Assembly (NCBI RefSeq): GCF_900103275.1
Contig: NZ_FNGP01000002.1
Span: 124,001-188,000 of the forward strand
From: Tessaracoccus oleiagri
Lineage (GTDB): Bacteria > Actinomycetota > Actinomycetes > Propionibacteriales > Propionibacteriaceae
Length of the DNA stretch: 64,000 nucleotides
Direction: 5' to 3'
Below are positions 1 through 64,000 of the stretch, piece after piece (position 1 is the first letter of the stretch; each line of letters opens with the position of its first letter). A program made the position numbers and the translations under genes. The notes below the pieces were generated by a model. The model did no database searches, was not told the origin of the DNA, and worked only from the letters and a program-made list of their open reading frames with translations.

Positions 1-289
1 GTTCGCCAGGGCGCGCAGGCCGACGATGGCGACGGTGGCGGCCCCGGCCAGGAGCAGCAGGCGCAGGCTCGCCGTCGGGCCCGTGCCGGCGAGGTCCGCG
101 CCGAGGCTGCGGGTCAGGGCGTCGATGACGAACTTCAAGGGCCAGGGCTCCAGGACCCGGAACACCACCTCGAACAGCAACGCCACGACGCCCCCGGCCA
201 TGACCGGCCCGTGGCCCCGCAGGTGCGGCCGCACCAGCCCGAGCGTGCGGCGCAGGGCCGAGCGGGAGGGCTTGTCAGACGCGGGCATG
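1..289 (-). CDS. ABC transporter transmembrane domain, partial (N-terminal 96 residues)
   Basis: The gene runs off the left edge of the window, so only about 96 N-terminal residues are visible. They read as a basic start followed by hydrophobic stretches with the motif EPWPLKFVIDAL, which is typical of the first membrane helices of type-I ABC exporters. The ATG at 289 follows a GGGGGAGC ribosome-binding site and overlaps the end of the upstream glycosyltransferase gene by 15 bp, so it is the last visible member of a four-gene minus-strand run. Given the neighbours it may export a glycan or glycolipid. The ATPase domain, if fused, lies outside the window. Confidence 0.75.
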
Positions 290-1423
290 CTCCCCCTCTA
301 TCGTGCGCGCCAGCACCTTCTCCCAGGTGTGCCGGCCGGTCATCAGCTCGCGCCCGGCGGCGCCCATGCGGCGCGCCGTGGCGGCGTCGGCGACGAGCCG
401 GTCGATGGCGGCGGCGAGCTGGTCGGGACGGGAGGGTTCCACCAGCAGGCCGGTCTCGCCGTCGCGGACGATCGTCGGGATCTGCCCGACGCGGCTCGCC
501 ACCACCGGCAGTGCGGCGGCCGAGTACTCGAAGACCTTGAGCGGCGAGAAGTACTGGTCCCGCTGCTCCGGGTACGGGGCGGCCGCCACCCAGGCGCCGG
601 CCATCGCCGCCGGGATGCCCTCGGGCGGGACGGCGCCGACGAAGTCGACCGCAACGCCGAGACTGTCAGCGAGGTCGCGCAGTGCGGACCCCTGCGGGCC
701 GTCGCCGACGATCCGCAGCCTCCACCGTCGCCCCGCGAGCGCGGCGGCGCGGATGAGGTGCTCCGTCCCGTGCCAGGGCTTCAGCGTGCCGACGAACAGC
801 ACGGTCGGCTCCGTCCCGGGAACCACCGGCGCGATCCGGTCCACGTTCACCCCGTTCGGGGCGACGACGACGCGTGCGGCCAGTTCGGGATCGCCCGCCT
901 GGGCCAGGCACCAGTCGGCGACCGGCCGGGACACCGCGGCCACCCGCGTCGCCGCGTGCAGCTGCGCCCGCAGCGCCCCGCGCGCCCATGCCTCGTCGAC
1001 GAGGATCCGGTGGTCGCGCTGCTCCTCCACCAGGGGCGCGTTCACCTCGAGGTAGGCGGGGACGTCCAGCCGCTGGGCCACGAGCGACATGGCGACGGAG
1101 AACAGGGAGAACCGCTCGTAGACGACGTCTACTTCGTCGGCGATGGCGGCGCGCGCGAGACGCCGCGAGACGTCGGCCACCTGCTGCTCGCGGTCGGCCG
1201 TCCGCTCCTCGTCCGTGGCACCTCGGCCCTTGCCGACGGGCATGACGGTCACGGCCACGTCCTCGAGGTCGTGCGGCCGGTGGTCGCCGAGCCTCGTGCA
1301 GTAGACGTGCACCTCCGCCCCGCGGGCGCGCCAAGCGCGAACGATCTCCTGGACGTGCACCGAGGCCCCCTTCGTCCCGAACACGGGGATGCCGGGATCG
1401 GCGCAGATGTAGGCCACCCTCAT
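275..1423 (-). CDS. Glycosyltransferase family 4 (GT-B fold)
   Basis: This 382-residue protein begins MRVAYICADPGIPVFG and has the N-terminal G-x-K-G-A-S-x-H-V-x-E region typical of GT4 enzymes that work on cell-surface polysaccharides. The C-terminal nucleotide-sugar domain shows VLFVGTLKPWHG, an IVGDGP strand and the E-x7-E type motif within SPLKVFEYSAAALPVVAS. It transfers a sugar from an activated donor in the cytosol; donor and acceptor cannot be read from the sequence. Its start overlaps the upstream gene by 4 bp (ATGA) and its end overlaps the ABC transporter start, so it is translationally coupled on both sides. Confidence 0.88.
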   Translation of the reverse strand: MRVAYICADPGIPVFGTKGASVHVQEIVRAWRARGAEVHVYCTRLGDHRPHDLEDVAVTVMPVGKGRGATDEERTADREQQVADVSRRLARAAIADEVDVVYERFSLFSVAMSLVAQRLDVPAYLEVNAPLVEEQRDHRILVDEAWARGALRAQLHAATRVAAVSRPVADWCLAQAGDPELAARVVVAPNGVNVDRIAPVVPGTEPTVLFVGTLKPWHGTEHLIRAAALAGRRWRLRIVGDGPQGSALRDLADSLGVAVDFVGAVPPEGIPAAMAGAWVAAAPYPEQRDQYFSPLKVFEYSAAALPVVASRVGQIPTIVRDGETGLLVEPSRPDQLAAAIDRLVADAATARRMGAAGRELMTGRHTWEKVLARTIEGEHARV

Positions 1424-2628
1424 GCGGTCACCTCGCTCAGCAGACGGGACTGGCGGGCGGTGTCGTACTCGCGCTCCACCAGCTCGCGGGCGGCACGGGA
1501 CACCTCTGCGCGGGGGAAGTCGGGGTCGGCGACGTCGAGCAGCGCCCGAGTGAGCCCGTCCCGATCGCCGGGTTCCAGCAGCAGGCCCGTGGCGGGGCGG
1601 CCGTCGCCCCCCGCGTGCACGGCCTCCGGGATCCCGGTGACGCGGGTGGAGATCGGGACGACACCCGTCGCCATCGCCTCGAGGAGCACGGTCGGAAGCC
1701 CGTCGGCGTTGCCGTCAGCGCCGACGACGCAGGGCGCGGCCATCACGTCGGCCCAGCGCAGCAGCTCGACGACCTCGTCCTGGCTGCGCGGGCCGAGAAA
1801 GGTGACCGCGTCCCCGAGCCCGAGGTCGGCAGCGAGGCGACTGAGATCGTGGGCCAGCTCGCCGTCGCCGGCGATGCGGACGTCGAGCTCGAGCCCGTGG
1901 TCCCGGGCGGCGCGGGCGCTGTCGAGGAGCACGTCGAACCCCTTCTTCTCGACGAGCCGGCCCACGGCGGCCACCCGCAGCGGTCCCTCCGGGGAGCGCG
2001 GCTCTCGGTACGGGAAGCGGGCAAGGTCGAGCCCGTTGCGGACCAGGTGCAGGTGGTCGGCGACCTGCGGGAACCGGTCAGAGAGGTGCTCGAGGTTGTA
2101 GCGGCTGATCGTGATCACGCGGTCGGCGCGCGTCAGCAGCTCCTCCAGCAGACGCTCGTCGACGTCCTCGTGGAAGATGTCCTTCGCGTGCGCGGTGACC
2201 GACCAGGTGATGCCGGCGAGGTGCGCCGCGATGCAGGCTACGCGGGCCGCGGAGTTGGCGAAGTGGGCGTGCAGGTGGTCGATGCCGTCCGCCCTCACGC
2301 GTCGCGCCAGGTCGAGCCCCTGGGCGAGGTCACCGGAATCGATGCGGTGGACGAGGGGCATGAGCTCGGCCAACCCGTGCAGGGCGCCGGGCAGCTCGGC
2401 GTCGACCGCCTTGATGGATGAGAAGAGGTCGGAGGCCTTCGAAGGACGCGCGAGATGGGTGACGGGTGCCTGGACCTTGGCGATCTCGGGGTGGAAGCGC
2501 GCGTCGGTGGTGGGTCGGGTGGCGTAGATGGCCAGCTGTTCGCCGGCCGCCTCCCGGGCCAGGATCTCGGTGACGATGAAGGTCTCTGAGAATCGGGGGT
2601 ACACCTTGACGACGTAGCCGGTGGTCAT
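1420..2628 (-). CDS. Glycosyltransferase family 4, colanic-acid-type (WcaL-like)
   Basis: This 402-residue GT-B glycosyltransferase starts MTTGYVVKVYPRFSETFIVTEI. The Y-P-x-x-S-E-T-F-I/V motif is characteristic of the WcaL/AmsK branch. The C-terminal half carries VAAVGRLVEKKGFDVLLDS (donor-binding domain start), GDG, a GPRSQDEV loop and GLPTVLLEAMATGVVPIST, the conserved E-x7-E region. It is probably cytosolic and part of exopolysaccharide or cell-wall glycan assembly. It overlaps its neighbours by 4 bp upstream (2625-2628) and downstream (1420-1423), consistent with one operon. Confidence 0.88.
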   Translation of the reverse strand: MTTGYVVKVYPRFSETFIVTEILAREAAGEQLAIYATRPTTDARFHPEIAKVQAPVTHLARPSKASDLFSSIKAVDAELPGALHGLAELMPLVHRIDSGDLAQGLDLARRVRADGIDHLHAHFANSAARVACIAAHLAGITWSVTAHAKDIFHEDVDERLLEELLTRADRVITISRYNLEHLSDRFPQVADHLHLVRNGLDLARFPYREPRSPEGPLRVAAVGRLVEKKGFDVLLDSARAARDHGLELDVRIAGDGELAHDLSRLAADLGLGDAVTFLGPRSQDEVVELLRWADVMAAPCVVGADGNADGLPTVLLEAMATGVVPISTRVTGIPEAVHAGGDGRPATGLLLEPGDRDGLTRALLDVADPDFPRAEVSRAARELVEREYDTARQSRLLSEVTA

Positions 2629-3818
2629 GCCGCCACCCCCGCCCCGTCATGCTTGCCGACGAGCAGCGCTGCGGCGAGCGAGCCCACCGCTCGCAGTCCG
2701 TCGAGGTCGAGCCCGTCCCGTCGGACCTCCCGGCCCACCGCCCGGGCGATCCACTCACCGAGTTTCCCGGGGTCGAGTTGCTCGAGGCGGATGGTCTCCG
2801 CCGCCCCGATGGCGGCGAGGCCCTCGGCGCGGATCACCTGCTCGAGGCGTGGGCGGCTGCGCGGCACGAGGAGGTGCGGCACGCTCGTGGTCATGGCCTC
2901 CGTCACTGTGTTGTAGCCGGCCATCGAGACCAACGCCGAGGCGTGGCTGATGGAGGCGAGTCCGTCGGGCACCTGGTCCACCACGCGCGTCCCCGGACGA
3001 GCGTGGGCGACGATGGCCCGCCGCTCCTCGGCGGGCATCTGCGGGCCGGTGACGACGACGTGCTGGTACCCGCTGGGGACCGGCGCACGCACCGCGACGT
3101 CGCAGAGCGCGGCGCCGTCGGAGCCGCCGCCGACCATGGTGAGGACGTATGGGACCCGGGGCCGTCGCGCGGGCCGGGCGGGCCTGCCGTTGGCCAGGTA
3201 TCCGGTGTAGGCGACGAGGCACTTGAGCCGAGCGGGGACCTCACCGGTGGCGAGCGGGTCATGCACCCGGGGGTCTCCATAGAGCCAGATGGCGTCGTAC
3301 AGCGCGGCGAGGTCTTCGGGGTCGCCGAGCCGCTCCCATTCCTGGGCGGCCACGGCCGGCTCGTCGAGCACCTCCCGGAGCCCGAGCACGATCGAGGCCT
3401 GGGGACGTTCCTCACGGAGCGTGCGGAGCGCCCGCTCGAGCTCACCGCGCAGGCCGAGGGCATGCCGGTCGACGATCACGAGATCGGGCTCGAACGCCCC
3501 GACGGAGGCGGCGAGCAGTTGCGAGCGGATCCGCAGCAGCCGAGACATCGACACGTCGACGCGTCGCGGCGCGTAGCCGCCCGACTCCTTCGTGAGGCCG
3601 GGGAGGGAGACGTGGTCGAAGCCCGCGGGGAGCTGGTCGGAGATGGAGTCGAACCCGGTGAAGAGCAGCCCGGTCACCGCGCGGCCGGTGAGCCGCGGCA
3701 GGTGCGTCGCCAACGACTGCGCCACCGCGAGGTTGCGGCGGATGTGGCCCAGGCCCTGCGAGTCGTGCGAGTAGAGCACGACCCGCCAGGGGCGGTCACT
3801 CTTGGGGCGGTGGAGCAT
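2625..3818 (-). CDS. MurG-like glycosyltransferase (COG4671-type)
   Basis: A 397-residue protein with VVLYSHDSQGLGHIRRNLA near the N-terminus, the G-x-G-H loop of GT28/MurG-like enzymes, and a C-terminal half with VLTMVGGGSDG followed by SMAGYNTVTEAMTT, which resembles the UDP-sugar-binding site of MurG. I chose the ATG at 3818, preceded by AGGAAAGG at good spacing, over an in-frame TTG at 3854. It is the first gene of the visible glycosyltransferase/ABC run. A palindromic element lies about 63 bp upstream of the start. Its substrate is unknown. Confidence 0.8.
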   Translation of the reverse strand: MLHRPKSDRPWRVVLYSHDSQGLGHIRRNLAVAQSLATHLPRLTGRAVTGLLFTGFDSISDQLPAGFDHVSLPGLTKESGGYAPRRVDVSMSRLLRIRSQLLAASVGAFEPDLVIVDRHALGLRGELERALRTLREERPQASIVLGLREVLDEPAVAAQEWERLGDPEDLAALYDAIWLYGDPRVHDPLATGEVPARLKCLVAYTGYLANGRPARPARRPRVPYVLTMVGGGSDGAALCDVAVRAPVPSGYQHVVVTGPQMPAEERRAIVAHARPGTRVVDQVPDGLASISHASALVSMAGYNTVTEAMTTSVPHLLVPRSRPRLEQVIRAEGLAAIGAAETIRLEQLDPGKLGEWIARAVGREVRRDGLDLDGLRAVGSLAAALLVGKHDGAGVAA

Positions 3819-3880
3819 CGGGCGGTCCTTTCCTCGGTACGAGGAGTCAACCAAGGTCCGCTGAAGGCTCGATTAACCCT

Positions 3881-3900
3881 TTGTGAGAGGATCCTCACAA
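3881..3900. promoter_or_regulatory. Palindromic element upstream of the glycosyltransferase operon
   Basis: The element has inverted arms TTGTGAG/CTCACAA around AGGATC, with a perfect GAGGATCCTC core. It lies between the clpP2 terminator-like hairpin and the first glycosyltransferase gene. It could be a dimeric repressor operator. No regulator gene is adjacent, so the assignment is inference. Confidence 0.4.
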
Positions 3901-3921
3901 TTCTGCACCGTCCACCCATGC

Positions 3922-3956
3922 AGCAGCCCCGGGCGCTCTCGCTGCCCGGGGCTGCT
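3922..3956 (-). terminator. Hairpin downstream of clpP2
   Basis: A perfect 13-bp GC-rich stem (AGCAGCCCCGGGC and its complement) with a 9-nt loop lies 21 bp past the clpP2 stop codon. There is no U-run after it, as is common for actinobacterial terminator-like hairpins. Confidence 0.6.
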
Positions 3957-3976
3957 CGTCGGTCGTGCTTCGAGGC

Positions 3977-4636
3977 TCAGAGGTCCTTCATCGAGGTGAG
4001 CACGTCGTCGATGATGCCGTACTCCTTCGCCTCCTGGGCCGTGAGGTACTTGTCGCGCTCGATGTCCTTCGAGATCTTCTCGATGGGCTGGCCGGTGTCG
4101 TCGGCGAGCATCTGCTCCATGAGGGAACGGATGCGCAGGATCTCGCGGGCCTGGATCTCGAGGTCCGAGGACTGGCCGCTGCCGCCCTCGGTGGCCGGCT
4201 GGTGGATCAGGATCCGCGAGTTCGGCAGGGCCAGTCGCTTGCCCTTGGCGCCGGCCGCCAGCAGCACGGCCGCGGCGGAGGCCGCCTGGCCGAGGCAGAC
4301 GGTCTGCACGTCGGGCTTGATGTAGCGCATGGTGTCGTAGATGGCGGTGAGGGCCGTGAAGGATCCGCCCGGGGAGTTCAGGTAGATCGAGATCGGCCGC
4401 TCGGAGTCCATCGACTGCAGCACCAGGAGCTGGGACATGACGGCGTTCGCGATGTCGTCGCTGATCGGGGTGCCGAGGAAGATGATGCGGTCCTCGAACA
4501 GCTTCGTGTAGGGGTCGACGCGGCGCACGCCGTAGCTGGTGCGCTCCTCCCACTGCGGGATGAAGTAGTCCATCGACGGGCCGGCCGGGGCCAGGCCGCC
4601 GGGCAGGTGGGCCATGGCGTTCGGGTTGGTGATCAC
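3977..4636 (-). CDS. clpP2: ATP-dependent Clp protease proteolytic subunit 2
   Basis: A 219-residue serine protease subunit of the ClpP tetradecamer, which degrades proteins fed by ClpX or ClpC1 in the cytosol. The catalytic triad can be placed by comparison with mycobacterial ClpP2: Ser120 (GQAASAA), His145 (ILIHQP) and Asp195. The N-terminal region around [25 protein letters not shown] is the ClpP2 type. The GTG start at 4636 overlaps the clpP1 stop (GTGA) and follows a GGAGG; an internal ATG at 4615 is an alternative but lacks a ribosome-binding site. It is translationally coupled to clpP1, as in other actinobacteria where the two subunits form a mixed ClpP1P2 complex. Confidence 0.97.
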
Positions 4637-5256
4637 TGGTTGGGTGCCTCCGTCTTGATCTGCGACGCACGCTCGTAGACGTGGTCGATGAAGCCGTACT
4701 CGAGCGCCTGCTCGGCGGTGAACCAGCGGTCGCGGTCCGAGTCCTTCTCGATCTGCTCGACGGTCTGCCCCGTGTGCTCGGCGATGAGGCGGGCCATCGT
4801 GCTCTTGATGTGGAGCGACTGCTCCGCCTGGATCCGGATGTCCGACGCGGTGCCGCCGAGGCCACCGGAGGGCTGGTGCATCATGATGCGGCTGTGCGGC
4901 AGCGCGAACCGCTTGCCGGGGGTGCCGGCGGACAGCAGGAACTGTCCCATCGAGGCCGCGAGGCCCATCGCGACGGTGGCGACGTCGTTGCTGATCCACT
5001 GCATGGTGTCGAAGATCGCCATGCCGGAGTCGACGGAGCCGCCGGGCGAGTTGATGTAGAGGTAGATGTCCTTGTTGGGGTCCTCCGCGTTGAGGAGGAG
5101 CATCTGGGCGCAGATCGCGTTGGCGTTCTCGTCGCGGACCTCCGAGCCGAGGAAGATGATCCGGTTGGCCAGCAACGCCGAGTAGACGTTGTCGGTCATT
5201 CCCAGTGCGCCGCTGCCGGGTGCGGCCATGGTCGGCAAAGTTAGCTTCTCAGTCAC
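4633..5256 (-). CDS. clpP1: ATP-dependent Clp protease proteolytic subunit 1
   Basis: A 207-residue ClpP subunit with Ser102 (LAASMGQ), His127 (IMMHQP) and Asp176 as the catalytic triad, and a ClpP1-type start of the mature part ([20 protein letters not shown]). The GTG at 5256 is the most likely start; an ATG at 5229 or the Met just before TDNVYS are alternatives because no strong ribosome-binding site is visible. It is first in a clpP1-clpP2 operon lying downstream of tig but separated from it by a terminator, so it probably has its own promoter in the 131-bp gap. Confidence 0.95.
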
Positions 5257-5340
5257 GGACACAAACCTACCGGGCAGTTCGGCCCCACCCAACCATCGGC
5301 GCGGATGTTCGCCCGAAGCCGACTCGCGGGCCAACAAGGG

Positions 5341-5372
5341 AAAAGGGCGGCCCGGCCGGAGCCGGACCGCCC
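5341..5372 (-). terminator. Rho-independent terminator of tig
   Basis: On the minus strand a GC-rich hairpin (GGGCGGTCCGG pairing imperfectly with CCGGGCCGCCC) is followed directly by TTTTCCC. It sits 15 bp past the tig stop, between tig and clpP1. Confidence 0.75.
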
Positions 5373-5387
5373 TCGTCAGGCGCTGGT

Positions 5388-6824
5388 TCAGGCCTTCTCG
5401 GCCTCGTCCTCTTCGTCGAACTCGGTGACGACCTCGGCAGCCGGAGCCTCCTCGTCGGCGTCCTCGGTGTCGAGGAGCTCCGGCTCCTCCTCGGCGACGA
5501 CCGGCTTCGGCATCTCCACCACGTTGCCGTCGGCGTCCTTCACGACCGCGAGCGCGCAGATCTGCGCGAGCGACTTGCCGCGGCGGACCTCACCCATCCA
5601 CTCGCCCATGTGGTTGTGCTCCATCATGTGCTGGATCTCCTGCTGCGGGGAGCTCCCGGACTGCTGGGCCTTCTGGAAGATGAGCTCGGTCAGGTCCTGC
5701 TGGGACACGTCGACCTGGTTCTCCTCGGCGAACTTGTCGAGGATGATCTGCGCGCGGAGGGCCTCCTCGCCGCGCTTGTTGAGCTCGGCCCAGAACTCCT
5801 CCTCGGTCTCGGCCTCCTCGTCCTCGGCGTCCTCGAGGTACTGCTTCAGGGTGAGCCCGGCCTGGGCGAGCTGGCGCTCGACCTGCTGGCGGCGGGCCTC
5901 CAGGTCGGCCTGCAGGACCTTCTCGGGGAGCTCGAAGCTCGTGCGGGCGACGACCTCCTCGATGACCTTGTCGCGAGCGTTGGCGATCTGCTCCTGCTTG
6001 GCCTGCGCCTCGACGGCCTTGCGCAGGTCGTCCTTCATCTCGTCGACCGTGTCGAACTCGGAGACCAGCTGGGCGAACTCGTCGTCCACCTCCGGCAGCT
6101 CCTGCGCCTGCACCTTGTTGACGGTCACCTCGATGTCGGCCTCCTGGCCGCGGTGGGCGCCGCCCAGCAGCGTGGACTGGAAGGTCTTGGACTCGCCGGC
6201 CTTGAGGCCGGTGACGGCCTTGGCGAGGCCCTCGAGCATGTTCTTGTCGTCACCGATCTCGTACGTGATGCCCTCGGCGGCGGCGTCGGAGAGCTCCTCG
6301 CCGTCCTTCGTCGCCTTGAGGTCGATGGTGACGAGGTCGCCCTTCTTGGCCTTGCGGGTGACGTCCTTCTGGGTGGCGAACCGCTTGCGGAGCAGCTGGA
6401 TGCGCTCCTCGAGCTGCTCGTCGGTGGACTCCGCGTTGTCGACCTCGACGGTGATGTCCTCGAACTTGGGCAGCTCGAACTCGGGGCGCACGTCGATCTC
6501 GGCGGTGAACTCGACGACCTCGCCGTCCTCGAGCTTCGTCATGTCGATGTCGGGCTGCGACAGGGGGGTGATGTCGTGCTCGGCGACCGCCGCGTTGTAC
6601 GCCGCGGGCAGCGCCTCGTTGATGGCCTCCTGCAGCACGACGCCGCGGCCGAAGCGCTGGTCGATCACCGCTGCCGGCACCTTGCCCTTGCGGAAGCCGG
6701 GGATGTTCACCTGTCCCGCGATCTCCTTGTAAGCCTTGTCCAGGTGCGGCTTCAGGTCGGCGAACGGGATCTCGACGGTGAGCTTCACCCGCGTGGGGCT
6801 GAGCTGCTCAAGGGTGCTGGGCAC
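5388..6824 (-). CDS. tig: Trigger factor, ribosome-associated chaperone and peptidyl-prolyl isomerase
   Basis: This 478-residue protein binds the ribosome near the exit tunnel and shields nascent chains. The ribosome-binding signature GFRKGK is at residues 43-48 in the N-terminal domain. An FKBP-like middle domain (about residues 160-240, with [12 protein letters not shown]) and a long helical C-terminal domain follow. The last 40 residues are very acidic, as in other actinobacterial trigger factors. The GTG start at 6824 follows AGGAG with a 9-nt spacer. It lies upstream of clpP1-clpP2, the usual tig-clpP order, with a terminator between. Confidence 0.97.
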
Positions 6825-6861
6825 GAAAGTTGTCTCCTGTGATTACGAATGTGACTGTGCA

Positions 6862-6890
6862 ATCCTAGCGATCCGCGCCAAGATTCAGAA
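6862..6890 (-). promoter_or_regulatory. tig: Candidate tig promoter
   Basis: On the minus strand TTCTGA (6890-6885) and TAGGAT (6867-6862) are separated by 17 nt, 37 bp upstream of the tig start codon. It is a reasonable sigma-70-like promoter, judged by eye. Confidence 0.4.
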
Positions 6891-6978
6891 TCGGCGATGG
6901 TTGAGTGGGTCACGGGTCCCATGATGGTTGAGCGCCGACCGCGGAGCAGTCGGCTGGTCGAAACCACCGTGCGCCGCG

Positions 6979-7113
6979 TCAGATTCCCAGCAGCAGCGTC
7001 TGGACGGCCGCGCCGGCGGTCATCACCACCATGCCGAGCACCAGCACCAGTGCGACGACCCGCACCCAGTGCGGACGGCCGCGCTCGGGCTCCTCGTTCG
7101 GCTGGTAGAGCAC
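6979..7113 (-). CDS. Small single-span membrane protein (44 residues), hypothetical
   Basis: A short reading frame starting with GTG and ending in TGA, preceded by GGGAGGG with an 8-nt spacer. The product has a charged, Pro/Glu/Arg-rich N-terminus (LYQPNEEPERGRPHW), then one hydrophobic helix, VVALVLVLGMVVMTAG, and a short tail ending LLLGI. The codon pattern is typical of the host, with GC third positions. It lies between tig and tRNA-Gly on the tig strand. I do not recognise a family. The clear ribosome-binding site and clean membrane helix favour a real gene. Confidence 0.6.
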   Translation of the reverse strand: MLYQPNEEPERGRPHWVRVVALVLVLGMVVMTAGAAVQTLLLGI

Positions 7114-7180
7114 GCCCAATCCCTCCCGGCTGCGCACTTCGCTCGTTCCGCGCGCCTGCTGCTAAACTTCATCGACGTTC

Positions 7181-7251
7181 GCGGATGTAGCTCAATGGTA
7201 GAGCTCCAGTCTTCCAAACTGGTGGTGCGGGTTCGATTCCCGTCATCCGCT
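7181..7251 (+). tRNA. tRNA-Gly (anticodon TCC)
   Basis: A cloverleaf is readable: acceptor GCGGATG pairs with CATCCGC, the D arm has GCTCAATGGTAGAGC, the anticodon stem CCAGT/ACTGG encloses loop CTTCCAA (anticodon TCC), and the T arm has GGTTCGATTCC. The discriminator base is T and no CCA is encoded. Confidence 0.96.
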
Positions 7252-7338
7252 CGATGGCACCAGCTTAGGTGCTTCCCAGGGAGCTGCCCCACCAGCCATT
7301 TCGCGGCAGCGAAGCGGCCCCTTCAGTACCGTGGAGCC

Positions 7339-7716
7339 ATGAAGACCGTGCTCCGCATCGTCGCCATCGCGATCGCCACCGCCGTCGCCGTCTGGCTGGT
7401 CCCCGGCATCACCCTCACCGCGAACTCGACGCAGTCCCAGATCCTCACCCTCCTGCTCGTCGCCGCCGTGATCGCGCTCGTCAACGCGTTCGTGAAGCCG
7501 TTCGCGACCGCGCTCGGCGCCTGCCTCATCATCCTGACCCTGGGCGTCTTCTACCTCGTGATCAACGCCCTGATGCTCATGCTCTCGTCGTGGCTGGCGG
7601 AGGTGCTGGGCCTGGGGTTCTCCGTCGACGGGTTCTGGCCAGCGCTGTGGGGGTCGATCATCATCTCGATCGTGAGCGCCGTCACCGGCGGGCTGCTGGG
7701 CGCGAACAAGGACTGA
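7339..7716 (+). CDS. Phage-holin-IV/YvlD-like small integral membrane protein
   Basis: A 125-residue protein with four hydrophobic helices: an N-terminal helix (VLRIVAIAIATAVAVWLVPG), one around residues 31-47, one with LIILTLGVFYLVINALML, and a C-terminal helix with WGSIIISIVSAVTGGLLG. The V-P-G-I and N-A-F-V-K-P-F motifs are those of the YvlD/DUF360 (phage holin family 4) group of chromosomal membrane proteins. The biochemical role of the family is not established. It stands alone between two tRNA genes. TACCGT lies 6 nt before the ATG and GGAG lies 4 nt before it, so it may be leaderless or use a weak ribosome-binding site. Confidence 0.8.
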   Translation: MKTVLRIVAIAIATAVAVWLVPGITLTANSTQSQILTLLLVAAVIALVNAFVKPFATALGACLIILTLGVFYLVINALMLMLSSWLAEVLGLGFSVDGFWPALWGSIIISIVSAVTGGLLGANKD

Positions 7717-7765
7717 GAGCGTCTCGGCGCCGATGCAGTAGACTGCAGCAGGCCCGCGAGGGCAC

Positions 7766-7838
7766 CGGGGCGTAGCGTAGTGGCTAGCGCGCCTGCTTTG
7801 GGAGCAGGAGACCGCAGGTTCGAGTCCTGTCGCCCCGA
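7766..7838 (+). tRNA. tRNA-Pro (anticodon TGG)
   Basis: Acceptor CGGGGCG pairs with CGCCCCG, the anticodon stem CCTGC/GCAGG encloses loop TTTGGGA (anticodon TGG), and the T arm has AGGTTCGAGTCCT. The discriminator is A and CCA is not encoded. Confidence 0.96.
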
Positions 7839-7871
7839 CCGCTGGATTCCCCCCTTTGGCAGTATTGCCCC

Positions 7872-10800
7872 ATGACGGTGACCGACCACGACGCGCTGGT
7901 GCGCTTCTCGGAACCGTCGCGCGCCTGGTTCACCGAGGTGTTCCGCTCCCCCACCCCCGTGCAGGCGGCCGCCTGGGATGCGATCGGGCAGGGACGGCAC
8001 TCGCTCGTCGTGGCCCCCACCGGCTCCGGCAAGACGCTGGCCGCGTTCTTCCACTTCCTGGACCGCCTGTCGCAGGAGCCCCGGCCCGACGACATCGGGA
8101 CGCGCGTGGTGTACGTGTCGCCGCTGAAGGCCCTGGGCGTCGACGTGGAGCGCAACCTGCGCGCCCCGCTCGTCGGGATCCGGCGCACCGCGGAGCGGTT
8201 GGGCGTGAGCACGCCCCCGCTGACCGTCGGCGTCCGCTCCGGCGACACCACCCCCAAGGAACGGGCCGCGCTCGTGCGTCGCCCTCCGGACATCCTGATC
8301 ACCACGCCCGAGTCCCTGTACCTGATGCTCACGTCGCGGGCTCGTGCCACCCTCGCCGGAGTCGAGGCGATCATCATCGACGAGATCCACGCGCTCGCCG
8401 GCACCAAGCGCGGCTCCCACCTGGCGCTCACCCTGGAACGGCTCGACGCGCTGACCGGGCGCGACGTGCAGCGCGTGGCCTTGTCTGCCACCGTCCGGCC
8501 GATCGACCGCGTCGCTGCGTTCCTGGGCGGCGACCGCCCCGTCGAGGTGGTCGCCCCGCCGTCGGAGAAGGCGTGGGACGTGTCCGTGCGGCTCACCGTC
8601 GACGACATCACCCAGCCGGGTCCGCCACCAGGCGGCCCGCCGCCAGAGAGCCTCGACCCGCTGCTGTCGGCGCCCGCGGAGACCACGGAGTCGCTGTGGC
8701 CGCACGTCGAGCAGGACGTGTACGAGTCGGTGATGGCCGGCCGCTCGACGCTGGTGTTCACCAACTCCCGCCGCACGGCCGAGCGCCTCACCGCGCGCCT
8801 CAACGAGATCTGGGCCGAGGAGCACGACCCGGAGTCGCTCGCCGCCCCCTCCAGGCGTCCGCCCGCGCAGGTCATGGCCTCCTCCGACGAGGTGGGCGCG
8901 GCCCCCGCGGTGATCGCCCGCGCGCACCACGGGTCGGTGAGCAAGGAGGCGCGCGCCGACATCGAAGCCGCGCTCAAGTCAGGCGAGTTGAAGTGCGTGG
9001 TGGCCACGTCGTCGCTCGAGCTCGGCATCGACATGGGCGCCGTGGACCGCGTGATCCAGGTCTCGTCCCCGCCGTCGGTGGCGAGCGCGCTGCAGCGCAT
9101 CGGCCGGGCGGGGCACGACGTCGGCGCCGTCTCGCGCGGCACCGTGTACCCCCTGCACCGGGGCGACCTGATCCCGTCGGCGGTGGTCACCGAGCGCATG
9201 CTCCGCGGCGAGATCGAGGAGATCCGCATCCCCCGCTCGCCGCTCGACGTGCTCGCCCAGCAGACCGTCGCCGCGGCTGTGGCCGCGGACGAGCTGGGGC
9301 TGGACGTCGAGGAATGGTTCGAGTCGGTGGGCCGCGCCATGCCGTTCGCCGGGCTGGACCGCGGGTTGTTCGACTCCGTGGTCGAGCTCCTCACCGGCGC
9401 CTATCCGAGCGCCGACTTCGGCGATCTGCGCGCACGGCTGGTGGAGTCCGACGGCCGGCTGCACGCCCGCACGGGCGCGCTGCGGCTCGCGGTCACCTCC
9501 GGCGGCACCATCCCCGACCGCGGCCTCTTCGGCGTCTTCCTCGCCGGCGAGGAGGGGCCCGGCCGCCGCGTGGGCGAGCTCGACGAGGAGATGGTCTACG
9601 AGTCACGGGTCGGCGACGTGTTCGCCCTCGGCGCGTCGTCGTGGCGGATCGTGGAGATCACCCGCGACCAGGTGCTCGTCGTCCCGGCCCCCGGCCACAC
9701 CGGCCGGCTGCCGTTCTGGCACGGCGACATGGAGTCGCGGCCCGCGGAACTCGGCCGAGCGATCGGTCGCTTCCACCGCGAAGCGCTGCGTGGGGCGGAG
9801 CGACTGGAGCAGGACATCCTCACGCCGCAGGTCCGCGCCAACATCCGCGGCTACCTCGCCGAGCAGAAGGACGCCACCGGGCACGTCCCCGACGACACCA
9901 CCGTCGTCATCGAGCGGTTCCGCGACGAGGTCGGCGACTGGCGCTTCGTGCTGCACTGCCCCCTGGGCCGCGCGGTGCTGGCGCCGTGGGCGCTGGCCAT
10001 CGGGTCGTCGCTGCGGTCGGCCACCGGCATCGACGTGGTCCCCGTGGCCTCCGACGACGGCATCATCTGGCGGCTGCCCGACAGCGAGACCGCCGAGCAG
10101 ATCCTGGACCACGTCATCCCCGACGCGGATGCCGTCGTCGACACCGTCACCGAGGAGGTGGGCGGCACCGCCCTCTTCGCCGCCCGCTTCCGCGAGTGCG
10201 CGGCCCGCGCCCTGCTGCTCCCGCAGCGCGACCCCGGCCGCCGGAGCCCGCTCTGGCAGCAGCGCCAGCGCGCCGCCCAGCTGTTGGAGGTGGCCCGGCA
10301 CCATCCCCGATTCCCGATCATCATCGAGACCGTCCGCGAGGTGCTGCGCGACGTCTACGACCTCCCCGGCCTCGTCGAGGTGCTGCGCGCCGTGCACAAG
10401 GGGGCGCTGCGCGTCGTGGAGACGACGACGCCGACCCCCAGTCCGTTCGCCGCCACCATGCTGTTCCGCTACACCGGCGAGTTCATGTACGAGGGCGACG
10501 TGCCCGTCGCCGAGCGCCGGGCCGCCACCCTGTCGATGGACCCGGCGCTGCTGGCGGCCGTCCTCGGCACGGTCGACCTCCGCGAACTGTTGGACCTGGA
10601 GGTGATCGAGCAGGTCGAGGCCGAACTGCAGCACACCACCGACGAGCGCCGCGCCCGCACCGTCGAGGAGCTCGCCGACCTCCCCCGCCTGCTCGGTCCG
10701 ATCCCGTTCGACTTGCTGCCTGCCCGGCTCGTGCCAGAGCTCGGCGCGACGATGGATGCCGCCGTGGAGCAGCTGTCGGGGCGGGTCTTCGTCGTCCAGT

Positions 10801-12473
10801 TCGCGGGCCGGCCGCACCTCGCCGCCGCCGGCGACCTGGGGTTGCTCCGCGACGCGCTCGGCGTCCCCCTGCCCCCGGGCGCCCCCGAGGGCGCGACCGC
10901 CGAGCCGGGCCGGGACCCGCTTACGCAACTGGTGATGCGCTACGCCCGCACCCACGCGCCGTTCACCCCGGCCGGGATCGCGACGGCGTTCGGGCTCGGC
11001 ACCGCCACCGCCGACCTCATCCTCGAGCGGGAGGCGGCCGCGAAACGCCTCATCAAGGGCCACTTCACGCCCGGCCGCACGGAGACCGAGTACTCGGACC
11101 CCGAGGTGCTGCGTCGCATCCGCGGCCGCGCGCTGGCGGCGGCCCGGGCCCAGATCCAACCCGTCTCCACCTCGGGCCTCGCACGGTTCCTGGCCTCGTG
11201 GCACGGGCTCGACGAGCGGCCGGAGTCCAGCCCCGACGAGGTGTTCACCGCCCTACAGCGCCTCGCCGGCGCGGCCCTGCCGGCGAGCGCGTGGGAGACG
11301 CAGGTCCTGCCGTCGCGGGTGCGCGGCTACTCGCCGTCGCACCTGGACACCCTGCTCGCCGAGGGCGAGGTGGTGATCCGCTTCCGCGGCGCGCTCGGCC
11401 CGGGCGACCCACTCGTCGCGCTCGTGCCGGCCGCCGACCTCGATCTGCTCGCGCCCCCGCCCGCCCCCGAGAAGGAACTGGCGGGGCTGGCCGACGAGTT
11501 GGGCGCCTCGGGGGGCCTCTTCACCGAGGTGCGCTCCGCCCGCGAGCGCGCCAGCGGCGCGCTGCAGGACACCCCGGAACTCATCGAGGCCTGGTGGCGC
11601 GCGGCCGAGGCCGGGCTCATCGCCCCGACCTCCATGGCACCGGTGCGCGCACGCATCACGGGCTCCGGCAAGCCCGCCCACCGCGGCGCACGGCCGCCGG
11701 CGCGCAGCCGGTCGCGGCTCCCCCGCCCCGGCCGCGCGCTGCTCGGCCGCCCCAGCCTCGACGGGGTCGCCCCCGCTGTGGCGGGCCGCTGGTACCGCGT
11801 CGCCGACCCCGCGCTGCCACCCGCCGAGCAGGCGATCGCCCGCATCTCGGCGTGGCTGGAGCGGTTCGGCGTGATCACCCGGGGCGCGGTGATGGCCGAG
11901 TCCCCCGAGGGCGGGTTCGCCGCCGCGTACCATGTGCTCGCCGAACTTGAGCGCGCAGGGAAAGTGGTGCGGGGCTACATCGTCGACGGGCTCGGCGGCT
12001 CCCAGTTCGCCACCTCCGCCACCGTCGACCACATCCGCACCTTCGCCGACAGCCCCGACGACACCACCTGGCCCTCCGGCGTCGCCGACGCCCAGCCGGT
12101 CGTGCTGTCCGCCTCGGACCCCGCCAACCCCTACGGCAGCATCGTCGGCTGGCCCGAGCACCCCACGGTGCGGGTCACCCGGGCCGCGGGGGCACTCGTC
12201 GTGCTCGCCGACGGTCTCTGCCTCGCGCACCTGACCCGCGGCGGCCGCAGCCTCACCATCTTCGAGTCTGCCCACGGCCCGTCCCGCGACGAGGTGGTGG
12301 GGCTCGTCGGGCGCGCGCTGCACCAGGCCGTCACCGAGCACCGCGTACCGAGGATCAAGATCGAGTCGCTCGACGGCGAGCCGCTCGGGTTCGGGCCGGA
12401 CCTCGAGGCGCTCATCGCGGCCGGCGCGCGGAACACCCCGCGGGGTGTCGTGTTCGAGGCGCGCCGTGCCTGA
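7872..12473 (+). CDS. lhr: Large ATP-dependent helicase Lhr
   Basis: A 1533-residue superfamily-2 helicase of the usual Lhr length. The Walker A motif APTGSGKT is at residues 48-55 and the DEIH box is at 170-173. RecA-like domain 2 carries ATSSLELGIDMG and QRIGRAGH. The long C-terminal region (about residues 870-1533) matches the Lhr-CTD, whose homologues fold like AlkZ-type glycosylases. Lhr translocates 3' to 5' on single-stranded DNA and belongs to the mitomycin-inducible repair set in mycobacteria. The 3' end overlaps nei2 by 8 bp (GTGCCTGA), so helicase and glycosylase are translated together, as for Rv3296-Rv3297. Confidence 0.96.
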   Translation: MTVTDHDALVRFSEPSRAWFTEVFRSPTPVQAAAWDAIGQGRHSLVVAPTGSGKTLAAFFHFLDRLSQEPRPDDIGTRVVYVSPLKALGVDVERNLRAPLVGIRRTAERLGVSTPPLTVGVRSGDTTPKERAALVRRPPDILITTPESLYLMLTSRARATLAGVEAIIIDEIHALAGTKRGSHLALTLERLDALTGRDVQRVALSATVRPIDRVAAFLGGDRPVEVVAPPSEKAWDVSVRLTVDDITQPGPPPGGPPPESLDPLLSAPAETTESLWPHVEQDVYESVMAGRSTLVFTNSRRTAERLTARLNEIWAEEHDPESLAAPSRRPPAQVMASSDEVGAAPAVIARAHHGSVSKEARADIEAALKSGELKCVVATSSLELGIDMGAVDRVIQVSSPPSVASALQRIGRAGHDVGAVSRGTVYPLHRGDLIPSAVVTERMLRGEIEEIRIPRSPLDVLAQQTVAAAVAADELGLDVEEWFESVGRAMPFAGLDRGLFDSVVELLTGAYPSADFGDLRARLVESDGRLHARTGALRLAVTSGGTIPDRGLFGVFLAGEEGPGRRVGELDEEMVYESRVGDVFALGASSWRIVEITRDQVLVVPAPGHTGRLPFWHGDMESRPAELGRAIGRFHREALRGAERLEQDILTPQVRANIRGYLAEQKDATGHVPDDTTVVIERFRDEVGDWRFVLHCPLGRAVLAPWALAIGSSLRSATGIDVVPVASDDGIIWRLPDSETAEQILDHVIPDADAVVDTVTEEVGGTALFAARFRECAARALLLPQRDPGRRSPLWQQRQRAAQLLEVARHHPRFPIIIETVREVLRDVYDLPGLVEVLRAVHKGALRVVETTTPTPSPFAATMLFRYTGEFMYEGDVPVAERRAATLSMDPALLAAVLGTVDLRELLDLEVIEQVEAELQHTTDERRARTVEELADLPRLLGPIPFDLLPARLVPELGATMDAAVEQLSGRVFVVQFAGRPHLAAAGDLGLLRDALGVPLPPGAPEGATAEPGRDPLTQLVMRYARTHAPFTPAGIATAFGLGTATADLILEREAAAKRLIKGHFTPGRTETEYSDPEVLRRIRGRALAAARAQIQPVSTSGLARFLASWHGLDERPESSPDEVFTALQRLAGAALPASAWETQVLPSRVRGYSPSHLDTLLAEGEVVIRFRGALGPGDPLVALVPAADLDLLAPPPAPEKELAGLADELGASGGLFTEVRSARERASGALQDTPELIEAWWRAAEAGLIAPTSMAPVRARITGSGKPAHRGARPPARSRSRLPRPGRALLGRPSLDGVAPAVAGRWYRVADPALPPAEQAIARISAWLERFGVITRGAVMAESPEGGFAAAYHVLAELERAGKVVRGYIVDGLGGSQFATSATVDHIRTFADSPDDTTWPSGVADAQPVVLSASDPANPYGSIVGWPEHPTVRVTRAAGALVVLADGLCLAHLTRGGRSLTIFESAHGPSRDEVVGLVGRALHQAVTEHRVPRIKIESLDGEPLGFGPDLEALIAAGARNTPRGVVFEARRA

Positions 12474-13329
12474 GGGCGACACCGTCTACCAGCTCTGGCA
12501 GCGGCAGCAGCCGCTCGAGGGCCGCGCCATCACCGCCTGGGACGCGCGCGTCCCGTCGCTCGCCACCACCGACGCCACCGGCGCGGTCATCGAACGGGTC
12601 TGGCCGTGGGGCAAGCACCTGTTCTGGCGGATCGTCTCCGAGCGCGGCGTCGACGTCCTCCACACCCACCTGCGAATGGACGGCACCTGGCGCGTCCACG
12701 CCGCCGGGAGCCGGTGGAGCGCCCCCGCCCACACCGCCCGCCTCGTCGTGCGCGTGGCCGGGTCCCCGGATCCTTCTCGCGAGGTCGAACTCGTCGGCCA
12801 CGACCTCGGGATGGTGGAACTCTGGCCGGCCGAGCAGTACGAGAAGCGCACCGCCCATCTCGGGCCCGACCCGCTGGGCCCCGACTGGGACGCGCCCGGG
12901 CGCTGGGACCGGCCCGGGCGCGAAGAGTCCGTCGACCGCTTCGCCGCACAATCGGGCACCACCGTGGGCGAGGCCCTCCTCGACCAGCGCGTGATCGCCG
13001 GCCTCGGCAACGTCTTCCGCGCGGAGCTGTGCTTCCTCCTGGGCGTCCACCCCGCCTCCGACGTACGCAGCCGGGAGCCGGAGTTCGTCGTCGACCTCGC
13101 GGCCGAGGCGCTGCAGTTCAACCGGGAGCGCGTCGCCAGGCTCTTCACCGGGGTCGACAGGGCCGGCGAGCGCACCTTCGTCTACGGGCGCGAGGGGCAA
13201 CCCTGCCGACGGTGCGGCACCCCCGTCCGCAGCGGACGGCTGGGCGGCGCCACCAGCGTCGCCGATCCCCGTGCGGGGCAGGACCGCATCGTGTACTGGT
13301 GCCCGAGGTGCCAACCGCTGCAGGGCTGA
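12466..13329 (+). CDS. nei2: Fpg/Nei-family DNA glycosylase/AP lyase, Nei2 type
   Basis: A 287-residue enzyme that excises oxidised bases and cleaves the abasic site. Translation is placed at the GTG at 12466 because the mature protein must begin P-E-G-D, with the N-terminal Pro as the Schiff-base nucleophile and Glu as the general acid. Further landmarks are the WGKHLFW lysine region, LHTHLRMDG, the H2TH stretch ALLDQRVIAGLGNVFRAE, and a C-terminal zinc finger with CRRC and CPRC. An earlier in-frame GTG at 12445 would bury the catalytic Pro and is rejected. It overlaps lhr. Confidence 0.93.
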   Translation: MPEGDTVYQLWQRQQPLEGRAITAWDARVPSLATTDATGAVIERVWPWGKHLFWRIVSERGVDVLHTHLRMDGTWRVHAAGSRWSAPAHTARLVVRVAGSPDPSREVELVGHDLGMVELWPAEQYEKRTAHLGPDPLGPDWDAPGRWDRPGREESVDRFAAQSGTTVGEALLDQRVIAGLGNVFRAELCFLLGVHPASDVRSREPEFVVDLAAEALQFNRERVARLFTGVDRAGERTFVYGREGQPCRRCGTPVRSGRLGGATSVADPRAGQDRIVYWCPRCQPLQG

Positions 13330-13344
13330 GGCGGTTTGGAGGCC

Positions 13345-13692
13345 TCAGCGGTGGATGTGTTGGCGCCAGTCGGGCGGCACGCGTCCTTCCGGTCCGGGGG
13401 CCGGCTGGTCCTCCGGGTGCGACGTCGGGGGAGCCAGCCGCACCTCGTCGGCGTAGTCCTCCTGGGCGTAGTCCCACATCCAGCTCTCGCCGGGCTCGAA
13501 GCTCTGCATGATCGGGTGACCGGTGGAGCGGAAGTGGGCGGTGGCGTGCTGCCCCGGGGAACTGTCGCAGCAGCCGATGTGCCCGCAGGCCGCGCAGCGG
13601 CGGAGGTGCACCCACCAGCCGCCGGACGCCTCGCACTCGTCGCAGCCCGTGCCGCTGGGCGGCACCTCGGTGTCGATCGCGATCTCGCTCAT
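13345..13692 (-). CDS. UBP-type zinc-finger domain protein
   Basis: A 115-residue protein. Candidate zinc ligands are Cys17/Cys20, Cys33/Cys36, Cys41, His49, His53 and His59 (GCDECEASGGWWVHLRRC, then CGHIGCC and HATAHFRSTGHP), the zf-UBP pattern. In eukaryotes this domain binds the C-terminus of free ubiquitin. Stand-alone bacterial versions are common in actinobacteria and have no settled role. The C-terminus is Pro-rich. The ATG at 13692 follows GGAGG at an 11-nt spacing. It ends 15 bp from nei2, converging with it. Confidence 0.85.
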   Translation of the reverse strand: MSEIAIDTEVPPSGTGCDECEASGGWWVHLRRCAACGHIGCCDSSPGQHATAHFRSTGHPIMQSFEPGESWMWDYAQEDYADEVRLAPPTSHPEDQPAPGPEGRVPPDWRQHIHR

Positions 13693-13754
13693 GGCTCGAC
13701 GGTACGCCTCCGGCCCGGTCCGCACAGGGGTTCCGCGGCTTCGCGGGCCGTTCT

Positions 13755-15371
<1,617 letters not shown>

Positions 15372-17405
15372 TCACCAGCGCCGCGACGCCACGTCGGCGA
15401 CGTATGCCGAGTCGAGCATCATCACCGCCCGCCGCATGGCGCCGCCGTCGATGCCGTCGACGGTGTCGATGCGCGGCTTGGTGGGGACGTCCGTCGGCTG
15501 CTGGGCGACCCGGGCGGCCACGGCGTCGAGGCGCGACGTGACGTCGTCGCTCAGCATGTCGCGCAGCTGCCCGCGCTTCGACAGCTCCACTGCGAAGGCC
15601 TCGTGCTCGTCGATCACCGACGGGTCCTCGGTGAGCAGCATGGTCCCGGCCGAGCGGAGCAGCTGCTTGCCGCGCTCCACGTCGCCCCCACCGAACTCGG
15701 CGACGGCGTCCCGCAGAATAGGGTTCTCGTCGCGGACCTGCTCGGCCAACAGGACGAGGTGGGCCCCGAGGATGCGCTCCTTCATGCGCGCGTGGGACTC
15801 CTCCGGCGACAGGAGTTGGCGGTCCTCCGGGCTCGACATCGCCTGGGAGTCGAGCAGCTCGCGGCCGCGGTCGTCCGGCTCGGTGAGCGTGTCCTTCAAC
15901 GGGATCACCTTGATGAACAGTGTGAAGAGCAGGCTGAGCCCCGTCATGAACGGCAGCACGAAGAAGACGTGGCCCATCGCGTCGGCGAGGGACGCCCGCA
16001 ACAGCTGGGCGACGGGCTCCGGCAGCGAAGCCAGCCGCGCTGGATTGAGCACGACGTTCGGGTCGAGCCCGCCGGCGGGCAGCTGCGCCTCGAGCTCGGG
16101 CGTCGTGCGCTGTCCCAGCGCGAACGCCAGCCCGGTGGTCATGATGGTGCCGGCGATGGCGGTGCCGAGGGTGTTGCCGATGTTGCGGAAGAACTGCAGG
16201 GTCGACGTGCCCACGCCGAGGTCGCGACGCTGCAGCGCGTTCTGGACCGCCAACACGTAGATCTGGAACGCCATGCCGTAGCCGAAGCCCACCACCGACG
16301 TGAAGAGCGCCACCTCCCAGCGGGCGGAGTCGGCGCCCAGCCGCAGCATGAGCAGCGCGCCGACCGTCTGCAGGACGGCGCCGATCGAGGCGAACTCCTT
16401 GTAGCGGCCGGTGCGGGTGGTGAGGTTGCCGACCACGATGCCCATCCCGAAGAGGACCACGTTCATGGGGATGAGGATGAAACCGGACACCGTCGCCGAC
16501 TCCCCCAGTACGCCCTGCACGTAGACAGGCACGTAGATGAGGATCGCCACCATGGCCATGTTCATGAAGAAGGCCGCGAGGGTGGAGAACGTGAAGATCG
16601 AGTTGCGGAACAGGTACATCGGCACGATCGGTTCCTCGGCCCGCAGCTCGATGCGCACGAACACCACGCTGAATACGAGGCCGACGACGAGCAGGATGGC
16701 GACCTGCGGGTCCGCCCACCCGATCGATCCGCCGAGCGAGATCCCGAGCAGCGACGTGGTGACGGCGATCGTCATCGTCGAGATACCGGCGTAGTCGATC
16801 CTGGGCGCGATCGACTCCTCGCTGATGTGCAGGTGCCGCAGGATGACCACCAGCGCGGCGAAACCGACCGGCAGCGAGATGTAGAACAGCCAGCGCCAGC
16901 TGGACACGTCGGTGATCCAGCCTCCCAGCAGCGGGCCCGCCACCTGGGAGGCGCCCATCACCGCCCCCATGTAGCCCTGGTACTTGCCGCGCTGCCGGGC
17001 CGGGATCAGCACGCCGAGGATGGTCTGGCTGAGCGGCATCAGGATGCCCATCCCGATGCCCTGGACCGTGCGCGCGAAGATCAGGAAGCTGAAGCTGGTG
17101 GCCACGCCGGAGAGCATGGAGCCGACCATGAAGACCACGAGCCCGATGATGTAGAAGCGCCGCCGCCCGAAGATGTCGGAGAGCTTGCCGCTGATGGGCG
17201 TGATCACCGCCGACACGAGCATGACGATGGTCGACAGCCATGAGTACCACGCGAGCCCGCCGAGGTCGGCCACGATCCGTGGGATGGCCGGCCCGACGAT
17301 CGTCTGGCTGATCGACGCGGTGAACATGCCGATCACCAGCCCGAGGTAGGCCCACCGGATCTCGCCGAATTCGAAGGCGGCTTCCCTCTCACGCTCACTG
17401 CTCAC
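15372..17405 (-). CDS. MFS transporter, DHA2 (EmrB/QacA) family with C-terminal extension
   Basis: A 677-residue drug:H+ antiporter-like protein. The 14-helix membrane part covers roughly residues 18-505 and has motif A (GKLSDIFGRRR) and motif C (GASQVAGPLLGGW). About 170 hydrophilic residues then follow, rich in Glu, Arg and Asp, which is unusual since DHA2 proteins normally end soon after helix 14. The GTG start has TACATT 8 nt upstream, suggesting a leaderless or near-leaderless mRNA, and lies 44 bp from the divergent GNAT gene. The substrate is unknown. The neighbouring tyrosine phenol-lyase makes export of phenolic compounds a possible but untested role. Confidence 0.88.
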   Translation of the reverse strand: MSSEREREAAFEFGEIRWAYLGLVIGMFTASISQTIVGPAIPRIVADLGGLAWYSWLSTIVMLVSAVITPISGKLSDIFGRRRFYIIGLVVFMVGSMLSGVATSFSFLIFARTVQGIGMGILMPLSQTILGVLIPARQRGKYQGYMGAVMGASQVAGPLLGGWITDVSSWRWLFYISLPVGFAALVVILRHLHISEESIAPRIDYAGISTMTIAVTTSLLGISLGGSIGWADPQVAILLVVGLVFSVVFVRIELRAEEPIVPMYLFRNSIFTFSTLAAFFMNMAMVAILIYVPVYVQGVLGESATVSGFILIPMNVVLFGMGIVVGNLTTRTGRYKEFASIGAVLQTVGALLMLRLGADSARWEVALFTSVVGFGYGMAFQIYVLAVQNALQRRDLGVGTSTLQFFRNIGNTLGTAIAGTIMTTGLAFALGQRTTPELEAQLPAGGLDPNVVLNPARLASLPEPVAQLLRASLADAMGHVFFVLPFMTGLSLLFTLFIKVIPLKDTLTEPDDRGRELLDSQAMSSPEDRQLLSPEESHARMKERILGAHLVLLAEQVRDENPILRDAVAEFGGGDVERGKQLLRSAGTMLLTEDPSVIDEHEAFAVELSKRGQLRDMLSDDVTSRLDAVAARVAQQPTDVPTKPRIDTVDGIDGGAMRRAVMMLDSAYVADVASRRW

Positions 17406-17449
17406 GAGGGGCCAATGTACGCCGAAAAAGTTCTGCGATCATTTACCGC

Positions 17450-17911
17450 GTGACTCTGACGATCGAACCCGCGGATTTCGCGGATCCCGCGCTGGCGGAC
17501 TTCGTCCAGGCGCACATCGACGACATGTGGCCGACCGCGCCCCCGGAGAGCCAGCACCCGCTCTCGCTCGAGGAGCTGCAGCGGCCGGGCGTGCGGTTGT
17601 GGGTCGCGCGGCTCGATGGCGTGCTAGTCGGGACCGCGGCGCTGAGCCGGATGGCGGGCGGCGACCTGGAGCTCAAGACGATGCGCACCGAGCCGGCAGC
17701 GCGCGGACGGGGGGTCGGGACCGCCCTGCTGGAACGCGTGCTCGCCGAGGCTGGCGCGTCGGGAGCGAAGAGGGTGTGGCTCGAGACGGGCAGCATGGAG
17801 TTCTTCGCTCCGGCGCGGGCGCTCTACGCGAAGTACGGGTTCGTGGAGTGCGGTCCGTTCGGCGACTACGGCCCGGACCCCAACAGCACGTTCATGGTGC
17901 GCGTGCTCTAG
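17450..17911 (+). CDS. GNAT-family N-acetyltransferase
   Basis: A 153-residue acetyl-CoA-dependent acetyltransferase. The acetyl-CoA-binding motif A is MRTEPAARGRGVGTALLER, with RGRGVG at residues 85-90. The C-terminal part AKYGFVECGPFGDYGPDPNSTFM resembles the PhnO/YjdJ-like group acting on small molecules. The acceptor is unknown. The GTG start lacks a clear ribosome-binding site. It is divergent from the DHA2 exporter and 104 bp upstream of the YbaB-like gene. Confidence 0.85.
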   Translation: MTLTIEPADFADPALADFVQAHIDDMWPTAPPESQHPLSLEELQRPGVRLWVARLDGVLVGTAALSRMAGGDLELKTMRTEPAARGRGVGTALLERVLAEAGASGAKRVWLETGSMEFFAPARALYAKYGFVECGPFGDYGPDPNSTFMVRVL

Positions 17912-18015
17912 GTAGGGCCCTGAGTATTCTCGCCCAACTTTCCTCCGAACGGCGGCGAAGGGGCGCGCGACGGGCTCCCCGCCTCCTATGGTTGGCCGCG
18001 AAGAAAGGGAAATCC

Positions 18016-18552
18016 ATGCCGCTTGCAGACAGGGTCGAGGTCGCCGTGGAGGACGGTCGCCTCGCCCGCCTCCTGATCAGCAACAAATGGCGAGATCACG
18101 GAACGCCCGAGGAGCTCGCGCAGGCCATCTCCGCCGCCATCCGCGACGCGATGCCACCCGCAGCCCGCGCCACAGCGGCCGTCCCCGCGCCGGCGCGGGC
18201 GATGTCGCCGGGCGAGTTGCGCGCCTACATGGAGCAGCACAACGACTGGCACCGCCGCGCGCGCGACTTCCGCCGCCGCGCCGCCGAGGGCACGCTGGTC
18301 CCCGATCCTGCCCCCGTGGCAGCCGCCGAGGGGAACCACGTGCAGCTGCGCTTCTCCCAAGGACGGTTCGAGTCGCTGAAGCTGAACCCCGCCTGGGCCG
18401 AGAAGGCCAACATCCAGACGCTCGTCGACGAGGTGCTCGCGGCCTTCGCCGACGTGGACCTCGTCCTGCACGACCCGGCCGCCGAGGAGCGCCGGGCGCT
18501 GCACCGCCTGCACGATTCCATCAGCGAGTTCGCCTCGGCGGTGCGCCGATGA
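18016..18552 (+). CDS. YbaB/EbfC-like protein with an internally repeated domain
   Basis: A 178-residue protein. Residues 6-46 (RVEVAVEDGRLARLLI then TPEELAQAISAAIRDAM) match the strand-helix pattern of YbaB-type nucleoid-associated proteins, often encoded beside WXG100-like genes in actinobacteria. Residues 108-147 (HVQLRFSQGRFESLKLN then QTLVDEVLAAFADV) repeat the pattern, so the protein looks like two half-domains joined by a Pro/Ala-rich and Arg-rich linker. The ATG at 18016 follows AAAGGGAAA. It overlaps the next gene by 4 bp (ATGA). The assignment rests on pattern, not on a search. Confidence 0.55.
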   Translation: MPLADRVEVAVEDGRLARLLISNKWRDHGTPEELAQAISAAIRDAMPPAARATAAVPAPARAMSPGELRAYMEQHNDWHRRARDFRRRAAEGTLVPDPAPVAAAEGNHVQLRFSQGRFESLKLNPAWAEKANIQTLVDEVLAAFADVDLVLHDPAAEERRALHRLHDSISEFASAVRR

Positions 18553-19823
18553 ACGACTCCTACAACGCCGCCCGCGCCATCGAGCAGACGTGCCTCGACC
18601 TCGTCGAGAGCTATGGCCAGCTCGCCGAGGAGGGCGCGAACGTGCTCGGCAACATCAAGTCGGTCATCGGCCAGCTCAAGCAGTGGAAGTACACGGTGAC
18701 CCACGGCCAGTCGGGGCACACCTCCGTCGAGTACCGTGACGACCCCTACGCCTGGTGGGAGAAGGCCCTCATCTGGACCGGCGGCATGAGCTTCAGCGAG
18801 GAGGTCGTCGACCACCCGCGCAAGCAGGAGGCGCTCGACGCCCTCGCCGAGACCCAGGGCATCGTCGACGACGCGGACGAGAAGTTCGAGCTGGACGCGG
18901 AGCACATGCGTGACTCGGTGACCAGCATCGCCGAGCACATGAGCGGCTGGGTGGACGTCTCCTCCCGCTTCTCGCAGTTGGTCTACGCCAGCTCCGCCAG
19001 CCAGATCCCCACGAGCGGCGACCTCGACGGATGGCGCAGCCCCAGCGCCTCGGACACCTACGGCGAGAACGTGGCGCTGCAGCACGACGCCCACGAGACG
19101 ACGGCGACGAGCATCGAGACGATGCTGAACCGCGACGCGGAGTTCCTCAGCAGCATGGGCACGCACCTCACGCAATTCGCGGAGCTCGAACGCGCCCAGT
19201 ACGACTACTACGTGGGGCTCGCGACGGAGTCGTGGGTGCCGGACGAGTGGAGCATCGACGCGATCATCAACATCGCAGGCACGATCGGTGAGAAGGTCGG
19301 GGAGTACAAGACGCTGCAGATCGCCGAGATCGAGGCGCTGGTGACCACGCTGAACAGCGCCGTGACCGACATCCTGCAGACCGAGTCGCAGAAGAACGAG
19401 CTCAACCGCATGAGCGAGCCCACCGGAGCGGGCGGCGTGGGCTGGCCGATGCCGGCCGCGCTCTCCGGGCGCAAGGGCGTCGGGGAGAGCTCGTTCGAGG
19501 ACCTCAAGTTCCAGACGCAGTACTTCAAGGACCACATCGAGTACTGGGCGGACATGAGCGGCGACTTCGATGCGGTCATCGACACCGCCGCGAACACCCC
19601 GGCGATCGAGACCATGTTCCACCAGCTGCCGGGCTTCATGGCCACCACCGCGGCCGGGCTCAACAGCCTCGCCGACCACATCGTCGACGCCGCCCTCCGC
19701 CGCGGCAAGCGCGCGGCGGCCGAGATGTCGGATATCCTCGACGGCACCATCCGCACCTACCTCGAGGGTGAGGACCTGAACGCCGCGGAGGCGCGCCGGC
19801 TCGAGCAGATGCTCGACGAGTGA
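18549..19823 (+). CDS. Helical WXG100/ESX-like hypothetical protein
   Basis: A 424-residue protein predicted to be almost entirely alpha-helical, without signal peptide or membrane helix. Around residue 160 it has the turn GDLDGWRSPSASDTYG, resembling the W-x-G/W-S-S-P turn of WXG100 hairpins, flanked by long helices. The C-terminal YLEGE fits the YxxxD/E export motif of type VII secretion substrates. It lies between a YbaB-like gene and a lipoprotein gene with start-stop overlaps on both sides. No ESX ATPase or channel gene is in the window, so secretion is inference. Confidence 0.5.
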   Translation: MNDSYNAARAIEQTCLDLVESYGQLAEEGANVLGNIKSVIGQLKQWKYTVTHGQSGHTSVEYRDDPYAWWEKALIWTGGMSFSEEVVDHPRKQEALDALAETQGIVDDADEKFELDAEHMRDSVTSIAEHMSGWVDVSSRFSQLVYASSASQIPTSGDLDGWRSPSASDTYGENVALQHDAHETTATSIETMLNRDAEFLSSMGTHLTQFAELERAQYDYYVGLATESWVPDEWSIDAIINIAGTIGEKVGEYKTLQIAEIEALVTTLNSAVTDILQTESQKNELNRMSEPTGAGGVGWPMPAALSGRKGVGESSFEDLKFQTQYFKDHIEYWADMSGDFDAVIDTAANTPAIETMFHQLPGFMATTAAGLNSLADHIVDAALRRGKRAAAEMSDILDGTIRTYLEGEDLNAAEARRLEQMLDE

Positions 19824-20698
19824 GCAGGCGGACGGCGCGGGCCGGCGCACTGGCGGTGGCGTTGGCCCTGACCGGCTGCACGGGCTCAGAAGGTACACCC
19901 ACGGCCTCCGCCCCTGCCCTGGTCGGGCAGCGCCTGACCGAGCTCGCGCAGGAGGCCGACACGTTCTCGCGGCTGGACGTGGGCGACGAGGAGATCGTGG
20001 CCTGGGCCGTGCGGGACGGCGCGCTGCGCCACTGGCGGCTCGCCGAGGGCACCTCCGACAGCCGGGCCGTCGAGCAGGAGTACCCGGCGGTCGACTTCGC
20101 GGGAATCGACCCGGCGGAGCTGCAGACCCGCGTCGAGGCGCTGGCCGAGGGCTGCGACGGAGCGAACTTCCGCGTCACCGTGCAAGCACTCACCCCGTCC
20201 GCGCTGGTCAGCGAGCTGCGCTGCGGCGACGAGGAGTTCGAGGCTCTGGGCGGCGCGGATCCCGTCGCCGTCCACCTGGGGGACGACGCGCTGCCGGACT
20301 ACGGCGGGCTGACCGTCGAGGAGACATGGGACCAACTGCTCGCCCAGGCGGCGGTCCTCGACCCGTCCCTGCGGTTCACGAGCCTGTCCCTCGACCAGGA
20401 ACGCGTCGGCTTCGGCCTGTCGGCGGCCAGCGCCACCAATGGCTGCCAGCCCGCCCTCGACATCGCGCGCGACGGGACCGACCTCGCGTGGCGGTGCGAC
20501 ACCCCGAGCGCGGAGCCTCCCCTCGACCTCGCGCAGTTCAGCGCCGGCGAGCTGGCCGCGCTCCAGCAGCAGGCGATGTCCGACGTCGGCATCGTCGACC
20601 CCGCGGGTGTCGAGGTGACCATCGGCAGGGACCTCGGCGGCACGGCGAGGATGACGGTCCGGCAGGGCACCCGCCTCTCGGAGGTGCCGCTCGGCTGA
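19820..20698 (+). CDS. Lipoprotein, hypothetical, in the helical-protein operon
   Basis: A 292-residue protein with a basic N-terminus, a hydrophobic signal and lipobox LTGC (Cys20), so it is expected to be lipid-anchored outside the membrane. The mature part has four cysteines, at CDGAN, RCGDEE, NGCQPA and RCDTPS, which may form two disulfides. No family is recognised. The GTG start at 19820 overlaps the upstream stop codon (GTGAG), so the product probably works with the helical protein and the YbaB-like protein. Confidence 0.75.
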   Translation: MSRRTARAGALAVALALTGCTGSEGTPTASAPALVGQRLTELAQEADTFSRLDVGDEEIVAWAVRDGALRHWRLAEGTSDSRAVEQEYPAVDFAGIDPAELQTRVEALAEGCDGANFRVTVQALTPSALVSELRCGDEEFEALGGADPVAVHLGDDALPDYGGLTVEETWDQLLAQAAVLDPSLRFTSLSLDQERVGFGLSAASATNGCQPALDIARDGTDLAWRCDTPSAEPPLDLAQFSAGELAALQQQAMSDVGIVDPAGVEVTIGRDLGGTARMTVRQGTRLSEVPLG

Positions 20699-20766
20699 GC
20701 CCGCGCCCACCATCGGGCCCCGTGCACGGGCCCGGGGCTACGATCGATCACTTCGAAGGAGGTCAG

Positions 20767-21258
20767 ATGTCTGCAAGGCGATCCACGCGCCGGGCGCTCG
20801 CCGCGGCGGCGGCGCTCGTCGTCGCTGCCACCGGCTGCGGCACGTTCCCGAAGGACTCCGAGGGGACGCTCGACAGGGTCCGGGGAGGCACGCTCGTCGT
20901 GGGGGTCTCGGAGCACGAGCCCTGGACGTCGGTGGGGCCGGGCGACGAGGTGTCCGGCAGCGAGGCGGCGCTCGTCGAGGGCTTCGCCGAGAGCCTCGGC
21001 GCCGAGATCGAGTGGGAGGTGGGCCCGGAGTCCATCCTGGCCGACGAGGTGAAGCGGGGGCAGGTCGACATCGTGATCGGCGGCCTCACCTCCGTGTCCC
21101 CATGGAAGAGCGACATCTCGCTGACGCGGCCCTACACGAAGGTCAAGAGCGAGGACGGCAAGCAGCAGAAGATGGTGATGGGTGTCCCGAAGGGCGAGAA
21201 CGCCTTCCAGGTCGCCCTCGAGCGCTACCTCGCCGAGCAGGAGGGAGAGATCCGGTGA
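20767..21258 (+). CDS. Short solute-binding-protein-like lipoprotein (single lobe)
   Basis: A 163-residue lipoprotein, lipobox ending at Cys24 (AATGC), with a strong AAGGAGG site 4 nt before the ATG. The mature part matches the start of lobe I of family-3 solute-binding proteins (GGTLVVGVSEHEPW, GFAESLGAEIEWE, GQVDIVIGGLTSV, LTRPYTK) and jumps directly to the usual end (MVMGVPKGENAFQVALERYL). The roughly 90 residues of lobe II are absent. A true binding cleft cannot form from one lobe. Its stop overlaps the start of a CDF transporter (GTGA), so the pair is coupled. Confidence 0.75.
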   Translation: MSARRSTRRALAAAAALVVAATGCGTFPKDSEGTLDRVRGGTLVVGVSEHEPWTSVGPGDEVSGSEAALVEGFAESLGAEIEWEVGPESILADEVKRGQVDIVIGGLTSVSPWKSDISLTRPYTKVKSEDGKQQKMVMGVPKGENAFQVALERYLAEQEGEIR

Positions 21259-22244
21259 CGTCGAACAGCCAGACCGCCGCCGGGTCGGGGCACGACGCCC
21301 TGCCCGACAAGCAGAGCGAGATCATGCGGAAGGCGATCCGCCTGGAGTGGATCTCCATCGCGATCGTGGCCGCTGTCATCACCATGGTCGGCCTGGTGAT
21401 GGGCCAGTCGCAGGCCATGCGCGTGGCATGGGTGGAGGACATCCTCGCGCTCCTACCGCCCATCGCGTTCCTGGTCGCCACCCGCGTGATCCGGCGCGGG
21501 CCCTCGCGGGACCACCCCTACGGTCACCACCGGGCCATCGGCGTCGGGCACCTCGTCTCCGCCGTCGCACTGTTCGCGATGGGGGCACTGCTCCTGGTGG
21601 ACTCGGCGATCGGGCTGCTCATGGTGGACAAGCCGCCCATCGGGATGACGGTGCTGTTCGGCCACGCCATCTGGGCCGGCTGGCCCATGGTGGCCGCGAT
21701 GCTCGTCGCGGTGCCGCCGATGGTGGTCCTGGGCCGGATGAAGCTCAAGCTCTCGGAGGAACTGCACGACAAGGTACTGTTCGCCGACGCGGACATGCTG
21801 AAGGCCGATTGGATGACCGGCCTCGCCACCGTCGTGGGCGTGCTCGGCATCGGGATGGGCTTGTGGTGGGCCGACGCCGCGGCCGCCATCGCCGTGTCCG
21901 CGTCCATCGTGAAGGACGGCGTGACCAACGTCCGCGCAGCTGTGACGGGGCTGACCGACGCTCGGGCCAAGACCCACGACGACAAGGGGCCGCACCCGCT
22001 CACGGTGGAGGTCGAGGAGAAGGCGCGGGAAGTGCCGTGGGTGAAGGAGGCTCGGGCGCGCGTACGCGACGAGGGCCACGTCTTCCACGTCGAGATGTTC
22101 GTGGTTCCGCTGCTGGGCATGGACCCGACGCCCGCCCAGATCGTCGAGCTGCGCACGACGTTGGAGGACCTGGACTGGAAGGTCCACGACGTGGTGGTGG
22201 CGGTCGTCGACGAGCTCCGGCCGGAGCAGGTCCCGGCGGACTGA
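21255..22244 (+). CDS. Cation diffusion facilitator-like membrane protein with non-canonical metal site
   Basis: A 329-residue CDF-fold protein with six predicted helices, the RDHPYGHHR loop after helix 2, and a soluble C-terminal domain. The normal transmembrane metal ligands are changed. In helix 2 the D-x3-D pair aligns with Glu and Ala (VEDILAL), and in helix 5 the H-x3-D pair aligns with Met and Asp (DMLKADWMTG). The CDF at 22656 keeps these ligands. The GTG start overlaps the stop of the single-lobe lipoprotein. The substrate may not be a divalent metal ion. Confidence 0.8.
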   Translation: MTSNSQTAAGSGHDALPDKQSEIMRKAIRLEWISIAIVAAVITMVGLVMGQSQAMRVAWVEDILALLPPIAFLVATRVIRRGPSRDHPYGHHRAIGVGHLVSAVALFAMGALLLVDSAIGLLMVDKPPIGMTVLFGHAIWAGWPMVAAMLVAVPPMVVLGRMKLKLSEELHDKVLFADADMLKADWMTGLATVVGVLGIGMGLWWADAAAAIAVSASIVKDGVTNVRAAVTGLTDARAKTHDDKGPHPLTVEVEEKAREVPWVKEARARVRDEGHVFHVEMFVVPLLGMDPTPAQIVELRTTLEDLDWKVHDVVVAVVDELRPEQVPAD

Positions 22245-22251
22245 GCGTCGC

Positions 22252-22611
22252 TCAGAGGGCGTACGAGTGGGGGTCGTCCCCGCTCGCCGCCCCGGACTGG
22301 TGCTCCGCGTAGGACAGCGCCTCGGTGAGCAGGCGCCCGACGTGCGCGTCGGTGGCGGAGTAGTAGACGTAGGTGCCCTCCCGACGGGTGTCCACCAGCC
22401 GCGCCGAGCGCAGCTTCGCCAGGTGCTGGCTGACCACCGTGGGGCTCGCGTCCACCAACTCGGCGAGCCGTCCCACGTTGCACTCCTCCCGGAGCAGGAC
22501 CCACAGCAGCCGGACCCGAGTTGGATCGGCGAGGATCCGGAACGATTCACTGGCGAGGCGGGCATGCTCGGGCTCCGGCACGAGTCTCGACGTCCCCACT
22601 GGCATGCCCAC
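22252..22611 (-). CDS. ArsR/SmtB-family metal-sensing repressor
   Basis: A 119-residue winged-helix repressor with SFRILADPTRVRLLWVLL and the recognition helix SPTVVSQHLAKLR. The C-terminal helix keeps Asp88-x-His90 and His104 of the alpha-5 zinc site; the fourth ligand position holds Tyr101. The GTG at 22611 has TAGGTT 6 nt upstream and fits a leaderless transcript; an ATG at 22605 is the alternative. It is divergent from the His-rich CDF exporter at 22656, the usual arrangement for a repressor and its metal exporter, and convergent with the unusual CDF (7-bp gap). Confidence 0.9.
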   Translation of the reverse strand: MGMPVGTSRLVPEPEHARLASESFRILADPTRVRLLWVLLREECNVGRLAELVDASPTVVSQHLAKLRSARLVDTRREGTYVYYSATDAHVGRLLTEALSYAEHQSGAASGDDPHSYAL

Positions 22612-22655
22612 CAGGCTAACCTACCTGCATACCTGCGAAGACATGAGGATAAGCT

Positions 22656-23663
22656 GTGGCCATGCCCCACAGCCATCCCGCGGAGCCGCACACCGATCAC
22701 GACCACGGCCCTGCGGACCACCACCACGACCACCGCCCGCTCGGCCGGCTGCGCCATGCCCTCACCCCGCACAGCCACGACCACACCGAGGCGATCCTCA
22801 CCGCGGAGGAGGCCAGCGCCTACGGCATCCGGGCGGCCTGGTTCAGCCTCGCCGGCATGGGCGCCACAGCAGTGCTGCAGATCGTGATCGTCGCCCTCAG
22901 CGGCTCCATGGCGCTCCTGGCCGACACGCTGCACAACCTCGGCCACCTCGCCACCACCATCCCCTTGATCCTCGCCTTCCGGATCGGGCGCCGGCCCCGC
23001 ACCCGGCGGTACCCCTACGGCTTCAAGCGGGCGGAGGACCTCGTCGGCCTACTGATCGGGTTCGTCATCGCGCTCTCCGCCGCGCTGATCATCTGGGAGT
23101 CGGTCCGGGCCATCGTCGAGCCACGGGCACTCACCAACCTCGGGTGGGTGCTCGCGGCGGCGATCATCGGGGCGGCGGGCAACGAGATCGTGGCGCAGTA
23201 CCGCATCCGCGCCGGCCGGCGCATCGGTTCGGCGGCGTTGGTCGCTGAAGGCCAACACGCGCGGACGGATGCACTCACGTCGCTCGCGGTCATCATCGGC
23301 GTCGCGGGTGCGTGGCTCGGCCTCCCCCAGCTCGACGCCATCATCGGCCTGGTCATCGCCGCGGTCATCGTGCTGGTGCTCATCCGTTCGATGCGAACCG
23401 TCGTCCGGCGCCTGATGGACGGGGTCGACGACGGGACCCTCGAAAGGGTGGAGACCGCGGCCCGCTCCGTCCCGGGGGTGGTGTCGGTGGACGACGCCCG
23501 CGCCCGCTGGCTGGGGCACCGCCTCGAGGGCGAGGTCACGATCACGGTTCCCGAAGAGGCCGGCCAGGCCTCCATCCAAGCCATCGCCGACGAGGTCCGC
23601 GCGGCCCTGCACGGGGCGCTGCCCCACCTCGACCGCGCGGTCGTGCAGGTGCGCCTCGGCTGA
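22656..23663 (+). CDS. Cation diffusion facilitator, His-rich (zinc/cobalt/nickel exporter)
   Basis: A 335-residue CDF transporter with a His-rich N-terminus (residues 5-44, several HDH and HHH clusters), six transmembrane helices and a C-terminal dimerisation domain. Canonical ligands are present: ADTLHN in helix 2 (D-x3-N) and HARTD in helix 5 (H-x3-D). It would export divalent metal in exchange for protons. The GTG at 22656 follows AGGA with a 6-nt spacer; an ATG at 22662 is also possible. It is divergent from the ArsR repressor, which likely controls it. Confidence 0.92.
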   Translation: MAMPHSHPAEPHTDHDHGPADHHHDHRPLGRLRHALTPHSHDHTEAILTAEEASAYGIRAAWFSLAGMGATAVLQIVIVALSGSMALLADTLHNLGHLATTIPLILAFRIGRRPRTRRYPYGFKRAEDLVGLLIGFVIALSAALIIWESVRAIVEPRALTNLGWVLAAAIIGAAGNEIVAQYRIRAGRRIGSAALVAEGQHARTDALTSLAVIIGVAGAWLGLPQLDAIIGLVIAAVIVLVLIRSMRTVVRRLMDGVDDGTLERVETAARSVPGVVSVDDARARWLGHRLEGEVTITVPEEAGQASIQAIADEVRAALHGALPHLDRAVVQVRLG

Positions 23664-23731
23664 CTCCCGTGGCGGCCCCGCGAACGCGGCGCAGGCCCTC
23701 TGACGAGGGCGCACGGGGGTAATGTCTGGCC

Positions 23732-25477
23732 ATGGCGCGCGTGGACGAACCCATGTGGGAGCGGTTGCTCCCCGGGATCGCCGTCCTGCGCCGCTACGAG
23801 CGCGGCTGGCTCCGCGGCGACGTGGTGGCGGGCCTCACCGTCGCCGCCTACCTCGTCCCCCAGGTGATGGCCTACGCGGTCATCGCGGGGCTCTCCCCCG
23901 TCGTAGGGCTCTGGGCGATCATCGCCCCGATGCTCGTGTACTTCGCACTGGGGACGTCGCGCAAGCTCTCGATCGGGCCCGAGTCGACCACCGCCCTGAT
24001 GACGGCGGCTGGCGTCGGTGCGCTCGTCGGCGCGGCGGGTGAGGAGCGCTATGCGGAGGTCGCCGCCATCATGGCGATCGCCGTGGGCATCGTCTGCCTC
24101 GTCGGCTTCATCGCCAGGCTGGGATTCCTGACCAACCTGCTGTCGGCGCCGGTGCTCGTGGGCTACATGGTGGGGATCGCCGTGCTGATGATCGTCAGCC
24201 AGCTCGACAAGGTGACCAAGGTCGAGGTCGAGGGCGAGAGCACCGTCGCGGAATTGTCGGCCTTCGTCGTGAAGCTCGGGTCCGCGCACCTGCCCACCGT
24301 CCTGGTCTCGGTGGTCGTGCTGGGCCTGCTGTACCTGACGAGATGGCGCTTCCCGAAGGCCCCCGGACCGCTGGCCGTGCTGCTGCTAGCCGCCGGAGTC
24401 GTGGCCGTGTTCGGGCTCGAGCGCTACGGGCTTGACGTGGTCGGCCAGGTGCCGCGCGGCCTCCCGAGTCCGCGCGTCCCGGGGCTGGGCGACCTCGACG
24501 TGTGGGCGCTCCTCCCCTACGCCGTCGGCATCGCGGTGGTGGGCTTCTCCGACAACGTCCTGATCGCCCGCGCCTTCGCCGCGAAGCACCAGCGCATCGA
24601 CGCGAACCAGGAACTCCTGGCGCTCGGCACCGCCAACCTCGCCAACGGGTTCCTGCAGGGCTTCCCGATCTCGTGCAGCGGGTCGCGCACGGTGCTGGGG
24701 GACGCCGTCGGTTCCCGCACGCAACTGCACTCCATGGTGGCGCTGCTCGGGGTGGTGGCGGTGCTGCTGTTCGCCGGCCCGGTCCTGGAGACGTTCCCCG
24801 ACGCCGCGCTCGGCGCCCTCATCATCTACGCCGCCACCCAGCTGGTCGACGTGCGCGAGCTCCGCCGAATCGCGCGCTTCCGTCGCAGCGAACTGGTCAT
24901 CACGGCGATCACCGCCGTGAGCGTCGGCCTGTTCGGCGTACTCATCGGGATCGGCATCGCCGTCGCCCTGTCCATCCTCGACCTGATCCGTCGCATCACG
25001 CGTCCGCACGCCGACGTCCTGGGCTACGCCCCGGGTGTCGCCGGGATGCACAGCCTGGAGGACTACCCCGACGCCGCACAGGTGGAGGGCCTCGTCGTGT
25101 TCCGCTACGACTCCCCCCTCTTCTTCGCCAACTCCGACGACTTCCTCACCCGCGCACTCGACGCGGTGGACGAGGCCGACGAGCCCGTACGCTGGTTCCT
25201 GCTCAACGCGGAGGCCAACGTCGAGATCGACCTCACCGCGCTGGACACGCTCGAGCAGCTGCGCAGGCGGTTGGAGGACCGGGGCATCCGGTTCGCGATG
25301 GCCAGGGTGAAGCAGGACCTCTACGAACGGCTCGCCCCCACCGGCTTCATCGCGCGAGTGGGCGACGAGCAGATCTTCGCCACCCTGCCGACTGCGGTGA
25401 AGGAGTACGCCCTGCGCTACCGCGAACGCCACGGCCGGCTCCCCGAAGGCGTGCCGGCGGACGTGCTCGAGCGCTGA
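23732..25477 (+). CDS. SulP/SLC26 anion transporter with STAS domain
   Basis: A 581-residue protein. About 12-14 hydrophobic segments form the SulP membrane domain, starting with DVVAGLTVAAYLVPQVMAYAV and including GFPISCSGSRT. A cytoplasmic STAS domain follows (about residues 440-560, RYDSPLFFANSDDF and NVEIDLTALDTLEQL). Members carry sulfate, bicarbonate or dicarboxylates; the substrate cannot be assigned here. TAATGT lies 6 nt before the ATG, so the mRNA is probably leaderless. It is a single gene upstream of the lasso cluster. Confidence 0.9.
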   Translation: MARVDEPMWERLLPGIAVLRRYERGWLRGDVVAGLTVAAYLVPQVMAYAVIAGLSPVVGLWAIIAPMLVYFALGTSRKLSIGPESTTALMTAAGVGALVGAAGEERYAEVAAIMAIAVGIVCLVGFIARLGFLTNLLSAPVLVGYMVGIAVLMIVSQLDKVTKVEVEGESTVAELSAFVVKLGSAHLPTVLVSVVVLGLLYLTRWRFPKAPGPLAVLLLAAGVVAVFGLERYGLDVVGQVPRGLPSPRVPGLGDLDVWALLPYAVGIAVVGFSDNVLIARAFAAKHQRIDANQELLALGTANLANGFLQGFPISCSGSRTVLGDAVGSRTQLHSMVALLGVVAVLLFAGPVLETFPDAALGALIIYAATQLVDVRELRRIARFRRSELVITAITAVSVGLFGVLIGIGIAVALSILDLIRRITRPHADVLGYAPGVAGMHSLEDYPDAAQVEGLVVFRYDSPLFFANSDDFLTRALDAVDEADEPVRWFLLNAEANVEIDLTALDTLEQLRRRLEDRGIRFAMARVKQDLYERLAPTGFIARVGDEQIFATLPTAVKEYALRYRERHGRLPEGVPADVLER

Positions 25478-25513
25478 CCCCCCGGCGCCGCAACCACCGG
25501 GAGCAAGTGGCTC

Positions 25514-25542
25514 TTCACAGGAACCCTTCCGGCGCCTACACT
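25514..25542 (+). promoter_or_regulatory. Promoter of the lasso-peptide operon
   Basis: TTCACA (25514-25519) and TACACT (25537-25542) are separated by exactly 17 nt. Transcription would start near 25549, at the first base of a perfect hairpin. Confidence 0.6.
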
Positions 25543-25548
25543 CGGTTC

Positions 25549-25581
25549 ATTCGGCTCGATTTTTTTGGGGGCGAGCCGAAT
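25549..25581 (+). promoter_or_regulatory. 5'-UTR hairpin of the lasso operon
   Basis: A perfect 10-bp inverted repeat (ATTCGGCTCG/CGAGCCGAAT) encloses a 13-nt loop with seven T followed by five G. It lies at the predicted transcript 5' end, 20 bp before the B1 start codon. It could stabilise the mRNA, or the duplex DNA could be an operator. Confidence 0.6.
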
Positions 25582-25601
25582 GTGCTTTCGGGGGGACGCA
25601 C

Positions 25602-25868
25602 ATGAAGCTTCGAACAACCGACATCACCTGGCGTGAGATCGATGGCGATCTGATCATTCTCGACCTCACCTCATCGACGTATCTCACGGCGAACGCCAGC
25701 GGGGCGGTCCTGATGAAGGAACTCACCGAGGAACGTTCGAGCCAGGAGCTTGCCCAGGCGCTCGTCGATGCCTTCGGCATCGACCACGACCAGGCGGAGT
25801 CGGACGTACGGCACTTCGTGCAGGCCCTCAATGACAGTGGACTGCTGGAAACACGGAACACCGCCTGA
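25602..25868 (+). CDS. Lasso-peptide RiPP recognition element (PqqD-like, B1)
   Basis: An 88-residue PqqD-fold protein. The N-terminal strands (ITWREIDGDLIILDLTSSTYLTAN) and the following helices (GAVLMKELTE, QELAQALVDAFGI, DVRHFVQALNDSGLLE) match the stand-alone B1 proteins that bind the precursor leader and deliver it to the B2 peptidase. It is the first gene of the operon, before the precursor, which is an uncommon order. The ATG follows GGGGGGACGCAC, an adequate ribosome-binding site. Confidence 0.92.
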   Translation: MKLRTTDITWREIDGDLIILDLTSSTYLTANASGAVLMKELTEERSSQELAQALVDAFGIDHDQAESDVRHFVQALNDSGLLETRNTA

Positions 25869-25917
25869 TCTCCGTCGCACGGGCGACGAGGCACGCACAC
25901 TTCGGGGAGGTGAAGCT

Positions 25918-26049
25918 ATGAAAGAGACATACGAGCCGCCGCAGCTGACGAAAGTCGGCTCGCTGACCGACCTCACGCTCGGCGGAGGACGGGGCGGTAC
26001 CGACGACCTGTACAACGAGAGGGCGCCGTGGGGACCGGTTCTCTCCTGA
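25918..26049 (+). CDS. Lasso-peptide precursor (A)
   Basis: A 43-residue precursor with strong site GGGGAGGTGAAGCT before its ATG. The leader (residues 1-21) matches the lasso leader motif exactly: Tyr5, Pro8, Leu10, Gly14 and Thr20 (the conserved Thr at -2). The core is residues 22-43. It starts with three Gly, has Asp29 and Asp30 at core positions 8 and 9 as macrolactam acceptors, an aromatic tail (Tyr32, Trp38), Pro37 and Pro40, and a C-terminal Ser43. The ring would therefore have 8 or 9 members. The terminal Ser fits modification by the HPr-kinase-like protein encoded downstream. Confidence 0.93.
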   Translation: MKETYEPPQLTKVGSLTDLTLGGGRGGTDDLYNERAPWGPVLS

Positions 26050-26068
26050 ACCGCCATGGCCCGACGAC

Positions 26069-26094
26069 TCGGGGGCGGCTCCGGCCGCCCCCGA
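26069..26094 (+). terminator. GC-rich hairpin after the precursor gene (partial terminator or processing element)
   Basis: A perfect 11-bp stem (TCGGGGGCGGC/GCCGCCCCCGA) with loop TCCG starts 19 bp after the precursor stop, with no U-run. Such hairpins between precursor and enzyme genes are common in RiPP operons and raise precursor mRNA over enzyme mRNA. Confidence 0.65.
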
Positions 26095-26120
26095 CCCATG
26101 TCGATCTGGAGGTGCTGACC

Positions 26121-27290
26121 ATGAACCCCACGACCACCCGGGAGTACATCCGGAGCGCGCCCCTCGAAGTGGCGGCCGGGTGGGTGTACGGAACGCTCGC
26201 TCAGGTCCAGTGGCCCACGGGCACCGCGACACCGCGACAGGCCCTCGACGATGCGCTGCGCCCGGCTCTGGAGTCGCCCCCGTGCTACGTGCTGTTCTCC
26301 GGTGGCCGGGACTCCTCCGCAGTCCTGGCGGCGGCCACCGCGCTCGCCCGCCGGGAGGGCCATGCTCTGCCGGTGCCCGTCACCCGGGTCCACCCGTTGG
26401 TGGCCGAGACCCGCGAGGACGAGTGGCAGCAGCTCGTGATCGAGCACCTGGGGCTGACGGAGTGGGTCCGTCTGGAGTACCTGCATGGTGAGACCGACCT
26501 GCTTGGCGAGCCGGCGCGCAGTTCACTGCAGCGGCACGGCGTGCTCTGGCCCCCCGCCCTCCACACGATGGCCGGGACGTTCTCCTCGTTGTCTCCGGGT
26601 TCCCTGCTGACGGGCGAGGGGGGTGATGCGGTCCTCGGGCCACACCGGGTCACTCCGCTGACGGCGCTCCGGCGCGGACGAAGGCCCTCCGCCGCTCTCC
26701 TGTCCCTGGCGGCGCAGTCGATCGCCCCCGGGCCGGTCCGGCGTATGCTCCTTCGCCGGGCGATGGTCCGCAGTGGCGAGCGTTCGTGGCTCACCAAGGA
26801 CGCGCTGCACGAGCACCGCAGGCTCGGGGCGGCCGACGAGAGCGCCGAGCCGCTGCCCTACGACGCCGCCCTGGCGCACCTCGCGGGCCGGCGGTTCCTG
26901 CGCGTGGTGGCGCACAACCAGGCCCTGGCGGCAGCCGAGCACGGTCTCCGTTCCTCCGAGCCCTTGCTCGACGCCGGCTTCCTCTCCGCGCTGGCCCGGG
27001 CCGGCGGCCGCTGGGGCTTCACGGGGCGCACCGCGACGATGCGGGCGCTCTTCTCCGACGTCCTCCCCGATGTGGTCCTTGCCCGGGCGACGAAGGCCAG
27101 TTTCAACCACGCGTACATCGGCGAACAGACGAGGGCGTTCGCGCGGGACTGGGACGGGACCGGGGTGGACCCTGACTTGGTCGACGTCGCGCGCCTCCGT
27201 GACTCGTGGCTCTCCGAGGAGCCCACCATGGCCACGGGCCAACTGCTCCACGAGGCTTGGCTGGCCAGCCGGCCAGGAGTGGGGCCGTGA
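26121..27290 (+). CDS. Lasso-peptide cyclase, asparagine-synthetase-like (C), short form
   Basis: A 389-residue ATP-dependent macrolactam synthetase. The PP-loop SGGRDSS is at residues 60-66 and the second ATP-site motif GEGGD at 165-169. The enzyme should adenylate the core Asp side chain and join it to the Gly1 amine. It is much shorter than typical lasso cyclases because the N-terminal glutaminase-like domain is missing; the reading frame before the ATG at 26121 contains no such sequence. The ATG follows GGAGG with an 8-nt spacer. It overlaps B2 by 4 bp. Confidence 0.88.
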   Translation: MNPTTTREYIRSAPLEVAAGWVYGTLAQVQWPTGTATPRQALDDALRPALESPPCYVLFSGGRDSSAVLAAATALARREGHALPVPVTRVHPLVAETREDEWQQLVIEHLGLTEWVRLEYLHGETDLLGEPARSSLQRHGVLWPPALHTMAGTFSSLSPGSLLTGEGGDAVLGPHRVTPLTALRRGRRPSAALLSLAAQSIAPGPVRRMLLRRAMVRSGERSWLTKDALHEHRRLGAADESAEPLPYDAALAHLAGRRFLRVVAHNQALAAAEHGLRSSEPLLDAGFLSALARAGGRWGFTGRTATMRALFSDVLPDVVLARATKASFNHAYIGEQTRAFARDWDGTGVDPDLVDVARLRDSWLSEEPTMATGQLLHEAWLASRPGVGP

Positions 27291-27739
27291 GACCCCGCGC
27301 CGGACGGACCCTACGAGCGGTCAAGGATCTCTCCCGCGCGGCGAGCGCGGTGTTCGTCGCGGCCCTCGTCGAACTGGGCCTGCGCACCGTCGCCCTCGAT
27401 CGCTTGGCGGCGGGGCTCGGCGTGCCGCTGGCAACCACGGAGGCCCGCCAGGTGGCCGAACCGATGAGGACGCTGCCGCCGTGGGCCCGAGCACGGGTCC
27501 GCGCGACACGTCGCGTACTGCGGCATTGGCCCTTCGGCGACACGTGCCTCCGCCAGGCGCTCGTCAGCGGCCGGCTGCTCCGACGCTTGCGGCCGACGCT
27601 GCAGGTGGGGGTGGCCCGGATCGACGGGGAGGTGCGGGCCCACGCCTGGCTCGTCATCCAGGGAGCGATCCTCGACCCGCTCGGCGCGGCCAGCGGCTAC
27701 CAGCCGTTGACCACCCCCGGGAAGGACGTGCGGCGATGA
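27287..27739 (+). CDS. Lasso-peptide leader peptidase, transglutaminase-like (B2)
   Basis: A 150-residue cysteine protease that removes the leader. The triad is visible: Cys87 (GDTCLRQAL), His119 (AHAWL) and Asp130 (ILDPLG). The N-terminal 75 residues form the helical part usual for B2. The GTG at 27287 overlaps the cyclase stop codon and follows AGGAG with a 7-nt spacer. It is coupled to the kinase gene downstream by ATGA. Confidence 0.93.
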   Translation: MRPRAGRTLRAVKDLSRAASAVFVAALVELGLRTVALDRLAAGLGVPLATTEARQVAEPMRTLPPWARARVRATRRVLRHWPFGDTCLRQALVSGRLLRRLRPTLQVGVARIDGEVRAHAWLVIQGAILDPLGAASGYQPLTTPGKDVRR

Positions 27740-28674
27740 GCGCAACAACGCGGATGCACGGTCTCACGGTGCGGTCCGAAGTGCCGCTGCACCAGTCGCG
27801 GCTCCTGCCCACCGCCACGCCCGCGGACCTCGACATCACCGTCGGCGCGCCCGCGCACTCACTGACCGAGGCGCCGACGGGTTCGGTGCTGCTGCACTTC
27901 GAGATGGACCGGCAGTACTACACCGTCGTCGCCGACGACCACGGGTACCTGCTGCGTTTCTACGGGACCTGCGACGTCCGTCTCGACGAGGGACTCCGGC
28001 AGGCGAGCGTGCACGCGCTCCCCGGGACCGATCCCGCGATCCTGTCGGTCCTGCTCGGCGGCACCGTCCTCGCCACGGTCCTCGCCCTCCGCGGCGACCC
28101 CGTGCTGCACGCCAGCGCCGTCCAGGTGGGCGACGAGGCGCTCGCGTTCGTCGGCTCGTCGGGGATGGGCAAGTCGACGACGGCCACACTGTTCTGCGCG
28201 GAGGGGGCGCGGCTCATCACGGACGACGTGCTCCGGCTGGACCTCGGCGGCATGGCACCGCGCTGTTTCCTGGGCGCGACCGAACTCAGGCTCCGCAAGT
28301 CCGCCGGGACCCTCGCCGACGCCTTCGCCGTACGGCCGGGGCAACGCACGACCGGCGACGCCCGCGAAGCGCTGTCGGTGTCCACCGCCGAGGACGAGGC
28401 GCTGCCGCTGAGGGCGGTCATCGTGCCCCTCCCCGACAAGGATGGCCGCCGGGAGACCACCGTCGAGCGGCCCGACCCCATGGCGGCCTTCCTGCTGCTG
28501 TCCCGGTTCCCACGCCTGATCGGCTGGCGCGACGCGGACATCCTGCGGCGACAGTTCCAGCAGTTGGGCGACCTCGTCGACCGGGTGCCGGTCTTCGTCG
28601 CGAGGATGCCCTGGGGGCCGCCGTTCCCCGAGGGGCTGGCCGCCTCGGTCCGGCGAGCGGTGGGTGCGGCCTAG
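27736..28674 (+). CDS. HPr-kinase-like lasso-precursor kinase (K)
   Basis: A 312-residue protein with an HPr kinase/phosphorylase C-terminal fold. The P-loop GSSGMGKST is at residues 140-148, preceded by LHASAV (His125) and followed by the acidic LITDDVLRL (Asp163/Asp164). In paeninodin-type clusters the homologous PadeK phosphorylates the C-terminal Ser of the precursor; the precursor here also ends in Ser. It overlaps B2 by ATGA, and its stop shares a CTAG with the convergent nucleotidyltransferase. Activity is inferred from family and context. Confidence 0.87.
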   Translation: MSATTRMHGLTVRSEVPLHQSRLLPTATPADLDITVGAPAHSLTEAPTGSVLLHFEMDRQYYTVVADDHGYLLRFYGTCDVRLDEGLRQASVHALPGTDPAILSVLLGGTVLATVLALRGDPVLHASAVQVGDEALAFVGSSGMGKSTTATLFCAEGARLITDDVLRLDLGGMAPRCFLGATELRLRKSAGTLADAFAVRPGQRTTGDAREALSVSTAEDEALPLRAVIVPLPDKDGRRETTVERPDPMAAFLLLSRFPRLIGWRDADILRRQFQQLGDLVDRVPVFVARMPWGPPFPEGLAASVRRAVGAA

Positions 28675-29795
28675 GAGGCGGCGGTCTCCACCCGGGCGAG
28701 GTACGCGTCGAGCACCTCCGGCGTGGTGGGATTCCGCGCCGGTTCGGCGCGACGCACGATCCGATGTGACACGCCGCTCGCGGCACGTTGCAGGGCCCTG
28801 CCGCCGGTGGCCGCCAGCCCGGGGCGGAGCGCACGGGTCACCAAACGTGCGACGGAGGCGTCCCCGCGCAGGCGCTGGACGGGCCGTCGGCGGTCGAGTT
28901 CCGCGAGCAGGCGTCGCATGCCGGCGCCCACGCCGAGCCTCGCGGCGAGGTCCGCCGGGAGCCGTGTGCCGAGGATTCTCTCCGCGCGGCCGAGGACCGC
29001 CGCCACCTCCACGGGCGCGCCCCACTCCCCGGCCCGCTGGACCACCGCGTCCCAGTCGTCGACCTGCCGCGCCAGCTGGTCGGCATCCAGCAGGTGGCCC
29101 AGCTTCGTCGCGCCGATCAGCGCGGCGTGCAGGGCGACATGCACCACCGCGTCCTCGTGCGACAGCGTCGACAGGGCGGTCGGGCCCAGGGTCACCGGCC
29201 GACGACGGGCGAGCAGCGCGTCGGCGTCGGAAGTGAATCGGCTGCGTACCGAACGGCTGACGACCATCGCCCAGTGCAGGTCGAGCACGAGCCCGTTGCG
29301 GTCGGCGAAGGCCAGTTCCCCGGGGAGCTCCTCACTCTCCAGCGATTCGGCGGACAGCAACACCCGCCAGCCCTCGTCCAGGAGCCTGGTGCAGGCCTCC
29401 CGGAAGTTCGCCGGCGAGACGAGGACGTCCAGGTCCTTGTAGAAGCGCAGCCCGGGGACGGGGTGGGCGAACTCGGAGAGGACCGGCCCCTTGAAGGTGA
29501 GCCACCGCAGCCCTGACAACGTGTCGGCGAGCGCACCGAGCCGGGCGGTGACATGCAGGTGCCGGCTGACCGCCGCCGTCCGGTCGTCCTCGAACAGCGC
29601 GGCCAGTTCCGGGTGCTGCGCGCGCAGTGCGACGTGCGCGAGGGGGGCGATCCGGTGGTACCGCGCGCCCGCGACGAGGTCGCCGGTGAAGAGGTGGCCC
29701 AGTGCCAACAGCTCGTCGGGGAACGTCGGTCGACCTCCGCGGCAGATGGTCACCAGCGCCTCGCCCACCCGCTGTCGCAAGGCTTGCCGTCGCAT
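28671..29795 (-). CDS. Nucleotidyltransferase-family protein of the lasso cluster (N)
   Basis: A 374-residue protein of the NTP_transf_5 (PF14907-like) group. The signature is WLTFKGPVLSEFAHPVPG then RFYKDLDVLV, with the D-x-D metal site. The same family accompanies the kinase in paeninodin-type clusters; its reaction is less well defined and might be nucleotidyl transfer to the (phospho)peptide. The ATG at 29795 follows GGGGGAGGGG and is preferred to a GTG at 29828. It lies on the strand opposite to the other cluster genes, convergent with K (4-bp overlap) and divergent from the exporter. Confidence 0.85.
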   Translation of the reverse strand: MRRQALRQRVGEALVTICRGGRPTFPDELLALGHLFTGDLVAGARYHRIAPLAHVALRAQHPELAALFEDDRTAAVSRHLHVTARLGALADTLSGLRWLTFKGPVLSEFAHPVPGLRFYKDLDVLVSPANFREACTRLLDEGWRVLLSAESLESEELPGELAFADRNGLVLDLHWAMVVSRSVRSRFTSDADALLARRRPVTLGPTALSTLSHEDAVVHVALHAALIGATKLGHLLDADQLARQVDDWDAVVQRAGEWGAPVEVAAVLGRAERILGTRLPADLAARLGVGAGMRRLLAELDRRRPVQRLRGDASVARLVTRALRPGLAATGGRALQRAASGVSHRIVRRAEPARNPTTPEVLDAYLARVETAAS

Positions 29796-29913
29796 GGGCC
29801 CCTCCCCCCGGCTCGGATCGGTAGGCACACGCTACAGCGATCGGCCACGCAGCGGCGGCGGTGCGGGTTAAATGGTGCTACGCGCCTGCGTTCGGCCCGA
29901 GGGGGTGGTGGCC

Positions 29914-31767
29914 ATGGGCGACGAGCCGGAGCGCTCGCTGTCGCTCAGGGCTGCCGCGCGCGCACGACGGAGGTCGATGGGTCAGCTCACCAGCCTCGTG
30001 GCGACGAGCGTCGCCCTCGTCTGGAAGTCGGGGCGCGGACTGTTCGTGCTCCTGTTGGCGCTGCAACTGACTGCCGCGTTGGCGCTGGCCGGTCAGGTGC
30101 TAGCAGTCCAAGCGGTGCTCTCGGCCGTGCTCTCCGAGGTATCCGTGGGAGCCCTCGCGCCGCCCGTCCTCGTGCTGGCCGGGCTCTCGGCGCTGTCCCT
30201 CATCGCCACCGGGGTGCAGGGCCAGGTGCAGCGTCTGCTGGCCGAACGGGTGACCCGCTCGATGTGGCGGCGCGCCCTCATCGTCGCCACGGGGGTGGCC
30301 CTCCGCCACTTCGAGACGCCGGAGTTCTACAACCGGCTGAGCCGGGTGCAGACCAACGCCCTCACGCGGCCCTACCAGGTGACGCAGGGGCTCATGGGCA
30401 TGGCCGGCGGGCTGGCGGCCTCGGTGGCCGTCGCCGCCGCCCTCGCCACCGTGTCGCCGATCCTGCTCCCGCTCGTCGTCCTGGGCGGCGTGCCGGTCCT
30501 CCTGACCAACCGCCGCGAGTCGCGCCTGGAGTTCGACTTCGCGCTCGAGCAGACGGTCACGGTGCGGTGGCGCGAGTACTTCACGGTCCTCCAGACTGGA
30601 CGCGACGAGGCCAAGGAGGTGCGAGCCTTCGGCCTGTCGGCCTGGCTGATGGAGCGCTTCGAGCGGCACTACGACGCCTACCAGCGCGACCTCGTCGGCC
30701 ATGTGCGCCGCCGCACCGTGCTCACGGTGCTGGGCCAGCTCGGTGCCGCGCTGGTGCTCCTCGTCACCCTCCTGGTCCTCGTGTGGCTCATCGCGCAGGG
30801 ACGTATCGGGGTCGCGGGGGCCGGTGCCGCCATCGTCGCCATCCGGATGCTGGCCACGCAGGTCCAGTCCCTGTTCAAGGGCGTGCAGGTGGTCTTCGAG
30901 TCCGGCCTGTTCCTCGACGACCTGGACCGCTTCCTGTCCCTCGGCACCGCCGCCGCCGAGGAGGACCGCGGCGACGAGGCACCCTCCTCGTTCCGGCGGA
31001 TCGTCGCCGAGGATCTCCACTTCCGTTACCCGGCGGCGGAGACCGAGGCGCTGCGCGGCGTCAGCGTGGAGCTCCGCGCCGGGGAGGTGGTGGCGCTCGT
31101 CGGGGAGAACGGCTCCGGAAAGACCACCCTGGCCAAGCTCCTCGCCGGCCTTTACGAGCCCGACAGCGGCGCCATCCTCTGGGACGGGCGGGACGTCGCG
31201 GAGTTCCGGCCATCCAGCCTCCGGCAGCGGGTGAGCGTCGTGTTCCAGGACTTCGTCCGCTACGCCTTCTCCGCCGGGGAGAACATCGCGATCGGCCGCG
31301 CCGACGCACCGCCCGATCCCGACCGGGTGCGGGCGGCGGCCCGAGCCGCGGGCGCAGAGGAGACGATCGAGTCGCTGCCCGAGGGGTTCGACCAGCTGCT
31401 CTCCCGGTTGTTCCCCGGGGGACGCGAACTCTCGGGCGGCCAGTGGCAGCGTCTCGCGCTCGCCCGCTCCTTCTACCGCGACGCCCCCCTCGTCATCCTC
31501 GACGAGCCGAGCGCCTCCCTCGACCCCCGCGCGGAGCACGCCCTCTTCTCCTCGCTGCGCGACGCGCTGCGAGGCCGGACGGCGCTGTTCATCTCGCACC
31601 GCTTCTCGACGGTCCGCGGCGCGGACCGGATCTACGTCCTCCACGACGGGCTGGTGGCGGAGTCCGGCAGCCACGAGGAGTTGATGGCACGCGACGGGCG
31701 CTACGCCGAGCTCTACCGGCTGCAGGCGGGCGCCTTCCTCGAGTCCGGGGGTGACCGGGACGCGTGA
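29914..31767 (+). CDS. Lasso-peptide ABC exporter/immunity transporter (D)
   Basis: A 617-residue fused ABC exporter with six transmembrane helices in roughly residues 30-310 and one ATPase domain. Motifs are Walker A GENGSGKTT, signature ELSGGQWQR, Walker B LVILDEPSASLD and H-loop FISHR. Members export the mature lasso peptide and often give self-immunity. The ATG at 29914 follows GAGGGGGTGG. It ends the cluster and probably has a promoter in the 118-bp divergent gap with the nucleotidyltransferase. Confidence 0.9.
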   Translation: MGDEPERSLSLRAAARARRRSMGQLTSLVATSVALVWKSGRGLFVLLLALQLTAALALAGQVLAVQAVLSAVLSEVSVGALAPPVLVLAGLSALSLIATGVQGQVQRLLAERVTRSMWRRALIVATGVALRHFETPEFYNRLSRVQTNALTRPYQVTQGLMGMAGGLAASVAVAAALATVSPILLPLVVLGGVPVLLTNRRESRLEFDFALEQTVTVRWREYFTVLQTGRDEAKEVRAFGLSAWLMERFERHYDAYQRDLVGHVRRRTVLTVLGQLGAALVLLVTLLVLVWLIAQGRIGVAGAGAAIVAIRMLATQVQSLFKGVQVVFESGLFLDDLDRFLSLGTAAAEEDRGDEAPSSFRRIVAEDLHFRYPAAETEALRGVSVELRAGEVVALVGENGSGKTTLAKLLAGLYEPDSGAILWDGRDVAEFRPSSLRQRVSVVFQDFVRYAFSAGENIAIGRADAPPDPDRVRAAARAAGAEETIESLPEGFDQLLSRLFPGGRELSGGQWQRLALARSFYRDAPLVILDEPSASLDPRAEHALFSSLRDALRGRTALFISHRFSTVRGADRIYVLHDGLVAESGSHEELMARDGRYAELYRLQAGAFLESGGDRDA

Positions 31768-31796
31768 CCCGGCGTTGCCGGACCACGGCTGGTTCG

Positions 31797-32699
31797 CTAC
31801 GAGGCCCAGGAGAACGAGGAGCGGCGCGGCCGCGAGAAGTCGCCCTGCCCGCGGTACACCTCGATCGCCTCCCGCAGCGCCCGCAGGATGTAGGGCGGGA
31901 ACTGCATGCCCTGGTCGTGGGCGTTGAGGATGCTCCACTCGATGCGGCCGATCTCCCGCGCGAAGAGCTCCAACTCGTCGTCGAAGTTGAGGGCGACGAG
32001 GACCTCACCCATCTGCGCCTTCCACTTCTCGTTCTTGTTCGTCCCCACCAGGCTGAAGCTCGAGGACCGGAGCAGACGGGTGAGGAACAGCTGCCAGGGC
32101 CGGAGCTCGCCGTCCTGGACCATCTTCTCCGCCGACATCCGGTAGAACGCGAAGTGCCCCGGCTCCTGGCGCTTGATCGGCTGGACGATCGTATTCGAGA
32201 TCGCGTGCTCCCCCATGGCGTCCAGTCCCCGGATGAAGTGGCTGTAGGCGAGGACCGCCTGGCGCTCGGTCGCCGCGCCGGTGATGTAGTAGAGCATCCG
32301 GACCACGTCGTGGATCGGTTCCAGGTGCGAGAGCGCGCCGAGCAGCTTCATCTCGGCCGGCACCACCATGTACGGCTCGTCCGCCTCGATGCCGATGTCG
32401 GCCTGGAGCTGGTCGAGGACGTAGCCGTGCGCCATCTCCTGGTCGTACCACACGTCCTGGTAGAAGAGCTTGTCGACCGCCGACGCCCTGGGCAGGAGCG
32501 TGAGTAGTTCGAGGACGTTGCGGTCCACCTCCAACTCCACGCGGGCCAGGTAGTTGATGACCCCGGCGAAGCGCGAGCGCACGGCATCGGGGTCGATGAC
32601 GGTGCGGTCCACGGAGCCGAGGGCGATGGGCGGATGCTCGTCGCCCAACCGGAGTACGAAGTCCCTGAGTGAACTGTCGGTGATGCGCGCCCTCGCCAT
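31797..32699 (-). CDS. Ferritin-like di-iron protein of unknown function
   Basis: A 300-residue helical protein with the ligand series of four-helix-bundle di-iron enzymes: Glu57, Glu88-x2-His91 (QEMAHG), Glu145, and Glu179-x2-His182 (QEPGHF). This E/ExxH/E/ExxH pattern is found in acyl-ACP desaturases and related oxygenases. No signal peptide or membrane segment is seen. There is no clear ribosome-binding site before the ATG. It converges on the lasso exporter with a 29-bp gap. Whether it belongs with the cluster or is an independent housekeeping gene cannot be told. Confidence 0.7.
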   Translation of the reverse strand: MARARITDSSLRDFVLRLGDEHPPIALGSVDRTVIDPDAVRSRFAGVINYLARVELEVDRNVLELLTLLPRASAVDKLFYQDVWYDQEMAHGYVLDQLQADIGIEADEPYMVVPAEMKLLGALSHLEPIHDVVRMLYYITGAATERQAVLAYSHFIRGLDAMGEHAISNTIVQPIKRQEPGHFAFYRMSAEKMVQDGELRPWQLFLTRLLRSSSFSLVGTNKNEKWKAQMGEVLVALNFDDELELFAREIGRIEWSILNAHDQGMQFPPYILRALREAIEVYRGQGDFSRPRRSSFSWAS

Positions 32700-32797
32700 G
32701 CCCCGATGCTATCGACAACGCGCCGAAATGCCACTTGACCACGGCGTCTCCCACGATCAGGTGACGAAAGGGCAAACGTGGGGTGACGGCCGCCGCG

Positions 32798-33514
32798 TCA
32801 GGACCGGATGAACGACTCGGCGACCCGGTTGAGGATGGCGGCCAGTTCCTCGGGGTGGGTCATGGGGAGGACGTGGCTCGCGCCCTTGACGAGGTGGATC
32901 GTCGTCCCCGGCACTTGCGCGGCGTACTGCCGCGCATGGATGCGCATCTGGTCGAACTGGCCGTTGACCAGGACGACGGGGCACTCGAGGTCGCGGAGGT
33001 TGTGGGGTCCGCAGCGGCCGAACACGAGCGCCCACGCGTCGGCGAGCGCCTCGTACGACTCGGGACCGGGGTAGTCGGCCTTGATGCCCAGCGCCCGGTA
33101 CATGACGTTGGCGATCTTCGTCATCCGCTCGAAGCCCACCACGGGCAGCACCTTCGCGAAGCCCTTGTAGATCGACGCCAGCGGCGACGAGGGGTCGGCC
33201 GTGGTGCCCACGAGGACCAGCCCCGCCAGTTCTGCGGCACGCCCGGACTGGGTCAGGTGTTCGGCGTACATCGCCGCGAGGTAGCCGCCGAGGCTGTGCC
33301 CGCCGAGGATGACGGGCTGGCCGGGTCGGGCCGTGGCGATGGCCTCGTCGAAGACCCCGATGACGGACTCGTAGTCGACGGGCTGCCCCTGCCGCGTCCC
33401 GTGTCCCGGCAGGTCGATCGGGAACAGCTCGGCGGCGGGGACCAGCTCGTCGTAGCCGTTCCACTGCGCCCTCGTGGTTCGGGTGCCGTGGGCCAGCACC
33501 ATCAGCGGCCTCAT
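32798..33514 (-). CDS. Alpha/beta hydrolase
   Basis: A 238-residue serine hydrolase with the nucleophile elbow GGHSLGGYL, an oxyanion region MVLAHGTRTT and a late GASHVLP histidine. The closest pattern is small cytosolic esterases/lipases. The ATG overlaps the stop of the upstream hydrolase (ATGA), and it is the last gene of the long minus-strand sugar operon. The substrate is unknown. Confidence 0.85.
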   Translation of the reverse strand: MRPLMVLAHGTRTTRAQWNGYDELVPAAELFPIDLPGHGTRQGQPVDYESVIGVFDEAIATARPGQPVILGGHSLGGYLAAMYAEHLTQSGRAAELAGLVLVGTTADPSSPLASIYKGFAKVLPVVGFERMTKIANVMYRALGIKADYPGPESYEALADAWALVFGRCGPHNLRDLECPVVLVNGQFDQMRIHARQYAAQVPGTTIHLVKGASHVLPMTHPEELAAILNRVAESFIRS

Positions 33515-34449
33515 GTGTGCTCCCGGAGGAAGCGCAGCACCTGCATCCGCAGGTCGTGCCGGTTCCAGAAGTCGGGGTGCGAGTGGCCGATCCCCTCGAC
33601 GACGATCAGCCGCTCGTCGACGCCGAGCTCGTCGAGTGCCCGCGCCATGCGCAGCGACTGCCCCCAAGCGACGACGCAGTCGCTGGTCCCGTGCAGCATC
33701 AGGCTGGGCACGGCGCTGCGGGTGGCTCGGAGCGCCGGGCTGGCGGAGCGGACGAGCGCGAAGTGCGCAGGGTCGACGGGATCGATGCCGCCCAGCAGCG
33801 TCCCCATGGACGAGCGGGGCCCGGTCACACCGACGTCGCAGCCGCTGGCGAGCCGGTCCTCCCAGTACTTCGTGGCATCGGTGGGCCCGTAGAAGCTCAC
33901 GACCGCGCGCACGCCGTCGTCCAGCCCCTCCTGGCCGTCGTGCGAGAGCCGCTCGTCGCCGATCGACGTCCCCACCATCAACGCGAGGTGTCCCCCCGCA
34001 GAGTCGCCCATCATCACCATCCGTTCCGGGTCGATACCGAAGTACTCCCCATGATCGCGCAGGTACCCAAGCGCGGACTTCACGTCCTGCACCTGCACCG
34101 GGAAGGTGCCCCCGCCGACGAGCGTGTAGTTGACGCTCGCGACGGCGAACCCCTGGCTGACGAGGAACTCCGTGTACTGGCCCAGCGCCCCGTCGGGGTG
34201 GACGAGCGCCTTGTCGCCGAACGCCCACGAGCCGCCGTGCATGAACACCACGACGGGGACGCCGTCGGCCCCGGGGGGCGTGTACACGTCGAGCCGGTGC
34301 CGCGGGTTCTCGTCGGGGAGGTAGGCGACGTCCCGGTACTGCCGGATCGGAGTGCGGGCGAGTTCCGTCGACCACACGAGCCCCGCGACCACCAGCAGGG
34401 CGGCCAGGACCGGCAGGATCGTCCGGGCTAGGCGAACAGGGAGAGCCAT
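33511..34449 (-). CDS. Membrane-anchored or exported alpha/beta hydrolase (HSL-like esterase)
   Basis: A 312-residue esterase. An N-terminal hydrophobic segment (TILPVLAALLVVAGLVW) suggests a signal peptide or anchor. VVVFMHGGSWAFGDK is the HGG oxyanion motif and GDSAGGHLA the nucleophile elbow of the hormone-sensitive-lipase type. The C-terminal GIGHSHPDFW supplies the His. It may remove acyl groups from carbohydrate. The ATG at 34449 follows GGAGG at 7 nt, so the 22-bp overlap with the preceding gene is credible. Confidence 0.85.
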   Translation of the reverse strand: MALPVRLARTILPVLAALLVVAGLVWSTELARTPIRQYRDVAYLPDENPRHRLDVYTPPGADGVPVVVFMHGGSWAFGDKALVHPDGALGQYTEFLVSQGFAVASVNYTLVGGGTFPVQVQDVKSALGYLRDHGEYFGIDPERMVMMGDSAGGHLALMVGTSIGDERLSHDGQEGLDDGVRAVVSFYGPTDATKYWEDRLASGCDVGVTGPRSSMGTLLGGIDPVDPAHFALVRSASPALRATRSAVPSLMLHGTSDCVVAWGQSLRMARALDELGVDERLIVVEGIGHSHPDFWNRHDLRMQVLRFLREHT

Positions 34450-35600
34450 GCCACCGCCTCCGGGTCCAGTGTCTGCGAGGCGCGGCTCAGGGCCCGCGCG
34501 TGGACGAGCGCGACGATACCTCCGATCCGCGCGCCCAGTGCCGTGTCGCCCATCCCCGCCAGCCAGAACCAGACGGCCGCCAGCTCGCGCTCGGCGCCGT
34601 CCGGGTACTGCGACATGACCCGGCCGAGCCCGAAGCGACGCAGCCCCTCCACCGCCTCCCGGCCCAGCTGGACCCCGACGAGGCACCCCACGTCGACCAG
34701 CCCCCGGCTGAGCAGCGCGATCCGGGTCGGCACGTCGGCGCCCTCCACCAGCCGCGCGGCGGCCGAGCGGGCCTCGTCGAACGTGGGCAGCCCGTAGTCG
34801 ACGGCGCGGGCGGCGGCGAGCGTGCCCCACAGGGTCGGCGTCTCGAGTGCGGCGGCGAGGCGGACGTCGAGCTCGTCCACGTCGACGTCGCGGGGCAGCA
34901 GCGTCGTCAGGTAGCTCCAGAGGTCGTCGGGTGCCCCGGCCCGGGCGGCCTCGACGAGCTCGAGCCAGTCGAGGAACCAGCCCACCTCCAGCTGCGTGAT
35001 CCCCGTCGGGCCGCCGACCTGCGCCGTGTGCAAGCCGGGTTCGCCGACCAGCAGGAAGCCCGCGTCGGTCTCCACCGCGTCGACCCCGGTCACCACGCCG
35101 TCGGGGAGCGCCAGTTCGATCTCCTCGCCGAGCGGGACATGCCGGCGCGGCGGGAGCCAGCGGGGCTCCATCGGGGCGTCCAGGAGATCGCCCTCGAAGC
35201 GCTCGAACACCCAGACGCTCGACAGCGGGTGCCCGGGCGCGACGACGAGCGGCTCGGCGAACAGTCCCATCGAGTCGGCGGAGCCCGACGCGTAGCCGCG
35301 CTTCTGCTGCGCGATGACGGGCCCCCGGCCGGTCAGGGCGACGATCTCCCCCGACGCGCCCCCGAGCCACGGGATGAGGGGGTGGTCGGACTCGATGTGC
35401 AGCCGCGGGGCCGGGGCGCTGGCGATCCCCGCGGCGGGGAGGACGTCGACCTCGAGCCGGCCGCGCTCGGCGTCGCGCCATCGCACCACCAGTTGGAGCC
35501 CGGAGGCGTGGGACCATCGCAGCGCGTCCTCGTCGTCGACGCGCCGCCACTCCCCCGGCACGTCGAGCCGGAGCACGAGGCCGTGGTAGGTGAAGATCAA
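34428..35600 (-). CDS. Unknown protein in the GH65 operon
   Basis: A 390-residue protein without a family I recognise. The N-terminal half is strand-rich (VLRLDVPGEW, LQLVVRW) and could be a beta-sandwich. The C-terminal half is helical and Ala/Leu-rich. No signal peptide, membrane helix or catalytic motif is apparent. The best start is a TTG at 35600 overlapping the GH65 stop (TTGA), although GGAG lies too close for a normal site. It is enclosed by GH65 upstream and an esterase downstream, so a role in carbohydrate use is likely by context only. Confidence 0.6.
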   Translation of the reverse strand: MIFTYHGLVLRLDVPGEWRRVDDEDALRWSHASGLQLVVRWRDAERGRLEVDVLPAAGIASAPAPRLHIESDHPLIPWLGGASGEIVALTGRGPVIAQQKRGYASGSADSMGLFAEPLVVAPGHPLSSVWVFERFEGDLLDAPMEPRWLPPRRHVPLGEEIELALPDGVVTGVDAVETDAGFLLVGEPGLHTAQVGGPTGITQLEVGWFLDWLELVEAARAGAPDDLWSYLTTLLPRDVDVDELDVRLAAALETPTLWGTLAAARAVDYGLPTFDEARSAAARLVEGADVPTRIALLSRGLVDVGCLVGVQLGREAVEGLRRFGLGRVMSQYPDGAERELAAVWFWLAGMGDTALGARIGGIVALVHARALSRASQTLDPEAVAWLSLFA

Positions 35601-38080
35601 CTCTCCGTCGATTCCGGCACCACGGCCTGGATGACGCTGCCGTCGTCGCGGACCTTGCCGATCACGGGGTGGCTCCCCTCGAGCGACTTGAGCCGCGGGC
35701 CCTGGTCGGCGAGCGGGACGGCGACGCGGGCGCCCGGCGCGACGGTGAACTCCTCGCCGCGCACCGACAGGGTGACGGGTTGCCCGTCGACCACCTCGAA
35801 GGTGATGCGCTCCTTCTCGAGCCCCACCTGGAGGCGGGAGCCGCGGTATTGCAGTCGGTAGGACAAGGAGCGCCACTGTTCGGGGAGCCGCGGGTCGAAC
35901 GAGAGGTGCCCGCCGTGGTCGCGCATGCCGCCGAAGCCGTGGACGAGCGCGTTCCACACCCCGCCCGTGGAGGCGATGTGGACGCCGTCGCGGGCGTTGG
36001 CGTGGAGGTCGGCCAGGTCCACGTACAGGCCGGTGAGGAAGTAGTTCATGGCCATGTCCTGGTACCCGACCTCTGCCGCGATCAGCGACTGCACCACGCT
36101 GGAGAGGGTGGAGTCGCCGGTCGTGATCGGGTCGTAGTACTCGAAGTCGGCGCGCTTCTCCTGCGCGCTGAACTGGTCGCCCTGCAGGAAGAGGGCGAGC
36201 ACGACGTCAGCCTGCTTCAGCACCTGGAAGCGGTAGATCACGAGCGGGTGGTAGTGCAGCAGGAGGGGCCGCTTGTTGTCCGGGGTGTGCTCGACGTCCC
36301 ACAACTCCGACTGCAGGAACTTCTCGTCCTGCGGGTGGATGCCGAGGGTCTCGTCGTAGAGCACCAGCATGCCCTCGGCGCAGCGCTCCCACTCCACGAT
36401 CTCCTCCTCGCGGAGGTTGAGCGTCTCCTCGAGTCGGGCGTAGGCGTCGGGGTCGTCGCGCCGGATGTCGCGCATCAGGGCGGCGGCGTTGCGGAGGTTG
36501 GCGCGCGCCATCACGTTGGTGAACATGTTGTTGTTCACCACGGCGGTGTACTCGTCCGGGCCGGTGACGCCGTGGATGTGGAACTCGTCACGGCCGGAAG
36601 CGCCGCGGCGCCAGAAGCCGAGGTCGGCCCACATGCGAGCGGTCTCGACCATGACCGCCGCCCCGTCGCGGTGGAGGAACTGCGTGTCGCCGGTGGCCCA
36701 GCCGTACTTCGTGACCGCGAACGCGACGTCCGCGTCGATGTGGAACTGGGCGGTGCCGGCGGCGTAGTAGGCGGACGCCTCCTCGCCGTTGATCGTGCGC
36801 CAAGGGAACAGCGCTCCCTTCATCGACAGCACCGCCGCCCGCTCCCGGGCCTGCGGGAGGAGGTTCACGCGGTAGCGGAGGACGTTCCGGGCCACGTTGG
36901 GCATCGTGTAGATGAGGAACGGGACGAGGTAGATCTCGGTGTCCCAGAAGTAGTGGCCCTCGTAGCCGGAGCCTGAGACGCCCTTGGCGGCGACGCCGAG
37001 CTGGTCGCTTCGCGCGGCGTTCTGCGCCAACTGGAAGAGGCACCAGCGCACCGCCTGCTGGATCGCCGGCTGGCCCTCGATGACCACGTCCGCATTTTCC
37101 CAGTAGTCGTCGAGCCATTCGCGCTGGAGGCGCTGGAAGTGCTCGAAGCCCAAGTCGCGGACGCGGTCGAGGTTGCGGCGGCACCGGTCGATGAGCTCCC
37201 TCGCCGGCACGCTGCGGGACACGTGGTAGGCGACCGCCTTGCGCAGGCGGATCGGCTTGCCGGGCTCGGCCTCGACGGTGAAGACCGCCTTGCCGCGGTC
37301 GGGTTCCGTGGAGGAGGCGACACCGTACGTGTTCTCGGTCTCGAAGTAGTGGTCCACCGCCACGCCGATGGTCATTCCGGAGTTCGCGGCCCGGAACCCT
37401 AGCGCCATCCGGTTGCCGGACGCCGTGTTGAACTGTGGCTCGAGGACCCGCCACGCGAACCCGTTGGCACGCCTCGGGTCGAAGCCGGCAGGGTTGTCGT
37501 CGGGCGTGCGGTACTCGGAACCGCCGTCCTGCCGGTTGACGATCTGGGAGCTGATCACGACGGGCGCGTTGCCGTCGAGCAGTTCGATCTCCAGCTCGTA
37601 GAGGGCGATCGACCGGTCGGTGAAGGAGACCATCCGCGTGGTGTCGATGCGGACCCGCTTGCCGGCCGGCGTGCGCCAGACGAGGCTGCGGGTCAGGCGG
37701 CCCTGCCGCATGTCCAGGGCGCGTTCGTAGCGTTCGAGGTCGGCCACCGAGAGGGTGAGCGGCTCGGAGTCGACGTAGATCTTCATCAGCTTCGTGTCGG
37801 GGACGTTGATGATGGTCTGCCCGGTCTGCGCGAAGCCGAACGCCTCCTCGGCGTGCTGGATGCGCCAGGTCTCGTGGAAGCCGTTGATGAAGGTGCCGTG
37901 GGCGTAGCAGTCGCGCCCCTCCTCCGGGTTTCCGCGCATGCCGAGGAACCCGTTGCCGACCGTGAACAGGGTCTCGGTGGTGCCGAGGTCCCTGTGGCTG
38001 TACTCGGTCTCGACTAATCGCCAGTCCTCGATCGGGAAGCGGGAGCGGTTGAGTGGGTCGGCGCTCACCTCACGGATCAC
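35597..38080 (-). CDS. Glycoside hydrolase family 65 protein (disaccharide phosphorylase)
   Basis: An 827-residue GH65 enzyme of normal length. The N-terminal beta-sandwich begins EYSHRDLGTTETLFTVGNGFLGMRG. The (alpha/alpha)6 barrel carries GYEGHYFWDTEIY and the general-acid region HGVTGPDEYT, and a C-terminal jelly-roll follows. Family members phosphorolyse maltose, trehalose, kojibiose or nigerose to beta-glucose-1-phosphate and a second sugar; the specificity here is not determined. The GTG start overlaps the beta-phosphoglucomutase stop, which fits because that enzyme uses the beta-glucose-1-phosphate product. Confidence 0.93.
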   Translation of the reverse strand: MIREVSADPLNRSRFPIEDWRLVETEYSHRDLGTTETLFTVGNGFLGMRGNPEEGRDCYAHGTFINGFHETWRIQHAEEAFGFAQTGQTIINVPDTKLMKIYVDSEPLTLSVADLERYERALDMRQGRLTRSLVWRTPAGKRVRIDTTRMVSFTDRSIALYELEIELLDGNAPVVISSQIVNRQDGGSEYRTPDDNPAGFDPRRANGFAWRVLEPQFNTASGNRMALGFRAANSGMTIGVAVDHYFETENTYGVASSTEPDRGKAVFTVEAEPGKPIRLRKAVAYHVSRSVPARELIDRCRRNLDRVRDLGFEHFQRLQREWLDDYWENADVVIEGQPAIQQAVRWCLFQLAQNAARSDQLGVAAKGVSGSGYEGHYFWDTEIYLVPFLIYTMPNVARNVLRYRVNLLPQARERAAVLSMKGALFPWRTINGEEASAYYAAGTAQFHIDADVAFAVTKYGWATGDTQFLHRDGAAVMVETARMWADLGFWRRGASGRDEFHIHGVTGPDEYTAVVNNNMFTNVMARANLRNAAALMRDIRRDDPDAYARLEETLNLREEEIVEWERCAEGMLVLYDETLGIHPQDEKFLQSELWDVEHTPDNKRPLLLHYHPLVIYRFQVLKQADVVLALFLQGDQFSAQEKRADFEYYDPITTGDSTLSSVVQSLIAAEVGYQDMAMNYFLTGLYVDLADLHANARDGVHIASTGGVWNALVHGFGGMRDHGGHLSFDPRLPEQWRSLSYRLQYRGSRLQVGLEKERITFEVVDGQPVTLSVRGEEFTVAPGARVAVPLADQGPRLKSLEGSHPVIGKVRDDGSVIQAVVPESTES

Positions 38081-38781
38081 AGGAGCTCCTCCAAGTCCTG
38101 GACGACGAGGTCCGCGCCTGCCTCCCGCAGCGCCGACTCACCGGCGCCCCGGTCGACGCCGACCACGAGGCCGAACTCGCCCGCCGCCCCGGCCTGGACC
38201 CCGGAAATCGCGTCCTCCAGCACGACGCAGCGCGAGGCCGGGGCGTCGAGCAGCCCAGCGGCGCGCAGGAAGGTGTCGGGCTCGGGCTTGCCGAGCAACT
38301 GCTCCTCGGCCGAGCGCAGCCCGTCGACGACGACCGGGAAGTACTGGTCGAGGCGCGCCGCCTTCAGCACCGTGGCTGCGTTCTTCGAGCTCGACACGAC
38401 GGCCAGGCCGACGCCCGCAGCGGCGAGCTTCTCGATGAGCCGCGCCGAACCTGGATAGGGCTGCACGCCGTCGCGGGTGAGGATCTCGTTGAAGCGGGCG
38501 TTCTTGGCGTTGCCGAGCCCGCAGACCGTCGGCTCAACGGGGTCGTCGGAGGGCAGACCCTCGGGGAGGCTGATGCCACGCGCCTGTAGGAAGTCGCGGA
38601 CCCCGTCGTAGCGGGGCTTCCCGTCGACGTACTGGTAGTAGTCGTCGTCGGTGTAGCGCGGCTGGTCCGGGGGCAGGAAGGCGTTGAACATCTCGCTCCA
38701 CGCGCGCATGTGCACCTCCGCGGTGGGCGTGATGACCCCGTCGAGGTCGAAGAGGGCAGCTGAGTAGGCGCTCCAATCCAT
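38077..38781 (-). CDS. Beta-phosphoglucomutase (HAD superfamily)
   Basis: A 234-residue HAD phosphatase-fold enzyme that converts beta-glucose-1-phosphate to glucose-6-phosphate. HAD motif I is LFDLDGVIT, motif II VVSSSKN, the motif III lysine lies in LGKPEPDTF, and motif IV is VLEDAISGVQAG. It overlaps the GH65 gene by 4 bp (GTGA), the textbook pairing for inverting phosphorylases. A 48-bp gap separates it from the GH105 fusion upstream. Confidence 0.92.
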   Translation of the reverse strand: MDWSAYSAALFDLDGVITPTAEVHMRAWSEMFNAFLPPDQPRYTDDDYYQYVDGKPRYDGVRDFLQARGISLPEGLPSDDPVEPTVCGLGNAKNARFNEILTRDGVQPYPGSARLIEKLAAAGVGLAVVSSSKNAATVLKAARLDQYFPVVVDGLRSAEEQLLGKPEPDTFLRAAGLLDAPASRCVVLEDAISGVQAGAAGEFGLVVGVDRGAGESALREAGADLVVQDLEELL

Positions 38782-38829
38782 GCGATCCAGCGTAGTGGCT
38801 GGAAAGCGCGCGGCTCAGGAGGCGGATCG

Positions 38830-41766
38830 TCAGGCCGGGCCGTCCTGTGCCTCGAGGGCGGCCAGGACGTAGGCGGCCACGCCCCAGGGATGGTCGCGCC
38901 CGGTGGGGACGAGGAGGTACCCGAGCCGCCCGAACACGGGCAGTGGGATGGTGGGACCGGAGATCTCCGGCAGGTGGACCGCACCGTCGCGCCGCTCCAC
39001 GGCCCGGGTGACCGCGTCGAGCGCGCGGAGCGCGGGCCCGCGGTACTCCTCCGGCAGGTGACCGGCGCGGACGGCGTGCGACCAGCCTGCGCTGATCAGC
39101 GCGGTGGCGGACAGCTCCCGGTAACCGCCCGGGCGCGGCCCGAGGACGGTGGGCCAGGTGCCGTCGGGCCGCTGCCGGTCGCGCAGCGCGGCGCTCGTGC
39201 GGCGCAGCAGGTCGACGATCGGCCCGCGCTCGGGATGGTCCGGGGGCAGCGCGTCGAGGATCATCGGGAGGGCCGCGACGACCCAGCCGTTGCCCCGCGC
39301 CCAGAAGGACCGCGGATGGGGGCGCCCGGCCCGCGCCCAGTAGGAGTGGTGCCAGAGGTCGGTGCCCGGGTCGAGCATCCTCCGTGCGTACTGTGCGGGC
39401 TGCCGTGCGGCGGTGTCGACGAGGCGGCGGTCCCCCGTCGCGGCCCCGTGGAGCGCGGGGAACACGCTGAACATCATCAGCGAGTCCACCCACACCGACC
39501 GCGGGTAGAGCCGGTTCCAGGCCGAGCGTCCCAGGTGGTTGACGGCGTCGTCGACCACCCTCGGCGCGGTGCGGATGTAGTCGACGGCCCGCTCGGTGAG
39601 TGGGGCGAACTCGTCGTACCCCCGCTGCTGCAGCGCGAACGTCACGAGTGCAGGCGCGACATGGTCCGAGTAGTCGATGCGTGGCGGGTGCGCCAGGTGG
39701 TGCCGCGCGTACCGGAGCAGGTGTTCGCGGTACCTCGGCTCCCCCAGTTGCTCGTCGAGGCGGCCCAGCGCGTAGCCGAAGAGCGCCGGCCCCCACATCC
39801 AGGGAGCCACCTCCCTCTGGCGGGCGACGAGGGAGTCGCACAGTTCCACCGCCGTGCGGAGCGCACGTTCGGCGACGTCGCTCCCCCGCTCGGCGCTTGC
39901 CCGCGTCGCGGCGTCAGTGCCGCGCGGCGACGCCTCCCAGGTGTGTCCGCCGCAGGTGACCTCGATGCGGTCGGGGAAGCGCGGCGCCGCCCCCCAGGGG
40001 GAGTCGAGACGCGGATGATGGGCGGGCACGGGCACGCTGTCCGCACGGAGCCCTGACCGGTCGAGCCGGTGGCGGCCCACGACGAGGTGGCCGCGCCGCC
40101 CGCGGTCGAGCGCCACGACCGTCGCCGCGAGGTCGGCGCAGAAGCGGTCGAAGTCGCCGTCCAGGTGTGCGTCACCCACCTTCACCGTCCAGCCGGTCAC
40201 CGAGCCGGGCGCGACCAGTTCGTCCGGGGAGGAGCCCTCGACCAACGACACGGTGGAGATCACGCCGACGTACCCGTCGCCGCAGCGGGCCGCGAGCCAG
40301 TCCCCTCCCCCTGCGTGACGGCCGCGCCGGGACTCGTCGAACCGCGTCGTGGGCCAGTACAGGTGCGTGTGGCGCTGCCGCCGGCGCTCGAGGAAACCGC
40401 CACGCACCCGCAGGTCCCACAGCGCGAGCAGGACACGGCCGTCCTGGCCCAGGTACGGGTTGATGCCGTTGCCCACCCAACGCGACGGGGAGACGTTGCG
40501 GGCGGCGTCGTCGAACATCGGTACGCCGGGGTGCGTCGCGAAGACCGGCACCGGGCCCGGCAGCGTCGCCTGCCACAGGTGCTGCTGGTCGCCGAAGCCG
40601 CCCGGCTGGTGGCGCTGGGCGCTCGACAGCTGCACGTGCGGGGTGCGCCAGGTGGTGACGTCGGCGCGCTGGATCGCGACTCCCTGCGTCGCGGGGTTCA
40701 GGAGCCTGACCAGTGCGGGTAGCAGCGGCGCCGGCACGCGGGAGAAGGATCCGAGCGGGGCGAGGAACCGGTTGTCCCGCAGGCGCCAGCGGCGCAGGAG
40801 GTCCATCGTGACGCGGATGGACTCCGGCGTGGTGAACGCCTCCATCAGCCAGAAGAAGAGCCCCGGCCGCTCCGACGTGGCGCTCCCCAGCCGCTGGGCT
40901 ACCTCGCCGACGTCGAGGCCGAAGCTCTGCCGCACCGTCTCCCCCGCGGCGGAGGGCCTGGAGTTCGCCACGGCGACGATGGCGGCGGGGGTCTCGTAGG
41001 AGCTGGTCAGGAACAGCCCTGCCAGGCGTTCGAGTGGGCGCGACCCTGCGCGCCCGAAGGCGTGGTCGGCGATGGGAGTGATCTCGGCCGACTCCGGCCA
41101 CAGCTTCTGTTGCTCGTACGCCCGCCCGGCCGAGGCCGCGAGGACGCCGTCGAAGCGGTGCAGGGCGACGTCGAGCAGCAGCAGGTCGAGCGTGGTCCGC
41201 GCCGCCTCGGTCAGGGCGGGATCCCGGCACAGGTCCACCATGAGGGCGAGCGCCGCCGCGTCCTCCTCGTAGTAGGTGGGCGAGAGCCACTCGGTGTACC
41301 CGAAACGGAGGCGGTCGGCGTACCAGTCGGCCAGGCGTGCTCCCGCCCGGGCCATCCGGTCGCGCCCCGTCAACCGCCGGCCCCCGGGCCCCGGGTTGGT
41401 GAACACGTCGTCGGGGTAGCGCTGTCCGGCGAGGTACTCGGCCGTCGCGAACACCACCTGGTGGTTCTCGGACCAGAAGCACATCGAGTCGGACCCCGCC
41501 TCGTCCATCCAGTAGCGGAAGCCGAGCAGGGTCGAGCGGATGCGCTCTCGGAGCCCGCCGCTGACGTGCGGGTTGTCGGCGTGCGCGACGCGCAACAGCG
41601 TCAGGACGCGGAAGTCGGCGCAGTCCAGCCGGGCGTCGACGAAGTCGCAGAGCCGCTCCACCGCGCGCTCGTCGACGGATTCACCCGCGAGGAGGCGGTC
41701 GAGGTCGGCGAGCCCGGGCGGCCCACCGACGAGGGGGCCGTCGAGGGCGGGTGCGGGGTGCCTCAT
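38830..41766 (-). CDS. Large fusion protein with C-terminal GH88/GH105-like domain
   Basis: A 978-residue protein. The C-terminal third (about residues 640-978) is an (alpha/alpha)6 barrel of the GH88/GH105 type, with WARGNGWVVAALPMIL and the repeated G-Y/W-A helices of unsaturated rhamnogalacturonyl/glucuronyl hydrolases. The N-terminal two-thirds has Trp- and Tyr-rich segments (SMCFWSENHQVVFATAEYLAG, YTEWLSPTYYEED) that also suggest a helical barrel, perhaps a second carbohydrate-active domain I cannot name. No signal peptide is present. The ATG overlaps the transporter stop (ATGA). Confidence 0.75.
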   Translation of the reverse strand: MRHPAPALDGPLVGGPPGLADLDRLLAGESVDERAVERLCDFVDARLDCADFRVLTLLRVAHADNPHVSGGLRERIRSTLLGFRYWMDEAGSDSMCFWSENHQVVFATAEYLAGQRYPDDVFTNPGPGGRRLTGRDRMARAGARLADWYADRLRFGYTEWLSPTYYEEDAAALALMVDLCRDPALTEAARTTLDLLLLDVALHRFDGVLAASAGRAYEQQKLWPESAEITPIADHAFGRAGSRPLERLAGLFLTSSYETPAAIVAVANSRPSAAGETVRQSFGLDVGEVAQRLGSATSERPGLFFWLMEAFTTPESIRVTMDLLRRWRLRDNRFLAPLGSFSRVPAPLLPALVRLLNPATQGVAIQRADVTTWRTPHVQLSSAQRHQPGGFGDQQHLWQATLPGPVPVFATHPGVPMFDDAARNVSPSRWVGNGINPYLGQDGRVLLALWDLRVRGGFLERRRQRHTHLYWPTTRFDESRRGRHAGGGDWLAARCGDGYVGVISTVSLVEGSSPDELVAPGSVTGWTVKVGDAHLDGDFDRFCADLAATVVALDRGRRGHLVVGRHRLDRSGLRADSVPVPAHHPRLDSPWGAAPRFPDRIEVTCGGHTWEASPRGTDAATRASAERGSDVAERALRTAVELCDSLVARQREVAPWMWGPALFGYALGRLDEQLGEPRYREHLLRYARHHLAHPPRIDYSDHVAPALVTFALQQRGYDEFAPLTERAVDYIRTAPRVVDDAVNHLGRSAWNRLYPRSVWVDSLMMFSVFPALHGAATGDRRLVDTAARQPAQYARRMLDPGTDLWHHSYWARAGRPHPRSFWARGNGWVVAALPMILDALPPDHPERGPIVDLLRRTSAALRDRQRPDGTWPTVLGPRPGGYRELSATALISAGWSHAVRAGHLPEEYRGPALRALDAVTRAVERRDGAVHLPEISGPTIPLPVFGRLGYLLVPTGRDHPWGVAAYVLAALEAQDGPA

Positions 41767-43175
41767 GGAGCGACCAACCCGTCGGCCCGGCGACGGGCGA
41801 GCTCGGCCTGCTGCTGGAGGCAGACGGCGCGGGTCAGCGGGTAGCGCCTGGCGATGAGCCAGCCCGCACTCAGCAGCGCGATGATGCCGACGAGCATGAA
41901 CAGGCGGAGGCCCCAGACCGCACCCGCCGGTTGCGTCGGCACCTCGCTGCCGACGGGGGCGACGTAGCCGCTCACCTGCAGCACGAGGCCCAAGATCTGC
42001 AGGACGATCGCCGCGGCGATGCCGCGGCTGAAGGTCATGAGGCCCGAGTACGAGCCGGCATTGCGCCGGCCGGTCTCCAGCTCGGCAGCGTCCAGCACGT
42101 CGGGGAACATCACCCAGCTCATCAGCTGGGCGCCGGCCATGCCCGCCGCGAGCACGAACGCCAGCACGTAGACCAGCGGCACGGGCCCGTCGGAGGGGAA
42201 CAGCGCCACTCCAGCCGCGCCCAGCAGCGCGAGCGGGATCAGCGTCGCGTACACCTTGTGCTTCGACGTGAAGCCCACCAGCCAGGTGACGATCGGGAAC
42301 GCGATCACGTTGATCGCGATGAAGATGCCGAGGAAGACCTGCGAGTTCGCGCCGGGCACGACGTAGAGGGCGTAGTAGAGCACCGTCGCGGAGACGATGT
42401 CCATGGCCAGCGAGTGGCACAGGTACATCCCGAGGAGCCGCCGGAAGGGTCGGGTGCGCAGCGGTGCGATGAACGCCCGCGGCCGGAACGGCTCGTGCCC
42501 GGCCGGCTGGGGCGTGCGCTCCCGGCAGAACAGCGCGACGCCCAGCATGCACAGCGTGAACACCGAGCCGAAGCCGAGCACGATGCCGCCGTAGAACTCG
42601 CCCAGCTCGATCGCGTCCGCCCGGTAGAGGTCGAACAGCCGGGCGGCGAGCAGCGTGACGGTGGCGGAGGAGACCGTCGAGAAGAGCAGCCGGGTGGTGT
42701 TGACCTTGTTGCGCTGGTCGTAGTCGGTGGTGATCTCCGTCGACATCGACGCGTACGGGACCGCCATCACGGTCTGGACGGTGTTGTAGACGATGTAGCT
42801 CGCCATCGCCCACAGCATCTTGCCGATCTGGGAGTCGAAGGGTGCGACGGGCAGCCAGAGCAGCGCCATCACCGGCAAGAGCGCCACCGCCCCGGCGAGG
42901 ATGAACGGGCGACGCCTTCCCCACCGCGTGCGGACGCGGTCGGAGATGGCCCCCATCAGCGGGTCGTTGACCGCGTCCCACAGTTTCGCGACGAGCACCG
43001 CGGTGCCGGCCAGCCCGGGCGCGAGCCCGATGATGTCCGTGAGGAAGATGAGGTAGAGGACCGCGATGAGCGACGATGCTCCCCCGGCGAAGACGTCCCC
43101 GGCCGCGAACGTCAGGCGTTCACGCACGGTGATCTCGGATGGGCGCTGGCTGCGGACGGTGGCGGCGTTGCTCAC
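41763..43175 (-). CDS. GPH-family sugar:cation symporter
   Basis: A 470-residue, 12-helix transporter of the glycoside-pentoside-hexuronide group (MelB-like). Typical features are the KLWDAVNDPLMGAISDRVRTRWGRRRPFI loop region and VQTVMAVPYASMSTEITTDY. It imports oligosaccharides or uronides with a cation. It is the first gene of the seven-gene run leading through the GH105 fusion, beta-phosphoglucomutase and GH65. The GTG start lacks a clear ribosome-binding site. No regulator gene is adjacent. Confidence 0.9.
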   Translation of the reverse strand: MSNAATVRSQRPSEITVRERLTFAAGDVFAGGASSLIAVLYLIFLTDIIGLAPGLAGTAVLVAKLWDAVNDPLMGAISDRVRTRWGRRRPFILAGAVALLPVMALLWLPVAPFDSQIGKMLWAMASYIVYNTVQTVMAVPYASMSTEITTDYDQRNKVNTTRLLFSTVSSATVTLLAARLFDLYRADAIELGEFYGGIVLGFGSVFTLCMLGVALFCRERTPQPAGHEPFRPRAFIAPLRTRPFRRLLGMYLCHSLAMDIVSATVLYYALYVVPGANSQVFLGIFIAINVIAFPIVTWLVGFTSKHKVYATLIPLALLGAAGVALFPSDGPVPLVYVLAFVLAAGMAGAQLMSWVMFPDVLDAAELETGRRNAGSYSGLMTFSRGIAAAIVLQILGLVLQVSGYVAPVGSEVPTQPAGAVWGLRLFMLVGIIALLSAGWLIARRYPLTRAVCLQQQAELARRRADGLVAP

Positions 43176-43202
43176 GCGCCCAGTCTCGCATGCGGGCGCG
43201 GC

Positions 43203-44024
43203 TCAGGCGGCGTGCTTGCGCCGTTGGCAGCGCGGGCACCAGTAGAGGTTCCTGCCCTCGAGCAGCCTGGAGCGGATCTCGGTGCCGCAGACGAGGCAGG
43301 GCTGCCCCTGGCGCCGGTAGACGTACACCTCGCCGCCGTGCGGGTCGTCGCGTGCGGGACGGCCCTGCGCCTCCGGGGTGTGCTCGTCGAGGACGGTGTC
43401 GATCCGGCCCTGCCGCACCCCGTCGGCCATGAGCGCCGCGAGGTCGGCGTAGATGGTGCGCCACGTCCTGGGCGTGATCTCCCGGCCGGGCACGTCGGGG
43501 TCCAGCCGGTGACGGTAGAGGACCTCGGCGCGATAGATGTTGCCGACCCCGGCGGCGATCCGCTGGTCCATCAGGAGCGCGGCGATGGGCTTGCCCGAGC
43601 GCCGGAGCCGGTCGTAGCCGACGGCGGGGTCCATGTCGGTGCGGATCGGGTCCGGGCCGGAGGACGCGAAGACCTCCTCGCGCACGTCGGCCCCGACGAG
43701 GCGGCACCACTGCGGGCCGCGCAGGTCGGCGGCGGTCCGGCCGTCGTCGACGCGGAGGCGGACGGCCCCGCGGGGCGGCGCGGACGGGGCGAGCTGCAGC
43801 TTGCCGATGAGCCCCAGATGGATGTGGACGTAGTCCGGGCCGGGCACGTCGAACCGCAGGAACAGGTGCTTGCCGATGGCCTCGGTCGCGATGAGTTCGG
43901 ACCCGTCGAGGTGGGCCGCCTCGACGGCGAACCTGCCCTGTGGCGAGGAGATGGCGAGTTCCTCGCCCATGAAGGTGTCGCCGAGCGCACGGGCGAGACG
44001 GTGGATGACGTGACCCTCTGGCAT
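43203..44024 (-). CDS. nei1: Fpg/Nei-family DNA glycosylase/AP lyase, Nei1 type
   Basis: A 273-residue base-excision repair enzyme starting MPEGH, with Pro2 as nucleophile and Glu3. Other landmarks are IGKHLFLRF, VHIHLGLIGK, the H2TH stretch LLMDQRIAAGVGNIYRAE, and the zinc finger CLVCG...WCPRC. It lies 33 bp downstream of rpiB on the same strand, the same order as Rv2465c-Rv2464c in mycobacteria. It is the second Nei-type gene in this window and differs clearly from the one beside lhr. Confidence 0.93.
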   Translation of the reverse strand: MPEGHVIHRLARALGDTFMGEELAISSPQGRFAVEAAHLDGSELIATEAIGKHLFLRFDVPGPDYVHIHLGLIGKLQLAPSAPPRGAVRLRVDDGRTAADLRGPQWCRLVGADVREEVFASSGPDPIRTDMDPAVGYDRLRRSGKPIAALLMDQRIAAGVGNIYRAEVLYRHRLDPDVPGREITPRTWRTIYADLAALMADGVRQGRIDTVLDEHTPEAQGRPARDDPHGGEVYVYRRQGQPCLVCGTEIRSRLLEGRNLYWCPRCQRRKHAA

Positions 44025-44057
44025 GGTCAGGAACCTACCAGCGGAGCCAGGACCGGC

Positions 44058-44498
44058 TCAGGCCTCGTACTGGGCGATCTGGTCGATGCGGCGCTGGTGG
44101 CGCTCGTCGCCGCTGAACGGGGTGTCGAGGAAGGTCTCCACCATCGCCCATGCCTCCTCGAGCGACTGCATGCGGCCACCGAGGGAGAGGATGTTCGCGT
44201 CGTTGTGCTGCCGGGAGAGCTTCGCGATCTCGGGGTTGTAGGCGAGCGCCGCGCGCACGCCCCGCACCTTGTTGGCGGCGATCTGCTCGCCGTTGCCCGA
44301 GCCGCCGAGCACGATGCCCAGCGTCCCCTCCGCCACCACGGCCTCGGCGCACGGGATGACGTAGCCGGGGTAGTCGTCGGTGGCCACGTACTCATGGGCG
44401 CCGTGGTCGACCACCTCGTGGCCGGCCTCTTCCAGCCGCTGCACGAGGTAGTTCTTGAGCTCGAACGCCGCATGGTCGGTAGCTATGTGAACACGCAT
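44058..44498 (-). CDS. rpiB: Ribose-5-phosphate isomerase B
   Basis: A 146-residue RpiB/LacA-fold enzyme that interconverts ribose-5-phosphate and ribulose-5-phosphate in the pentose phosphate pathway. Landmarks are ATDHAAFELK (Asp8, His9) and LGGSGNGEQIAANK. Glu71 takes the place of the Escherichia coli catalytic Cys, as in the mycobacterial type. It is cotranscribed with nei1 and divergent from pepN across a 50-bp gap. Confidence 0.95.
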   Translation of the reverse strand: MRVHIATDHAAFELKNYLVQRLEEAGHEVVDHGAHEYVATDDYPGYVIPCAEAVVAEGTLGIVLGGSGNGEQIAANKVRGVRAALAYNPEIAKLSRQHNDANILSLGGRMQSLEEAWAMVETFLDTPFSGDERHQRRIDQIAQYEA

Positions 44499-44548
44499 GG
44501 GGCCAACTATTCCACGACGGCAACCGCGCGTGCACTAGGCTCAGCCCC

Positions 44549-47158
<2,610 letters not shown>

Positions 47159-47243
47159 GGGCCCCACAACCAACAGCAAGAGGTAAGCCAGCTCCGACAT
47201 CTGCGGGGCTTCCGGCCAGCCAGGCAAGGTCTCGAGGAGGATC

Positions 47244-47756
47244 ATGCGAGCAGCCTACCTGATGAACGATGAGGAGGTCAGTCTCGCACTGACCCGTATG
47301 ACGCACGAGCTCGTGGAGCTGAACCGGGGCCGGAACTTCCTGCTGCTGGGCATCATCACGCGCGGCGTGCCCCTCGCCCACCGCATCGGACACCAACTGG
47401 GGGTGGAGGTCGGTGAGCTCGACATCACCATGTACCGCGACGACCTCCGGTCCCAGCCCACACGCCGTGCGCAGCGCTCCAAGCTGCCGCCCATCGACGA
47501 CCGGGTCGTGGTCCTCGTCGACGACGTGCTCTACTCGGGCCGGACGGTGCAGGCCGCGCTGCTCGCGCTGGCCGACGTCGGCCGACCCAGGCGCATCGAG
47601 CTGATGTCGCTCATCGATCGTGGCCACCGTGAACTCCCGATCCAGGCGGACATCGTCGGGCGTAGGATTCCGACGGCCAAGAACGAACGGATCGTCGTGC
47701 ACCTCGAGGAGCTCGACGGCGAGGACGCGGTCCTGATCGAATCGGAGCACCGGTGA
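47244..47756 (+). CDS. pyrR: PyrR, pyrimidine operon regulator/uracil phosphoribosyltransferase homologue
   Basis: A 170-residue PRTase-fold protein with the PRPP loop [14 protein letters not shown] and the N-terminal [16 protein letters not shown] typical of PyrR. In actinobacteria PyrR binds the 5' end of pyr mRNA when UMP/UTP is high and represses expression. The ATG follows GAGGAGG at very short spacing; the next Met (residue 7) is an alternative. It overlaps pyrB by 4 bp (GTGA). I see no convincing antiterminator pair in the 85-bp leader. Confidence 0.93.
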
Positions 47757-48655
47757 AGCACCTGACCAGCATCAACGACCTGACGCGGGACGACGCGTTG
47801 TCGATCCTCGAGCTGGCCACGGAGATGCACGACGTGCAGAACCGTGAGGTCAAGAAGCTGCCGGCCCTGCGCGGCCGCACCATCATCAACCTCTTCTTCG
47901 AGGACTCGACGAGGACCCGCTCGTCCTTCGAACTCGCCGCCAAGTGGCTCTCCGCGGACTCGATCAACATCTCCGCGAAGGGCTCGAGCGTCAGCAAGGG
48001 CGAGTCGCTGCGGGACACGCTCCTCACGCTCGACGCCATGGGGATCGACGCGATCGTCATGCGGCACGCCGGGTCGGGCTCCGTGCACCAGGCGAGGGGG
48101 TGGGTGCGCGCCTCGATGATCAACGCCGGCGACGGCACCCACGAGCACCCGACGCAGGCGCTGCTCGACGCCTACTCCATGGGCACCGACCTGGAGGGGA
48201 AGCTGGTGTCGATCACCGGCGATCTCCTCCACTCCCGCGTGGTCCGGTCGAACGTGCTGCTGCTGGAGAAGCTGGGCGCGAAGGTGGTGCTCGTCGCGCC
48301 GCCGACGCTGATGCCGCCCGGCGTGGAGCACTGGGCCGCCGAGATCTCGCACGACTTCGACGCCGTCCTCCCCGACGTGGACGTGTGCATGATGCTCCGG
48401 GTCCAGCGCGAGCGGATGCAAGGCGGCTTCTTCCCCAGCGAGCGCGAGTACATCGCCCTCTACGGGCTCACCCCGTCGCGGCTGGCGAGGCTCAAGCCGG
48501 ACGCGAAGATCGCCCACCCCGGGCCGATGAACCGCGGACTGGAGATCTCCTCGTCGGCGGCGGACGATGCGCGCTCGATCGTGCTCAACCAGGTGTCGGC
48601 CGGTGTCGCCGTGCGGATGAGCGTGCTGTACCACCTCTTGGCAGGAGAGTCATGA
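47753..48655 (+). CDS. pyrB: Aspartate carbamoyltransferase catalytic subunit
   Basis: A 300-residue enzyme that joins carbamoyl phosphate and aspartate in pyrimidine synthesis. The carbamoyl-phosphate motif [13 protein letters not shown] is at residues 48-60, [12 protein letters not shown] carries the HPxQ motif, and HPGPMNRG is near the C-terminus. The GTG start overlaps the pyrR stop and its own stop overlaps pyrC (ATGA). No pyrI regulatory subunit is present. Confidence 0.97.
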
Positions 48656-49911
48656 ACCACGTGATCAGCGGGGCCGCGTTGCCCGACGGCACCCGCACCG
48701 ACCTGTTCGTCCGCGACGGGGTGCTCGTCGACGAGGCGCCCGCGGGCGCGGAACGCATCGACGCCGAGGGCCTGGTGGTCCTCCCGGGCCTGGTCGACCC
48801 GCACACCCACCTCCGCGAGCCGGGGCGGGAGGACGCGGAGACGGTGGCGTCCGGGTCGGCGGCCGCCGCCCGCGGCGGCTACACCGCCGTGTGCGCCATG
48901 GCGAACACGCGGCCCGTCACCGACACCGCGGAGAAGGCGGAGCACGTCTTCGACCTGGGCGTGTCCGCCGGGCTGGTGGAGGTCGCGCCCATCGGTGCGA
49001 TCACGAAGGGGCTGGCCGGTGCCGAGCTGGCCGAACTGGCCCTGATGCACCGGTCGCGCGCGAAGGTCAACATGTTCTCCGACGACGGCGCGTGCCTGAT
49101 GGACGCCCAGCTGATGCGTCGCGCGCTCGAGTGGGTCAAGCCGTTCGGCGGCGTGATCGCGCAGCACTCCCAGGACACCAACCTCGCCGGGGCGAGCGCC
49201 TGCTGCCACGAGTCGGAGATCTCCGGCCGGCTGGGCCTCGACCCGTGGCCGCCCGTCGCCGAGGCGGCGATCATCGCCCGCGACGTGATGCTCGCCGAGG
49301 CCACCGGGTCGCGGCTGCACGTCTGCCACATCTCCACCGCCGAGGGCGTGGAGGTGGTGCGCTGGGCGAAGTCGCGCGGCATCCGGGTGACCGCGGAGGT
49401 GACGCCGCACCACCTGCTGCTCGGCACCGAGAGGGTGGAGGGCTACGACACGACGTTCAAGGTCAATCCCCCGCTGCGCACGTCCGAGCACATCACGGCC
49501 GTGCGGGAGGCGCTCGCCGACGGCACCATCGACATGGTCGGCACCGACCACGCCCCCCACGCGCCGCAGGACAAGGACCACGCGTTCGTCGACGCCCGGC
49601 CCGGGATGCTCGGGCTGGAGCAGGCGCTCGCCGTCGTCATGGAGGTGCTGCTCGACGAACTCGGCTGGGAGGGGGTCGCCGACCGGATGAGCCACGCACC
49701 GGCGAAGCTGGCCGGCCTCGTCGCACAGGGACGTCCGCTGTCCGTGGGCGAGCCCGCGAGCCTGGTGCTCGTCGACCCGGCCTCCCGCGCGGTCGTCGAC
49801 CGCGCCGCCTCATCGTCGCTCAGTCGCAACAACCCCTACCACGGCCTCGAGCTGCCCGACCCCGTGCAGCTGACCATGTGGCGGGGCAAGGTCACGTACC
49901 AGCGGGGCTGA
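48652..49911 (+). CDS. pyrC: Dihydroorotase (type I)
   Basis: A 419-residue amidohydrolase that cyclises carbamoyl-aspartate to dihydroorotate. Metal ligands His51 and His53 ([10 protein letters not shown]) and the GTDHAPH aspartate motif are present, as is the substrate-binding MANTRPVTD. Start overlaps pyrB with GGAGAG in front. It ends the pyr run: carA/carB and pyrF, which often follow, are not here. Confidence 0.96.
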
Positions 49912-50052
49912 CAGGAGTCCGCCGCGCAGGCGGCAGGTACCGCAGACGCACAGACGGCAGGTGCTCCCGGTACGTCGAGTCCGCCGCACAGCGTGCCGGT
50001 GCCTCGGCCGAACCGGCCGTATCCTGCCCCCGACGGGTCGCGGTGCGCGACG
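49912..50052. other. Intergenic region after pyrC
   Basis: This 141-bp stretch holds a short hairpin CCGCC-GCGCA-GGCGG at 49919-49933 that could end pyr transcription. The phrase GGCAGGT also occurs twice. I see no convincing promoter for the next gene. Confidence 0.4.
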
Positions 50053-51906
50053 ATGGTGCACATGGATGTCGAAGTCGCCGAGGTCGTTGATTTCCTCGCA
50101 CAGCACGCGCCGTTCAGCGAGCTGACCGGCGCGGAGCGACGGGCGCTGGCGAAGGAGCTCAGCATCCGCTACTTCCGACGGGGCACGGTGGTCATCGAGT
50201 CGGGCGCCCCGAACCACTCGCTCTACATCATCCGGTCCGGCGCCGTCGACATCGCCGAGGGCGGCCAGGACCTGGTCGACCGCGACGAGCCCGGCGACTC
50301 CTTCGGCAGCTCGTCGCTGCTCAGCCGCAGCCCGTCGCGATACCGGGCCACGGCCGTCGAGGACACCCTCGCCTACGTCCTGCCCGGCCACCGCTTCCAG
50401 CAACTGATGCGCGAGTCGGATCCTGTGCGGGACTTCTACACCCCGCGGCAGCGCGGGCGCCTCAGCCAGTTGGCCCGCGAGCTCCAGAAGTCCGACGACT
50501 CCATCCTGCGCCTCGACGCGGGCGACATGATCGTGCGGGCGCCCATCGCCGCGCCGCCGTCCACCAGCATCCGTGAGGCGGCCGAGATCATGACGCGCGA
50601 GCGCGTCTCTGCGCTGCTGATCAACGAGGGCGACCAGCTCGTCGGGATCCTCACCGACCGCGACCTGCGGTCGAGGGTCGTCCTCCAGGGGGTCCCGAAC
50701 ACCGAACCCGTCTCCTCGGTGATGACGCGCAACCCGGTCCGCGTGTCGCCGGAGATGAAGGCGTTCGAGCTGCTCATGGTGATGACCTCGAAGAAGATCC
50801 ACCACCTGCCGGTCGTGCGCGACGGCAGGGCCCTCGGCCTGGTCTCGGCCGGCGACCTGATGCGACTGGAGAGCTCCAACCCCGTGGTCCTGATCGGCGA
50901 GATCGGCCGCAGGAACGACCCCGAGGGCATCGCGGAGGTCGCCCGGCAGGCGCCGAGGCTCGCCGCGCAGCTGCTCGACCAGGGCGCGAACGCCGACGAC
51001 GTCTCCCACGTCCTCACGGCCATCGCCGACGCGATCACCGGCCGGCTGATCCAGTTGGTGGAGATCGACCGCGGCCCCGCACCCCACCCGTGGTGCTGGG
51101 TCACGCTGGGTTCGCAAGCACGTCATGAGCTCGGCTTCGCGTCGGACCAGGACCACGCGATGGTCATCGCCGACGAGGCCACCGACCTGAGCTGGTACGA
51201 GGAGGCCGCCGAGCGCGTGGTGGCGGGCCTGGAACTCGCCGGGCTCAAGCGTTGCCCCGGCGGCGCGATGGCCACCAACTGGCACCTGCGCTCGCGGGAG
51301 TGGCGCAGGCAGTTCGCCCAGTGGGTCAACGAGCCCGAGTCGAAGGCCGTCCTCCACGCGCAGATCTTCTTCGACGCCCGCCCCGTGCACGGTGACTTCA
51401 CCCTCTTCGACGAGTTGGTGGGCGGGGTCGTCTCCGGGGCCCAGCACGCGCAGCGCTTCCTCGGGCACCTCGCGGCCATGGCCGTGCGACGGGAACCCCC
51501 GCTGACGTTCTTCCGCGGCTTCGTCCTGGAGAACTCGGGTGCGCACAAGGACCAGTTCGACATCAAGGCGGGCGGCCTGCACGCCATCATCGAATCGGTA
51601 CGGGTGCTCGCCCTCGCCGCGGGCGTCACCGAGCCCGCGACGCTGACACGGATCGAGGCGCTGCGCGCGGCAGGAAGGCTCAACGACGACACGGCGGCGG
51701 AGCTGAGCGATGCGTTCGAGTTCATCAGCTTCCTCCGTCTGCGCCACCAGGCCGAGCTGATGGCGAGGAACGAGCCCGCGAACAACTTCATCGCCCCCGA
51801 CCAGCTGAGCACCGCCGAGCGCCGTCACCTGCGCTACGCCTTCACTGCGGTGCGACAGATCCAGCAGACGATCCAGTACCAGTGGCAGACCCACCTGATG
51901 AACTGA
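50053..51906 (+). CDS. cNMP-binding, CBS-pair and DUF294 nucleotidyltransferase-like signalling protein
   Basis: A 617-residue cytosolic protein. Order: cyclic-nucleotide-binding-like domain (about 15-130, YFRRGTVVIESGAPNHSLYIIRSG), a CBS pair (about 165-290, VSALLINEGDQLVGILTDRDLR and KKIHHLPVVRDG), then a DUF294 nucleotidyltransferase fold (LGSQARHELGFASDQDHAMV, the G-S...D-x-D type) with its C-terminal helical domain. The role is not established; an adenine-nucleotide sensor is plausible. The start is uncertain because an upstream in-frame ATG (49993) and ATG 50062 exist. It is followed 1 bp later by a DnaQ-like exonuclease, a frequent partner. Confidence 0.9.
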   Translation: MVHMDVEVAEVVDFLAQHAPFSELTGAERRALAKELSIRYFRRGTVVIESGAPNHSLYIIRSGAVDIAEGGQDLVDRDEPGDSFGSSSLLSRSPSRYRATAVEDTLAYVLPGHRFQQLMRESDPVRDFYTPRQRGRLSQLARELQKSDDSILRLDAGDMIVRAPIAAPPSTSIREAAEIMTRERVSALLINEGDQLVGILTDRDLRSRVVLQGVPNTEPVSSVMTRNPVRVSPEMKAFELLMVMTSKKIHHLPVVRDGRALGLVSAGDLMRLESSNPVVLIGEIGRRNDPEGIAEVARQAPRLAAQLLDQGANADDVSHVLTAIADAITGRLIQLVEIDRGPAPHPWCWVTLGSQARHELGFASDQDHAMVIADEATDLSWYEEAAERVVAGLELAGLKRCPGGAMATNWHLRSREWRRQFAQWVNEPESKAVLHAQIFFDARPVHGDFTLFDELVGGVVSGAQHAQRFLGHLAAMAVRREPPLTFFRGFVLENSGAHKDQFDIKAGGLHAIIESVRVLALAAGVTEPATLTRIEALRAAGRLNDDTAAELSDAFEFISFLRLRHQAELMARNEPANNFIAPDQLSTAERRHLRYAFTAVRQIQQTIQYQWQTHLMN

Positions 51907-51907
51907 C

Positions 51908-52591
51908 ATGGCCCTCTTCCGCGGATCGCACGAACGCCGACGTCGCCACGGGCTCGATCGGGCCCCCGAGGGACCGGTGCGCGACTTCCTGGCGGTCCCC
52001 GCGCCCTCGCCACGCACCCCCCTGGGCGACCTGCCGCTGCTGGCCATCGACCTCGAGACGACCGGCCTCGACGCGGAATCCGACCGCATCCTCAGCATCG
52101 GGTTCGTTCCCGTCGACGGGCGGGAGATCCGCCTCGGCGGGGCCCGGGAGATCGTGGTGCGGGCGGGCTCGGGCGAGGGTGTGGGCGACAGTGCCACGGT
52201 GCACGGCCTCACCGACGACGTCGTCGCGGCCGGCGTGCCCCTCACCGACGCGCTGGCCGCGACCCTGCGCGCGCTGGAGGGCAGGGTGCTGCTGGCGCAC
52301 CATGCCGCCATCGAGACCGGCTTCCTGGCCCGCGCCTGCGAGCGCGCGTTCGGCGCGCGGCCCTTGTTCGTCGCCGTCGACACCGTCCTGCTGGGCCGCG
52401 AACTCCTGGCGCCGGGCGACGAGGACGTGCCCCCCGGGCGGCTCCGGCTCGACGCGCTGCGCTCGCAGTTCGGGCTGCCGCGGTACCGGGCGCACAACGC
52501 CCTGAGCGACGCCCTCGCGTGCGGGGAGCTCTACCTCGCGCTCACCCAGGAGCTCGGCGCCACACGGCTCCAGCAGGTCAGCGTCCGCTGA
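51908..52591 (+). CDS. DnaQ-like 3'-5' exonuclease (DEDDh)
   Basis: A 227-residue exonuclease-fold protein. Exo I is AIDLETTGLD, exo II HHAAIETGFLARA, and exo III HNALSDALACGELY. These give Asp, Glu, Asp and the His/Asp pair of DEDDh enzymes. It is downstream of the cNMP/CBS/DUF294 gene with a 1-bp gap, an arrangement seen widely in bacteria. Its 3' end overlaps the convergent sirtuin gene by 14 bp. Confidence 0.92.
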   Translation: MALFRGSHERRRRHGLDRAPEGPVRDFLAVPAPSPRTPLGDLPLLAIDLETTGLDAESDRILSIGFVPVDGREIRLGGAREIVVRAGSGEGVGDSATVHGLTDDVVAAGVPLTDALAATLRALEGRVLLAHHAAIETGFLARACERAFGARPLFVAVDTVLLGRELLAPGDEDVPPGRLRLDALRSQFGLPRYRAHNALSDALACGELYLALTQELGATRLQQVSVR

Positions 52592-53276
52592 GCAGCTCCT
52601 CCACCCACTCGGGGACGGTCCTCGTCGCGGGGCCCTCCCGGACCTCCGAGAAGAGCGAGCGCGACGGCTCGAGGTTCAGTTCGACGGTGCGGGCGCCCAT
52701 CGAGTCGGCGAAGTGCACGAACCCCGCGGCCGGGTAGACGTTGCCCGACGTGCCGATGGCGGCGAACAGCTCGCAGCCGGCCAGTTCCTCCTGGATGCGG
52801 TCCATCTGCAGCGGCACCTCGCCGAACCACACCACGTTGGGCCGCAGCCGTCCCGCCACGCCGCACACCGGGCACGCGGTGCTGCCGTCCACGTCGCCGC
52901 GCGTCTCGACCGCCAACCCGCAGGCGAGGCAGCGCGACGTGAGCAGCTCGCCGTGCATGTGGATCACGTCGGACGAGCCGCCGCGCTCGTGGAGGTCGTC
53001 GATGTTCTGCGTCACGACCAGCACCTGACCGGGCAGCTCCCGCTCGAGCCGGGCCAGCGCCCGGTGGGCGTCGTTGGGCTGCACCCCCTCGGAGAGCAGC
53101 TGCCGACGCCGCATGTTGTAGAAGCGGTGCACCAACGCGGGATCGCGTTCGAACGCCTCGGGGGTGGCGACGTCCTCGACGCGATGCTCCTCCCACAGCC
53201 CGTCGGCCGCGCGGAACGTGCGGATCCCGGATTCCGCAGAGATGCCCGCACCGGTCAAGATCACTATTCGCGCCAT
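52578..53276 (-). CDS. cobB: NAD-dependent protein deacylase, sirtuin class III (CobB type)
   Basis: A 232-residue sirtuin. The NAD site is GAGISAESGIRTFR (residues 9-22), TQNIDDLH follows, the catalytic base is His108 (HMHGE), and Cys116/Cys119/Cys135/Cys138 form the zinc site. Tyr53 and Arg56 form the Y-x-x-R pair of SIRT5-like enzymes that remove succinyl or malonyl groups, so desuccinylase activity is likely as well as deacetylase. It lies 12 bp downstream of the nucleotidyltransferase gene on the same strand. Confidence 0.94.
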   Translation of the reverse strand: MARIVILTGAGISAESGIRTFRAADGLWEEHRVEDVATPEAFERDPALVHRFYNMRRRQLLSEGVQPNDAHRALARLERELPGQVLVVTQNIDDLHERGGSSDVIHMHGELLTSRCLACGLAVETRGDVDGSTACPVCGVAGRLRPNVVWFGEVPLQMDRIQEELAGCELFAAIGTSGNVYPAAGFVHFADSMGARTVELNLEPSRSLFSEVREGPATRTVPEWVEELLSGR

Positions 53277-53288
53277 GGCCCCATCCTG

Positions 53289-54116
53289 TCAGGCCGCACC
53301 GACAGTCCCCTGGACCGGGTCGGCGACGTAGACATTGCCGAACCGGTCGCGGATCTCTCCCACCGACGCGACGCCGGGCGGACTCGTCGCCCCCTCGAGG
53401 AACACGGACCCCACGACCGGGCCCCCCGGCCGCGCCGTCGGGTGCACGACGGCCTTCGCGCCGCTGACCTCGAGGTTGGCTCGGATGAACTCGTCGGGCG
53501 TGCCGCAGTCGAAGGCGCGGGCATCGGTCTCGACGAGCTGCAGCCGCTCCCCGGCGGGAGCCCAGACCGTCTCGTACAAGCCGGCCGGCTCGGCGGGCAG
53601 CGAGGCGGCGACACCACCGGGGAGCAGGCTGGCGCCGACGAAGCGGCGCGTCCCGAAGTCGCTCGGCCGGCCGACCTCACGCACCAGCAGGCGCGCCGAC
53701 CGCCGGTCCCAACCCGCGACGAAGTCGTCGGGGATGTACTCCAGCCAGGTGTCGCTGTTCAGGATGAGGACGTCGCGCCCGTCCAGCCACGCAGCGAGGT
53801 TGCCCACCGCGCCGGCCGTCCCCAGCAGCCGCTCCTCGTGCGAGACGCGAACGCCCCACGGCTCGACGAAACGCTCCACCTGGTCCGCCAGGTGGTGGCT
53901 GTTCACGGCCACGGCGTACGTGAAGCGGCGGGCGAGCCGCAGCGACCTCGCCAGGAGCGGTTCGTTGTCTACGGTGAGCAGCGGCTTGGGCACGTGGTCG
54001 GTGAAGGGCCGCATGCGCGTCCCGAGGCCGGCCGCCAGCACGAGGCAGGCAAGCCCCTCGTCTTGGAGGGGGGCGTCGGAGGAACGGGCGGGGCGGTCGT
54101 CGGGCGAGATCGTCAC
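53289..54116 (-). CDS. Sugar-phosphate nucleotidyltransferase (MurU/mannose-1-P guanylyltransferase-like)
   Basis: A 275-residue NTP-transferase with the signature LVLAAGLGTRMRPFTDHVPKPLL, a metal-site region LILNSDTW, and a late AFDCGTPDEFIRANL. It would couple a sugar-1-phosphate to an NTP. The size fits MurU-type enzymes, which are short and lack a left-handed helix domain. The GTG at 54116 is preferred. It is divergent from the hydrolase gene at 54170 and upstream of cobB. Confidence 0.82.
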   Translation of the reverse strand: MTISPDDRPARSSDAPLQDEGLACLVLAAGLGTRMRPFTDHVPKPLLTVDNEPLLARSLRLARRFTYAVAVNSHHLADQVERFVEPWGVRVSHEERLLGTAGAVGNLAAWLDGRDVLILNSDTWLEYIPDDFVAGWDRRSARLLVREVGRPSDFGTRRFVGASLLPGGVAASLPAEPAGLYETVWAPAGERLQLVETDARAFDCGTPDEFIRANLEVSGAKAVVHPTARPGGPVVGSVFLEGATSPPGVASVGEIRDRFGNVYVADPVQGTVGAA

Positions 54117-54169
54117 GGGCCCAGTGTGCCAAAGCCCGGGCTGGTTGAATGGTGGACGAGGAGGCACGA

Positions 54170-54811
54170 ATGAGCATCGAGACGACGGACGACCTCGCCA
54201 CCCGCTGGTTCGGCACCACGGGCGCACCTTTGGTGGTCCTGCTGCACGACTACATGGGACGACTGCCCTGGCTGGACGAGTACGCGGAGCGCGTGGCGGC
54301 CGAGGGCTACCACGTCGCGGTCCCCGAACTCCACGGCGGCCGCCGCACCACCGATCCGCAGAAGGCCGTGCAGTTGCTGCGCGCCCGCTACCGCGACGTC
54401 CCCGGCGCGCTCCGGATCATCGACGACACCGTCCGCGCCGGGCTCGCCGAGGGCAGCCCGAGCGTCGGGCTCGTGGGCTTCTCGATGGGGTCCGCGCTCG
54501 CGCTGGAGTATGCCGGCACCAGCGACGACGTGGCCGGCGTCGTCGCGCACTACGGCCGCCCGCTGCACGAGGACCTCGAGGTGCGGGTGCCGGTGCTGTT
54601 CCAGCAGGGCTACGACGACGTCGACGACCGCGGCGCCCCGGCGGAGCGGTTCCGCGACCGGCTCCTGGGGATCGCCGAGGTGGAGGTGTACACCTACGAC
54701 GCCCGTCACGGCTTCGCCAACGAGCAGAACGCGGAGAAGTTCGACCCGGCCGCGGCGGCGGCCGCCTGGGAGCGGACGCTCGGCTTCCTGCAGGCCTACG
54801 TCAGGGTTTGA
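54170..54811 (+). CDS. Dienelactone-hydrolase-family protein
   Basis: A 213-residue alpha/beta hydrolase. The nucleophile elbow is VGFSMGSALAL with Ser instead of the Cys of true dienelactone hydrolases. YDARHGFAN supplies the catalytic His and FQQGYDDVDDRG the acid. The ATG at 54170 follows GAGGAGG with a 5-6-nt spacer; the in-frame ATG at 54149 has no ribosome-binding site. It converges with the thioesterase gene, overlapping it by 11 bp. The substrate is unknown. Confidence 0.85.
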   Translation: MSIETTDDLATRWFGTTGAPLVVLLHDYMGRLPWLDEYAERVAAEGYHVAVPELHGGRRTTDPQKAVQLLRARYRDVPGALRIIDDTVRAGLAEGSPSVGLVGFSMGSALALEYAGTSDDVAGVVAHYGRPLHEDLEVRVPVLFQQGYDDVDDRGAPAERFRDRLLGIAEVEVYTYDARHGFANEQNAEKFDPAAAAAAWERTLGFLQAYVRV

Positions 54812-55634
54812 CGAGGAAGCCCTCGAGCCGCGACCGGTTGGGGAGCTCGGTGGGCCGCCCCTTCAGGTCCGCGCACACCACCACCGTCCGGCCACGCGCG
54901 AGGAGCGCCCCGTCCGGGGCCATGATCTCCGCCGCCGACGTGATCGACGTGCGCCCCAGCGCCACCGGCGCGGTGTGCACGACCAGCGGCTGCAGCGAGT
55001 GCTCGATCTGGGCGATGTAGTCGATGTCCTGCCGCACCACGAGCCAGAGGTGGAGGCTCTCACCGGTGCCGGTGCGCGCGAGCGTCGGGTCCCACTTCGG
55101 GGACACCTCGATGCGGGCCTGCTGGAGGTACTCGAACGCCATGACGTTGTTGACGTGCGCGTAACGGTCGAGGTCGGTCCAGCGGGTGGGGTGCAGCGTC
55201 CGCGTGCCGCGCCCGTCGAGCGGGGGCGCGGTGAGCGGGGTGAAAGGTTCCCAGTCCACCAGGTGCGGTTCGAGGTGTCGGCGCATGCTGGGCGACAGCC
55301 GGGCCGGGCGCTGCTCGTCGAAGTCGAACGCGGCGAGCAGCGTGCGCGCCTCGGCCACCACCTGGTCGAACTGCGTCAGGACGTACCCGATCTCCACCTG
55401 CGCCCCGCCGAGCCGCGTCACGCCCATCTCCACCTGGACCGGCGTCTCGGAGTACTCGATGGGGCGCCGGAACTGCATCTGCTGGCGCACGACGACGACG
55501 CCGTGCTCCAGCAGGCCCGACTCGGCGAAGAGCTGGACGCGCGCCTCCTGCAGGTAGTCGGCGATGCGGGCGTTGTTCACGTGCCCCTGCACGTCCATGT
55601 CGGACCAGCGCAGGGGCACCTCGACGTGCGGCAA
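54801..55634 (-). CDS. Acyl-CoA thioesterase with two hotdog domains
   Basis: A 277-residue tandem 4HBT-type protein. Both halves carry the hotdog signature: LRWSDMDVQGHVNNARIADYL near residue 10 and RWTDLDRYAHVNNVMAFEYL near residue 155, with the catalytic Asp and helix-start HVNN. It hydrolyses acyl-CoA. The start is a TTG 1 bp after the acyl-CoA ligase stop and AAGGAAG lies at good spacing. The ligase and thioesterase are thus co-expressed, although they act in opposite directions. Confidence 0.88.
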   Translation of the reverse strand: MPHVEVPLRWSDMDVQGHVNNARIADYLQEARVQLFAESGLLEHGVVVVRQQMQFRRPIEYSETPVQVEMGVTRLGGAQVEIGYVLTQFDQVVAEARTLLAAFDFDEQRPARLSPSMRRHLEPHLVDWEPFTPLTAPPLDGRGTRTLHPTRWTDLDRYAHVNNVMAFEYLQQARIEVSPKWDPTLARTGTGESLHLWLVVRQDIDYIAQIEHSLQPLVVHTAPVALGRTSITSAAEIMAPDGALLARGRTVVVCADLKGRPTELPNRSRLEGFLVKP

Positions 55635-55635
55635 G

Positions 55636-57465
55636 TCAGTCTTCCTTCGGGTAGAACCCGTCGACGATGTCCTGGTACTGCTGCGACACCACCGAGCGGC
55701 GGATCTTCATGTTGGCGGTCGTGCCGCCGCTCTCGACCGTGAGCTCGTGGTCGAGGATCGCGAACTTCTTGACCGTCTCCCAGCGCTCGAGGCGGGCGTT
55801 CACCCGTTCCATCTGCCGCTCGACGGAGTCGTGGATCTCCGGGCGCTGCGTCAGCTCGGCGTAGCTCAGGTGCCCGAGGTTGCGCTTCTCGGCCCACTTC
55901 TGGAGGAGGGCCGGGTCCATGACCACCAGCGCCGAGACGTACTTCTGGCCGTCGCCCACCGCGATCGCCTGCGACACGTAGGGGATGTTCGCGGTGATGG
56001 CGGCCTCGACCTTCTGCGGCGAGACGTACTTGCCGCCCGACGTCTTGAAGAGGTCCTTCTTGCGGTCGGTGATGCGCACCTTGCCGTCGGCGTCGATCTC
56101 GGCGATGTCGCCGGTGTGGTACCAGCCGTCGTCGGTGAGGACCTCCGCCGTGCGCTCGAGCAGCTTGTGGTATCCCTCGAAGATCGACGGGCCGCGCAGC
56201 AGCAGCTCGCCGTCCTCGGCGATCTTCGTCTCGAGCCCCGGCACGGGCAGGCCGACGGTGCCGAACGTGGGGCTCGACGGCTCGTCGACGGTGGCGATGG
56301 CGGAGGACTCGGTGGAGCCGTAGCCCTCGACGACGATGATGCCGGCGTTGTGGAACCACGCCTGGACCTGCGGGTTGAGCTTGGCCGACCCGGAGATCAT
56401 GAACTTGATGTTGCCGCCGAGCTTGTCGCGCAGCTTGGCGAACACCAGCTTGTCGGCGATGGCGTGCTTGAGCTTCAGCGGCCCGGTGAGGGCGCCCTTG
56501 CGGCGCGCCTCCGCCGCGTCGCGGCCGACGGCGAACGCCCAGTGGGAAATCTTGCCCTTGAGCCCGCTGCCCGTGAGGACCGCAGCCCGGACCTTCTCGA
56601 AGACTCGTGGCGCGCCGCACATCACGGTGGGCTTGACCTCGCCCAGGCCCGCGACGATGCGGTCGATCCGGCCGTCGACGGCGGCGTGGTAGTTGTACGA
56701 CAGCTGCGCCGCCAGGAGCGCCTTGCCGAACACGTGGCTGAGCGGCAGCCAGAGGTACATGACCTCGTTGGGGCCGAGGAGGTTGCGGGCCTTGATGGCC
56801 TCGGCCTCGTAGACCCAGCAGCGGTGCGGGAGTCGCACGCCCTTGGGGCGGCCGGTGGTGCCGGAGGTGTAGATGAGCGTGGAGAGGTGGTCGAGCGTCG
56901 TGGCGGCGATGGCCTCGTCTACGACCTCCGGGTGCTCCTCCAGGTGGGCGCGGCCGATCTCGCGGAGCTGCTCGTAGCTGACGACGCGGTCGTCCAGGGC
57001 GACGCCGGTCGGGTCGATGACCACGATGGTGTGGACCTGCTCGCGCAGCCCCTCGTAGCCGACGACCTTGTCGACCTGGGTCTTGTCCTCGGCGATGAAG
57101 ACGACCGAGTCGGAGTCCGAGACGATGTAGTCCACCTCGTCGGCACCGGTGTTCGGGTAGACGGTGGTGGTGGCGCCGCCGGCGCAGGCGATCGCGAAGT
57201 CGAGGAAGATCCACTCGACGCGGGTGGACGAGCAGATGGACACCCGCTCCTCCTGCTTCAGCCCGCGACGCAGCAGTCCGGCGGCGAGGTCGTCGACGAC
57301 CTCCCGGGTCTCCTGCCAGCTGTAGGTGCGCCAGGTGTTCGGCCCCTCGGGCGCGCGGTCCGGCTCGCTGTACGCGGTGTCGTTCGGCGTGTCCTGGACG
57401 CGCTTGCGGAAGTAGGCTCCGAAACTCGTCGGGGCGTTGGCTAGCATGTCTACCGGCGAAGTCAC
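55636..57465 (-). CDS. Long-chain acyl-CoA synthetase (AMP-forming, FadD15-like)
   Basis: A 609-residue adenylating enzyme that activates fatty acids to acyl-CoA. The P-loop YTSGTTGRPKG is at residues 199-209, EGYGSTESSA is the A5 motif, GWYHTGDIAEID is A7, and RKKDLFKTSGGKYVSPQKVE contains the catalytic Lys region A8/A10. The length is usual. The GTG at 57465 follows AAGGGAG. Divergent from a MarR gene, with palindromic elements in the gap, and coupled to the thioesterase downstream. Confidence 0.93.
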   Translation of the reverse strand: MTSPVDMLANAPTSFGAYFRKRVQDTPNDTAYSEPDRAPEGPNTWRTYSWQETREVVDDLAAGLLRRGLKQEERVSICSSTRVEWIFLDFAIACAGGATTTVYPNTGADEVDYIVSDSDSVVFIAEDKTQVDKVVGYEGLREQVHTIVVIDPTGVALDDRVVSYEQLREIGRAHLEEHPEVVDEAIAATTLDHLSTLIYTSGTTGRPKGVRLPHRCWVYEAEAIKARNLLGPNEVMYLWLPLSHVFGKALLAAQLSYNYHAAVDGRIDRIVAGLGEVKPTVMCGAPRVFEKVRAAVLTGSGLKGKISHWAFAVGRDAAEARRKGALTGPLKLKHAIADKLVFAKLRDKLGGNIKFMISGSAKLNPQVQAWFHNAGIIVVEGYGSTESSAIATVDEPSSPTFGTVGLPVPGLETKIAEDGELLLRGPSIFEGYHKLLERTAEVLTDDGWYHTGDIAEIDADGKVRITDRKKDLFKTSGGKYVSPQKVEAAITANIPYVSQAIAVGDGQKYVSALVVMDPALLQKWAEKRNLGHLSYAELTQRPEIHDSVERQMERVNARLERWETVKKFAILDHELTVESGGTTANMKIRRSVVSQQYQDIVDGFYPKED

Positions 57466-57480
57466 GAGGGCTCCCTTCGA

Positions 57481-57492
57481 TCAAATTGTTGA
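57481..57492. promoter_or_regulatory. Candidate MarR operator near the acyl-CoA ligase gene
   Basis: TCAA-ATTG-TTGA is an inverted repeat 15 bp upstream of the acyl-CoA synthetase GTG, within the divergent gap shared with the marR-like gene. Confidence 0.4.
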
Positions 57493-57537
57493 AGGACAGC
57501 CTACCGCGATCAGCCCCGTTGCCCGCGGATGATTAAG

Positions 57538-57555
57538 TCAACCCGATGTAGTTGA
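57538..57555. promoter_or_regulatory. Second candidate MarR operator
   Basis: The inverted repeat TCAAC-N8-GTTGA overlaps the -35 region of the MarR gene. It shares the TCAA/TTGA half-sites with the element at 57481. Confidence 0.45.
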
Positions 57556-57577
57556 ATGCTAAATCATATTGTATAAT
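57555..57577 (+). promoter_or_regulatory. Promoter of the leaderless MarR gene
   Basis: A perfect -10 TATAAT at 57572-57577 ends 8 nt before the ATG at 57586, so transcription should begin at or next to the start codon. The -35 is less clear and overlaps the GTTGA half-site just upstream. Confidence 0.6.
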
Positions 57578-57585
57578 CTTGTGGC

Positions 57586-58059
57586 ATGACGGAACCACGC
57601 CTGGGCTGGCTCGACGCCGACCAACAACGGATCTGGCGGAGCTACCTGCTCGCCAAGACCCGCATCGATGACTACCTCGATGCGGCGCTGGCCGCGTACG
57701 GCCTGAGCCTCGACGAGTACGAGCTGCTGGTCCGCCTCTCCGAGGCCGAGGACCACACCCTTCGCATGGGTGAGCTGGCCTCCAGCGTACGCCACTCGCG
57801 CTCCCGTCTCACCCACACCGTCGCGCGCATGGAGAAGCAGGGTCTGGTCCGCCGCGAGGCGTGCTCCTCCGACGGCCGCGGCGTGCAGGCCGTCCTGACC
57901 GACGAGGGCTACGAACTCCTCAAGCGCGCGGCCCCCTCCCACGTCGACTCCGTGCGCGAGGTGTTCGTCGACGCCATCGGCCCCGACGACTACAAATCGC
58001 TCGGCCGCGCCATGCAGGCCGTGCTGAGCTACGCGGACGAGGCCGCCGAGGCCAAATAG
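57586..58059 (+). CDS. MarR-family transcriptional regulator
   Basis: A 157-residue winged-helix regulator: SLDEYELLVRLSEAEDHTLRMGELA, recognition helix HSRSRLTHTVARMEKQGLV, and wing RREACSSDGRGVQAVLT. The likely effector is a fatty acid or acyl-CoA, judged from the divergent acyl-CoA ligase and thioesterase genes. It has no ribosome-binding site and a TATAAT just upstream, so it is leaderless. It is 11 bp upstream of the FAD/Fe-S dehydrogenase gene and may control it too. Confidence 0.92.
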   Translation: MTEPRLGWLDADQQRIWRSYLLAKTRIDDYLDAALAAYGLSLDEYELLVRLSEAEDHTLRMGELASSVRHSRSRLTHTVARMEKQGLVRREACSSDGRGVQAVLTDEGYELLKRAAPSHVDSVREVFVDAIGPDDYKSLGRAMQAVLSYADEAAEAK

Positions 58060-58070
58060 GGCTTGCTTTA

Positions 58071-60824
58071 ATGGGGGGCGTGATCTCCGTCGACTCCTCC
58101 ACCCTCACCCGAGCGCTCTACACCTCCGACGGCTCCCTGTACCGGGTCGAGCCCACCGGAGTCGCGTTCCCCAAGGACCGCGAGGAGCTCATCGACGCCG
58201 TGCGTTGGGCCCTTGAGCAGCAGATCCCGATCACCGCCCGCGGCGCGGGCACCTCCTGCGCCGGCAACGCCGTCGGCGCGGGCCTGGTGATCGACGTCTC
58301 CCGGCACCTCAACAAGATCCACTCCATCGACCCCGAGACCCGGACCGCCGTCATCGACCCCGGGGTCATCCAGGAGCAACTGCAGCAGGCCGCGAGGCCG
58401 TACGGCCTCCGGCTCGGCCCGGACCCGTCGACGTCCACGCGGTGCACGGTCGGCGGCATGATCGGCAACAACGCCTGCGGCCCCCGCGCGCTGGGCTACG
58501 GGCGGATGGCCGACAACGTCGTCGAACTCGAGATCATCGACGGCCACGGCAACCTCCGCGTCCTCGGCCGCGACGACTTCCCCGAGCTGCGCTCGCTCGT
58601 CGCCTCCAACCTCGGCACGATCCGGACCGAGTTCGGCCGCTTCACCCGGCAGGTCTCCGGCTACTCCCTCGAGCACCTGCTGCCCGAGAAGAAGTTCGAC
58701 GTGGCCAAGTTCTTCGCAGGCACCGAGGGCACGCTCGGCATCATCACCCGCGCCACGGTCCGGCTCGTGGCCGACGCGCCCCACCGGCTGATGGTGGCGC
58801 TCGGCTACCCCACCATGGCCGACGCCGGCGACGACATCGCCAACCTCCTCCAGTTCCGGCCCACCGCCTGCGAGGGCCTCGGGCGGCGCATCGTCGACGT
58901 GGTCAACGCCAAGAAGGGCCCCGACTCCGTGGGGGGCCTGCCGAAGGGCGACGGGTGGATGTTCATCGAACTGGTCGGCGACGACCCGGCCGAGGTCCAC
59001 GAGCGCGCCGGGCTGCTGCTGGCTGCGGCGAACGCGGTGGACGGCTGGATCGTCGAGGATCCCGCGGCCGCGGCGAAGCTCTGGCAGATCCGCGCCGACG
59101 GCGCCGGGCTCGCCGGCGTGTCGCTGGCGAAGCCGGCCTACCCGGGCTGGGAGGACTCGGCCGTCCCGCCGAAGCACCTCGGCGCCTACCTGCGCGACTT
59201 CGAGGCGCTGCTCGACCAGCACGGACTGGAGGGCCTCCCCTACGGCCACTTCGGCGACGGGTGCGTCCACTGCCGGATTGACTTCCCCCTCGACGACCCC
59301 GACGGCCCCCAGCGGTACCGGGCCTTCGTCGAGGACGCGGCTAGGCTCGTCGCCTCGTACGGCGGCTCCATGAGCGGCGAGCACGGCGACGGGCGCGCCC
59401 GGTCGGCGCTGCTCCGCCACATGTACTCCGACGAGGCGCTGAAGCTGTTCGGCCAGGTGAAGGAGCTCTTCGACCCCAAGAACTTGCTCAACCCGGGCAT
59501 CCTCGTCGACCCCGTCCCCGTCGAGGCCGACGCCCGCTTCGTCGCCGCCTCGAAGTCCCCGCTCAACATCTCCGACCCCGAGTTCGTCGCGGCCGTCCAC
59601 CAGTGCCAGGGCGTGGGCAAGTGCATCGCCGACAACACCGGCACCGGCGGCGTGATGTGCCCCAGCTACCAGGCCACCCGCTACGAGAAGGACTCCACCC
59701 GCGGTCGCGCACGTGTGCTGCAGGAGATGGTGAACGGCTCGCTGGTGAGCAAGGGCTGGCGCTCCCCCGAGGTGCACCAGGCGCTCGACCTCTGCCTCTC
59801 CTGCAAGGGCTGCGCCCGCGACTGCCCCACCGGGGTCGACATGGCCGCCTACAAGGCGCGCGTGATCCACGAGACGTACAAGGGCCGGCTCCGGCCCCGC
59901 AGCCACTACGCCCTCGGCTGGCTCCCACGCTGGGGCCGGCTCATCACGAAGGTCCCCGGCCTCGCGGGCGCGGTGAACGCCGTCGGCGCGTCACCGGTCC
60001 TGGGCAACGCACTGAAGTTCGGCGCCGGCGTCGACGGGCGACGGCAGATCCCGCGGTTCGCCAAGCGTTCCGCCAAGTCGCAGCTGGCGGCGCTCGTCGC
60101 CCGGCACGACAACCGGCCCAGGACCAAGGGCCGGGTCCTGCTGTGGGTGGACTCCTTCAGCGACTGCTTCGAGTCCAACACGTTCGCCGCGATGGTCCAC
60201 GTCATGCTCGAGCTCGGCTACGAGCCCGAGGTGCTCAGCAACAACGCCTGCTGCGGGCTCACCTGGATCTCCACCGGCCAGCTCGACGGCGCCCGCCGCC
60301 AGCTGTCGGCCGCCGCGTCGGTGCTGGCCCCGTACGTCGCCGACGGCGTGCCGATCGTCGGGCTGGAGCCGAGCTGCACCGCGGTCTGGCGCAGCGACGC
60401 CCCCGAGCTGCTGCCGGACGACGCCAACGTCGCCGCACTCAACGGCACGGTGCTCACGCTCGCCGAGTTCCTGTCGCGTGACGCGGACTTCACGCCCCCG
60501 GACCTGAGCGGCCACACCATCGTCGCGCAGCCCCACTGCCACCACACGTCGGTGATCGGCTGGCAGGCGGACCGGGCGCTGCTGGAGCGCACCGGGGCGA
60601 CGCTCGTCGCGGTGGGCGGCTGCTGCGGGCTGGCGGGCAACTTCGGCGTCGAGCGCGGCCACCACGAGGTGAGCGTGAAGGTGTTCGAGCACGATCTCGG
60701 CCCGGCGGTGGAGGCGCACCCGGATGCGATCGTGCTGGCCGACGGGTTCTCGTGCCAGACGCAGCTGCGGTCGCTCGCGGACCGGGACTCGATGTCGCTC
60801 GCGGAGCTATTGGCCACTCACTGA
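58071..60824 (+). CDS. FAD-linked oxidase with Fe-S/CCG domains (D-lactate dehydrogenase, quinone-type)
   Basis: A 917-residue fusion. The N-terminal FAD_binding_4 domain has TARGAGTSCAGNAVG and GGMIGNNACGPRALGYG. The FAD-oxidase C domain ends in the HGDGRARS and DPKNLLNPG motifs. A ferredoxin-like part has CLSCKGCARDCPTGVD, and the CCG-type C-terminus has NNACCGLTW and GGCCGLAGNFG. Homologues oxidise D-lactate or D-2-hydroxy acids and pass electrons to quinone. The ATG at 58071 or GTG at 58080 are both possible, with TTTAAT just upstream. Confidence 0.9.
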   Translation: MGGVISVDSSTLTRALYTSDGSLYRVEPTGVAFPKDREELIDAVRWALEQQIPITARGAGTSCAGNAVGAGLVIDVSRHLNKIHSIDPETRTAVIDPGVIQEQLQQAARPYGLRLGPDPSTSTRCTVGGMIGNNACGPRALGYGRMADNVVELEIIDGHGNLRVLGRDDFPELRSLVASNLGTIRTEFGRFTRQVSGYSLEHLLPEKKFDVAKFFAGTEGTLGIITRATVRLVADAPHRLMVALGYPTMADAGDDIANLLQFRPTACEGLGRRIVDVVNAKKGPDSVGGLPKGDGWMFIELVGDDPAEVHERAGLLLAAANAVDGWIVEDPAAAAKLWQIRADGAGLAGVSLAKPAYPGWEDSAVPPKHLGAYLRDFEALLDQHGLEGLPYGHFGDGCVHCRIDFPLDDPDGPQRYRAFVEDAARLVASYGGSMSGEHGDGRARSALLRHMYSDEALKLFGQVKELFDPKNLLNPGILVDPVPVEADARFVAASKSPLNISDPEFVAAVHQCQGVGKCIADNTGTGGVMCPSYQATRYEKDSTRGRARVLQEMVNGSLVSKGWRSPEVHQALDLCLSCKGCARDCPTGVDMAAYKARVIHETYKGRLRPRSHYALGWLPRWGRLITKVPGLAGAVNAVGASPVLGNALKFGAGVDGRRQIPRFAKRSAKSQLAALVARHDNRPRTKGRVLLWVDSFSDCFESNTFAAMVHVMLELGYEPEVLSNNACCGLTWISTGQLDGARRQLSAAASVLAPYVADGVPIVGLEPSCTAVWRSDAPELLPDDANVAALNGTVLTLAEFLSRDADFTPPDLSGHTIVAQPHCHHTSVIGWQADRALLERTGATLVAVGGCCGLAGNFGVERGHHEVSVKVFEHDLGPAVEAHPDAIVLADGFSCQTQLRSLADRDSMSLAELLATH

Positions 60825-60834
60825 TCATTTTGGG

Positions 60835-60863
60835 TGCAACCTGACTCCAACGCCGAGACGTAG
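60835..60863 (+). promoter_or_regulatory. ECF-type promoter upstream of the sigma factor gene
   Basis: TGCAACC (60835-60841) and CGTAG (60859-60863) are spaced by 17 nt, resembling the AAC-containing -35 and CGT-containing -10 of ECF promoters. It suggests autoregulation. Confidence 0.45.
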
Positions 60864-60897
60864 TGAGGGTGTAACAACCCCGAGCCAGGAGGCCCAG

Positions 60898-61389
60898 ATG
60901 GACGCGAACGAGTTCGACGCGTTTTATCGAGCGTCATTCAACAAACTCGTCGGTCAGATCTACGCGATGTGCGGGAACCTGGCCGAGGCTCAGGAGGCCG
61001 TCCAGGAGGCGTTCATCCGCGCCTGGGACCACCGTCGGAAACTCGACAAGGATCTCGGCCCCGAAGCCTGGGTGAGGACGACGGCCTACCGCCTGGCCGT
61101 CAGCAACTGGAGGAAGTCCAGCAGGGCGCGACGTCAACCCGATCGCGCGCTGGAGTCCCGTGGGTCCGTCGAACCGGGCCCCGACCGCATCCTCATCGAC
61201 GAAGCCCTTGCGAAGCTGCCCGAACAGCAGCGCCGCGTGATCATCCTGCACCACCTGTGCGACATGTCCGTCGAGGACGTCGCCGCCGAGATCGGTGCAC
61301 CCAGCGGGACCGTGAAGGCCCGCCTCGCCAGGGGGCGCGAGCAGCTCGCCCGTCTACTGCACTCTGAGAAGGAGTTCCGTCATGCCTGA
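60898..61389 (+). CDS. ECF-family RNA polymerase sigma factor (SigE-like)
   Basis: A 163-residue sigma-70-family protein with region 2 (DAFYRASFNKLVGQIYAMCGN, AQEAVQEAFIRAWDHR) and region 4 (LPEQQRRVIILHHLCDMSVEDVAAEIGAPSGTVKARLARGREQL). The ATG at 60898 follows AGGAGGCCCAG. The last 8 bp overlap the start of a membrane protein gene that is probably its partner or anti-sigma factor. Confidence 0.92.
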   Translation: MDANEFDAFYRASFNKLVGQIYAMCGNLAEAQEAVQEAFIRAWDHRRKLDKDLGPEAWVRTTAYRLAVSNWRKSSRARRQPDRALESRGSVEPGPDRILIDEALAKLPEQQRRVIILHHLCDMSVEDVAAEIGAPSGTVKARLARGREQLARLLHSEKEFRHA

Positions 61390-62254
61390 TCGCATCCCCG
61401 AGCTGGACCAGTTCCTCACCCGAGCCAAGGAGGCTCCCATGCTGCCCCCCAGTGAAGTCCGCCGCCGCGGCTCCCGGCGCCGCGCCGTGCGCCACACGGG
61501 CATCACCGCCGGCGCGCTGGCGCTCACCCTCGTGGCCGGCTTCGGCGTCTGGCAGTCCCCCATCGTCCAGGCCCTGCGCGACAGCACCGCCGTCCCGCTC
61601 CCGGCCGACCCGACCCAGAGCCCGACGGAGTCCCCGTCGCCCACGCAGGTGCCGGTGACGGTCGTGCCGCCGACGTTCGACAACCTGCCGGTCGGCGAGC
61701 AGGTCATGGGCGGGCCGCTGCCCGTCGAGATCCGCGAGGAGTACGAGGGCGTCGGCCAGGCCGCGAAGAGCTTCTGCGACCCGGGCGACTACGGGATGCC
61801 CACGTCGATCCTCACCCGTGAGTACGGCGTCCAGGGCTACCCCACCAGCGTCAGCGCCGTGGTGCTCGGCTACGACTCCGACGAGGCGGCCGCCGAGGCC
61901 TTCGACATCCTGCACACCGCGGGCGTCGAGTGCGCAACCGTCTACGAGTCGAAGGACTACACCAACGTCCGCGTCGAGGTCGCCAGCGAGGCGGTCCCGG
62001 TGGATGCCTCCGCCGTGGACGCCACCGAGGTCCGCACCGGCTACATCACCGCAGTGGGCAACCCGCCCGAGACCCCGGAGACCGGGCTCTGGACCGAGGT
62101 GTTCATCCTGCAGGCCGACGAGCGGGTGCTCTACGTCACCAACGCCTTCGAGGGCCAGGACAACAACTGCATCGTCGAGGCCGGCGACCCCGACATGGGC
62201 CAGTGCACCCTGGCGGCCAACGCCCAGGCGATGCTGGAGCAGCTCGTGCAGTGA
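61382..62254 (+). CDS. Single-pass membrane protein, putative anti-sigma factor or ECF partner
   Basis: A 290-residue protein with a 39-residue cytoplasmic N-terminus, one transmembrane helix (residues 40-57, GITAGALALTLVAGFGVW), a Pro/Thr/Ser-rich linker, and an extracytoplasmic domain with three Cys (FCDPGDY, VECATV, NNCIVE, and a further QCTL). It begins within the sigma gene (ATGCCTGA). This position is typical of anti-sigma factors, but the N-terminus is too short for a zinc-type anti-sigma domain and has no HxxxCxxC. A sensor role is inferred only from context. Confidence 0.75.
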   Translation: MPDRIPELDQFLTRAKEAPMLPPSEVRRRGSRRRAVRHTGITAGALALTLVAGFGVWQSPIVQALRDSTAVPLPADPTQSPTESPSPTQVPVTVVPPTFDNLPVGEQVMGGPLPVEIREEYEGVGQAAKSFCDPGDYGMPTSILTREYGVQGYPTSVSAVVLGYDSDEAAAEAFDILHTAGVECATVYESKDYTNVRVEVASEAVPVDASAVDATEVRTGYITAVGNPPETPETGLWTEVFILQADERVLYVTNAFEGQDNNCIVEAGDPDMGQCTLAANAQAMLEQLVQ

Positions 62255-62270
62255 GCAGCGACCGACGATC

Positions 62271-62304
62271 AGAGGGAGGGACACCGAGTGGTATCCCTCC
62301 CTCT
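62271..62304 (+). terminator. Terminator hairpin after the ECF operon
   Basis: A 15-bp stem with one C/A mismatch (arm AGAGGGAGGGACACC) and a 4-nt loop lies 16 bp past the stop codon. The sequence is nearly the same as the hairpin at 63471. Confidence 0.75.
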
Positions 62305-62333
62305 CTCGTCGGTGGGACACAGCGGATGAGCGA

Positions 62334-62372
62334 ACTAGCTAGACAGGCAGACTAGTGTGCGATACCTTCTAG
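62334..62372. promoter_or_regulatory. CTAG-rich control region of the PadR gene
   Basis: Four CTAG motifs occur at 62335, 62339, 62352 and 62369, including the inverted repeat ACTAG-N12-CTAGT. TACCTT at 62363-62368 lies 6 nt before the PadR ATG and fits a leaderless -10. It is likely the autoregulatory operator. Confidence 0.45.
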
Positions 62373-62374
62373 TC

Positions 62375-62725
62375 ATGGCACCAAACATCTGGCCGGCCGA
62401 CTGGCAGCGGGGGATCCTCGATCTCTGCGTCATGCGCCTGTTGTCCGACGGACCCACCTACGGGTACGAACTCGCTTCCCGCCTCACGGACGCAGGGTTG
62501 GGCGAGGTCAAGGGCGGGACCCTGTACCCGCTCCTGAAGCGTCTCGAGTCCGCCGAGGAAGTGGACATCGAGTGGCGGCCCGGGGAATCCGGCCCCGGGC
62601 GCAAGTTCTACAAACTCAACGAGCGCGGCCATGCCAGGCTCCGGGAACTCTCGGAGGCATGGGAGCGCTTCTCCTCGACCATCACCCGCATCGTCAACGC
62701 CGAACAGCAAAGGACACCAGCATGA
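62375..62725 (+). CDS. PadR-family transcriptional regulator
   Basis: A 116-residue winged-helix regulator with the PadR hallmark GILDLCVMRLLSDGPTYGYELASRL and GGTLYPLLKRLE followed by GPGRKFYKLNERG. The ATG at 62375 has no ribosome-binding site and looks leaderless; an in-frame GTG at 62357 is less likely. It overlaps the membrane protein gene by ATGA. PadR/HAAS-membrane pairs are common in Gram-positive bacteria. Confidence 0.92.
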   Translation: MAPNIWPADWQRGILDLCVMRLLSDGPTYGYELASRLTDAGLGEVKGGTLYPLLKRLESAEEVDIEWRPGESGPGRKFYKLNERGHARLRELSEAWERFSSTITRIVNAEQQRTPA

Positions 62726-63462
62726 ACAAGTCTCCCTCGAAGTACGAGCTGGAGCTCAGACTGGCTCCCTCCGTGGAGCCGGAATGGAGCGAGGAATTCA
62801 TCATCGAGGCACGTCTGCTCGACGTGCCGGGCGCCGAGATCGGGGAGGCCTTGGCGGAGATCGACTCCCACGTCCGGGAGTCCGGGGAGACCGCCCGGTC
62901 GGCGTTCGGCGACCCCCGCGCATACGCCGCCGGGCTGGCCGAGACCTCGGCCGCGCCGTCGCGCAGCGCGGTCTGGAGCGTGCTCCCCGCGGCGGCGCAG
63001 ACCATCGGGATGATGGCCGCACTCAACGCGCTCCCGGACGCACTCGTCGGCGCACCGTTCGAGATCACGGTGGGCATGCTCGTCTCCGTCACGTTGCTCG
63101 GCCTGGTGTTCAGCCTCATGGTGTGGCGCTCGACCCCGATGCTCCGCCTCATCCTGGATCGTCCGGTCCTCGCGATCCTGCTCAGCGGCGCCCTGCTGGC
63201 GTCGGTGGTCGCTGCCATGTTCATCCCGGGCACCGTCACGTCGATCTGGGCCTGGTCCGTGGTGGGGATCGGCGTGACGCTGCTGCTGGCCGCCACGGTG
63301 GTGGGGCTCTCACGCGACCTGAAGCGCACCGACGACGATCCGATCCGCGCGCCGCTCGCGTCCCCGGAGAAGCACGGCTGGTCGTGGCTGTCGTGGGCCA
63401 ACCACCTGTTGATCCCGGTGTTCACCGTCGTCATCGCGGTGGTCATCGTCGCCACGATCTGA
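62722..63462 (+). CDS. Membrane protein with HAAS/permease-prefix-like N-terminus
   Basis: A 246-residue protein. The first 80 residues are an acidic helical domain (SEEFIIEARLLDVPGAEIGEALAEIDSHV then FGDPRAYAAGLAE) of the HAAS/DUF1700 type found in proteins controlled by PadR. Five to six hydrophobic segments follow, from about residue 95 to 245. Its start overlaps the PadR stop. The function is unknown. Confidence 0.8.
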   Translation: MNKSPSKYELELRLAPSVEPEWSEEFIIEARLLDVPGAEIGEALAEIDSHVRESGETARSAFGDPRAYAAGLAETSAAPSRSAVWSVLPAAAQTIGMMAALNALPDALVGAPFEITVGMLVSVTLLGLVFSLMVWRSTPMLRLILDRPVLAILLSGALLASVVAAMFIPGTVTSIWAWSVVGIGVTLLLAATVVGLSRDLKRTDDDPIRAPLASPEKHGWSWLSWANHLLIPVFTVVIAVVIVATI

Positions 63463-63470
63463 GGACATGC

Positions 63471-63509
63471 GAAGAGGGAGGGACACCCTGGTGGTGTCCC
63501 TCCCTCTTC
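63471..63509. terminator. Bidirectional terminator hairpin
   Basis: A perfect 17-bp stem (arm GAAGAGGGAGGGACACC) with loop CTGGT lies between convergent genes, 9 bp past the membrane protein stop and 11 bp from the ettA stop. Confidence 0.85.
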
Positions 63510-63519
63510 TCGCTCTGCG

Positions 63520-64000
63520 TCAGCGCGTCAGGCGGCGGTGCGTCGAGCGGCTGGGGCGCGCGGCCTCCGGGCCGAGGCGCTCGAGCTTGTTCGCCTCGTA
63601 GTCCTGGAAGTTGCCCTCGAACCAGAACCACTGCGGGACACCGTTCTCGTCCAGCCCTTCCCAGGCCAGCATGTGGGTGGCGACCCGGTCCAGGAACCAG
63701 CGGTCGTGGGAGATCACGACGGCGCAGCCCGGGAACTCGAGCAGGGCGTCCTCCAGGCTCGAGAGGGTCTCCACGTCCAGGTCGTTGGTGGGCTCGTCGA
63801 GCAGGAGGACGTTGCCGCCCTGCTTGAGCGTCAGCGCCAGGTTGAGGCGGTTGCGCTCACCGCCGGAGAGCACCCCCGCCTTCTTCTGCTGGTCGGGCCC
63901 CTTGAACCCGAAGCTCGCCACGTAGGCGCGCGACGGCATCTCGAAGCTGCCCACCTTGATGTAGTCCAGCCCGTCGGAGACGACCTGCCAGACGTTGTCG
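63520..64000 (-). CDS. ettA: Energy-dependent translational throttle protein EttA, partial (C-terminal part)
   Basis: About 160 C-terminal residues of an ABC-F protein; the gene continues past the right edge. Visible are NVWQVVSDGLDYIKVG, signature LSGGERNRLNLALTLK, Walker B LLLDEPTNDLD, H-loop VISHDRWFLDRVATH, and the EttA-type ending EGNFQDYEANKLERLG. EttA binds the ribosomal E site and gates entry into elongation according to ATP level. The last residues (ARPSRSTHRRLTR) are variable. Confidence 0.95.
   Translation of the reverse strand, partial: DNVWQVVSDGLDYIKVGSFEMPSRAYVASFGFKGPDQQKKAGVLSGGERNRLNLALTLKQGGNVLLLDEPTNDLDVETLSSLEDALLEFPGCAVVISHDRWFLDRVATHMLAWEGLDENGVPQWFWFEGNFQDYEANKLERLGPEAARPSRSTHRRLTR

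Follow-up and report, generated by a model that had tools for sequence, protein, structure and literature searches.

The seven-gene cluster at positions 25602–31767 of the analysed stretch of Tessaracoccus oleiagri DNA (64,000 nucleotides, hereafter the window) very probably directs the formation of a cysteine-free lasso peptide that is phosphorylated at its C-terminus and probably decorated further. The open frames, in the order B1-A-C-B2-K-(N reversed)-D, all lie on the plus strand except N, which alone is on the minus strand. A lasso cluster containing both a kinase gene (K) and a nucleotidyltransferase-like gene (N) is confirmed, as a sequence-only reading had proposed: all seven frames are open and located where it had put them. 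The layout differs from that reading in detail. The cluster proper begins at B1 (25602) and not at 25514, and only two of the six junctions, C/B2 (27287–27290) and B2/K (27736–27739), are start-stop overlaps instead of most of them. The K/N junction is a 4-base stop-stop overlap, the N and D genes are divergent, and gaps of 49 and 71 bases separate B1 from A and A from C, respectively. An inverted repeat is found upstream of B1 (25548–25582); it was considered as a conserved operator and set aside, as it does not appear among the three pairs that are listed for this part of locus L085.

The enzyme set for lasso peptide formation is complete in the window. B1 (25602–25868, 88 aa) is a discrete PqqD-like RiPP recognition element (RRE) that scored above the Pfam cut-off (PF05402, 3.7e-13); its match to NCBIfam lasso_PqqD_Strm (3.8e-14, 52.7 bits) was below the cut-off of 70. 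The best PDB chains in a sequence search were TbiB1 (7.7e-7) and TfuB1 (5.3e-5), with 9x90 at 0.21, and the aligned sequences conserve Y27 in 71/71 and D68 in 69/71 cases. C (26121–27290, 389 aa) is an asparagine-synthetase-like macrolactam cyclase (Asn_synthase, PF00733, 1.2e-11, above cut-off) of which the PP-loop SGGRDSS, residues 60–66, is kept in all 66 aligned sequences. The transglutaminase-like leader peptidase B2 (27287–27739, 150 aa) exceeded the cut-offs of both Transglut_core3 (PF13471, 1.4e-12) and NCBIfam lasso_biosyn_B2 (NF033537, 4.1e-15, 56.3 bits, cut-off 33), and its Cys-His-Asp triad is invariant (C87 and H119 in 71/71, D130 in 67/67). D is an ABC exporter with permease and ATPase parts (ABC_tran, PF00005, 7.3e-34, above cut-off). 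Its frame is open from 29872, but translation probably starts at 29914, giving a gene at 29914–31767, because the alignments with three homologues begin at residue 15 when the frame is read from 29872; from this residue onward D is 73% identical to these three sister proteins.

The precursor gene A, preceded by a Shine-Dalgarno-like GGGGAGG, encodes a 21-aa leader (25918–25980) and a 22-aa core followed by the stop codon (25981–26049; GGGRGGTDDLYNERAPWGPVLS). The leader carries a YxxPxL motif (YEPPQL) and Thr at position −2, and residues 5–23 of the precursor match NCBIfam lasso_leader_L3 above its cut-off of 19 (7.3e-8, 32.1 bits). Profile matches from Pfam or NCBIfam were obtained for A, B1, B2 and C, and the profile check put forward with the sequence-only reading did not refute it. 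The core has G1, Gly at position 3, Thr at position 7 and aspartates at positions 8 and 9, and it ends in PVLS, the last residue being its only serine. Among precursors of K clusters an acidic residue is found at position 9 in 63/75 and at position 8 in 17/75. Because the position-9 acid is more often kept, the predicted ring is probably closed between G1 and D9; closure at D8, possible for the window core, was set aside on the same counts. The predicted product lacks cysteines and by that criterion is a class II lasso peptide. Calculated monoisotopic masses are 2273.082 for the linear core and 2255.072 for the lasso, rising to 2335.038 and 2415.005 with one and two phosphates and to 2497.091 with a phosphate and a hexose. 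The A-C gap contains a perfect inverted repeat with an 11-bp stem and a 4-nt loop (26069–26094, plus strand), and folding of the gap gave a z value of −3.4 in the window and −3.5 to −6.7 in 7/7 related loci folded. Possibly this hairpin sets the expression of A relative to the downstream genes; a literature search for such a hairpin listed no paper that was relevant by its title.

The HPrK-like K (27736–28674, 312 aa) adjoins the lasso genes. Its match to Pfam Hpr_kinase_C (PF07475) is weak (5.3e-5, 23.3 bits, cut-off 33.3), and neither K nor N exceeded an NCBIfam cut-off. HPr kinase chains were the best hits in a PDB sequence search (4e-5), with ABC ATPases nearly as good (5e-5) via the P-loop alone. 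The AF2 model of K (pLDDT 96.7) matched PEP carboxykinase with a Z of 17.0 over 266 residues, pointing to a precursor kinase of the HPrK/PEPCK fold. The His-Lys-Asp-Asp set is intact, with H125, D163 and D164 kept in 78/78 and K146 in 77/78 aligned kinases.

A serine at the precursor C-terminus tracks the presence of K. At loci sampled by B2 alone, precursors ended in Ser in 27/27 K-positive cases versus 0/20 K-negative cases, counts that are not phylogenetically independent. For this sample 95 of the 97 listed B2 matches were taken, leaving out the own genome and G040, and the surrounding 5 kb or so were searched for K, with a score of at least 200 bits at 17 loci, 30–200 at 8 and less than 30 at 70. 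Of these 70 loci 21 yielded a precursor, including L299, which has two precursors ending in FS and was moved to the K-positive side on account of a K about 6.5 kb from B2. That wider stretch was examined for L299 only, the other K-negative loci being judged within about 5 kb, and before the reassignment the counts were 25/25 versus 2/22. Three precursors beside weak K-like genes, two ending in Ser and one in Gly, were placed on neither side. The control precursors were obtained with a slightly different search pattern and some may be chance frames.

Precursor ends were also counted at loci sampled by K itself. A genome scan confirmed at least 189 relatives, the best 80 of which were kept; these represent 79 distinct K loci, a number not to be read as the family size. 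The precursor search at these loci relied on the leader motif and on an acidic residue within core positions 6–10 and took no account of the last residue. Candidates on the minus strand were discarded, save those of L097 and L127, and 15/79 loci gave no precursor. Within this best 80 of at least 189 relatives, 63/75 precursors end in Ser, the other 12 ending in SR (nine), GL, SF and SA (one each). The kinases of the nine Ser-Arg precursors, with that of Micropruina (L141) as an example, form one clade. Since the C-terminal Ser follows K, and with the sole serine of the window core in last position and the K residues kept, the comparative evidence supports the earlier proposal that the cluster makes a phosphorylated lasso peptide. 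That K would instead phosphorylate another residue, for example ring Thr7, has a parallel in BsfK, which is reported to modify Ser3 and to accept Thr there (PMC10368454), and Thr7 occurs both in the window core and in L007. We find this hardly credible: L008 has Asn and L070 has Asp at position 7 while the final Ser is kept, the L007 and L008 cores having the same C-terminal end as the window core, and it is the C-terminal Ser that tracks K.

N (28671–29795, minus strand, 374 aa) is a putative tailoring enzyme of the NTP_transf_5 family (PF14907, 6.2e-38, above cut-off) in which the site residues K102-G103, R117, D121, D123, D172 and H174 are all present. D121 and D123 are kept in 59/59 sequences and D172 in 58/60. 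A PDB sequence search gave no relatives of N below 0.6. The AF2 model (pLDDT 96.1) matched MenT1 (Z 13.8), ANT(2'')-Ia (Z 11.2), MenT3 and, lower, LnuA, which are nucleotidyltransferases by their entry titles; such middling Z values indicate fold, not function. N was found in 55/62 K-locus stretches of at least 15 kb and not found in the other seven, and therefore its step may be optional. A nucleotidyltransferase-like protein with intact site residues beside K is also what characterizes the pseudomycoidin system, and by analogy with the decoration described for pseudomycoidin (PMC9266682), N would imply that the phosphate is modified in turn, a point missing from the sequence-only reading.

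The stretches in which N was not found also make it conceivable that phosphorylation stops at K, giving a mono- or polyphosphorylated lasso peptide, while N acts elsewhere or not on the peptide. ThcoK and SyanK are described as giving polyphosphorylation (PMC9266682), N is oriented against the remaining genes in the window and in two sister species, and by fold N comes closest to toxins and antibiotic-modifying enzymes. Such a K-only product is nevertheless unlikely, as N belongs to the B1-to-D stretch common to related clusters, accompanies K in most of the long stretches and retains its aspartates, and PsmN is reported to act on phosphorylated serine (PMC9266682). It is possible, though we doubt it, that N is a genuine nucleotidyltransferase that transfers an NMP to the phosphate of Ser22, yielding a peptide-nucleotide conjugate. 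The conserved D121, D123, D172 and K102-G103 motif, the MenT1, ANT(2'')-Ia, MenT3 and LnuA matches, and the lack of a sugar transferase among the genes common to the window and related clusters argue for this activity, and a review leaves the nature of the PsmN transfer open; against it, the same review describes pseudomycoidin with hexose and not NMP (PMC9266682), and the Z values of N speak for fold rather than function. In view of the MenT/ANT-like fold, the conserved metal triad and the lack of a shared sugar transferase, we speculate, well aware that this may prove wrong, that what N attaches to the Ser22 phosphate is a nucleotidyl or sugar-phosphoryl group and not a simple hexose, and that one kinase clade has moved to Ser-Arg precursors. 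If so, the actinobacterial K-N pair would make a peptide-phosphate conjugate without precedent among lasso peptides, and the Ser-Arg clade would tag the penultimate Ser, or a Ser exposed once Arg is cut off.

For the phosphorylated and further decorated product that we favor, we infer the chemical steps as follows. B1, judging from its family, would bind the leader at its Tyr-Pro motif and present the precursor. K would put one or more phosphates on Ser22 of the linear precursor before folding, a target suggested by the PadeK/ThcoK precedent and the K-to-Ser correlation. B2 would cleave after Leu21, and C would link G1 to the Asp9 side chain, so that the tail is trapped. Before or after folding, N would add a group to the Ser22 phosphate. 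This could be a hexose as for PsmN, which is linked to hexoses on phosphoserine (PMC9266682), or, going by the fold of N, a nucleotidyl or sugar-phosphate group. The finished product would be exported by D.

All seven genes recur in two Tessaracoccus and three Nocardioides, with flanks unlike those of the window. In Tessaracoccus sp. OS52 and T. rhinocerotis the order B1-A-C-B2-K-(N reversed)-D is kept, and the window proteins are 56 to 76% identical to their sister-species counterparts. The precursors of these two species have a variable middle and share G1, DD at positions 8–9 and the final LS with the window precursor. When the window was compared with five related clusters, the listed matches at E < 1e-20 were all between B1 and D, and none was listed for the window flanks at this threshold. 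The gene set is more than a chance assembly because two sister species have the same genes in the same order, beside neighbors that differ from those of the window. The gene order had been called unusual, which holds against the published orders A-C-B1-B2-D in actinobacteria and C-A-K-B1-B2-D in firmicutes (PMC5067487), but within its own lineage it is ordinary for the Tessaracoccus/Nocardioides group. A simple insertion was considered and rejected: a clean empty site was not found, and in genomes with homologues of both neighboring genes the two are widely separated or on different contigs (G030, G027, G019). The right-hand neighbor gene (31797–32699) has close homologues in 9 other genomes of 39, and SulP has close homologues in about ten genomes.

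Counted per genome, K is still uncommon. Full-length matches above 130 bits occurred in 6/396 genomes across the phylum and 13/391 in the order, the own genome counted in both; the remaining matches listed in these sets were weak and mostly P-loop only. A search for close plasmid relatives of K was unproductive, just 4 of 72,556 plasmid records matching at 28–37% identity. Genomes of the order with the C type of the window nearly all contain a full-length K (11/12), the twelfth having a weak match beside C. In the genus group a K match was found in only 4/36 genomes, which would fit a silent or decaying cluster that makes nothing; with the frames open, the catalytic residues intact and the sister-species proteins this similar, we regard that as highly unlikely. 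Of the kept K loci 72/79 (best 80 of at least 189 relatives) are from Actinomycetota, and their clusters are spread across many actinobacterial families.

These actinobacterial clusters widen the picture given in the literature, where K lasso clusters are placed chiefly in Firmicutes and Proteobacteria and also in Bradymonadales (PMC8498205, PMC10368454), and where paeninodins, whose RREs favor a Trp leader motif, are said to occur in Bacillota only (PMC13381572). The family has short cores and exact mass predictions, and it is a source of kinases and N enzymes with which peptides could be tagged at the tail. It also offers a clean test of what N transfers, and the Ser versus Ser-Arg ends provide a natural contrast for kinase specificity.

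Several characterized systems share part of the gene set. The LPP linear phosphopeptides of Bacillota are described with an RRE, an HprK-like kinase, an NTP transferase and an exporter, as in the window, but with a signal-peptidase-like protease and without a macrolactam cyclase (PMC13381572); an LPP-like linear phosphopeptide was set aside for the window, where C and B2 are present and intact. The cluster of Bradymonas sediminis (Bsf) combines A, B1, B2, C, D, K and N as the window does, but its kinase target is Ser3, its precursor ends in Asp and its leader has Ile at −2 (PMC10368454), whereas the window has Gly at core position 3, a terminal Ser and Thr at −2. In Proteobacteria, SyanK of Sphingobium yanoikuyae is reported to act on the C-terminal Ser (PMC9266682), as proposed for the window K. 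The proteobacterial kinase cluster, from another phylum than the window, likewise has split B1 and B2, with the order A-B1-B2-C-K-D and N unnamed in its description (PMC5067487). The pade cluster of Paenibacillus dendritiformis resembles the window in its His-Lys-Asp-Asp kinase, a precursor ending in Ser and a class II product, PadeK acting on that C-terminal Ser (PMC9266682). It differs in the order C-A-K-B1-B2-D (PMC5067487) and in the WxxP leader motif of paeninodin (PMC13381572), for which the window has YEPP. The psm cluster of Bacillus pseudomycoides, compared here by its description, is from Bacillota and not from an actinobacterium, and the firmicute nucleotidyltransferase gene lies between B2 and D (PMC8498205), while in the window N comes after K and has the reverse orientation. 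Like the window, psm encodes an HPrK-like kinase and a protein N annotated as a nucleotidyltransferase alongside the lasso genes, and in pseudomycoidin the C-terminal Ser is phosphorylated and then decorated (PMC9266682), as would be the case for the window product. The phosphate-capped lasso type is already known in other bacteria, and the window cluster is part of a wider actinobacterial family.

The sequence-only reading had placed a lasso-peptide cluster with kinase and nucleotidyltransferase genes at 25514-31767, and every frame of it is present in the sequence. Open frames on the plus strand encode the PqqD-like recognition element B1 (25602-25868), the precursor A (25918-26049), the macrolactam cyclase C (26121-27290), the leader peptidase B2 (27287-27739) and the kinase K (27736-28674). 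They are followed by an open frame for the nucleotidyltransferase-fold enzyme N on the minus strand (28671-29795) and by the plus-strand ABC exporter D (29914-31767), the frame of which is open from 29872, the alignments with three homologues starting at its residue 15. B1, C, B2, N and D scored above the Pfam cut-offs and the A leader and B2 above those of NCBIfam, B1 falling below the cut-off of the NCBIfam lasso B1 model. Start-to-stop overlaps, earlier said to join most of the genes, were found at C/B2 and B2/K only; K and N overlap by 4 bases, tail to tail. Just 5' of B1, at 25548-25582, there is a perfect inverted repeat of 11 bp, whose loop contains a T-run; it is absent among the repeat pairs listed for the same region of the related locus L085.

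The HPr-kinase match of K was weak and under the Pfam cut-off, so other evidence for this gene was required. The predicted model (pLDDT 96.7) aligned over its whole length with PEP carboxykinases (Z 17.0, 266 residues, rmsd 4.0), which are structural relatives of HPr kinase. With the K sequence profile, HPr kinases were the top PDB matches at 4e-5, ABC ATPases coming close behind through the P-loop alone. Conservation in the K alignment was 78/78 for H125, D163 and D164 and 77/78 for K146, and these residues are taken to be the His-Lys-Asp-Asp set named for lasso kinases in passages of a review (PMC9266682).

To collect kinase loci, an alignment of 13 kinases was searched against one genome per species; this confirmed at least 189 relatives, the best of which supplied the 79 loci retained. 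Actinomycetota account for 72 of the 79, as assigned from record titles or tree labels, with families including Propionibacteriaceae, Nocardioidaceae, Jiangellaceae, Ruaniaceae, Promicromonosporaceae, Microbacteriaceae and Pseudonocardiaceae. Of the 62 retained loci of at least 15 kb, 60 had a detected B2, 59 a B1, 56 a C, 55 an N and 50 a D. Full-length K is uncommon: a sample spanning the phylum had it in 6 of 396 genomes and one from the order in 13 of 391, T. oleiagri being counted in both. Related kinases with B1, some also with N, were seen in metagenome-assembled genomes of Verrucomicrobiota, Chloroflexota, Planctomycetota, Methylomirabilota, Acidobacteriota and one unplaced bacterium (L119, L121, L123, L131, L140, L156, L161); these are candidate lasso or LPP-like loci, with large SGGVDSS-containing frames in L119, L121, L140 and L161 and a C match in L156.

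The window precursor consists of the leader MKETYEPPQLTKVGSLTDLTL and the core GGGRGGTDDLYNERAPWGPVLS; the cores of Tessaracoccus sp. OS52 (L007) and Tessaracoccus rhinocerotis (L008) are GGGHGGTDDIHVWFLKKGPYLS and GEGWAGNDDVLLWFIRYGELS. The middle part of the three cores is variable, while G1, DD at positions 8-9 and the terminal Leu-Ser are constant. Among 75 precursors detected in 64 of the 79 loci, themselves the best of at least 189 relatives, 63 have an acidic residue at core position 9 and 17 have one at position 8. Since such a residue is commoner at position 9, a nine-residue ring between G1 and D9 would be the better guess over closure at D8. A strong hairpin occupies the A-C gap at 26069-26094, and hairpins differing in sequence were found in all seven related loci folded (L085, L086, L088, L089, L148, L090 and L092); the folded gaps gave z values of -3.4 to -6.7. 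The hairpin is perhaps an attenuator or an mRNA-processing element, either of which would make A more abundant than C.

The only serine of the window core is its last residue, Ser22. The 75 precursors end in Ser (63), Ser-Arg (9), Gly-Leu (1), Ser-Phe (1) or Ser-Ala (1). Because selection by K was to be avoided, lasso B2 genes were also sampled across the class: NF033537 matched in 75 of 296 genomes, with 97 matches listed, of which 95 were examined together with about 5 kb on either side. In the 17 K-positive loci all 27 detected precursors end in Ser, against none of the 20 in the 20 K-negative loci (Fisher p 1e-13, kinship ignored, many K-positive rows being near-identical Jiangella-like precursors). 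One locus with two Ser-ending precursors, L299, was first scored K-negative and was moved when a wider stretch revealed a kinase about 6.5 kb from B2; left in place, it gives 25/25 versus 2/22. The table excludes three precursors whose neighbouring K-like gene is weak; two of them end in Ser and one in Gly. Of 293 genomes from the order, 12 had a C of the window type (E 1e-20), and 11 of these had full-length K as well; in the twelfth, G502, a weak K-like gene adjoins C. The association, read from sequences, agrees with the rule reported for PadeK, ThcoK and SyanK in parts of PMC9266682, that the substrate is the C-terminal Ser of the precursor, and extends it to Actinomycetota. Phosphorylation of Ser22 in the predicted product is likely.

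The nine kinases from loci with Ser-Arg precursors (L117, L118, L120, L128, L139, L141, L150, L151 and L153) group together as a single clade (support 100/99) inside the Ser-type kinases of the retained loci. The kinase alignment has columns specific to this clade. Georgenia satyanarayanai CGMCC 1.10826 carries two kinase-bearing lasso clusters close together on one contig (L120 and L158, overlapping stretches), one pairing a Ser-Arg precursor with a kinase of the clade and the other a Ser precursor with a kinase outside it. Two distinct precursors, each with a terminal Ser, were seen in each of the Jiangella/Phytoactinopolyspora-type loci L093, L094, L095, L096 and L100 and likewise in L277, L279, L280, L282, L283, L284, L285, L290 and L291, some of the latter coming from the same genomes as the L093-L100 set. 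Seven Pseudonocardiaceae clusters (L122, L137, L144, L145, L152, L154, L159) have two cyclase genes each, and five of them two unlike precursors, one ending in FGDLTFS.

In the predicted model of N (pLDDT 96.1), the stretch 80-272 superposed best on MenT1, at Z 13.8 over 174 residues with rmsd 3.1, followed by ANT(2'')-Ia (Z 11.2), MenT3 (about 10) and LnuA (9.6); the FKRP transferase reached Z 7.6, a level possibly reflecting a common arrangement only. K102, G103, R117, D121 and D123 are conserved in 59/59 sequences, H223 in 60/60, H174 in 59/60 and D172 in 58/60, and judged by these residues N retains what appears to be an intact nucleotidyltransferase site. The pseudomycoidin enzyme PsmN has been associated with phosphoserine carrying one or two hexoses, prior nucleotidylation being left open in the relevant part of the review (PMC9266682). 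No sugar transferase was found among the genes common to the window, L007, L008 and the Nocardioides loci L088, L089 and L148. An additional N-dependent modification of the product is likely, with a hexose, a nucleotidyl or a sugar-phosphate group as candidates. A paper of 2025 reportedly describes a mature lasso peptide that is glycosylated iteratively.

The genome of T. oleiagri (3.16 Mb; Propionibacteriaceae) is one of 4 among 36 of the Tessaracoccus genus group with a K match. L007 and L008 have all seven genes in the window's order and with its N orientation; a third relative, L009, has K, N and D, the locus ending at a contig end. When window positions 17001-40000 were compared with L007, L008, L088, L089 and L148 (frames of at least 90 residues), every match at E <1e-20 to any of the five loci fell within the stretch from B1 to D and none on either flank of the cluster; B1 of L088 was too weak for this threshold, yet was detected separately. 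Flanking genes are common to L007 and L008, and likewise to L089 and L148. The seven genes thus behave as a unit placed at different sites. The neighbours of the cluster, SulP and the gene at 31797-32699, are not adjacent elsewhere in the genus, among genomes with close matches to both. Two plus-strand tRNA genes (Rfam) lie at 7181-7251 and 7766-7838. This is a real, complete and conserved lasso cluster.

The literature searches returned no paper joining "lasso peptide" and "Tessaracoccus" and, among the papers listed, no title or abstract opening that describes actinobacterial kinase-bearing lasso clusters; earlier mention of these is quite possible, above all in RODEO survey tables. The order B1-A-C-B2-K differs from those given in the consulted part of PMC5067487, namely A-C-B1-B2-D in actinobacteria, C-A-K-B1-B2-D in firmicutes and A-B1-B2-C-K-D in one proteobacterium. 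It had been called unusual, which overstates the case: both sister species share it, as do L088, L089 and L148, and it is therefore a lineage trait and no oddity of the T. oleiagri genome. N is reversed in L085, L086, L089 and L148 and forward in L088; in K loci overall B2 usually directly precedes K, and N, D and B1 change place and strand. Kinase-bearing lasso clusters have been described from Firmicutes and Proteobacteria (PMC8498205, in part) and from Bradymonadales, with Acidobacteriaceae and Sphingomonadales also named (sections of PMC10368454). Butyrivibrio and other rumen Firmicutes are reported to have clusters with HPr kinase, nucleotidyltransferase and precursors that carry a conserved Ser in the C-terminal region (excerpts of PMC7533575), and paeninodins and LPPs are stated to be restricted to Bacillota in the Discussion of PMC13381572.
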